From NCBI GenBank assembly GCA_035573675.1, contig DATMAB010000005.1:1-33584 (forward strand): a stretch of DNA of 33,584 nucleotides, written 5' to 3'. Below are positions 1 through 33,584 of the stretch, piece by piece. The position numbers and the translations under genes were made by a program. Source of the DNA: Terriglobales bacterium (GTDB taxonomy: Bacteria > Acidobacteriota > Terriglobia > Terriglobales > Acidobacteriaceae). Below the pieces are notes generated by a model, which saw only the letters and a program-made list of their open reading frames with translations, was not told where the DNA came from and did no database searches. Numbering within the stretch: position 1 is the first letter of the stretch; every line of letters starts with the position of its first letter.

Positions 1-282
1 GAAGAGCTCGCTTTCGATGAGCGTGGGCACCAGCGCCCCGCAGTCCACCGGGATGAAGGGCTTGTCGCGGTAGGAGCCGGAAAAATGGATGGAGCGGGCC
101 ACCAGTTCCTTGCCCGTGCCGCTCTCGCCCTGGATCAAAACTGGAACGCTGCTGGAAGCGACCTTGGAGATGATGCCATAGACCTTGTTCATCTCCGGAG
201 AGTTGCTCACCAAGACACCTACTACGCCTTCGGAATGCCACCTATCCACCATGACGTCGCCCTCCCGACCGTTACGTGCCAT
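1..282 (-). CDS. Sigma-54-dependent transcriptional activator (enhancer-binding protein), 5' part only
   Basis: The gene runs off the left edge; only its first 94 codons are present. The AAA+ domain starts almost at once: the Walker A motif GESGTGKE is followed by the family signature ending IESELF, where the window stops. This family hydrolyses ATP to open sigma-54 RNA polymerase complexes. No receiver, GAF or PAS domain precedes the AAA+ domain, only about 25 residues. The protein is therefore either a short PspF-like form or sensed through other means. The ATG at 282 is the first in frame after a stop at 310..312; a second ATG lies at 252. No clear Shine-Dalgarno is seen at either. It is divergent from the gene at 752, whose upstream region has a sigma-54 promoter. 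The GAFTGA loop and the HTH lie outside the window, so activity cannot be judged. Confidence 0.9.
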   Translation of the reverse strand, partial: MARNGREGDVMVDRWHSEGVVGVLVSNSPEMNKVYGIISKVASSSVPVLIQGESGTGKELVARSIHFSGSYRDKPFIPVDCGALVPTLIESELF

Positions 283-334
283 TTTGGGAAATCTTATTCG
301 TGAGGGAAGTCAGGCTTGTCGATTTTGGGCAGGC

Positions 335-350
335 GTTCCGGTTTCGGAAC
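335..350. promoter_or_regulatory. Perfect inverted repeat, candidate operator
   Basis: GTTCCG and CGGAAC form a perfect 6-bp dyad around the 4-base spacer GTTT. It sits 52 bases upstream of the activator ATG at 282, a position suited to autoregulation. No T-run follows on either strand, so a terminator is unlikely. The binding protein is unknown. Confidence 0.4.
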
Positions 351-502
351 ATCGAAGAAGACTGGGGAAAGTTGCAGCAGAATAGAACTAAGTAGCTTAT
401 GCATCAACCATTTAGCGAAATGCCTTAGGAGTAGCCGGTGCCCCAGCGCGGCTTAAGTGACTTCCTAGTCGCCGAGGCAAGAAGTGGGTCAGGATTTTCC
501 CA

Positions 503-528
503 GAATAGGCTTGTATTCCCGAGTCGGG
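503..528. promoter_or_regulatory. Two adjoining inverted repeats, candidate upstream activator sites
   Basis: GAATA (503..507) and TATTC (514..518) form one dyad. CCCGAGTCGGG (518..528) forms a second that overlaps it by one base. They end about 110 bases before the -24 element at 637, within the usual range for enhancer-binding-protein sites. Assignment to the neighbouring activator is inference from position only. Confidence 0.35.
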
Positions 529-636
529 TCAGTTTGGCCCCGGTCTCACACACGTAATCCTTGGAAGCGGAGCTTCACCAAGCGTCGTAACCTGCTTGCG
601 TCAAACCGTTTAAGCACAAAGGTCTTTTCCGGCCAC

Positions 637-652
637 TGGCACACAGATTGCA
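637..652 (+). promoter_or_regulatory. Sigma-54 (-24/-12) promoter
   Basis: The sequence TGGCACACAGATTGCA matches the TGGCACG-N4-TTGCW consensus. The GG (638..639) and GC (650..651) dinucleotides are separated by exactly 10 bases, the spacing sigma-54 requires. Only the seventh base (A for G) departs from consensus. It points toward the secreted protein gene at 752, giving a leader of about 90 bases. A sigma-54 activator gene starts divergently 355 bases away. Confidence 0.72.
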
Positions 653-751
653 CTTCACTTCAACAATCACCGTGAGCATGGCGCTCAGCGCTTAGGTTCC
701 TCAAGACCATCTCGCGGATTCGATCAGCAGACGCGACTACAGAGAGGGCTT

Positions 752-1402
752 ATGGATCCCACCAAGGTATTCGTGCTGGCATCTCTAATTTTGGTGTCTA
801 ACGCGCTGCACGGTCAGGGACAGTCAGTATTTGGCCAAGCACCATTCCAGATTCGCACGGAGATCGGCATTCGATTTAATCAGAATCTTGGTTACGAGAA
901 CCCGGAGTTGACCTTCGCCGTGACACCGGAATTGAACGCGAAGAAGCTGTATGTGCGCGGCAGCGCATTCTATCGAACTGGAAACAAGCTTCAAACCGGC
1001 AACGGTTACTCGACCGGCGGGGACCTGGAGGCCTACTTCCGGGTGAAACGGTTGCTCTTCGGCGGCGGGGTCACGCGCGGAAACTTGGTAACCTCGCAGT
1101 TTCAAAAAGGCACCACGCATCCGTTAATCGGCGGGGCAGTAGAGTTCAGGGTCGGCAAGCATCCTTCACGCATCTTCGCGCAGTATCTGCTCAGGGGCAG
1201 TGACGATACGAACGGTCTCCAAGGCGTGAGGACCCGACTGGAGGTGGACGTCCATCGGCGCATTCGGATCGCACCATACAATCTTGGCGTTTACCGATTC
1301 TTCCCTTCGAACGCTCCACAACTCGGCACACGCACTGGGTATTCCTTTTCCGCTGGGGTCTCCTACGTCCTGTGGTCCGGCAAGGAAAGGACCGGAAACT
1401 AA
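752..1402 (+). CDS. Secreted, probably outer-membrane beta-barrel-like protein
   Basis: The 216-residue product begins with a signal peptide (residues 1 to about 24, hydrophobic core VFVLASLILVSNAL, followed by HGQGQ). The rest is rich in alternating polar/aromatic stretches and ends in a strand-like segment (YSFSAGVSYVLW). This resembles small outer-membrane porin-like barrels, but I recognise no named family. The ATG is preceded by AGAGAGG at 741..747 with short spacing. The gene stands alone downstream of the sigma-54 promoter at 637 and is followed by ugd in the same direction after a gap of about 120 bases. It is less GC-rich than ugd. The fold is inferred from sequence texture only; a periplasmic protein is the alternative. 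Confidence 0.7.
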   Translation: MDPTKVFVLASLILVSNALHGQGQSVFGQAPFQIRTEIGIRFNQNLGYENPELTFAVTPELNAKKLYVRGSAFYRTGNKLQTGNGYSTGGDLEAYFRVKRLLFGGGVTRGNLVTSQFQKGTTHPLIGGAVEFRVGKHPSRIFAQYLLRGSDDTNGLQGVRTRLEVDVHRRIRIAPYNLGVYRFFPSNAPQLGTRTGYSFSAGVSYVLWSGKERTGN

Positions 1403-1461
1403 GACCGTTGGGCCGAAATTGAACTCGTGATGGGCTGTCGTAGAGCAGCATTACCATGCCC

Positions 1462-1488
1462 AAGACATTCGATGCGCTCTGCTAGAAT
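1462..1488 (+). promoter_or_regulatory. Possible sigma-70 promoter of ugd
   Basis: A good -10 hexamer TAGAAT (1483..1488) lies 32 bases before the GTG start. The best -35 is AAGACA (1462..1467) with a short 15-base spacer, so the call is weak. Confidence 0.35.
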
Positions 1489-1520
1489 CTTCCGCTTGCT
1501 CGTTGCGGGAGAGGATCTTC

Positions 1521-2849
1521 GTGGAACTTGCCGTGATCGGAATGGGGCGCGTGGGCCTAGTGGTAGCGGCGTGTCTGGCGGACTTTGGGCATCACGTATG
1601 GGGCGCGGACAATGTGACCTCCAAGGTGGCCGATCTGGAAAAGGGGACGATGCCCTTCTACGAGCCGGGTCTGGAGGAGCTCGCCCACAAGAACCAACGC
1701 GCGGGAAGACTCAGCTACACCGACGACCTGCCGTCAGCGGTCAGGCGCGCCTCGGCCATCTTTCTGGCCGTCGGGACCGAGGATGGCGGCGAGGGCAAGC
1801 CCAACCTGGGCCCGCTGTTCCAGGCCGGCGAAGAAATCGCGCACTGCCTGGATGCTTACAAGGTGCTGGTCATCAAGAGCACTGTACCGGTAGGCACGGC
1901 GGCTCGCTGGCGCAGCCACGTGCAGGCGCGGACGCGAGCGGCCTTCGACGTGGTATCCAACCCGGAATTCCTGCGCGAAGGGGCGGCCATCGATAACTTC
2001 ATGCGGCCGGATCGCGTCATCCTGGGCAGCACGTCGGAGAAGGCCATTCACCTGCTGCGTGAGATCTATCAGCACCTGTACCTGCTGGAAACGCCCTTCG
2101 TAATCGTGGACCACGAAACGGCCGAGCTGATCAAGTACGCCACCAACGCGTTCCTGGCTACAAAAGTCACGTTCATCAACGAAATGGCCACGCTGTGCGA
2201 GGCCACCGGGGCTGACGTGCACGCTGTCGCACGCGCCATGGGTCTGGATAAGCGCATCGGACCGAAGTTCCTGCACCCGGGACCGGGCTTCGGCGGTTCT
2301 TGCCTGCCCAAGGACACGCGGACACTGGCGGAAATGGCCCGCGGGTTGGGCTGCTCGCTGCCCCTGGCGGAATCGATCCCACAGAGCAACCGCGCCATCG
2401 TGCCGCAGCTTGTGGCGCGGCTGGAAAGGAAGCTGGGAGCGCTCCGCGGGAAGACGGTGGCGGTGCTCGGTCTTTCCTACAAGCCGTTCACGGATGATGT
2501 GCGTGAGTCGCCGGCCCTGGAGTTTGTGAGGCGGCTGCTCGAAGCCGGGGCGACGGTACGTGCGCACGACCCGCAGGCGAACCAGGAGGCAGCCCGCAAC
2601 CTGACCCATGCTTCTCTGAGTTTTCATGACAGCCCGTTCGTCGCATGTTCCGGAGCCGACGCGGCCGCCATTTTGACGGAATGGAATGAATTTCGGAGTC
2701 TCGACCTCAAAGAGCTCCGCCGGCCGATGAAGGGCGGCGTGCTTTTAGACGCACGCAATGTTTACGATCCGGACGAAGCCGTGGCTGCAGGCTTCGATTA
2801 CATGGGGCGCGGGCGCGCACCGCGGCGAACCGAATGCGCTGCCGGCTAG
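1521..2849 (+). CDS. ugd: UDP-glucose/GDP-mannose dehydrogenase family protein (UDP-glucose 6-dehydrogenase-like)
   Basis: This NAD-dependent enzyme family oxidises the C6 hydroxyl of a nucleotide sugar twice to give a uronic acid for polysaccharide synthesis. The N-terminus has the Rossmann motif [14 protein letters not shown] and [10 protein letters not shown] follow, typical of UDP-glucose dehydrogenases. The catalytic cysteine is Cys261 in [11 protein letters not shown], and the C-terminal UDP-binding domain contains [18 protein letters not shown] at 1521 is preferred: GGGAGAGGA at 1507..1515 is well placed for it. The TTG at 1503 would lie upstream of that site. The resulting 442 residues are normal for the family. 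UDP-glucose is the likeliest substrate, but related UDP-ManNAc or GDP-mannose enzymes are not excluded. The gene converges on rho with only seven bases between the stops. Confidence 0.9.
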
Positions 2850-2856
2850 CTTCGTT

Positions 2857-4107
2857 CTACAGCGAAGCCATGTTGCCGAGGAACTCGCTGTTGGCCTTGG
2901 TCTTGCCCAGCTTGTCGATGAGCAGCTCCATGGCCTCGACCGGCGAGAGCGGGTTCAGCACCTTGCGCAGCACCCAGATGCGAGCCAAATCATCCTTGGG
3001 GATGAGCAATTCTTCCTTGCGCGTGCCGGAGCGCTGGATGTCGATGGCCGGGAAGACGCGCTTGTCCACCAGTTTGCGCTCCAGGATGATCTCCATGTTG
3101 CCCGTGCCTTTGAACTCCTCGAAGATCACGTCGTCCATGCGCGAGCCGGTGTCGACCAGGGCCGTGGCCACGATGGTCAGTGAGCCGCCCTCTTCGATGT
3201 TGCGGGCGGAGCCGAAGAAGCGCTTGGGGCGCTGAAGGGCGTTCGAATCCACTCCGCCCGACAGGATCTTCCCCGACGGCGGTACCACGGTGTTGTAGGC
3301 CCGCGCCAGGCGGGTGATGGAGTCGAGCAGAATGACCACGTCCTTCCGGTGCTCGACCAGGCGCTTGGCCTTCTCAATCACCATTTCTGCCACCTGCACG
3401 TGGCGAGCAGCAGGCTCGTCGAACGTGGACGATATGACTTCGCCCTTGACCGAACGTTGCATGTCGGTGACTTCCTCGGGGCGCTCATCAATGAGCAGCA
3501 CGATCAGCACAACCTCGGGGTGATTGGTCGTGATGGAGTTGGCGATGTTCTGCAGCAGCATGGTCTTGCCGGCGCGCGGCGGGGAAACAATGAGCCCCCG
3601 CTGGCCCTTGCCGATGGGCGTGAGCAGGTCCATCACGCGGGCACAGATGTTGTCTTTCGTGGTCTCCAGCTTCACGCGCTCTTCCGGATAGAGAGGGGTC
3701 AGGTTGTCGAACAGGACCTTGTTGCGGGCTTCCTCGGGTGACTCGAAGTTCACCGCTTCGATCTTCACCAGGGCGAAGTACTTTTCACCCTCGTGCGGCG
3801 GGCGCACTTGCCCGCTGATGGTGTCGCCGGTACGCAGGTCGAACTTGCGGATCTGCGAAGGCGAGACGTAGATGTCGTCCGGGCCCGGCAGGTAGTTGTA
3901 ATCAGGCGAGCGCAGGAAGCCGTAGCCGTCCGGCAGGATCTCCAGCACGCCCTCGGCGAAAATGTGACCTTCTTTCTCGCTCTGTGCCTGCAGAATCTTG
4001 AAAATCAGGTCCTGCTTGCGCAGGCCTCCGGCGCCGGGCAGCTCAAGCCCACGCGCAATCTGGGTGAGTTCCTGGATGTTTTTTTCTTTCAGTTCTGCGA
4101 TGGTCAT
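2857..4107 (-). CDS. rho: Transcription termination factor Rho
   Basis: Rho is the hexameric RNA-dependent ATPase that ends transcription of untranslated RNA. The 416-residue protein has the full domain order. These are the Rho N-terminal helix bundle (from [10 protein letters not shown]), the RNA-binding cold-shock-like domain ([15 protein letters not shown], about 53..66), and the ATPase domain. The ATPase carries Walker A PPRAGKT (Lys181), Walker B VVILLDS and the secondary RNA-site loop [12 protein letters not shown]. There is no long N-terminal insertion of the actinobacterial kind. The ATG is preceded by AGGGGATC. It lies downstream of rpoZ in the same direction, but a hairpin terminator separates them. 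The convergent ugd stop is seven bases from the rho stop. Confidence 0.98.
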
Positions 4108-4173
4108 GATCCCCTGCGAAGTTCAGGTTTTCAGGAAGGAAGAGTGGAAAATGGGAAGCCGAACGAAAAGCAG

Positions 4174-4208
4174 AAAAAAGGGGGGCGCGCGGCGGGTTAC
4201 GCCGCGCG
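4174..4208 (-). terminator. Hairpin terminator between rpoZ and rho
   Basis: On the minus strand a perfect 9-bp stem (CGCGCGGCG with CGCCGCGCG, arms 4200..4208 and 4186..4194) closes a 5-base loop. It is followed by six C and six T (4179..4174). The rpoZ stop codon (4199..4197) lies at the stem-loop junction. The C-run between stem and T-run is atypical, so efficiency may be partial. Confidence 0.6.
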
Positions 4209-4415
4209 ACGCTCCGCTCCGGGATGGTTCTCCGGCCAGGCCATCACCCGCTCGGCGGCAGGCGCATCGGCCAGGCGGCCCAGCACTTCATTCATGGTCT
4301 CCTGCACACGCGTGGCAGGACGATGGAACCGACGGGTGGCCTTCGACGCCAGCTGGCACAGCACATAGCGGTTATTCACTGTGCGCAGCGCGTCGTACAC
4401 CAGATCAGAACGCAT
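4197..4415 (-). CDS. rpoZ: DNA-directed RNA polymerase omega subunit-like protein
   Basis: Omega binds the beta-prime subunit and assists polymerase assembly. The 72-residue product has the short omega layout: an N-terminal region that would contact beta-prime (VNNRYVLCQLASKATRRFH corresponds to the NRF.LV..A..RAR.. core), then a conserved RVQETMNEVL helix and a variable tail. AGGAGG lies 11 bases before the ATG, slightly far but strong. The stop codon is embedded in the downstream hairpin. Upstream, 281 bases (4416..4696) have no gene and no convincing promoter pair; they include a GC-rich CCCC/GGGG hairpin near 4510. Identity rests on similarity of the core motif and length. A different small conserved protein is the alternative. 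Confidence 0.75.
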   Translation of the reverse strand: MRSDLVYDALRTVNNRYVLCQLASKATRRFHRPATRVQETMNEVLGRLADAPAAERVMAWPENHPGAERRAA

Positions 4416-4696
4416 GATAAGTAAAACCTCCTCTCAACTCCTGATGCTTCCGAACAGCTTGTCTTGGTGAACCTTGAGCGGAGGGCCTGACTTTCGTCAA
4501 ACATTCCCCGCTGGGGTGTCGATAATCTGCTGTCGCCCAGTTAGATGGGAGAACCTCGCCAAAAGTTGCTGTTTGGAGGAACATCTTGGCTCCCCTCCCT
4601 GGATTTTGGAAAAGCTGTTGGGGAACCAGAGCTTAGGGCACTAGAGTAGGGCCATACCGAGGCTGGGTCAAGCTTTTTCTGCGGCCTGTAAGTTAT

Positions 4697-5521
4697 TCAT
4701 TCTAAAAATAGTTTTAGGCAGCACACGCTCCCGCCCGACTTCTCGAACTCGGATGTGGCAACGCACAACGGCTCCAGACGCTCGTTCAGCAGGGCGAACT
4801 TGAGGCTGGGAGTTAACTGTGGAGTAATAAAGGACCGGTTTGCCGATACTCCATTACAAACAAAGCGCAGTGCCTCGTCCAGGTTGACCTCGTAGATCCG
4901 CAAGGACTTACGCCGAATCGCCCGCAATGCCGTGTCTGTGAAAGCCCCGGGATAAATAAGGACTGCGCCCGGCGCCAGCGGAGCCAGGCAGGTGTCGAGA
5001 TGGTAGAAGCGGGGGTCGGCGAGTTCGAGGGGTACGACCTCGATGCCCATCTCGTCCATGACTGCTGTGAACTTCTGCACACCGCCGCGGGTGGAGCGAA
5101 AGCCGTGGCCGGCCCAGACGTGGGTGAAGTTCGCGTCCCAAAGGAGATCGCCGTGGCCCTCGAGGTATTCCTCGCCGTAGTCCAGTTCAACGACACGGTA
5201 CCCGCGGGCGCGGAACCAGGCGACGTAATGCGACACCTCGGGTTGGCGCGAGGGGTGTCGCATGCGACTGGGCACCACAAACGGGCCGACGTCCGCGTGA
5301 ACGCCGACGAAGACCGGGTTGTTGGAGAAAACCATATCCTCAAGGCCGGGTACGGGCTCGATGGTCTCAAGCGTGAAGCCGACCCGAGAAAACGCTCTGC
5401 GTACCTCTTCCCACTGACGCATCGCCAAGTTCTTGTCCACCGGGGCCGCGTTCTGCATGAACGGATTTTTCACTTCCAGAACGTCGAAATAAGTCGGTGG
5501 ACAAAACAATACGCGATTCAT
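4697..5521 (-). CDS. Dimethylarginine dimethylaminohydrolase / arginine deiminase-like hydrolase
   Basis: The 274-residue protein belongs to the guanidino-group modifying (amidinotransferase/DDAH) superfamily of pentein-fold enzymes. These attack an arginine-like substrate through a covalent cysteine adduct. Visible landmarks are EDMVFSNN (61..68, substrate loop), EGHGD (121..125, acidic residues), FYHLDTCL (172..179) with His174, and the C-terminal GGSVCC with Cys267/Cys268, one of which is the expected nucleophile. ATG at 5521 overlaps the TGA of the transporter upstream (ATGA), so the two are translationally coupled. Substrate is not determined by sequence. Methylarginine, arginine and an ornithine-forming arginine dihydrolase are all possible. 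No terminator is obvious downstream. Confidence 0.85.
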   Translation of the reverse strand: MNRVLFCPPTYFDVLEVKNPFMQNAAPVDKNLAMRQWEEVRRAFSRVGFTLETIEPVPGLEDMVFSNNPVFVGVHADVGPFVVPSRMRHPSRQPEVSHYVAWFRARGYRVVELDYGEEYLEGHGDLLWDANFTHVWAGHGFRSTRGGVQKFTAVMDEMGIEVVPLELADPRFYHLDTCLAPLAPGAVLIYPGAFTDTALRAIRRKSLRIYEVNLDEALRFVCNGVSANRSFITPQLTPSLKFALLNERLEPLCVATSEFEKSGGSVCCLKLFLE

Positions 5522-6786
5522 GGGTTGTTGCCTGTCGATGGGACCGCCGGGATCGTCGGAGCGTGATAGGCGGCCAGCACTGGATGCTTCAGCCCATCGC
5601 GCCGGATGAAATAAATCACCAGCAGATAGAGGAGGCCGCCGACGAGCTGCGCGCCCAGAGCAGCATGCATTCCCGCCAGCAGTCCGTAACGATCGGCGAT
5701 CCCGCCCACCAGCCACGGTGCGAGGGCGGGGGCGGAAAAGTTTACAAGAAAGTACGTCACACCGACGGCAGTCGCATGAGCGCGCTCCGGTACCAGGTCA
5801 TGGATGATGGCGATTACCGGTCCGTGATACCAGCTCATGAAGAACGTGCCCACGAAGAAGAGCGCGAGGAACGTCGCTTTGTCTGTGGTGTGCAGCGCAC
5901 CCAGCACCAGCGGCGACGCCAGCAGGAATCCGGCCAGCACCACGGCCACGCGTCCCCAGGGCCAGACGCGAGCAAAGAGATCGGCGAGCCATGCGCCGGT
6001 CATCACGCCGAGTATTCCGGCACCCACCACGATGGCGCCCAGGCTCACGCCCGCCTGGCTCAGGGTGAATCCCTGGTAGCGGACTACGAATTCCGTGCCC
6101 CAGGTGACGTAGGCCTGGGCGGCAAAGGTGACGAACCAGCCGCTGACCAGCATGGTGAGGTAGGCGGGCACACGTAACAGATGCCGAAAGGGCACCGCGT
6201 GCACGCGCGGCGGTCGCGGAACATCCGGCAAACGATACAGGAACGCGGCCAGCACGAATCCCGGCAGGCCGACCAGGAAGAACGCCGGGCGCCAGCCCAG
6301 GCGGTCGGCAATCAATCCTCCCACGGCGAGCCCGGCCGCCCCGCCGATGAACATGCCCACGTTGAAGAAACCCTGCACGCGGGCACGCAAGTCTTTCGGG
6401 AAAGCCCCCGTGAGCATGGCGGTACCGGCAGGCCCGTAGGCAGCCTCACCCACACCCACCAGGGCTCGCGCGACGAGCAAGGACCGAAACGATCCGGCCA
6501 GGCCGCTCAGGAACGTGGCTGCGCTCCAGAACAGCACTCCCACCGTCATGATGCGCGGACGCGAAGCTCGGTCGGCGGCGTATCCCAGCAGCACGTTGAG
6601 GGGAGCATGCACCAGCGTGAACACCGTGCCCAGCAGTCCCAGTTGCTGGTCGCTGAGCAGAAACTCTTCCTTGATGGGTCCAAACAGCGGGAACACGACC
6701 TGGCGGTCGATGTAGTTGACGAAATTCAGCAGCGTGAGAACCAGCAGCACGCGTACTTGTTGCGAACTGTAGGCCACCGGCGACAT
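5518..6786 (-). CDS. Major facilitator superfamily transporter (spinster-like)
   Basis: The 422-residue inner-membrane protein has about twelve hydrophobic segments. It has MFS signatures: NFVNYIDRQV in the first helix (as in spinster-type carriers), GYAADRASRPR in the loop between helices 2 and 3, and RALVGVGEAAYGPAG in helix 4. The second half has the matching loop GAWLADLFARVWPWGR. The ATG at 6786 is chosen over an upstream in-frame codon because the hydrophobic part starts right after it and AGG lies 5 bases upstream. The stop overlaps the hydrolase start. Coupling suggests the carrier moves the hydrolase substrate or product, but this is inference. Confidence 0.9.
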   Translation of the reverse strand: MSPVAYSSQQVRVLLVLTLLNFVNYIDRQVVFPLFGPIKEEFLLSDQQLGLLGTVFTLVHAPLNVLLGYAADRASRPRIMTVGVLFWSAATFLSGLAGSFRSLLVARALVGVGEAAYGPAGTAMLTGAFPKDLRARVQGFFNVGMFIGGAAGLAVGGLIADRLGWRPAFFLVGLPGFVLAAFLYRLPDVPRPPRVHAVPFRHLLRVPAYLTMLVSGWFVTFAAQAYVTWGTEFVVRYQGFTLSQAGVSLGAIVVGAGILGVMTGAWLADLFARVWPWGRVAVVLAGFLLASPLVLGALHTTDKATFLALFFVGTFFMSWYHGPVIAIIHDLVPERAHATAVGVTYFLVNFSAPALAPWLVGGIADRYGLLAGMHAALGAQLVGGLLYLLVIYFIRRDGLKHPVLAAYHAPTIPAVPSTGNNP

Positions 6787-6841
6787 TCTACCTGACCGCT
6801 TTCCTCCCACCCCAAGGACCGCCTTCCCTACTCCCAGCGCC

Positions 6842-6862
6842 CTGCAGTCTGCCGTCTGCGAC
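6842..6862. repeat. Short heptamer tandem tract
   Basis: Three consecutive 7-base units, CTGCAGT, CTGCCGT and CTGCGAC, lie in the 254-base spacer between the transporter start and the comM stop. The spacer holds no other gene that I can support. Compare the longer heptamer tracts at 24799..26135. Confidence 0.5.
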
Positions 6863-7040
6863 AGCATTCATACATTCGGGCCTCTTTGCAGGCCGGTTCG
6901 TCCTGAGCGCCTTGCGTCTCAGCGCGCACGGGCGCACCGCCACCTACGCCGAACTCGAGCAGACGGTGGAGAAACGCAAGGCGGGCGACCAGGACGCGGT
7001 CACAGGACCGGCGCGGAGGCAAGTTCCGCACTCGACACGC

Positions 7041-8585
7041 CTACGCCCAGAACGTGCGGTCGAGCGTGCGGTACTGGATGGCCTCGGCGATGTGCTTGGG
7101 CAGGATGTGTGGCGCGCCCTCCAGGTCGGCGACGGTGCGCGCGACCTTGAGGATGCGGTCGTGCGCACGCGCGCTCAGGCCCTGCTGCTCGATGGCGCGC
7201 TCCAGCATGCGCTCGCTGTCGGTAGAAAGATCGCAGTAGGTGCGGATCTGCTTGGGAGCCATCTGCGCGTTGGAGAAGATGCGCTCGCCGGCGGCAGCGA
7301 AGCGGTTGATCTGCACTTCGCGCGCGCGTTCCACGCGGCGGCGGATCTCATCGGAGCCCTCCGGCGCCGCACCGCCACGCAACTCCTTGTAATTCACCGC
7401 GGGCACGTCGATGTGAATATCGATGCGGTCGAGCAGCGGCCCGGAAATCTTCGACACATAGCGCTGGATCATGGCCGGTGTGCAGTGGCACTCGCGGGTG
7501 CGGTCGTTGAAGTAACCGCACGGGCACGGATTCATGGCGGCGGCCAGCATGAAGCGCGCCGGGAACGTGAGCGACATGGCCGCGCGCGCGATGGAGACCG
7601 TGCCGTCCTCCAGCGGCTGTCGCATCACTTCCAGCACGTTGCGCGGGAACTCGGGCAGTTCGTCCAGGAAGAGTACTCCGTGATGGGCGAGGGACACTTC
7701 GCCGGGCCGCGGGATCATGCCGCCACCGATCAATCCGGCGTCCGAGATCGTGTGGTGCGGCGCGCGAAAGGGCCGCGTCGCCACCAACCCGGCGCCCGGC
7801 TCCAGCACGCCGGCAACACTGTGGATCTTGGTGGTCTCAAGCGCCTCTTCGAAGGTGAGCGGCGGGAGGATGGTCGGCACGCGCTTGGCCAGCATGGTCT
7901 TGCCCGACCCCGGCGGGCCGATCATCAGGATGTTGTGCCCGCCGGCGCAGGCTACCTCGAGCGCCCGCTTCGCGGTCTGTTGTCCGCGCACATCGCGGAA
8001 ATCTACGGCGTGCCGGCCTGCCTGGTTGAGGAGCGTTTCGGGGTCGACGCGCAGCGGTGAACCGTTGCCGGAATTGAGCAGGCCCACCACGTCCATGAGC
8101 GAACGCACGGGATACACCTGGACGCCCGAGACCACCGCCGCTTCGCGTGCGTTGACCTCCGGGACGACCAGGTTGCCGATGCCCTTGGCGCGCGCCGCCA
8201 CGGCGATGGGCAGTGCGCCGCGCACGCCGCGCACACCTCCGTCGAGGGAAAGTTCCCCCACCAGCACCCATTCCGGAAGCTCCTTACGAAGCAAGGCACC
8301 GTAGCAGCCCAGGATGCCCAGCGCCATGGGCAGATCGAAACCGGAGCCTTCTTTCCGGATATCCGCCGGCGCCAGGTTGACGGTGATGTGCGTGGGCGGG
8401 ATGTCGTATCCACAGTTCTTCAGAGCAGCGCGGATACGCTCGCGGCTCTCGCGCACGGCGGCGTCAGGCAAGCCGACGGTGGTGAAGTGGTCTTCACCCA
8501 GCTTGATGCCGGAAACGTCGACCTCGACTTCGATGATCGAAGCGTCGATGCCGTACACGGCGGCGCTGAGAGTCTTGAAAAGCAT
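7041..8585 (-). CDS. comM: YifB/ComM family Mg chelatase-like AAA+ ATPase
   Basis: ComM-type helicases promote branch migration during integration of transforming DNA. The 514-residue protein shows the three family parts. First is an N-terminal Lon-protease-like ChlI domain ([15 protein letters not shown] through [19 protein letters not shown]). Second is a central Mg-chelatase-type ATPase with Walker A GPPGSGKT (about 221..228) and Walker [12 protein letters not shown]. Last is the C-terminal helical domain ([38 protein letters not shown]). The cysteine cluster [17 protein letters not shown] is conserved in the family. ATG at 8585 starts exactly at the conserved N-terminus. It has its own spacer upstream with a TATACT box, so it is probably monocistronic. 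Confidence 0.95.
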
Positions 8586-8633
8586 GTATCCGGCGCGGAA
8601 TGCGCCGCAAGGGGCCCGTACAGCAGAATGCGG

Positions 8634-8662
8634 AGTATAGCCCGAGACGCGACCGGAGCAAA
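8634..8662 (-). promoter_or_regulatory. Possible comM promoter
   Basis: Reading leftward, TATACT (8639..8634) is a good -10 hexamer about 50 bases before the comM ATG. The -35 candidate TTTGCT (8662..8657, 17-base spacer) is poor. Confidence 0.3.
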
Positions 8663-8764
8663 GCCCGCTGCCTGCTCTTAAGTTCGCGCCCGGACTCGAC
8701 CTGGCCGCTCGTAACGCCGTGCGGCCGGCCACTTGGGCTGGCCGCGTCGTCGGAATGCTACCAG

Positions 8765-10951
8765 TTACGGCGTTGTCACCTGAGCGGTATTGGAGTAGGC
8801 CGAATCGCCGACGCTGTTGCGGGCCTTGATCCGATAGCGGTAGGCCTTGCGCCGCGAAACGCCGTTATCCGTGTAGGCCGTGGAGTTCACTGCCAAGGTA
8901 GCAATCACGGTGAAGTTGCACACTCCGTTCTTGTTGACCTGGCAGCGCTCGAGGGTGAAGTTGTCCTCATTGTTGGAGTTGTCCGTCCAGCTCAGATTCA
9001 CGAAGCGGCTGTTACCCGAACTGCCGGCCACGGCAGAGAGTCCACTCGGTGCCGCGGGTGGACTGGGCGGTGGAGGAGGCGCTTGCGTGCTGGCCTCCGC
9101 CGTGTTCGAGTAACCCGAGTCTCCGGCGCCGTTGAACGCGCGCACGCGATAGGCGAAGGTGGTGGAGGCGCTCAAGCCGGTGTCGCTGTAGGCGTTGGAG
9201 TTCGCCGGCAGTTGGACGATCTGGCTGAAGTTGCCGGGACTGGCATCGCAGAAGGCAGCCGTGCCCGTGCAGCGTTCGACGCGGAAGCCGTCCTCATTGT
9301 CCGAGTTGTCCGTCCAGGCCAGGTCGATCTGACTGCTGGACGTGCCGGCGGCCAGGAGACCAGACGGAGCGTTCGGCGGGGAGGCCGGTGGCGCGGCACA
9401 ACCCGGGAAGCTGAAGGAAGCGATGCGAGTGCTCCAGTTGAAGGTGCCGTCGTTTTTCAGATACTCGGTGGTGTACCAGAACGTGCAGTCGTCGGCCGCA
9501 TCCACCGTCATGCTGCTGTAGTCGCCCCAGCGATTCAAGCTGGGAAGCTGCGAGCCCGTGCCGTCGATGATGGCGGTCTCGCCCTGCATCGTCCCCAGCG
9601 GGTCGGAAGCCACGCGTCCGGTGTAACGGATGCTCGGCCGCGTAACACCGCTCGAAACGCTGTAACCCACCGCGATGTTGCCCGCCGCGTCCATGGCGAT
9701 GCTCCCCATCCAGCGGTACTCGTTGTCCGGCGCGAAGGTTCCCTGCTGGAACACAACCGGGCTTCCGAAGGGATTTCGGATCTCGTACCAGCGTACCCCG
9801 ATGCTGCTTCCCGCCACGATGGAGTGATTTACCACCAGCGATTCATGGTCGCCGAAGTTGCGATAAGCCAGGCGGTACATGGGACGGTCGCCGAGGGCGT
9901 CGAGCCTCTGGCTGGTATTGGGCTGTGGAACGCACGATTGCGCGCAGGCACGGGTGAATGCCGCCACCGGGATGTTGATCGGGCCGGTCAGCGTGGTGTT
10001 GTCCGGAGTGACGAAGTCAGGCTGCATCCGCCAAAGGTTCACGGAATTGGTCCCCAGGTTGAAGAACAATCCCGGCGCCCCGGGTGGCGGCAGGTTGTTT
10101 CCGTCGAGATCGCCGGGAAGCAGGCTGGCGTAGGAAGAACTGAGGTTGTAGCAGATCATCCAGGCCGGCTGCCCGATGAGCATGTCGCTGCGCTCCAGAG
10201 CGCAGGCACTGGCGCCCGAGAACAGGATGCCGAACAGGAACCGGTTGAACGTCAGGTAGTAGGCGTTCGGCCAGACGCTCAGCTTCGGATAGTCATTCAG
10301 GTCGTCAATCGCCCAAACGTAGCGCCAGTAGGAGCCCGTGGCATCCGAAGTCATGGACACCGCGACGCACTGGTAATAAGGAGGGCCTGAATCCACTCCG
10401 GCAAGCTGCGTCAGGACCCAGCGGTTGGCGAGCTGGTCGTACTGCACGATAGGGTCGCCATCGTTATCGTTCTGGCAGGGCCCGCCGACGCCGGCAAACA
10501 GCGTGTTGCCGGCGGCTGGACCGTACAGCAGCGCACCCGTCGCCTTGTCGAAGATGGCGAACGACGTGTTCACCCATTGCACGTACTGCGTGGCGCCGAC
10601 GTCGCCGTTGGTATCCGGAGGTGCAGAGCTGGGCGAGTACGTCCCCAATCCCACCCCAATCCCATCGAAACCGAAACCGGTGGACGTGGCGACCGCGGGT
10701 CCGGCCGTGTCCTGCAAAGCAGGGTCAGGTGCAGGTGTGCCCGGAGCCGCAGGATGAGGGAACCGGATGGGCATCTCCCGCGGCACACGCTTGTCCGAAA
10801 GGGGCGGCAGGTGCCGCAACGGCGGCGAGACGTTGGGCGATGCAAGGTACACCTTGATCCGGCCCGGGGCAATCGGCTGTTGCCCCAGGGCCGCAACCCC
10901 CGAAACTAGAAGAATGGACGTGAAGATTGCAGCCGTAGCACGGCGATTCAT
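8765..10951 (-). CDS. Large secreted protein with two C-terminal fibronectin type III domains
   Basis: The 728-residue product has a signal peptide (residues 1 to about 24, [17 protein letters not shown] core). A long region of about 500 residues follows, with beta-propeller-like texture: repeated [20 protein letters not shown]-type segments, DTNGDVG, several cysteines. Two Fn3 domains come last, at about 521..615 and 632..728. Both carry the pattern SWTDNSxNEDxFxxER...YRxxAxNxxGDSxYSN and are joined by a proline-rich linker ([12 protein letters not shown]). AGGAGG lies 5 bases before the ATG. There is no membrane anchor or sorting signal at the C-terminus. Related acidobacterial secreted proteins of this layout are of unknown function; an extracellular or cell-surface role is inferred. 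It stands alone, with spacers on both sides. Confidence 0.85.
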
Positions 10952-11008
10952 TAGAACCTCCTGTATGTGCGCCATGGGGAGGATGCTACTGGCGGAGGGT
11001 GTGCACGA

Positions 11009-11037
11009 AGTCTGACTTTATCCAGCGGTACTGTCAA
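11009..11037 (-). promoter_or_regulatory. Candidate promoter of the Fn3 protein gene
   Basis: On the minus strand a consensus -35 TTGACA (11037..11032) is followed after 17 bases by CAGACT (11014..11009), a weak -10. The start codon is 58 bases downstream. Confidence 0.35.
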
Positions 11038-11100
11038 TGGGGCGGTTGGACGGGGCTGGGCATTGTCCGGAAGGACGATGGCAGGTACAGGGGCTGCCCC

Positions 11101-11979
11101 TCAATGGACCAGGGCGGCGCGGGTATTAGCCAGCGTGTTCTGAAGCAGTTCGCGGGGGACGCTGGTAACGAAGGGTTTGACCAGCCAGCTGACGAGCACC
11201 GGAATGTCACGGGTCAGCGAAATAGCCTCGCACTGCACATACACGCCGCCGTCGCGCTCCTCGAACCGCCAGTAGGAGTTCAGCCGCCACAGGAAGCCTC
11301 CGCCATCGTCCACCGGCTTCTCGTGTTCGCCGGGCTCGCCGAAATCCGCCACCTCGGCAATTCGTGTTGCATAGGAGCGGGTATGCACACGTCTCTCATC
11401 CAGCGGGAAGTAGTGCACGTCGTGCTCGGTGTCCATCACCACGGTGATCAGCTTCTTCTTGTAGAAGCGGAGAAAGACTTTGAAGTCGTTGCCGTTGCGC
11501 GCGCGGAGCTTGGAGGCGATCACGTCCGGCTTGTAGTAGCGATCGTGATGATCGTAGTCCTGGACCAGCGCCAGGGTCTGTTGCAGGCTGACGCCGGGAA
11601 TGAACACCATGCCCAGCCAGTGATGGATGATGCCGCCCGGGACATCGATCTCTTGGCCGCCATCCAGAGTCTTCATCCGCTCGATGATCATCTGCCCCTG
11701 ACGGACTTGCTGGTACGCCGGCTTCTTGCGTTCGGCTGGCAGAGTGTCGATCCAGAGGAAGGTCTTGTCGGAGGCAACCTCGCCGGCGATCCTGGCCTCG
11801 GTCAGGCGCACGTAGCGGTCAAAAGCCCGTACCGTTTCCTGCTTCAGCTCAACGGCTGTGGCGCCTGGTGGGAACAGCAGGACGGTCAGCAGGCCCGCCC
11901 GCAGAAGACGTGCGGAGGAACGCAGGCGTGTCGTGGTGTACTGCCGTGCTGGCAGTTCTTGAGGGGACAAATGCCGCAA
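11101..11979 (-). CDS. Exported protein of unknown function, SRPBCC/START-like C-terminal half
   Basis: I do not recognise a named family. The predicted product of about 290 residues begins with a basic stretch and a hydrophobic segment (LLRAGLLTVLLFPPGATA) that looks like a signal peptide. The remainder alternates long strands and helices and ends with YWRFEERDGGVYVQCEAIS and VPRELLQNTLANTRAAL. That pattern is reminiscent of lipid/polyketide-binding SRPBCC proteins. The start is uncertain: TTG at 11979 and TTG at 11970 are the nearest candidates, and neither has a good ribosome binding site. An ATG at 12066 would lie inside the upstream gene. It follows the DinB-like gene in the same direction with about 37 bases between, so the two may form an operon of exported proteins. 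Confidence 0.65.
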   Translation of the reverse strand: MRHLSPQELPARQYTTTRLRSSARLLRAGLLTVLLFPPGATAVELKQETVRAFDRYVRLTEARIAGEVASDKTFLWIDTLPAERKKPAYQQVRQGQMIIERMKTLDGGQEIDVPGGIIHHWLGMVFIPGVSLQQTLALVQDYDHHDRYYKPDVIASKLRARNGNDFKVFLRFYKKKLITVVMDTEHDVHYFPLDERRVHTRSYATRIAEVADFGEPGEHEKPVDDGGGFLWRLNSYWRFEERDGGVYVQCEAISLTRDIPVLVSWLVKPFVTSVPRELLQNTLANTRAALVH

Positions 11980-12016
11980 GCTTTCAGTATATAGGGCCCG
12001 AGTGCGCCGCGCGGCA

Positions 12017-12616
12017 TCACGCCCGGTACTGTGGCGGCCGGGCGCCGGCCAGGCGCATGTACACAATAATCTGGCCGCGGTGATGCGTCGCGTGGTCCAG
12101 CAGGTAGCGGAGCACGCGGCGTTTGGTCATAGGGCGGCCGCCGAACATGGGCACGGAGTCCTCCAGCGTTCCGCCGTCCAGCCGCAGCGCCGCCCGCTCG
12201 ACGTATCCGAAGTTCTCATGCAGCTTGGCGACCACCAGGATCTTGGATGGCACAGATTCCTGGCCCGCTTCGCTGAAGACCTGTGCGGGCTTCGCCTTTT
12301 CCTCGATGAACATCTCGTAGATGGCCTGCACGGATTCGGCGATGTGCACCAGTTGCTGTCCGAAAGTCCGCATGTCGGGCGTGGGACGAAGGCTGTAACG
12401 CGGCTCCGCCATGGCCTGCGCGCACTCTACCGTGTAAGCGTGCGACAGCCGGATTTCATCCAGGAAGTCGGTGACCACACCGGCGCCGGCTGGTCCAATC
12501 GGTTGCTGCGTGTCGCGGAGGACCCGGGAACCCTGCGGCCATACCTCGGGCACGCACAGAGCCAGGGCAGCGATCGCGGACGACCGCATCAGCGAACGGC
12601 GTGAGACTGGAAGCAT
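12017..12616 (-). CDS. DinB superfamily protein with export signal
   Basis: The 199-residue protein has a four-helix DinB fold with the usual metal-binding histidines: His91 (FGQQLVHIAES) and His175/His178-His179 (LLDHATHHRGQ). The C-terminal MRLAGARPPQY tail is also typical. DinB proteins are metal-dependent enzymes, some of them thiol transferases, and most are cytoplasmic. This one begins SRRSLMRSSAIAALALC, a twin-arginine-like motif before a hydrophobic core, implying export in folded, metal-loaded form. The ATG is preceded by GAGGTG with 7-base spacing. The substrate cannot be inferred. Confidence 0.85.
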   Translation of the reverse strand: MLPVSRRSLMRSSAIAALALCVPEVWPQGSRVLRDTQQPIGPAGAGVVTDFLDEIRLSHAYTVECAQAMAEPRYSLRPTPDMRTFGQQLVHIAESVQAIYEMFIEEKAKPAQVFSEAGQESVPSKILVVAKLHENFGYVERAALRLDGGTLEDSVPMFGGRPMTKRRVLRYLLDHATHHRGQIIVYMRLAGARPPQYRA

Positions 12617-12700
12617 CGGCGCACCTCACCCACCAGCAGTGATCTTACCGTCGGTACGTTTCGGCATCGAACATGGTTCCCTCACCGCGCCAGCCTTCCC

Positions 12701-14410
12701 TCAAGCTGCCAGCCCGCTCCCCAGCCGCAGAATCGCCTGGCGCAGTCTGGCATGGCGCTGAAGCAGGCGCATGTACCGCCGCTCGTCACCGGCCACCTTG
12801 GCCTGAACGATACGCACCATCTCGCGCTTAGCCTCCTGCGACCAGCGTCCTACGTCCGGAACCAGTGCCAGAACCAGCGCGAAATTCTCGAACGCTCGGC
12901 GCTCCCAATCCCGCCAGCGGTCCAGCCGAACGCCAAGCCAGCGAGCGACGAGCGCCGTCAGTTGGCGACGCATGGTGGCGCCGTCACCGTCGAAGTCGCG
13001 GGCCATGCGGCGATTCACCGCGAATCCCAGGCGGCGCATCTGGAAGCGGCGCCAGGCTCCGGGCTCCGCTCCCGGCAAGTCATAGAAAACGTGGCCCTGG
13101 GCCAGCCGGCGCAGCGTCCGGGCCGGGCTGCGGTAGCCGGGCTGGGCGAGGATCTTGCGGGCTTCGCGCTCCGCCAGCGCCCGAAGGTCCGGACGCCCAG
13201 GACGAAACCCCAGCTTCCAGTAAAACCAGAACGCGCCCGACTCGATGGCTTCCTCGTTACCGGCACCCAACTGGTAGGGATACACCGAGAGGCAGCGTAA
13301 CCCCAGCAGCTGGCAGAGCAGGCGCAAGGTCCGCGCGTAGAGCCAGGCGGACTCGCCGTCGCGGTAAGCGTAGAAGGTATTGAAGCCGATCTCCGCCCAT
13401 TCGAACAAACCGATGGCCTCGATGTAATTGACGGGAACGCCGTTCTTCAGCGTGAAGCCGGCCAGGTAGCCGCGCAGGGGAAGCCGCCGCTCGGGCGGAA
13501 GGCCCCAGAGAAAAATCTGCGCGCCCCGGCCGATGTCTGCCTGGAAGACCCGCGAAGCGTCGCCGAGCGTCGTGCCGTAGAGTTGCCGGTAGCGCACGGC
13601 CATGACCTCGCGGATCAGGTGCTGCACTTCCTCTCCGCGGCGACGTGAAAGCCTGCGCACGGGTATTGGCGGGGAGGCCAGTTCGCGGGCAAGCGAAACA
13701 TCGCGGCGACGAATCAGCGGTTCACGGTGGTAGAAGACGCGCGCCGGTCTCCGCCAGTTGCGTGTGCGCGAGGCTCGCAGGTTGCCCAGTTCCCACCGCA
13801 CCGGCAGCTCGAGCGCGTCGTAGAGTTCGGACTTCTCTTCTCCGCTGAGCGCCAGCCGGTCAAATCGTTCGAGCAACCATGCCAATTCCGGCTCGCGGCC
13901 GCGCGCAGCACGCAGCCAGGTCCGGTAGGGCACATCCGCTTCGACGAACGAATCCTCTTCCAGCAACGGAACAAAGCGGGGCCACGTAGCTGCCAGCCGT
14001 TGCTCCTGCTCATGCTGATCCCACTGGATCGTTACCCGTCCCGGAAACCGGCGAGCGAGCCAACGAACGACGTCGAAGTTGAGCGTGTCCTCCAGCCACG
14101 TGCCGGCAACTCCGGAAAACTTCTCATCCTGGAAAAGAGAAAGATCGGCGCCCGCTGACCTAAGAACCTGCACTCTCCGCCAGAAATCGTTCAGCAGGCC
14201 TTCCGTCCGGCGCAGCACGGCGGGGCTAGGAGGGTAAGCGCGCAGGAACAGGAGGGAATCATGGAAGCGAACCAGCGTTTCAGGGTCGGGGAAACGCTTA
14301 CGTCCCAGCGCCGCGAGCAGCCGCTCCACTTTCGCAGCCTGGCCCATACCGAAACGGGACTTGGCTGCCTCCAACTGGTCCAGCAGCCGGCGCAGCGAGT
14401 CGCTGGGCAT
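12701..14410 (-). CDS. Conserved hypothetical protein with possible acetyltransferase-like segment
   Basis: The 569-residue protein is rich in Arg, Leu and Trp and has no signal peptide or membrane segment. I do not recognise the family. Around residues 310..400 it shows a stretch like a GNAT fold: [20 protein letters not shown] as the central strands, then [20 protein letters not shown], and [11 protein letters not shown], the way GNAT proteins often end (FYxKLGF). The N-terminal 200 residues are helical; the C-terminal 150 residues are strongly basic. It lies 18 bases downstream of the thiolase stop in the same direction and is probably co-transcribed with it. The start ATG lacks a clear ribosome binding site, which would fit coupling. 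Acyl-CoA as a shared substrate with the thiolase is speculation. Confidence 0.7.
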
Positions 14411-14428
14411 CGAGGATGGGTCGGCGCT

Positions 14429-15616
14429 TCAGCGCTCCACGGCTAACGCCACCGAATTCCCGCCTCCCAGGCACAATGCAGCCACACCCTTGTGCGCGTT
14501 GCGGCGAATCATCTCATACAACAGCGTCACCAGGATGCGCGCGCCGCTGGCCCCGATCGGATGCCCGATTGCCACGGCGCCGCCGTTCACGTTCACTTTC
14601 TCAGGATTCAGTCCCAGTTCACGGATGACCGCCAGCGCCTGCACCGAAAAGGCTTCGTTCAGCTCGTAGAGATCGGGATCATCCGGTTTCCATCCGGTCT
14701 TCTTCCACAGCCGGCGCACGCCTTCGACCGGAGCCATCATCACCCAGGCGGGATCGACGCCGCTGGTAGCCTGCGCCACGATGCGCGCCATCGGTTCCAC
14801 GCCCAGTTCCTTCGCGCGACGCGCGCTGGTCACCACCAGGGCTGCAGCGCCGTCGTTCACGCCCGGCGCGTTGCCCGCCGTCACGGTGCCGTCCTTCTTG
14901 AACGCCGGCTTCAGCTTGGCCAGCGCCTCGAGCGACGTGTCTTCGCGCGGACATTCATCCTTGTCGAAGCGCACGACTTCGCCTTTCCTGGCGGGAATCT
15001 CCACCGGGACGATCTGCGCCTGGAAGCGGCACTCCTTGGTGGCAGACAGCGCCTTGCGATGCGAGTGCACGGCGAACTCATCCTGCTCCTGGCGGGTGAT
15101 TTTGTATTTTTCGGCGACGTTCTCGGCGGTCTGGCCCATGTGGTAGTTGTTGTACACGTCCCAGAGCCCGTCGTGAACCATGGAGTCGATGATCTGCGCG
15201 TTGCCCAGCCGGTATCCCTTGCGCGCCTGCGGGAGCAGGTACGGCGCGTTGGTCATGGATTCCATGCCGCCGGCCACCACGACCTCGCTGTTCCCTGTCT
15301 GGATGGCCTGGGCCGCCAGCGCGACCGATTTCAGTCCCGAGCCGCAGACTTTGTTGATGGTCATCGCCGCCACTTCCTTGGGCAAACCGCCGCCGAGCGC
15401 GGCCTGACGCGCCGGATTCTGACCCAGTCCGGCGGAAAGTACGTTGCCCATGATGCACTCGTCGACCTGCTGCGGATCGAGCTTCGCGCGTGAAACCGCT
15501 TCGCGCACCACGATCGCGCCCAGTTGCGGCGCGCTGAGGTCCGCCAAAGACCCCTGGAATTTCCCCACCGCCGTGCGGCAGGCCGAGATGATGACCACTT
15601 CGTCTAAGGACGGCAT
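14429..15616 (-). CDS. Acetyl-CoA acetyltransferase (biosynthetic-type thiolase)
   Basis: Thiolases condense two acetyl-CoA to acetoacetyl-CoA or cleave longer 3-ketoacyl-CoA. The 395-residue protein has the complete catalytic set: nucleophile Cys91 in NKVCGSGLK, His352 in [10 protein letters not shown], Cys382 in CLGGGNS, and the NEAFSVQ motif. It starts [20 protein letters not shown], typical of AtoB/PhbA proteins. The ATG at 15616 is chosen because GGAGAG precedes it by 6 bases and the conserved N-terminus begins there. A consensus -10 box lies 35 bases upstream. No other fatty-acid or polyhydroxyalkanoate gene is next to it, so the direction of the reaction in the cell is open. Confidence 0.95.
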
Positions 15617-15650
15617 ACGACACTCTCCGAAGGCTGGCGCCCCATCTTCA

Positions 15651-15656
15651 ATTATA
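15651..15656 (-). promoter_or_regulatory. -10 element of the thiolase promoter
   Basis: TATAAT on the minus strand, followed by a predicted leader of roughly 28 bases. No acceptable -35 lies 16-18 bases upstream; TTGCAT is 21 bases away. Confidence 0.45.
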
Positions 15657-15806
15657 GACGCGCCTCCGCGCGCGACGATGCAAAACCCCGTCGTCCCGAC
15701 GCTCGACTGCATCTACTTCGGCAAGCTCCGGCTCGCCCGCCGGCGCTCGAGCCGGACACAAGCGCTCCCGTCCGCCTTCGCGCCGCTTCGTGGCTCCTTT
15801 TTTTTC

Positions 15807-15835
15807 TTGACATCACTTCGCGTTGACCCTATACA
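15807..15835 (+). promoter_or_regulatory. Strong sigma-70 promoter of a small transcription unit
   Basis: A perfect -35 TTGACA (15807..15812), a 17-base spacer and -10 TATACA (15830..15835). Expected transcription start is near 15842. It is the best-matching sigma-70 promoter I see in the window. It faces away from the thiolase, toward the micro-ORF at 15901. Confidence 0.75.
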
Positions 15836-15900
15836 TTCAAACAGTGCAACGGAAGAGCGTTGCGAATCTCGCAAGAGAGAAAAGGGAGAATAGAGTCCAA

Positions 15901-15939
15901 ATGGCAACCAAGAAGAAAGCCAAGAAGAAGAAACACTAA
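15901..15939 (+). CDS. Lysine-rich micro-ORF (12 codons) in a dedicated small transcript
   Basis: The frame encodes MATKKKAKKKKH and a TAA stop: eight of twelve residues are lysine, with lysine-codon preference AAG. GGGAG at 15884..15888 lies 12 bases before the ATG, rather far for a ribosome binding site. The unit is framed by a strong promoter (15807..15835) and an intrinsic terminator (15961..15991), giving an RNA of about 150 bases. The same frame is open upstream to a GTG at 15844. A leaderless or near-leaderless 31-residue basic peptide is therefore possible too. The transcript could instead be a regulatory small RNA with a chance ORF. No function is known to me; nucleic-acid binding would be the obvious guess for such a polycation. 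Confidence 0.5.
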   Translation: MATKKKAKKKKH

Positions 15940-15960
15940 CGAGTTTCTTCGGAACGACAA

Positions 15961-15991
15961 GGGGACGCCGCGAGGCGTCCCCTGACTTTTT
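15961..15991 (+). terminator. Intrinsic terminator with GCGA tetraloop
   Basis: GGGGACGCC (15961..15969) and GGCGTCCCC (15974..15982) pair perfectly over 9 bp around the GNRA-type loop GCGA. T5 at 15987..15991 follows, four bases after the stem. It ends the small transcript that begins near 15842. On the other strand the same hairpin lies just beyond the rmuC stop and could contribute to ending that operon, though it is followed there only by TTGTCG. Confidence 0.85.
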
Positions 15992-16003
15992 GCGCAACAG
16001 ACT

Positions 16004-17167
16004 TCAGGATTTGTCGCGCGGCTCGTCCGCCGAGGCCTCCAGTTCCAGCAGCATCTGCCCCGCGCCATTGCCGGCCAGCGACTCCACCCGCGTCTCCAGC
16101 CGCTCCAGTTGCCGTGAGCCCTCGTCGAAGCGGTCGGCGGCGTTCTTCAGGTGCTTGCCCAGCGTGGCGTAGCCGTCACTGAACTTTCCCACCTCCACGC
16201 GCAGCGTATCGATCTGCCGCAGGATGGACTCTGCGCGCCGGCTGATCTGCAGCCCTTTCAGTCCGATGACGATGGTCTGCAGGTAGGCATAGAGCGAGTT
16301 GGGCGAGACCGGGAACACGCGCCGCTCCACGCAGTACTCATGCAGGTCGTTGCCGTCCTCGTCGCGGATGATGGCCTCGTAGTACACGTTCTCCGCCGGG
16401 ATGAAGGCCAGCGCGAATGGCAGCGTGCCTTCGTCCGGGCGCACGTACTTGCCTGCGATCTCGTCGATGCGGCGGCGCACGTCGCGCAGGAACTCCTTGC
16501 GCGCCGCCTTCTTCTCGGTGTCGGTCGCTCCCTCCGCCATACGGCGGAAGTTCTCCAGCGGGAACTTGGAGTCGATGGCCACCACGCCCTGCGGGAACTT
16601 GAGCACTGCGTCGGCGATGTCGCCGGACGCGAAGCCGTACTGCATCTGGAACTGGTCACGGGCGAAGACCTGGGAGAGCAGCGCTTCCAGTTGCACTTCC
16701 CCGAACCCGCCGCGCAAGCGGGGCGCAGAGAGTGCCCGCTGCAGGTCGGTGAGTGAACGCGACATTTCGGAGAGATTCCGCGCCTGCTCGCTCATCTCCC
16801 CGATCTGCCGCTGCAAACCGGCAAAGGCGGACTGCACGCTGGCCATCCGGTCGTTCACGGCCTTGGAAGTGGCCGACATGACGCCCACGTTCTCATGCAG
16901 CCGCTGGGCCAGGTTCTGGTTGAGCGCGTCCAGGCGGTTCCCCACTTCTCCTGCGACGGTCGAGAGCACCGTGTTCACGCTCGCGCCCACCGAAGAAAGC
17001 TGTGTGCCGAAATTGTGCAGGCTGCGATCCGTGGTTTCACGCAGCACATTCAGTTCCTGGCGCAACTGCGCGATCTCCGGGTCGGCGGCCCTGGGGGCGC
17101 GGCGCACCAGCAGCATCAGCAACACGACCACAGCGACGGTGAGGACGACAAGGGCAGCCTCGAGCAT
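16004..17167 (-). CDS. rmuC: DNA recombination protein RmuC
   Basis: RmuC family proteins limit rearrangements at inverted repeats and are thought to be membrane-linked nuclease-like factors. The 387-residue product has an N-terminal membrane helix (about residues 3..22, ALVVLTVAVVVLLMLLV). A coiled coil follows (about 30..130), then the RmuC domain: LRGGFGEVQLEALL, PQGVVAIDSKFPLENF, LPFALAFIPAENVYYEAI, and VFPVSPNSLYAYLQTI. The ATG shares one base with the TGA of the helicase-nuclease gene (TGATG), so translation is coupled. It is the last gene of the hrcA cluster. ATG at 17167 places the membrane helix directly at the N-terminus; the upstream in-frame extension would overlap the preceding gene. 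Confidence 0.93.
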   Translation of the reverse strand: MLEAALVVLTVAVVVLLMLLVRRAPRAADPEIAQLRQELNVLRETTDRSLHNFGTQLSSVGASVNTVLSTVAGEVGNRLDALNQNLAQRLHENVGVMSATSKAVNDRMASVQSAFAGLQRQIGEMSEQARNLSEMSRSLTDLQRALSAPRLRGGFGEVQLEALLSQVFARDQFQMQYGFASGDIADAVLKFPQGVVAIDSKFPLENFRRMAEGATDTEKKAARKEFLRDVRRRIDEIAGKYVRPDEGTLPFALAFIPAENVYYEAIIRDEDGNDLHEYCVERRVFPVSPNSLYAYLQTIVIGLKGLQISRRAESILRQIDTLRVEVGKFSDGYATLGKHLKNAADRFDEGSRQLERLETRVESLAGNGAGQMLLELEASADEPRDKS

Positions 17168-20085
17168 CACTGTACCCCCGCGGAAGCGACCGCCTCGGCG
17201 CGGAACAGGCGCTCTTCGGTGGCCGGACACACGGCACGATACGGACACCACTTGCAGTGAAAGCCCGGCTTGGCGCGAAAGTTCCCTGCCGCGATGCCCT
17301 CCGCCGCTTCGTGAATCTCCTCGACCGCGGCTTCCAAGGCATCCGCATCGCGGGAGGTCACCACACCGGCATTGGTTTCCAGGTTGTAGAAGACGATCTC
17401 CTCCGGCTCCAGTTCCCAGGCGCGCGCCGCGGCCAGGGCATAGATCGAGAGCTGCAGGCTGTCATCGGCGTCTTCCTGCGAGCGCGGCGAGCCGGTCTTG
17501 TAGTCCACGATGCGGATCCGGCGTCCGGTGATGCGGTCCACGCGGTCTACGCGCCCGGTCACGGCCACGCCGTCGAGTTCGATGTGAAACGTCCGCTCGG
17601 TGTCGAGCACATCCGGAAGCGGCTGGACAGCGGCCTGATCGAAGAACCGCGTCAGCTGCTCGACCCCTTGCCTCTCATACAGCTCGCGTTGCAGCGCGTC
17701 CTCGAGTTTCGCCTTTCCCAGTTCCTCGCGGAAACGATCGAGCACCCACTCGCGCACCGGAGGCATTCCGCTTCGAACCGAGTTGTAAAAGTCCTTGAGC
17801 ACAGTATGCACGGCTGCGCCGTATTCCATGGCGGGGGCGGGCTCGCCCGGAAGGTTCCAGTCACGCTCGATCTTGAATCGCAGCGGGCAACGCCGGTAGG
17901 TCTCGATTGCGGATGCGCTGAGCGCGGCCTCGGCTAGCGGCATCCTGGGCGGCAGCTCGATCCACGGCTCGATGGCCGATGCGGCCGCGGCCTGGCCGAA
18001 CAGGTCCACCTGCATCTCCCGCGCGTGGCGCAACTGCAGCCGGTGCCGTATGGATCGGTCTTCATGTAGCCGCCTTAGATATTGCGCCGGCACTTTCTTG
18101 CCTCCGCCCATCTGCGGCCCGAAGAGAACCAGCGAATTCTTCGCCCGTGTGGCGGCCACGTAGAAAATGCGCAGTTCCTCCTCGTGGTGAAGTTCTTTTC
18201 CTTCCAGAGGAACGGGGGCGTGGGCGCGCGACAACTCACGCGGAAACTCGAACAGCGGTGCGCGATAGCCGACGGGGAAGGAATTCGATGTCACGCGAAT
18301 CACGTACACGTGATCGAACTCCAGCCCCTTGGCCAGATGCACCGTCATCAGGCGCACAGCGTCGCCTCCGTCACCCAGGGTGGTTGTGACCTTGCCGCCG
18401 GCCTCGACGAAGTAGCCAAGGTACTCCAGGAACTCTGCCAGCGTTCCCGCCCCGGTGATGGGCTTCTCAGTCCACTGCTGGACGAAATCCCGGAATGCGC
18501 GCACCGGTTCCGCGTCCGTCGCCAGATGAAACCGTTTCAGCGCGAAGTCGATCAGTTCCGGCAGCGGTGTTCCGCTCGCAGCCTTGCGCCGTACATCATC
18601 CAATGCGGCCAGAATCTCCGCACCGCCCGGCTGCGCTTTCAGGATTGCCTGCAAGTCAGGCTTCTTGGCGGCCGCCAGTTCCTTGCGCACGCGGGGACCC
18701 TCGAGGCCGAAGTGCGGCAGGGCCGCCACTCGCAGCAGGCTGACGGAATCCTGCGGGATTTCAGCCGCGCGCAAAATGGCCAGCAGGTCACGGACCTCAC
18801 TGGTGTCCAGCACATCCACTCCCTCCACCGCAACCGGCACTTGCTGGGCTTCGAACTCGGCGACCAGTGCATTGCGGTGCGACACGATGCGGTAGAGCAC
18901 GGCAAAGTCGCGCCAGCGGCAGTTCAGCTTGCGCTTCCGCTCGGCAATGGTGCGGACCACCTCGTGGGCCTCGTGCTGCGGGCTGGGGGACAGCACGATC
19001 TCGACCGGCGCTTCCCTCCATGTTTCCGCGGCCATGCGCGCGCGCCCTTCCCGCGCCGATCGCAGAGGTTCGCGGATGAACTCCAGCGTCGCGCCCGAAG
19101 CGCGCAACGGCGCCGGGTTCCGCTGGATGGCGGCGAAGGCGCAGTCCAGGATGGTCTGGGTGGAACGCTGGTTCTCCTCCAGCGGCAGCACGCGCGCACC
19201 CGGGAAGCGGCGCAGAAACTCCTCGAAGGCTGCGCTCGAAGCTCCCCGAAACCGGTAGATGGCCTGGTCCGGATCGCCCACCGCGCAGACGTTCTTCTGC
19301 TCGCCGCCCAGGAGCTGGGCCAACTCGATTTGGGCCACGTTGGTGTCCTGGAATTCGTCGATCAGGATGAACCGTGCCTTCTGGCGTTCTTCGGCCAGCA
19401 GCCGCGGTTCCTTCTCCAGGAGTTCGACCGCTCGCGACACCATGTGACCAAACAGGCCGAGATTCTCCGCCGCCAGCATCTCTTCCACCTTGCGGTAAAC
19501 GCGGGCGATCTCCTCACAACGCGCCAGCACTTCTTCGTCGCTGATCCGGTCGGCGTCGCGCGGCATGGCGATGCGCGGCAGCGGCAATTCCCCCGTCCGC
19601 AGCCGCGCCACATAGCCTTCATAGGCGGCGGCATCGACGCGATCTTCCAGACAGCGGTCGAAAAAAGTGATCAGGTGATCGAGGAACTCACCGGGGCGCG
19701 CGGCGCGCAGGAACCGCTCGAGCGGAAGCTCCCGCAGGCGCCGTCGCAGGAACACCCACAGGTCCTCCCGGAAGAGCAACCGGAAACCCTTCCCGCGGCC
19801 GCGCAACACGCTGTTGCCGACGGCATGGAACGTATCCGCCCTCAGGCCGCGCGCCTTCGCCGCTCCCAGGCGCTTCTGCACCCGCTCCTGCAACTCGCTG
19901 GCGGCATTTACCGTGAAGGTGACGGCCAGGATCTCTTCCGCGCGGGCATGTCCCTCCGCAATCAGGCGCACCACGCGCTCCACCAGCACCGTGGTCTTGC
20001 CCGTCCCTGCACCCGCAAGGACCAGCAGGGGCCCGTGCGTGTGCTCGACCGCTTCGCGCTGCTTCTGGTTCAGGGAGACTTCCAC
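17167..20085 (-). CDS. UvrD/PcrA-type helicase fused to RecB-like PD-(D/E)XK nuclease with Fe-S cysteine set
   Basis: The protein (about 972 residues) joins a superfamily 1 helicase to a C-terminal nuclease. Helicase motifs are AGAGTGKTT (Walker A, about 25..32), DEFQDT (243..248), GDPDQAIYRFRG (270..281), a motif V region MTVHLAKGLEFD, and FYVAATRAK (motif VI). The nuclease has GRVDRVDR, then IVDYKTG near 860, and QLSIYALA. Cys733 plus Cys944, Cys947 and Cys953 (CxxCx5C) match the 4Fe-4S 'staple' of AddB/Cas4-type nucleases. This resembles AdnA/AdnB-like break-resection enzymes, here as one polypeptide. The GTG at 20085 is the most plausible start but has no clear ribosome binding site; an ATG at 20274 would overlap rsmE by 98 bases. 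It is coupled to rmuC. Confidence 0.88.
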   Translation of the reverse strand: MEVSLNQKQREAVEHTHGPLLVLAGAGTGKTTVLVERVVRLIAEGHARAEEILAVTFTVNAASELQERVQKRLGAAKARGLRADTFHAVGNSVLRGRGKGFRLLFREDLWVFLRRRLRELPLERFLRAARPGEFLDHLITFFDRCLEDRVDAAAYEGYVARLRTGELPLPRIAMPRDADRISDEEVLARCEEIARVYRKVEEMLAAENLGLFGHMVSRAVELLEKEPRLLAEERQKARFILIDEFQDTNVAQIELAQLLGGEQKNVCAVGDPDQAIYRFRGASSAAFEEFLRRFPGARVLPLEENQRSTQTILDCAFAAIQRNPAPLRASGATLEFIREPLRSAREGRARMAAETWREAPVEIVLSPSPQHEAHEVVRTIAERKRKLNCRWRDFAVLYRIVSHRNALVAEFEAQQVPVAVEGVDVLDTSEVRDLLAILRAAEIPQDSVSLLRVAALPHFGLEGPRVRKELAAAKKPDLQAILKAQPGGAEILAALDDVRRKAASGTPLPELIDFALKRFHLATDAEPVRAFRDFVQQWTEKPITGAGTLAEFLEYLGYFVEAGGKVTTTLGDGGDAVRLMTVHLAKGLEFDHVYVIRVTSNSFPVGYRAPLFEFPRELSRAHAPVPLEGKELHHEEELRIFYVAATRAKNSLVLFGPQMGGGKKVPAQYLRRLHEDRSIRHRLQLRHAREMQVDLFGQAAAASAIEPWIELPPRMPLAEAALSASAIETYRRCPLRFKIERDWNLPGEPAPAMEYGAAVHTVLKDFYNSVRSGMPPVREWVLDRFREELGKAKLEDALQRELYERQGVEQLTRFFDQAAVQPLPDVLDTERTFHIELDGVAVTGRVDRVDRITGRRIRIVDYKTGSPRSQEDADDSLQLSIYALAAARAWELEPEEIVFYNLETNAGVVTSRDADALEAAVEEIHEAAEGIAAGNFRAKPGFHCKWCPYRAVCPATEERLFRAEAVASAGVQ

Positions 20086-20176
20086 AAAGGTTCGCGGGAA
20101 CGCCTGACCGCAATTATGCGGGAGCGTAATCCGTGCGGCAACTACCCGGAAATGGTGCAGTCGCGCGCCCGGTGGT

Positions 20177-20881
20177 TCAGCCGAGTTCTGCCTGCACCAC
20201 GGCCAATGCGGCGATCGCTGCGGTCTCGGCGCGCAAGATACGGGCGCCCAGCGAAGCTGCGGTCCAGCCGGCATCGCTGAACCGGCGCAACTCAGCTTCG
20301 GTCCAGCCGCCTTCGGGACCTACTGCCAGCGTGACTGCATCCGTCCCTCGGAGAGCTTCCTTCAGTGTCTGGCCGTGCTCCGTCTCGGCCAGGACGATGC
20401 GGCAGCCTGAACGCTCGGCCAGAGCGTCAGGCAGTGGGAGAGGCTCCTCCACTTCGGGAGCGGACGTCCGGCGTGACTGCTGTGCCGCCTGTCGTGCAAT
20501 CCGCCTCCAGCGCTCCGCCCGCTTCACCGCCGCGCGCGCGAGGTGTGCGTCTGTCCGCTGCGCGATCACAGGAACGACGCGAGCCGCACCCAGTTCGGTG
20601 AGCTTCTCGATGGCCCACTCCATGCGGTCGAACTTGAAGACCGCCAGCAGGACAGTGACACCCGTCGTGGCCACTTGCGGCAGTTCTTCGCCCAGGTCGA
20701 ACTCCACCCGGTCTTCGCTGACCCTGGTGACCCGCGCACGATGCACGCGCTCTCCGGCGACCACGTCGAACTCCTGGCCCACACGCGCGCGCAGCACTCG
20801 TGCCAGGTGGCGCGCACGGGCGCCGGTCAGGGCGGCGCGCGAACCGGCCACCTCGTCGGCGATCCAGCGGCGCCGGGTCAT
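20177..20881 (-). CDS. rsmE: 16S rRNA (uracil-1498-N3)-methyltransferase RsmE
   Basis: RsmE methylates N3 of U1498 in 16S rRNA using S-adenosylmethionine. The 234-residue protein has an N-terminal PUA-like part (HLARVLRARVGQEFDVV). A SPOUT-fold C-terminal domain follows, with KLTELGAARVVPVIAQRTD, the knot motif LAVGPEGGWTEAEL, and LGARILRAETA. It starts six bases after the dnaJ stop. Association with dnaJ/grpE/hrcA is common in bacteria. Clear-cut assignment by knot motif and length. Confidence 0.95.
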   Translation of the reverse strand: MTRRRWIADEVAGSRAALTGARARHLARVLRARVGQEFDVVAGERVHRARVTRVSEDRVEFDLGEELPQVATTGVTVLLAVFKFDRMEWAIEKLTELGAARVVPVIAQRTDAHLARAAVKRAERWRRIARQAAQQSRRTSAPEVEEPLPLPDALAERSGCRIVLAETEHGQTLKEALRGTDAVTLAVGPEGGWTEAELRRFSDAGWTAASLGARILRAETAAIAALAVVQAELG

Positions 20882-20887
20882 GGCGGC

Positions 20888-22006
20888 CTATTCGAAGATG
20901 TCGCGCATCTTCTTCAGAAAGCTGCGGCTCTCGGGGCGGTTGTCGACGCGCCAGGTCGACTCCAGCTCTTCCAGTAGCTCGCGTTGACGCCGCGTCAGCT
21001 TGCTGGGCGTCTGGACCCGCACGTGGACGTAGAGGTCGCCGCGGCCGTGTCCGTTGACTTCCGGCAAGCCCTTGCCGCGGACGCGGAAGGTCGTGCCGGT
21101 TTGGGTTCCATCGGGAACCTTCAGCTTGTACTCGCCGTCGAGGGTTGGGATTCTCAGTTCCGCGCCTAGCGCCGCCTGGCTGAAGGAGACGGGCACCACG
21201 CAGTGCAGGTTCTGGCCGTCGCGCTCGAAGAAGGGATGTTCCTTCACTCGCAGCACGACGTACAGGTCGCCTGGCGGGCCGCCCTTTGAGCCCGCTTCGC
21301 CCTGCCCGGCATAGCGGATCCGCGTGCCGTCTTCGACTCCGGCCGGCACCTTCACCTCCAGCGTGCGCTCACGGACCACTTTCCCTGAACCTTGGCACTT
21401 GCGGCAGGGATGCGTGACCACGCGCCCCACGCCCGCACACGTGGGGCAGGTGCGGGCTACGGCAAAGAACCCCTGCTGATATTGCACCTGGCCACGCCCG
21501 TGGCAGGTGGAACACATCGCAGGAGCATGGCCGGGCTCGCTCCCCTGGCCATGGCAGGTTTCACAGGACTCACGACGGTGGATCTTGATCTGCCGCGTGA
21601 TGCCGAAGGCCGCTTCTTCAAAGGTGAGTGTAAGGTCCTCGCGCAGGTCCGGACCTCGTTCCGCTCGCGTGCGGCGGCGGCCGCCGGTGCCGAAGATATC
21701 GCCGAAGCCGAACAGGTCGCTGAAGATGTCGGCAAAATCCGGGAAACCGGCTGAAAAATCGACGCCGCCCACGCCGGCGTGTCCGAAACGGTCGTACTGG
21801 GCGCGTTTTTCCTGGTCGGAAAGCACGCTGTAGGCTTCCGACGCTTCCTTGAACTTTTCCTCCGCCTCCGCATTGCCGGGATTGCGGTCGGGATGGTACT
21901 GCATGGCGAGGCGGCGGTAGGCGCTCTTGATCTCCTGCTCGCTGGCGCCGCGCTCGACGCCCAGCACCTCATAGTAGTCGCGTTTGGCGTTGGTAGCCGT
22001 TGCCAT
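20888..22006 (-). CDS. dnaJ: Chaperone protein DnaJ
   Basis: DnaJ delivers unfolded clients to DnaK and stimulates its ATPase. The 372-residue protein is a complete type I DnaJ: J domain with HPD at 38..40, then a Gly/Phe-rich linker ([19 protein letters not shown]). Four zinc-binding CxxCxGxG repeats follow (Cys148/151, 165/168, 187/190, 201/204), and then the C-terminal substrate-binding domains. It follows grpE by 17 bases in the HrcA-regulated cluster; dnaK itself is not in the window. The start gives [16 protein letters not shown], normal for the family. Confidence 0.98.
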
Positions 22007-22023
22007 TCCTCAGTATCACTGTC

Positions 22024-22611
22024 TTACTTCTTGGGATTGCGCGCCACGCGCACCATGGCGGGACGCAACAGGCGGTCCTTGAGCTTGTAGCCACGCTGCA
22101 GTTCTTCAATCACCTGGTGGTCGGGCACGTCCTCGCGATCCACCATCTCCACCGCTTGATGCAGCCGGGGATCGAACGGCTCGCCCACGGCCGGAACGGC
22201 GCGCAGGCCGAGCTTGACCAGCGTGTCTTCGAACTGGCGGCGGATCAGCTCCACGCCGCTGCGCAGATCCTCCGGACCGGCTGCCGTGTTCAGGGCGCGT
22301 TCCAGGCTGTCCAGCACCGGCAGCAGCGAGCGCACGGCGTCCGCCACGGCGTACTCGCGGTGCTCTCCCTGCTCGCGCAGGGCCCGCTTGCGGGCGTTCT
22401 CGAATTCCGCCTGCTGCCGCGCCAGGCGGTCGAGCAGGGCGTCTCGCTCCGCGGTGATGCGGGCCAGTTCCTGCTCTACCGGAGGCGCGGCGGGCGCCGC
22501 TTCCGATTGCTGGGGTTTCTCAACGAAGCCGTCTTCTTCCGCGGGTGGGAGTTCGTGTTCCACGTCCAGCTCGCGCGGCTCGACTTCCGGCTTCCCGTTG
22601 GCTTTCGGCAT
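22024..22611 (-). CDS. grpE: Nucleotide exchange factor GrpE
   Basis: GrpE releases ADP from DnaK. The 195-residue product has a charged, low-complexity N-terminus (about 1..45), then a long helix region (LARITAERDALLDRLARQQAEFEN) and RSLLPVLDSLERAL. The C-terminal beta domain follows, with the signature PFDPRLHQAVEMV and LQRGYKLKDRLLRPAMVRVA. GAGGAG lies inside the last codons of hrcA, 13 bases before the ATG. Its translation is thus likely tied to hrcA, whose stop is seven bases upstream. Confidence 0.97.
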   Translation of the reverse strand: MPKANGKPEVEPRELDVEHELPPAEEDGFVEKPQQSEAAPAAPPVEQELARITAERDALLDRLARQQAEFENARKRALREQGEHREYAVADAVRSLLPVLDSLERALNTAAGPEDLRSGVELIRRQFEDTLVKLGLRAVPAVGEPFDPRLHQAVEMVDREDVPDHQVIEELQRGYKLKDRLLRPAMVRVARNPKK

Positions 22612-22618
22612 CGTCTTT

Positions 22619-23665
22619 CTACTTCTCCTCGTTCAGCAGCTTGTCAAACAACTTCGCAATATAACTGACGGCAGTGATCGTGTGCTGGTAATCGATGCGC
22701 GTCGGACCGATCACCGCCAGCGATCCCATCACATCTTGCCCGACCCGCGCCGGGGCGCCGATGAGCACGAAATTGCGCATATCGGGCAAGGCTTCTTCCA
22801 GGCCGATGACCACGCGCACCGCCTCCTGCCGCGCGTCCAGATAGGCACTCAGCAGGTCGGCGACCTTCTGCTTTTCTTCCAGGGTCTGCAGCAGCCGGCG
22901 CAAGCGGTCGCGGTCCTCCTCGTTGACCACCAGGTTGGCCGCCCCCTCGATGTACACCTGGGCCGGGGCCACTTCCACCGGTGACAACGCTCCCTGCTTC
23001 TGCAACTCCGCCAGGGACTGCATCAGGCGATCGTACTCGCTGCGCTCACGCTCGATGCGGCGCGACATCTCCTGGTGCATGTCCTCGATCGTCCAGCCCG
23101 CAAAGTTCTCGTTCAGGTAGCGCGCCGCGGCGTCGAGATCCGCCTGCGGAATGTCATGGGGCAAACGCAGCACGCGGTCACGCACCAGTCCGGAGCGCAT
23201 CACCACCACGGCCAGGATTTTCTGGGGCGCAAGTCGGGAAAAGTAAATGTGCTGCAGCGCGTTGCGCGCTCCTCCCGCCACCGCCACGCCAACGTTAGAG
23301 GAAATCAGCGACAGCACGTGCGAGGTGCGCTCCAAAAACTCTTGTATGTCGCTGACCCCCTGGAATGAGTCGCGAATGAGCTCTTCGTCCCCCGGCGCCA
23401 GGTTGGTTTGTCCGCTGATCTGCTCCACGTAGTAGCGATAGGCGGCCGCCGTCGGCACGCGCCCGGCGGAAGTATGCGGCTGCTCCAGGTACCCAGCCTC
23501 GGTGAGGTCCGCCATCACGTTACGGATGGTGGCCGCGCTCAAGCCCTCCTGGTTGCTGCGGGAGAGCGTGCGCGATCCTACCGGCTCACCGCTGGTGATA
23601 TAGGTCCGCACCAGCGCGGTGAGTATCTCACGCTCCCTGCGACCGATTGGCTCCGGCTGCGGCAT
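22619..23665 (-). CDS. hrcA: Heat-inducible transcription repressor HrcA
   Basis: HrcA binds CIRCE operators and represses heat-shock operons. It needs GroEL to stay active, so titration of GroEL during stress relieves repression. The 348-residue protein has the N-terminal winged helix (ILTALVRTYITSGEPVGSRTLS, then LSAATIRNVMADLTEAGYLEQPHTSAGRVPT). It ends with SLAVIGPTRIDYQHTITAVSYIAKLFDKLL, the conserved family terminus. The ATG at 23665 is preferred over TTG at 23671 because AGGG lies nine bases upstream of it. A CIRCE element lies about 90 bases upstream, so the gene and those after it are autoregulated. Confidence 0.97.
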   Translation of the reverse strand: MPQPEPIGRREREILTALVRTYITSGEPVGSRTLSRSNQEGLSAATIRNVMADLTEAGYLEQPHTSAGRVPTAAAYRYYVEQISGQTNLAPGDEELIRDSFQGVSDIQEFLERTSHVLSLISSNVGVAVAGGARNALQHIYFSRLAPQKILAVVVMRSGLVRDRVLRLPHDIPQADLDAAARYLNENFAGWTIEDMHQEMSRRIERERSEYDRLMQSLAELQKQGALSPVEVAPAQVYIEGAANLVVNEEDRDRLRRLLQTLEEKQKVADLLSAYLDARQEAVRVVIGLEEALPDMRNFVLIGAPARVGQDVMGSLAVIGPTRIDYQHTITAVSYIAKLFDKLLNEEK

Positions 23666-23755
23666 GAACAACGGCCCTGCCTTCTGCTAACTATCTGAAA
23701 ACCATTGACTTAAGTTGCAAAAGCAAGGTTCTCAACATACCAATTTTAGTCAAGG

Positions 23756-23782
23756 CTAGCACTCGCTGCAAGAGAGTGCCAA
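23756..23782. promoter_or_regulatory. CIRCE operator (HrcA binding site)
   Basis: CTAGCACTC (23756..23764), a 9-base spacer, then GAGTGCCAA (23774..23782). Each arm matches the consensus TTAGCACTC-N9-GAGTGCTAA at eight of nine positions. It lies between the mrp stop and hrcA. On the minus strand a possible -10 TAAAAT (23750..23745) follows 17 bases after TTGCAG, placing the operator over the -35 region. Its left-hand mate for groESL is not in the window. Confidence 0.92.
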
Positions 23783-23792
23783 TCCCCGCCCT

Positions 23793-24635
23793 TTAGCGAA
23801 TCTCCAGGAAGCTGTCCGCAGGCCGAGCGGCCAGCTCGCCGAGACGATGCACCACGGTCCTGGCAAAGCCATATATGGAGCGAGCGTGCGGGGAGGTTTC
23901 GCCCTCGAGCGCCACGGGAGCGCCGGAATCACCGCCTTTACGGATGTCAGGATCGAGCTCGATGGCGCCTAGGAAGGGCACGCCGAATTGGCGGGCGGTG
24001 CGCTCCGCGCCGCCGCGCGAAAAGATGTCGATTTCGTGGTTGCAGTGCGGGCAGACGAAGTGGCTCATGTTCTCAACCATGCCCAGCACCTCGACCTTGA
24101 CCTGGCGGAACATCTCGATGGCCTTGCGCGCATCCTGCAGGGACACATCCGACGGCGTGGAGACGACGACCGCGCCGGTGAGCGGGACGGTCTGCACGAG
24201 CGAGAGTGCGACGTCCCCCGTCCCCGGCGGCAGATCAATCACCAGGTAGTCCAGTTCGCCCCACGCTACCTGCTGCACGAACTGCCCGATGATCTTGTGC
24301 AGCATGGGCCCGCGCCAGATGAGCGGACGATCGCCCGGGTTCAGGAACCCCACCGAGATCACTTTCAGCCCGAACTGCTCCAACGGCTCGATGCGGTTGT
24401 TCTCCAGCACACGCGGCGCCTGATTGGTGCCCAACATCAGTGGGACGTTGGGACCGTAGACATCGGCGTCCAGCAGGCCAACACGATGACCCATCCTGGC
24501 GAGCGCAATGGCCAGGTTGACGGCGATGGTCGTCTTCCCCACCCCGCCCTTTCCCGACCCGATGGCAATAACGTTCTGCACCCCGGGCAGTGGCTGGGGC
24601 GCCGGAGGCATTCCCTGCGGTGCGTGTGCGGCCAA
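23793..24635 (-). CDS. mrp: Mrp/NBP35 family iron-sulfur cluster carrier ATPase
   Basis: Mrp/ApbC proteins bind a bridging Fe-S cluster and deliver it to apo-proteins, powered by ATP. The 280-residue product has the deviant Walker A GKGGVGKTT, the LLDADVYGPNVPLMLG switch, DLPPGTGDVALS (Walker B) and the cluster-binding pair CPHC in VENMSHFVCPHC. It lacks the N-terminal DUF59 domain common in longer Mrp proteins and begins with a proline-rich stretch. The start is an unusual TTG at 24635. AGGAGA at 24646..24641 is 5 bases away, while the next ATG (24611) has no usable site. A TATAAT box lies 42 bases upstream of the start. The stop is about 10 bases before the CIRCE element. Confidence 0.94.
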   Translation of the reverse strand: MAAHAPQGMPPAPQPLPGVQNVIAIGSGKGGVGKTTIAVNLAIALARMGHRVGLLDADVYGPNVPLMLGTNQAPRVLENNRIEPLEQFGLKVISVGFLNPGDRPLIWRGPMLHKIIGQFVQQVAWGELDYLVIDLPPGTGDVALSLVQTVPLTGAVVVSTPSDVSLQDARKAIEMFRQVKVEVLGMVENMSHFVCPHCNHEIDIFSRGGAERTARQFGVPFLGAIELDPDIRKGGDSGAPVALEGETSPHARSIYGFARTVVHRLGELAARPADSFLEIR

Positions 24636-24676
24636 GCGACTCTCCTGAAGGAAACGAACGAAAGACTTAAAACCCG

Positions 24677-24682
24677 ATTATA
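24677..24682 (-). promoter_or_regulatory. -10 element of the mrp promoter
   Basis: TATAAT on the minus strand within the block GCGTATAATCG, the same 11 bases found at the promoter before 27746. The predicted leader to the TTG start is about 35 bases. The -35 region is poor. Confidence 0.45.
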
Positions 24683-24715
24683 CGCTGGTGTAGATTGGAG
24701 ACAGATTCAGCACCT

Positions 24716-24792
24716 GGGCGCGTAGCTCAATTGGATAGAGCACCGGCCTTCTAAGCCGGGGGTTGCTGGTTCGATCCCAGCCGCGCCTACCA
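24716..24792 (+). tRNA. tRNA-Arg (anticodon TCT)
   Basis: A complete cloverleaf: acceptor GGGCGCG with CGCGCCT (one G-U pair), D arm AGCTC...GAGC, and anticodon stem CCGGC/GCCGG closing loop CTTCTAA. The anticodon TCT is at 24750..24752. The T arm is GCTGG-TTCGATC-CCAGC, the discriminator is A, and CCA is encoded (24790..24792). It reads AGA codons, which are rare in the GC-rich genes here. A heptamer tract begins seven bases after its end. Confidence 0.97.
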
Positions 24793-24798
24793 TCAAGG

Positions 24799-24832
24799 CA
24801 GCCGTCAGCCTCAGCTTTCAGCCCTCAACTCC
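24799..24832. repeat. Degenerate heptamer tandem tract
   Basis: Units CAGCCGT, CAGCCT (one base short), CAGCTTT, CAGCCCT and CAACTCC follow each other directly after the tRNA. Non-coding by position. Confidence 0.55.
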
Positions 24833-24891
24833 AGCTCTGAAACTCGTGAGGTGGGAGACGCAGGAACTCCCCGCACGCCTAGGGAGGCTGC

Positions 24892-24990
24892 TTACTTGCG
24901 GGCGCGCAGGTAGCGGATGAAGTCCTGAAGTGCGAAGGGTAGCGCTACCGAGGGTATGGCAAGCGCGAGCAGGACGGTAAAGTGCTCCAC
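24892..24990 (-). CDS. Possible small membrane protein (32 residues)
   Basis: A GTG at 24990 preceded by GGGAGG with 8-base spacing opens a 32-residue frame. It begins MEHFTVLLALAIPSVALPFA and closes with a basic tail (FIRYLRARK): one hydrophobic helix with positive residues on one side. The same frame could begin at GTG 25032, giving 46 residues, but no ribosome binding site is seen there. There is no family I can name. It lies alone between the thioesterase and the tRNA in the same direction as the thioesterase. Could be chance; the strong ribosome binding site and clean helix argue for it. Confidence 0.35.
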   Translation of the reverse strand: MEHFTVLLALAIPSVALPFALQDFIRYLRARK

Positions 24991-25117
24991 GAGAATGGCC
25001 TCCCATGTATCCGGCGCCTGGCCCCAAGCCACTTGACGCCGCTACAGAATGCGAATCTACGGCATGGCAGGACGCGGCGCTGTGACGCAAGTCACACCCG
25101 CCCGGCCCCTGCCGACA

Positions 25118-25642
25118 TTACGGCCGGGACCCGGCTTCGGATTTCTGCGCGGCGCGGCGGCGGGCGCTTTCCGCCAGGCGCGTAGCGCGACGGCGCTCGG
25201 CGTCCGCATAGCGGCGCTCTTGATCGTCGGTTTCCGGGACAACCGGGGGCACCGCCTGGCGATTGCCGTTCGCGTCCACGGCCACAAACGTCAAATAAGC
25301 AGAACTGACGTGGCGCGTGGTGTTGTTCAGGTAGCTCTCCACCCAGCACTTCACGCCTACTTCCATCGAAGTCCGGAAGGCGCGGTTCACCGAGGAGCGC
25401 AGGATCAACAGATCGCCCACGTGTACGGGTGCGAGAAAGTCCAGGTGATCCATGGACGCGGTGACCACGTAGCTGCGCGAGTGGCGATGCGCGGCCATGG
25501 CCCCGGCCATGTCGATCAGGTGCATGAGCCGGCCGCCCAGCAGATTGCCGAGCGGGTTGGTGTCGTTGGGCAGCACCACTTCGGCCATTTCAGACTGCGA
25601 GTCTTTCACCGGGCGGGGAGCGAGGTCACGCGAGCTATTCAT
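25118..25642 (-). CDS. Acyl-CoA thioesterase, hotdog fold (YciA/ACOT-like)
   Basis: Hydrolyses acyl-CoA to free acid and CoA. The 174-residue product contains one hotdog domain with the family motif NDTNPLGNLLGGRLMHLIDM (26..45), the central strand YVVTASMDHLDFLAPVHVGDL, and SSAYLTFVAVDANGN. The last 35 residues form a charged tail rich in Arg/Ala/Glu, beyond the usual domain end. The ATG at 25642 is followed by a natural N-terminus. Directly in front of it sits an AGTTCTC heptamer tract and no Shine-Dalgarno sequence. An internal ATG at 25588 is possible but also lacks one. Substrate chain length is unknown. Confidence 0.88.
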   Translation of the reverse strand: MNSSRDLAPRPVKDSQSEMAEVVLPNDTNPLGNLLGGRLMHLIDMAGAMAAHRHSRSYVVTASMDHLDFLAPVHVGDLLILRSSVNRAFRTSMEVGVKCWVESYLNNTTRHVSSAYLTFVAVDANGNRQAVPPVVPETDDQERRYADAERRRATRLAESARRRAAQKSEAGSRP

Positions 25643-25671
25643 AGTTCTCAGTTCTCGTTCTCAGTTCTCAG
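25643..25671. repeat. Heptamer tandem tract abutting a start codon
   Basis: AGTTCTC, AGTTCTC, GTTCTC, AGTTCTC plus a partial unit. It begins at the base next to the thioesterase ATG and fills the place of its ribosome binding site. Confidence 0.7.
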
Positions 25672-25763
25672 AACCGCGGCATTGTAACGCTTCCAGCACT
25701 CTTTCGCCCGAGCAGGCAATTTGACGCCCATGGCATTGACCATTCATCATGACCGCTCGCCGC

Positions 25764-25793
25764 TGGTGACTGACCACTGGCCACTGACCACTG
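25764..25793. repeat. Heptamer tandem tract before the TPR gene
   Basis: Units TGGTGAC, TGACCAC, TGGCCAC and TGACCAC plus a partial TG end two bases before the ATG at 25796. A looser run, ATTGACC, ATTCATC, ATGACCG (25735..25755), precedes it. Confidence 0.65.
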
Positions 25794-25795
25794 CA

Positions 25796-26104
25796 ATGGA
25801 CCGCATCGAGATGCTGACACAGTTCCTGGCCGAGAATCCCGGGGACGCGTTCGCGCGCTACGGGCTGGCAATGGAGTATTCCAAACTGGGCCAGGTGGAA
25901 AACGCGCTCGAGCACTTCGGGAAACTCCTCGAACGGCATCCCGATTACACCGCCGGGTACTTCATGGCGGCGCAGACCCTGGCCGCAGCCGGTCGTACGG
26001 ACGAGGCGCGCAGCATGCTGCGCCGGGGCATCACCTCCGCTGAGAACACCGGAAACGCGCATGCGAAGTCGGAGATGGAAGGGATGCTGGCCGAGTTGGG
26101 ATGA
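25796..26104 (+). CDS. Small tetratricopeptide repeat protein
   Basis: The 102-residue protein is almost entirely two TPR motifs (AFARYGLAMEYSKLGQVENA and AGYFMAAQTLAAAGRTDEAR), helix-turn-helix units that bind partner proteins. It has no signal peptide. The ATG at 25796 is chosen because the conserved helix MDRIEMLTQFLAENP starts there and everything upstream is heptamer repeat; a TTG at 25721 would translate through the repeats. No Shine-Dalgarno sequence is visible. It is divergent from the thioesterase and convergent with the SDR gene. Partner unknown. Confidence 0.8.
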   Translation: MDRIEMLTQFLAENPGDAFARYGLAMEYSKLGQVENALEHFGKLLERHPDYTAGYFMAAQTLAAAGRTDEARSMLRRGITSAENTGNAHAKSEMEGMLAELG

Positions 26105-26107
26105 GAA

Positions 26108-26135
26108 TGGCTCTTGGCTTTTGGCTCTTGGTTGA
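26108..26135. repeat. Heptamer tandem tract between convergent genes
   Basis: Four units, TGGCTCT, TGGCTTT, TGGCTCT and TGGTTGA, fill nearly all of the 34 bases between the TPR stop and the SDR stop. Confidence 0.65.
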
Positions 26136-26138
26136 AGC

Positions 26139-26969
26139 TCAACTTCCCTTCCTCGCTGCCAGCGCTTTCGCAATCACCTCGTCCGCCGGACGCAGCAGCC
26201 GCGCCATGACGTACTCCAACAGACGCGGAAAGCACTGATAGATCTTGATCAAGAGGTGATCCTTCCACGGCACCACGATCTCACGCTTGCCGTTCTTGTA
26301 GGCGTCGAGCACCGCGCGCGCCACGCGCTCGGCGGGGATGCCTTGGCGCGCCGCGGTGCCTAGTCGCATGCGCTCCCTGCCCTTAATGGCATTCACGGCA
26401 AAGTCGGTAGCGATGTAGCCGGGGCAGACGGTCAGCACGTTAATGCCGGTGCCGCGCAGTTCGATGCGCGCCGTCCTGCCGATGGCATTGAGCGCGAACT
26501 TGGTTGCGCTGTACGCGCCGCGGTAGGGAACGGCGATATGCCCGGCCACACTGGAAATGTTGATGATGGCGCCCGATCGTTGTTTCTTCATCCACGGCAC
26601 CACGGCCTGCATGCACTCGACAGCGCCGAACAGATTGGTGTCGAACATGCTACGGCAGGCAGCCATGTCCATAGTGGCAATGGAGTCGATCAGTCCATGG
26701 CCGGCGTTGTTGATCCACACGTCGATGCGCCCGAAGCGCTCGAGGACGGCGGCGACCAGGCGGTCGATGTCTTCGCGGCGGCGCACGTCACAGGCCAGGG
26801 CGAGGGTGCGCTCCAGGTGGCCGATGCGCTGCCGCGCGGCTTCGGCGCGTCCTGCGTCGCGCGAACTCAGCACCACGGACGCGCCGTGATCGGCGAACAC
26901 TTTCGCCAGCGCCTCGCCGATGCCCATCGAGGCGCCGGTAATCACAACCACTTTCCCAGCAAGTTCCAT
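26139..26969 (-). CDS. Short-chain dehydrogenase/reductase (SDR) family oxidoreductase
   Basis: The 276-residue classical SDR has the cofactor motif TGASMGIG near the N-terminus, NNAG (in WINNAGHG), the catalytic Ser in NISSVAG, and YSATK with Tyr and Lys. SSRD after the second strand would favour NADP(H) by its Arg. A C-terminal extension with hydrophobic residues (HLLIKIYQCFPRLLEYVMARLL) resembles membrane-associated SDRs of the DHRS7 type. ATG at 26969 is chosen; ATG at 26978 three codons upstream is equally possible, and neither has a ribosome binding site. Substrate is unknown. Confidence 0.9.
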   Translation of the reverse strand: MELAGKVVVITGASMGIGEALAKVFADHGASVVLSSRDAGRAEAARQRIGHLERTLALACDVRRREDIDRLVAAVLERFGRIDVWINNAGHGLIDSIATMDMAACRSMFDTNLFGAVECMQAVVPWMKKQRSGAIINISSVAGHIAVPYRGAYSATKFALNAIGRTARIELRGTGINVLTVCPGYIATDFAVNAIKGRERMRLGTAARQGIPAERVARAVLDAYKNGKREIVVPWKDHLLIKIYQCFPRLLEYVMARLLRPADEVIAKALAARKGS

Positions 26970-27052
26970 GCCGAGCATTGAATGGGGCCGCCGCCGGCAA
27001 GTCAAGCTGCAACGCTCAACGCCCAGGCGTATGCTAAGAGGGCCGTCTGCAC

Positions 27053-27661
27053 ATGGACTCGCTGCTCGCCATTTTCCCGCTCGACGTGGTGCTGTTTCCC
27101 AGCGCGCCGCTGCCCCTGCACATTTTCGAGCCGCGCTACAAGGAGATGATCGGGGAGTGCATCGCCGCCAAGAGCTCTTTCGGCGTGGTGCGCTCGCAGG
27201 GCGAGACGCTGGCCGAGGTGGGCTGCACGGCGGAGATCCTAGAAGTCACGAAACAGTACGACGACGGGCGGCTCGACATCCTCACCCAGGGCCGGCAGCG
27301 TTTTGAGCTGGTGGGACTGAACCAGGAGCGCGCCTTCCTGCAAGCTGAAGTGACGTACTTCGACGACGAGCCCGGCACCACGGACCGCCAGGACGTGGAG
27401 CGCGCCCTCCGGCTCTACCACGAGGTGCTGGAGGTCGCGGGCGTGGAAGCGCCGTCACCGATGCCAGGCGCCGGCGAACTGTCGTTCCAGTTGGTCGCGC
27501 CCCTGCCGCTCGATCTGGATTTCAAGCAGACGCTGCTGGGCATGCGCTCGGAACCGCAGCGCGTTTCTGCCGTGATTGAGTATTATCAGGCGCTGCTGCC
27601 GCGGATGCGCCGCTCCGTACGAGTGCGGAAGGTGGCGGGCGGGAACGGCCACGCCCTGTGA
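27053..27661 (+). CDS. Lon N-terminal (LON substrate-binding) domain protein
   Basis: The 202-residue protein is a stand-alone LON-N domain without the ATPase or protease parts. It begins LLAIFPLDVVLFPSAPLPLHIFEPRYKEMI, the strand-rich signature shared with Lon, and continues with DILTQGRQRFEL and the helical C-terminal half (LDFKQTLLGMRSEPQRVSAV). Such proteins bind peptides or act as adaptors; their role is largely unassigned. ATG at 27053 follows AGAGGG at 10 bases. Divergent from the SDR gene with 83 bases between. A separate promoter precedes the next gene. Confidence 0.9.
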   Translation: MDSLLAIFPLDVVLFPSAPLPLHIFEPRYKEMIGECIAAKSSFGVVRSQGETLAEVGCTAEILEVTKQYDDGRLDILTQGRQRFELVGLNQERAFLQAEVTYFDDEPGTTDRQDVERALRLYHEVLEVAGVEAPSPMPGAGELSFQLVAPLPLDLDFKQTLLGMRSEPQRVSAVIEYYQALLPRMRRSVRVRKVAGGNGHAL

Positions 27662-27684
27662 TCGCGAGAAGGGCACCGCCTCAG

Positions 27685-27712
27685 GAGACAGCCGCGCCGC
27701 GGGGCGTATAAT
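27685..27712 (+). promoter_or_regulatory. Sigma-70 promoter of the AAA+/VWA cassette
   Basis: -35 GAGACA (27685..27690), a 16-base spacer, and a perfect -10 TATAAT (27707..27712) in the block GCGTATAATCG. Leader of about 27 bases to the ATG at 27746. Confidence 0.55.
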
Positions 27713-27745
27713 CGCAGGCAGAAGTCTGCGGGGACCTGCTTCTTC

Positions 27746-29242
27746 ATGACCCTTCCTCAGACGCTCGGTGAGCTGCGCCGGAGCAGCGAATTCTGCGAGC
27801 AGCGCGTCCGCAACCGGCGGGTGAAAGACGAACTGCGCGAGAACCTGATCGCCAAGCTGCGCCGCAAGGAAGAAATCCTGCCCGGCATCATCGGATATGA
27901 AGACACGGTGCTGCCGCAGATTGTGAACGCCATCCTCTCGCGGCACAACTTCATCCTGCTGGGCCTGCGCGGGCAGGCGAAGAGCCGCATTCTGCGCTCA
28001 CTGACGGGCCTGCTGGATCCGGTGCTGCCTGCCGTGCGGGGTTGCGAGATCCACGACAACCCCTATTCTCCCATCTGCCTGACCTGCCGGGAGCGCATCG
28101 CTGCGGAAGGGGACGCGACACCCATCACATGGCTGACGCCCGACCAACGCTACGTCGAGAAGCTGGCCACGCCGGATGTGACGATCGCCGATCTGATCGG
28201 CGACATCGACCCCATCAAGGCGGCGCGCGGCGGCCACGAGCTCTCCAGCACGCTGACCATGCACTACGGCCTGCTGCCGCGCTCCAACCGCGGCATCTTC
28301 GCCCTCAACGAACTGCCCGACCTCGCAGGGAAGATCCAGGTCGGCCTGTTCAACATCATGCAGGAAGGGGACGTGCAGATTAAGGGCTATCCGGTGCGCC
28401 TGCCGCTGGACGTGGCCCTAGTGTTCACCGCCAATCCCGAGGACTACACGGCGCGGGGGAAGATCGTGACGCCACTGAAGGACCGCATAGGCTCGGAGAT
28501 CCGAACGCACTATCCGGCCACGCTCGCCGAGGGCATGCGGATCACCGCCCAGGAAGCGTGGACGGCGCGTGACGGCCTGCAACTGGTGATTCCGCGGTTC
28601 GTGGCCGAGGTCATCGAGATGACGGCCTTCGTGGCGCGCGAAGACAAGAAGATCGACAAGCGTTCGGGCGTGAGCCAGCGGCTGGCCATCAGTTGCATGG
28701 AGAACGCGGTTTCCAACGCCGAGCGGCGGACCATCCGCGGGAACGAGATGCTGGTGGTGCCGCGACTGAGCGACGTCTATGCCGCCTTGCCCGCTCTGAC
28801 CGGCAAGCTGGAGCTGGAGTACGAGGGCGAGATGCGCGGCGGAGACGCCGTGGCCCGCGAGTTGATCCGCACCGCCATCGCCCGGACGTTTGACGGCTAT
28901 TTTGCCGGGGTGAACCTGCAGCACGTAGTGCAGTGGTTCGATCTCGGAGGCTCGATCCGGCTGGACGAGGAAGTGGACGCCAACGAAGCCCTGGGCGGCC
29001 TGCGCCATATCGGGGGCTTGCTGGAGCAGCTCGCCCCGCTGGGAGTGAAGCCGAAGGATCCTCCGCCGCTGCTGGTGGCGGCAGCGGAGTTCGTCCTCGA
29101 GGGGCTGCACGCCCATCGCAAGATCGGCCGGAATGAGGAGCGTGTGTTCACGGCGGGCGAGAAGGCGGCCCGGCGGGTGGAGGTCAGCCCGCCCGAACCC
29201 AGCGACGAGCCTCCGGTGCGCCGCCGCCGGCCTTACAATTAG
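27746..29242 (+). CDS. MoxR/Mg-chelatase-like AAA+ ATPase
   Basis: The 498-residue protein is a MoxR-type AAA+ ATPase, a class that acts with VWA-domain partners to remodel or insert metals into target proteins. Walker A is GLRGQAKS (73..80), with the Ala before Lys seen in MoxR (GxxGxAKT). Walker B reads IFALNE (184..189): Asn replaces the usual Asp. Sensor 1 is Asn230 (FTANPED) and the candidate arginine finger is Arg247 (PLKDRIG). An insertion holds Cys100, Cys111 and Cys114 (CxxC), a possible metal site. Downstream, in the same direction, lie a secreted VWFA protein and a cytoplasmic MIDAS VWA protein. Chelatase activity itself is not implied. Confidence 0.88.
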   Translation: MTLPQTLGELRRSSEFCEQRVRNRRVKDELRENLIAKLRRKEEILPGIIGYEDTVLPQIVNAILSRHNFILLGLRGQAKSRILRSLTGLLDPVLPAVRGCEIHDNPYSPICLTCRERIAAEGDATPITWLTPDQRYVEKLATPDVTIADLIGDIDPIKAARGGHELSSTLTMHYGLLPRSNRGIFALNELPDLAGKIQVGLFNIMQEGDVQIKGYPVRLPLDVALVFTANPEDYTARGKIVTPLKDRIGSEIRTHYPATLAEGMRITAQEAWTARDGLQLVIPRFVAEVIEMTAFVAREDKKIDKRSGVSQRLAISCMENAVSNAERRTIRGNEMLVVPRLSDVYAALPALTGKLELEYEGEMRGGDAVARELIRTAIARTFDGYFAGVNLQHVVQWFDLGGSIRLDEEVDANEALGGLRHIGGLLEQLAPLGVKPKDPPPLLVAAAEFVLEGLHAHRKIGRNEERVFTAGEKAARRVEVSPPEPSDEPPVRRRRPYN

Positions 29243-29290
29243 TCCCCTGGTCTTGGTCTCGGGCCCCGATTCCAGCGAGGAGGAATCGCA

Positions 29291-31090
29291 ATGTTGCGCA
29301 ATCGTTTGCTCCTATGCCTGGGTCTGTTGACGATTTCCACCGTCACCCTGTTGCTGTACGCCCAGCAGTCCGATACGCAGGTGACGCCCGTCATCCGTGT
29401 GACCACCCGCCTGGTGATGGTGGATGTGATCGCGGTAGATAAGAGCGGCAATCCGGTGACCGACCTCAAGCCGGAAGACTTCGTGCTGGAGGAGGGCGGC
29501 AAAAAGCAGAAGATCAGCGTCTTCGGCCTGCACAAGACGATGAGCCCGGCGGCTCCGGCACTCCCGCCGAACATCTACAGCAATCGACCGGAAACGCAAC
29601 CACTACGGGGAGCCGTCACCATCCTGCTGGTGGACGGGCTGAATTCCCCTTTTCAGAACCAGGCTTACGTGCGGCAGAAGCTCATCGAGTACGTTAAGAC
29701 GCAGCACAAGCCTGGGCAATACATGGCGGTGTTGGCGCTAGGCAACGGGCTGTACAAGCTGCAGGGGTTTACAACCGATCCGGAGCTGCTTCGCCAAGCG
29801 TTGGAGAACTGGCGCCCGGAGAGCGCACGGGAGACGGCGACGACGCCTGTGGAGGTGCGACTGGGCAGTGTCCCTCCGGAGGCCATTGGCGCGCGAGGAG
29901 TCCAAGTTCGCGAATCAAATACCCTTCAGCGTCTTCGTTTTGCACTCGACCACTTCCAGCAGGAGGAGGCCGTCACCGCACTCGAGGTACGTATGGGGAT
30001 CACGCTGGAGTCCCTGCGTGCCATCGGGCGCATGGTTGCAGGAATGCCCGGACGCAAGAACCTGGTCTGGGTCTCGGCAGCCTTCCCGTTCACGCTTACT
30101 CCCGAAGATGCCTCCGTTACCTACACGCCGACTCGCGCCAATGACCCCACGGCGCCGCCGCCCATCGCAGAAGAGAACACGGCCTTCGCATATAGCCAGC
30201 AACTTCGCCAAGGCCGGGTCGATGAGATTCGCCGCACTGCGGCCCTGCTGGCTGACTCGCAGGTGGCCGTGTACCCGGTGGACGCGCGGGGCCTGATTGG
30301 GGCACAGCAACTCGCCGATGCGAGCCGCAGTGGGTTGAACGCCGCAGGTATGCTGCAGATGGGCCATGAGTACGGCACCCAGGTGCAGAGCTTGGGCGCT
30401 TCCATCACCTCGAACCAGGGCGTGATGCAGGACCTGGCGCAACAGACCGGAGGCCGCGCCTATTACAACCGCAATGACATCGACAATGCAGTTGCACTCG
30501 TTGCCAGTGACGGGAGTGCCTACTACAACCTGGGCTACTATCCGGACAAGAAGAAGTTCGACGGCTCGTTCCGCAAGATCAAGGTCACGGTCAGCCGTCC
30601 GGGCGTCGAGCTGCGCTATCGCCGCGGCTACTACGCTGTCGACCCGATGAAGATCGACGCCAAGCAGCGTGACGCCGAGATGCAGGCCCTGATGCTGCGC
30701 GGCTCCGGAGATGCCACCATGGTGACGTTCGACGCGCGCGTGGTGCCGCCGCTGACGCCGGCAGCGCAGGCCAAGGTCACCATTCAGTTCCTGGTACCGG
30801 CGAACTCGTTCAGCAGTGAAGAGACCAGCGGCGGCCGGCGCATCAACCTGGACTTCTTCGTGACCGCCCTGACGCCCGACGGCAAGGTGGGGGCGAACAC
30901 CGGGCAGACGGTGGACGCCACGCTGGCGCCGGACCAATTCGCGCAGGTGCAACAGCAGGGGCTGATGCTGCCGATGGAAGTGACTGTGCCGGCCGGCGTA
31001 TACGATCTGCGTCTGGCCGTGCGCGACAACCGCACGGGATACTTCGGCACGCTGAGCGCTCCGCTGACGGTGCGGCGTCCGGGCTCCTGA
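29291..31090 (+). CDS. Secreted VWFA-related Acidobacterial domain protein
   Basis: The 599-residue protein fits the family defined by TIGR03436, typical of Acidobacteriota. A signal peptide (residues 1 to about 24, LLLCLGLLTISTVTLLLYA) is followed by the N-terminal strand motif VTTRLVMVDVIAVDKSGNPVTDLKPEDF. A VWA-like domain begins ILLVDGLNSP; its metal site is degenerate (D115-G-L-N-S119 rather than DxSxS). It continues with IGRMVAGMPGRKNLVWVSAAFPF, LAQQTGGRAYYNRNDI and YYNLGYYPDKKKFDGSFRKIKVTV. The last part is an Ig-like strand domain. AGGAGG lies 8 bases before the ATG. It sits between the AAA+ gene (48 bases) and the second VWA gene (5 bases), so the three are probably co-transcribed. 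Exact function is unknown. Confidence 0.9.
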   Translation: MLRNRLLLCLGLLTISTVTLLLYAQQSDTQVTPVIRVTTRLVMVDVIAVDKSGNPVTDLKPEDFVLEEGGKKQKISVFGLHKTMSPAAPALPPNIYSNRPETQPLRGAVTILLVDGLNSPFQNQAYVRQKLIEYVKTQHKPGQYMAVLALGNGLYKLQGFTTDPELLRQALENWRPESARETATTPVEVRLGSVPPEAIGARGVQVRESNTLQRLRFALDHFQQEEAVTALEVRMGITLESLRAIGRMVAGMPGRKNLVWVSAAFPFTLTPEDASVTYTPTRANDPTAPPPIAEENTAFAYSQQLRQGRVDEIRRTAALLADSQVAVYPVDARGLIGAQQLADASRSGLNAAGMLQMGHEYGTQVQSLGASITSNQGVMQDLAQQTGGRAYYNRNDIDNAVALVASDGSAYYNLGYYPDKKKFDGSFRKIKVTVSRPGVELRYRRGYYAVDPMKIDAKQRDAEMQALMLRGSGDATMVTFDARVVPPLTPAAQAKVTIQFLVPANSFSSEETSGGRRINLDFFVTALTPDGKVGANTGQTVDATLAPDQFAQVQQQGLMLPMEVTVPAGVYDLRLAVRDNRTGYFGTLSAPLTVRRPGS

Positions 31091-31095
31091 CAGAG

Positions 31096-32337
31096 ATGAA
31101 GTTCGTCCGCTACAGCAAATATGTCGCCGACGCCGCCGGGGAAATGAGCCTGGAGGACCTGCTCAACGCCCTCTCCGACTACCTGCTGCAGAGCGGCTTC
31201 GAGAGTTCCTACCTGGGTTTCTACGAGATGCGCGGCGAGCAGACGCTGGACGAACTGCGCCGCGCCATCGAGCAGGCTCTGGAGTCGGGCGATCTGCTGG
31301 ACGACGTCCTGCGCGAGCAGATCGAGCGCCTGCGCGCCGAGGGCACGTTCGACGAGCTGGTGGAGCGGCTCATCGAGCGCATGGAGCAGGAAGACTACAT
31401 CTCCATCGATGCACCGCGCGAGCGGACCGAGGAATCCGAACTGCCGGGCCACGCCGACCGAATGGAAGGCCGCGCGCGCTTCGAGATCACCGACAAGAGC
31501 CTGGACTTCCTGGGATTCAAAGCGCTGCGCGATCTGCTGGCGTCGCTGGGACGCGCCAGCTTCGGGCGCCACGACACGCGCGACCTGGCCACCGGCATCG
31601 AGACCTCGGGCGCGCCCAAGCCTTACGAGTTCGGCGATACGCTGAACCTCGACATCACCGCCACGCTGGCCAGCGCCATCCAGCGCGAAGGACTGCACGT
31701 CCCCCTCAACCTGGAATACTCGGATCTGCAGGTGCACCAGTGCGAGTACCAGTCGTCGTGCGCCACCGTGCTCATGCTGGACTGCTCGCACTCCATGATC
31801 CTCTACGGCGAAGACCGCTTCACCCCGGCCAAGAAAGTCGCCATGGCGCTCTTGCAGCTCATCCGGACGCAGTACCCGGGCGACTCGCTCTCCCTGGTGC
31901 TGTTCCACGACTCCGCCGAGGAAGTGCCCCTGTCGCAATTGGCGCGCGTGAAGGTCGGCCCGTATTACACCAATACGCGCGAGGGCCTGCGCCTGGCGCA
32001 GCGCATTCTGGACCGCCAGCGCAAGGATATGCGGCAGATCGTGATGATCACCGACGGCAAGCCCTCGGCACTCACGCTGGAGGACGGCCGCATTTACAAG
32101 AACGCCTTCGGCCTCGATCCGCTGGTGGTCAGCCAGACGCTGGAAGAAGTGTCGAAGTGCAAGCGCGCCGGTATCCTCATTAACACCTTCATGCTGGCCT
32201 CGGACTACGGCCTGGTGCAGTTTGTGCAGAAGGTCACGGAGATGTGCCGGGGCAAAGCCTACTTCACCACGCCGTACACGCTCGGGCAATACCTGCTGAT
32301 GGACTACATGTCGCGCAAGACGAGAACCATCCACTGA
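31096..32337 (+). CDS. Cytoplasmic VWA domain protein (MoxR partner)
   Basis: The 413-residue protein has an N-terminal helical half (1..200) rich in acidic and Leu residues. A C-terminal VWA domain follows with a complete metal-ion-dependent adhesion site: D229-C-S-H-S233, RFTPAKK after it, and MITDGKP. There is no signal peptide. ATG follows five bases after the stop of the VWFA gene, without a strong ribosome binding site, suggesting coupling. Known MoxR systems pair the ATPase with exactly this kind of intact VWA protein, which is proposed to recruit the client through its metal site. Here the ATPase is two genes upstream. Confidence 0.9.
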
Positions 32338-32353
32338 CCCAAGCAGTCAGCGG

Positions 32354-32578
32354 TTATCCTACCTGAGGTTTCTTCGGGGCGGTGTCCTCGGCCACGAAGT
32401 TGACGGTCTTGTGGGTGCCGTCGCAGAACGGCTTGTTGGAGGAGTGCCCGCAGCGGCAGAGCGAGAAAGCGGGCTTGCCGGTCAGGTCCCATTCGTTGCC
32501 GTCCAGATCCACCAGCTTAACCTCACCCTCGACCCGATAAGGGCCGTTCTTCTTGACTACGATCTTGACGTCGGACAC
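32354..32578 (-). CDS. CDGSH iron-sulfur domain protein
   Basis: The 74-residue product has the CDGSH signature CRCGHSSNKPFCDGTHK, which binds a 2Fe-2S cluster through three Cys and one His (mitoNEET type). The N-terminal strand part is KNGPYRVEGEVKLVDLDGNEWDLTG. GTG at 32578 is preferred: GGAGG lies 5 bases upstream, whereas the TTG at 32605 has no such site. It converges with the VWA gene at a distance of 16 bases. Role likely electron or cluster transfer. Confidence 0.93.
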   Translation of the reverse strand: MSDVKIVVKKNGPYRVEGEVKLVDLDGNEWDLTGKPAFSLCRCGHSSNKPFCDGTHKTVNFVAEDTAPKKPQVG

Positions 32579-32644
32579 GAGCGCCTCCGCAAATCGAGCG
32601 AACAAGATAACACAGGAAGATTTCCCGGGGAGGGCGATGGGCGG

Positions 32645-33199
32645 CTAGCTGCCCGCGGCTTGCAGCCGGGACTTCAGCAGCAAGGCCTGTTCGTAGACGT
32701 GGCGCAGCTTTTCTGCGACCCCGGGCGGCAACGCCGGCTCGTTCAAGACGAGCTCGGAGGAGAGCAGGATGCCGGTGAGGGGATCGCTGAGCTGGGCGTT
32801 GAGTTGCGAGCGCACGGTGCGCAGGGCGATCTGCTGTTCGAGCACGCGGCGCCAGAGGCCGGCCTGAACGTCGCGCGCGACGCGCTCCGGAGAGCTGATG
32901 GAAAGATTCACCGAGACCGGGATGGCCATACCGGCGCGGGCCAGCAGCACCTCGGCGCCCGGGCTGTCGGCCTCCACCAGCGGCTGGTCCACGACCAGGG
33001 CTGAAAACTCCATCGAACGCAACAGGGTCGCCGCGCGGCGCACGCTGGCCGCGACCATCACCTTTTCGCCGACGGCCTGCGTGATGGCCGCCGCACACCG
33101 CCGGGCCATGGGAGAGGAAGTCACCAGCAGGATCATGCCCGAATGTGAAGCACGTCGCGCGCCAGAGTTCTCAGCAATGAAAACACGAGACTTAGCCAT
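32645..33199 (-). CDS. Receiver-like protein with histidine-less kinase dimerisation tail
   Basis: The 184-residue protein begins with a CheY-like stretch (GMILLVTSSPMARRCAAAITQAVG, then FSALVVDQPL with Asp71 in the phospho-acceptor place). It ends with a helix-pair region (128..180, LNAQLSDPLTGILLSSELVL...KLRHVYEQALLLKSRL). That looks like the HisKA dimerisation domain, but the phospho-accepting His position is Ala135. The acidic pair after strand 1 is also missing. It is therefore probably a pseudo-receiver/pseudo-kinase adaptor. AAGGAGG lies about 11 bases before ATG 33199. It follows the sigma-54 activator at the right edge by 42 bases in the same direction. Confidence 0.65.
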   Translation of the reverse strand: MAKSRVFIAENSGARRASHSGMILLVTSSPMARRCAAAITQAVGEKVMVAASVRRAATLLRSMEFSALVVDQPLVEADSPGAEVLLARAGMAIPVSVNLSISSPERVARDVQAGLWRRVLEQQIALRTVRSQLNAQLSDPLTGILLSSELVLNEPALPPGVAEKLRHVYEQALLLKSRLQAAGS

Positions 33200-33241
33200 A
33201 ACGATGCCGACCTCCTTCCCGGCGCGGAACGCGCTCCGGTT

Positions 33242-33584
<343 letters not shown>

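Follow-up and report, generated by a model that had tools for sequence, protein, structure and literature searches.

A small gene of Terriglobia that may combine a regulatory RNA with a free-standing histone-tail-like micropeptide

Dual-function small RNAs such as SgrS/SgrT and VcdRP are short RNAs with their own promoter and terminator that also carry a small ORF, and the locus described here shares this organization. It differs from them in the nature of its peptide, a polycation, and in the distribution of its ORF, which is common across the class but has been lost by one clade. For SgrST, a conserved pairing RNA with an ORF present in a subset of species has been described (PMC8672173), which is similar to the pattern of kept RNA and patchy ORF that we report. 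As regards the peptide, its nearest known counterparts are the tails of AlgP, PhaF and Hc2 (Pfam PF07382), with which it shares disordered repeats rich in K, A and P. An excerpt of PMC9239181 describes the AlgP tail as KPAA repeats and reports that peptides with such repeats, from AlgP as well as PhaF tails, bind DNA in vitro.

The window is the whole stretch of 33,584 nucleotides that was analysed, and its features of interest are collected in Table 1. Direct reading of the sequence confirmed a promoter, a leader, a 12-codon ORF and a terminator where a preliminary description of this DNA had placed them; the two leader hairpins, H1 (15845-15864) and H2 (15867-15878), were absent from that description. 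The −35 box (TTGACA, 15807-15812) is a perfect match, and the −10 box (TATACA, 15830-15835) agrees with TATAAT at four of six positions across a spacer of 17 nt. A promoter scan of 14800-17200 reported zero promoters, and it missed this one because it demands a T at position 6 of the −10 box. The terminator hairpin (15960-15983) has 10 pairs and a GCGA loop followed by GACTTTTTGC, with five T, and its stem is the longest among the four terminators found in 14800-17200, where shuffles led us to expect 1.4. The predicted RNA folds at −55.3 kcal/mol versus −34.9 in shuffles, which is 5.6 standard deviations better, and H1 probably lies close to its 5′ end. At the sequence level the locus is thus a discrete unit with its own promoter and terminator, as a dual-function small RNA should be, and its transcription is predicted from these signals. 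No Rfam family reached its gathering threshold over the unit; BjrC68 (RF02353) scored 21 bits over 15931-15991, the terminator stretch, below its gathering score of 39. A tRNA gene at 24716-24789 is the sole Rfam match at threshold within the window. The thiolase start at about 15618 was judged by eye. As rmuC lies on the opposite strand, the unit is not an rmuC leader.

Table 1. Features of the unit and its neighbours in the window, with the loci of the second gene in other genomes
Feature	Position	Strand	Basis
Promoter with T-tract, TTGACA-17-TATACA	15799..15835	+	sequence
Predicted transcript of about 150 nt, start deduced from the promoter	15842..15993	+	promoter and terminator positions, fold z-score
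Leader hairpin H1, arms TGCAACG/CGTTGCG	15845..15864	+	stem test and covariation
Leader hairpin H2, TCTC-GCAA-GAGA	15867..15878	+	stem test; only 4 pairs in the window, GCAA loop
Shine-Dalgarno GGGAG (15884-15888) within GGGAGAATAG	15884..15893	+	alignment
Micro-ORF MATKKKAKKKKH, ATG 15901 to TAA 15939, 12 codons	15901..15939	+	translation, codon-position bias, composition
Intrinsic terminator (hairpin 15960-15983)	15960..15993	+	terminator scan; stem test in relatives
Thiolase gene, divergent neighbour	14429..15618	-	Pfam Thiolase_N 9.8e-107, query 14429-15637
rmuC gene, downstream on the opposite strand	16004..17251	-	Pfam RmuC 8.3e-56
Second-gene loci	L031-L036, L178-L200, L267-L277		

We then asked how widely the unit is conserved. 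A BLASTN search with 196 bases gave matches in 51 of 100 relatives, part of them covering only the Shine-Dalgarno sequence and ORF or only the terminator, and the 30 loci of the best matches, all of which were read, each contained the promoter, the leader, a lysine-rich ORF and, beyond its stop codon, a hairpin. A scan of public genomes for GGGAGAATAG, a gap and the five first codons, a pattern of which the string GGGAG is therefore part, returned at least 117 stretches, with 2 of 117 off target. Among the matches listed (80), 79 were titled Acidobacteriota and one Motilimonas; the titles named Edaphobacter, Granulicella, Terracidiphilus, Acidobacterium or Sulfotelmatobacter, or gave no such name. 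We built a model that spans the promoter, the leader and the first codons from 58 units (alignment A2, which leaves out L019, one of 59 representatives). In a sample of 299 genomes of the class it found 91, with one place each: 66 in family f1, to which the window belongs, and 25 in families f2, f3, f5, f6 and f8. Eight f1 genomes were listed as missed by the model, five of which matched later at a looser threshold, and 188 further misses fall outside that listing, which is apparently ordered by kinship. Among 297 genomes drawn from the phylum 30 matched, all of them f1. Outside f1, the loci of 21 of the 25 matched genomes were read, and all 21 have a lysine-rich ORF, of 11-76 residues. At this sensitivity, the unit seems to be characteristic of the class. 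TTGAC is invariant and the −10 box nearly invariant in the 58 aligned units, TTGAC having been required when units were selected. Most comparisons below use 142 distinct units from loci L001-L176, defined by an ORF with more than 35% Lys, by GGGAGAA and by TTGAC at the right distance; GGGAGAA was no condition in the BLASTN search. Seventeen of these 176 loci gave no lysine-rich ORF at first pass: 13 correspond to the second gene described below, to other families or to something other than this unit, two were cut by the end of the locus and two were chance matches. Altogether, we regard it as virtually certain that the conserved gene is real. The self-contained small gene with a lysine-rich ORF proposed earlier is upheld, as the whole unit is kept in other Acidobacteriota, and both the ORF and the RNA are conserved in relatives, one of the points on which the preliminary description had made its proposal depend. 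No paper on this gene was found in the literature searched, a coverage outside which most subscription journals and preprints fall.

The hairpins were examined unit by unit. In the 30 nt after the −10 box (H1), 97/142 units versus 2% of shuffles can form a stem with 7 or more pairs. The 24 nt that precede GGGAG (H2) allow a stem with 5 or more pairs in 122/142 versus 14%, and the 90 nt that follow the stop codon (terminator) one with 7 or more pairs in 138/141 versus 14%, figures whose significance the shuffles overstate because the units are related. For H1, paired cells amount to 93.3% versus 87.5 in shuffles, sliding the partner abolishes pairing, and cells with both sides changed number 25 versus 7.1; H1 thus covaries, although one measure of covariation out of five, the count of pairs in which both sides changed, gave no excess (4 versus 3.3 in shuffles, 215/500). 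H2 is out of register in alignment A2, and its support comes from the per-sequence test. Hairpins near the 5′ end protect mRNAs from decay starting there, and in units that have the ORF, the leader could be conserved only for the sake of translation and mRNA stability.

The RNA is also retained without the ORF. Of 17 f1 loci that were read, eight contain the lysine-rich ORF and nine lack it (genera g31 and g88, and genome G205 of g34), and these nine keep the promoter, the GGGAG string and the terminator hairpin. Matches to the first gene without the ORF occur in 14 of 19 genomes of g31 and 25 of 28 of g88 (39 genomes); single matches were weak to moderate (E 4e-8 to 0.03), and the sequences are plainly alike by eye. 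The ORF was absent in all 40 loci of g31 and g88 that were inspected. These loci provided 32 distinct noncoding units, the other eight being duplicate copies, truncated at the end of a contig or not recognized by the promoter pattern, and G205 (L258) brings the set to 33. A second, g31-like noncoding unit is found in a g88 assembly (L318, G374), either as a true second copy or on a stray contig. None of the 33 units has an ATG, GTG or TTG 8-24 nt after GGGAG, where the 154 coding units have an ATG by selection; a relaxed Rfam search of one noncoding unit gave two chance-like matches on the minus strand, below threshold. The 34 bases that begin with GGGAG (GGGAGCGCAGGCAAACGCAACCAAGGCAAAGCA plus one base) have a mean identity of 97% among 25 g88 units, as compared with 85% for 30 positions around H1, 76% for the downstream flank running into rsmE, and some 45%, estimated by eye, upstream of the promoter. 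A one-base indel (CCAAGG or CCAGG) lies inside this conserved stretch, and therefore no reading frame is kept. In a tree of 83 RsmE proteins the 32 units make up one side of a branch with support 100/96; G205, absent from this tree, is a separate case. Because other families of the class encode the peptide, the simplest history would be one old loss of the ORF, the RNA being kept through the radiation of the clade, plus one separate loss. This retention suggests a separate role for the RNA.

Noncoding and coding units occupy the same neighbourhood. Downstream of the noncoding units, rsmE is found on the same strand in 32/33, at a median of 97 nt from the left arm of the terminator, and the upstream gene is thiolase in 12 and sdaA in 15 of the 33. 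A thiolase gene lies upstream on the minus strand in 80/154 coding units, 137 of which have at least 900 bases of upstream flank. The nearest of five sought genes is on the same strand in part of the coding units (rsmE 52, rmuC 1), on the opposite strand in 65 (55 uvrD-like, 6 rmuC, 4 rsmE), and 36 have none of the five; the identities of the rsmE, sdaA and uvrD-like neighbours were confirmed by Pfam. The RNA retained in the ORF-less clade could be a cis leader of rsmE. One may therefore imagine that the locus is a peptide gene only, the RNA being an mRNA with a stabilising leader and the promoter and terminator of g31 and g88 having been kept for another use, such as an rsmE leader or attenuator. 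The same-strand rsmE next to 32 of the 33 noncoding and 52 of the 154 coding units is in keeping with this idea, and leader hairpins together with a strong Shine-Dalgarno sequence fit the needs of a short, abundant mRNA. However, a terminator-type hairpin is visible in the noncoding units inspected at full length, the 65 coding units that face an opposite-strand gene leave no room for a leader there, and identity in g88 culminates in the GGGAG stretch and not around H1 or in the flank running into rsmE. We consider a peptide gene only possible, although rather unlikely, and we lean towards a trans function of the RNA, at any rate in the clade that lacks the ORF.

A short motif may bear on the role of this RNA. 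Between GGGAG and the terminator, GGCAA is present 2.2 times per unit in noncoding units, versus 0.14 in shuffles, with at least two copies in 32/33, and 0.64 times per unit in the 3′ UTR of coding units, versus 0.04, with at least one copy in 89/151, in both cases among related sequences that are not independent. It is commoner with peptides starting MATKKA (68/79) than with others (19/70), and the 3′ UTR of the window contains none. The motif may serve in base pairing or in the binding of a protein.

In units that have the ORF, its product is a very short peptide made almost entirely of lysine-rich polycation, close to pure polylysine. Unlike in AlgP, PhaF and Hc2, the tail is here the whole protein, 12-30 residues long in the 142 units and without any other domain. 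Of 2,666 residues 1,379 are K and 769 are A, and the remainder, besides the start Met, are only T, P, S, G, V and H, the latter, with 57 occurrences, always being the final residue. After the start Met, these units have no acidic residue and no large hydrophobic residue other than V, a narrow composition that follows partly from their having been chosen for more than 35% Lys. To our knowledge, such a peptide is unlike those of the dual-function RNA class.

Longer relatives were also encountered. Locus L254 (G014) encodes a 32-residue member, MAAAKKPAAKKAAPKKAAAKKPAAKKPAAKKR, in the promoter-ORF-terminator unit, and two loci of other families contain the same kind of ORF, with 57 residues and no type-A promoter seen (L041) or with 76 residues and a type-A promoter (L234); from these last two, there is a gradual passage between the micropeptide and longer H1-like tails. 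Five longer relatives all stayed under the Pfam and NCBIfam cut-offs, and for PF07382 (40 bits) the 32-residue member reached 19.2 bits while those of 30, 57, 76 and 114 residues gave no match. Larger two-block proteins consist of an acidic N-terminal part followed by an H1-like Lys/Ala/Pro tail (L059 at about 1490-1834 on the minus strand, L335, L337 and L339), and the one from the genus of the window ends in KKKKRKKKH, resembling the micropeptide. We rejected the idea that large H1-like proteins substitute for the lost ORF: among 18 genomes searched, PF07382 was over its cut-off in 5 of 10 without the ORF (G278, G031, G228, G371 and G205), 1 of 6 of the family with it (G047) and 0 of 2 of other families, a weak trend made of unreliable low-complexity matches.

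With regard to its target, the peptide might be a ribosome-associated basic peptide of the bTHX or bL37 kind instead of a DNA binder, as it is tiny, lysine-rich, of the same size class and charge, and preceded by apparently strong expression signals. However, its length is not fixed and drifts from 11 to 76 residues, unlike that of these ribosomal peptides, and its repeats resemble H1 tails; we find this reading unlikely. It is fairly likely that the peptide binds nucleic acid or another polyanion, and plausible that it works like an H1 tail.

The substitution pattern of the ORF is that of a protein gene. In 107 equal-length pairs of nearest relatives, differences at codon positions 1, 2 and 3 number 141, 97 and 453, and 345 codon differences are synonymous versus 177 nonsynonymous; the first codons were in the scan pattern, and the remaining ones are free of that condition. 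Changes in ORF length stay in frame throughout the 142 units. We therefore hold with high confidence that the peptide is selected as a protein, and selection at this level is also what a dual-function small RNA calls for. The preliminary description had offered a 31-residue reading from the GTG at 15844 as well. A start of this kind is in frame and open in 2/142 units, both from the genus of the window, and the distance from the −35 box to the ATG takes every value modulo 3, so this longer reading fails. Some in-frame upstream ATG, GTG or TTG exists in 89/142 leaders, its position not being conserved.

A second gene encodes the same kind of peptide. Loci L031-L036 encode MATKKKAAKKKKH, MATKKKAKKKKH, MPAKKKAAKKKKH or MAAKKKAKKKKKH, and their promoter region, leader and terminator differ from those of the first gene. 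This gene was read in 23 f1 genomes (14 + 9), in some of which the peptide is longer or richer in A and P. In family f5, locus L038, with CAATATCTTG, encodes MAAKKKAKKKK, in a genome that also carries the first gene (L037, MAAKKKAKKKR). When 299 genomes were searched with a model of the second gene, matches were obtained in 13 f1 genomes and, doubtfully, in one other, and the genome of the window gave no match. CAATATCT stands near the expected place of the −10 box in 13/14 copies and in 6/9 further ones; L195, which lacks it, was left out of alignment A3, where the invariance of CAATATCT is thus by selection. As CAATATCTTG is present in most copies, an NrdR box was considered, and the idea was dropped because the pattern is not consistent upstream of ribonucleotide reductase genes (11 loci, two chance-like matches). 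A gene for a MerR-type regulator (Pfam MerR_1) is found downstream; its cluster covers 18 of the 23 loci and has 16 members on the same strand. The strongest argument for the importance of the peptide is that two genes with unrelated regulatory DNA encode it in similar form.

According to these results, a small RNA only, whose lysine codons would be incidental as the preliminary description had allowed, is very improbable. The RNA kept without the ORF in the 39 genomes would agree with it, and an RNA rich in AAG and AAA could bind Hfq. However, the third-position bias, the in-frame length changes and the residues avoided in the 142 lysine-filtered units contradict incidental codons, and the second gene keeps the peptide on an unrelated RNA. 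To the earlier alternative of a peptide or a small RNA, the answer would appear to be both, as the ORF is selected as a protein in most lineages seen and the RNA outlasts it in two genera. Finally, a leader peptide (attenuator) sensing lysyl-tRNA, which a run of Lys codons before a terminator could bring to mind, is extremely improbable, since the next gene in the window is on the other strand, as is the nearest sought gene in 65/154 coding units, the same-strand gene elsewhere is rsmE (52) or rmuC (1), which are not lysine genes, and none of the coding units with a sought gene (all but 36 of the 154) has a co-directional lysine-related gene behind the terminator.

On balance, we favour a dual-function small RNA/mRNA that makes a free-standing polycation resembling a histone H1 tail, with an RNA that is also active without the ORF. 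A sigma-70-type promoter would direct the synthesis, from about 15842, of an RNA of some 150 nt that starts near a hairpin likely to protect its 5′ end, exposes the Shine-Dalgarno sequence and ends at the intrinsic terminator. Ribosomes would then translate the 12-residue peptide. The start Met is generally removed where Ala follows, so that the product would be ATKKKAKKKKH, a disordered polycation like the tail of histone H1, which most likely would act by charge on DNA, RNA or another polyanion, e.g. polyphosphate. A function of the RNA independent of the ORF is proposed because the RNA outlived the ORF in one clade, and it would be read from that clade and not from the lineage of the window. 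In its broadest form our proposal is tentative: a class-wide gene of Terriglobia might use one transcript both as a regulatory RNA and as the message for a histone-tail micropeptide that stands alone and can be as short as 11-12 residues, with a second, independently regulated peptide gene in some lineages and a Terriglobus-like clade that dropped the peptide and kept the RNA.

Genes of 11-13 codons are usually skipped by gene callers. If our proposal is true, this would be a conserved protein gene of that size in a phylum abundant in soil. It would also constitute a natural experiment, with lineages that have the RNA and the peptide, lineages that have two peptide genes and lineages that have the RNA alone, and the comparison of such strains could separate the function of the peptide from that of the RNA. 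Moreover, with a peptide consisting only of a histone-like tail, the effect of such tails by themselves could be tested directly in a bacterium.
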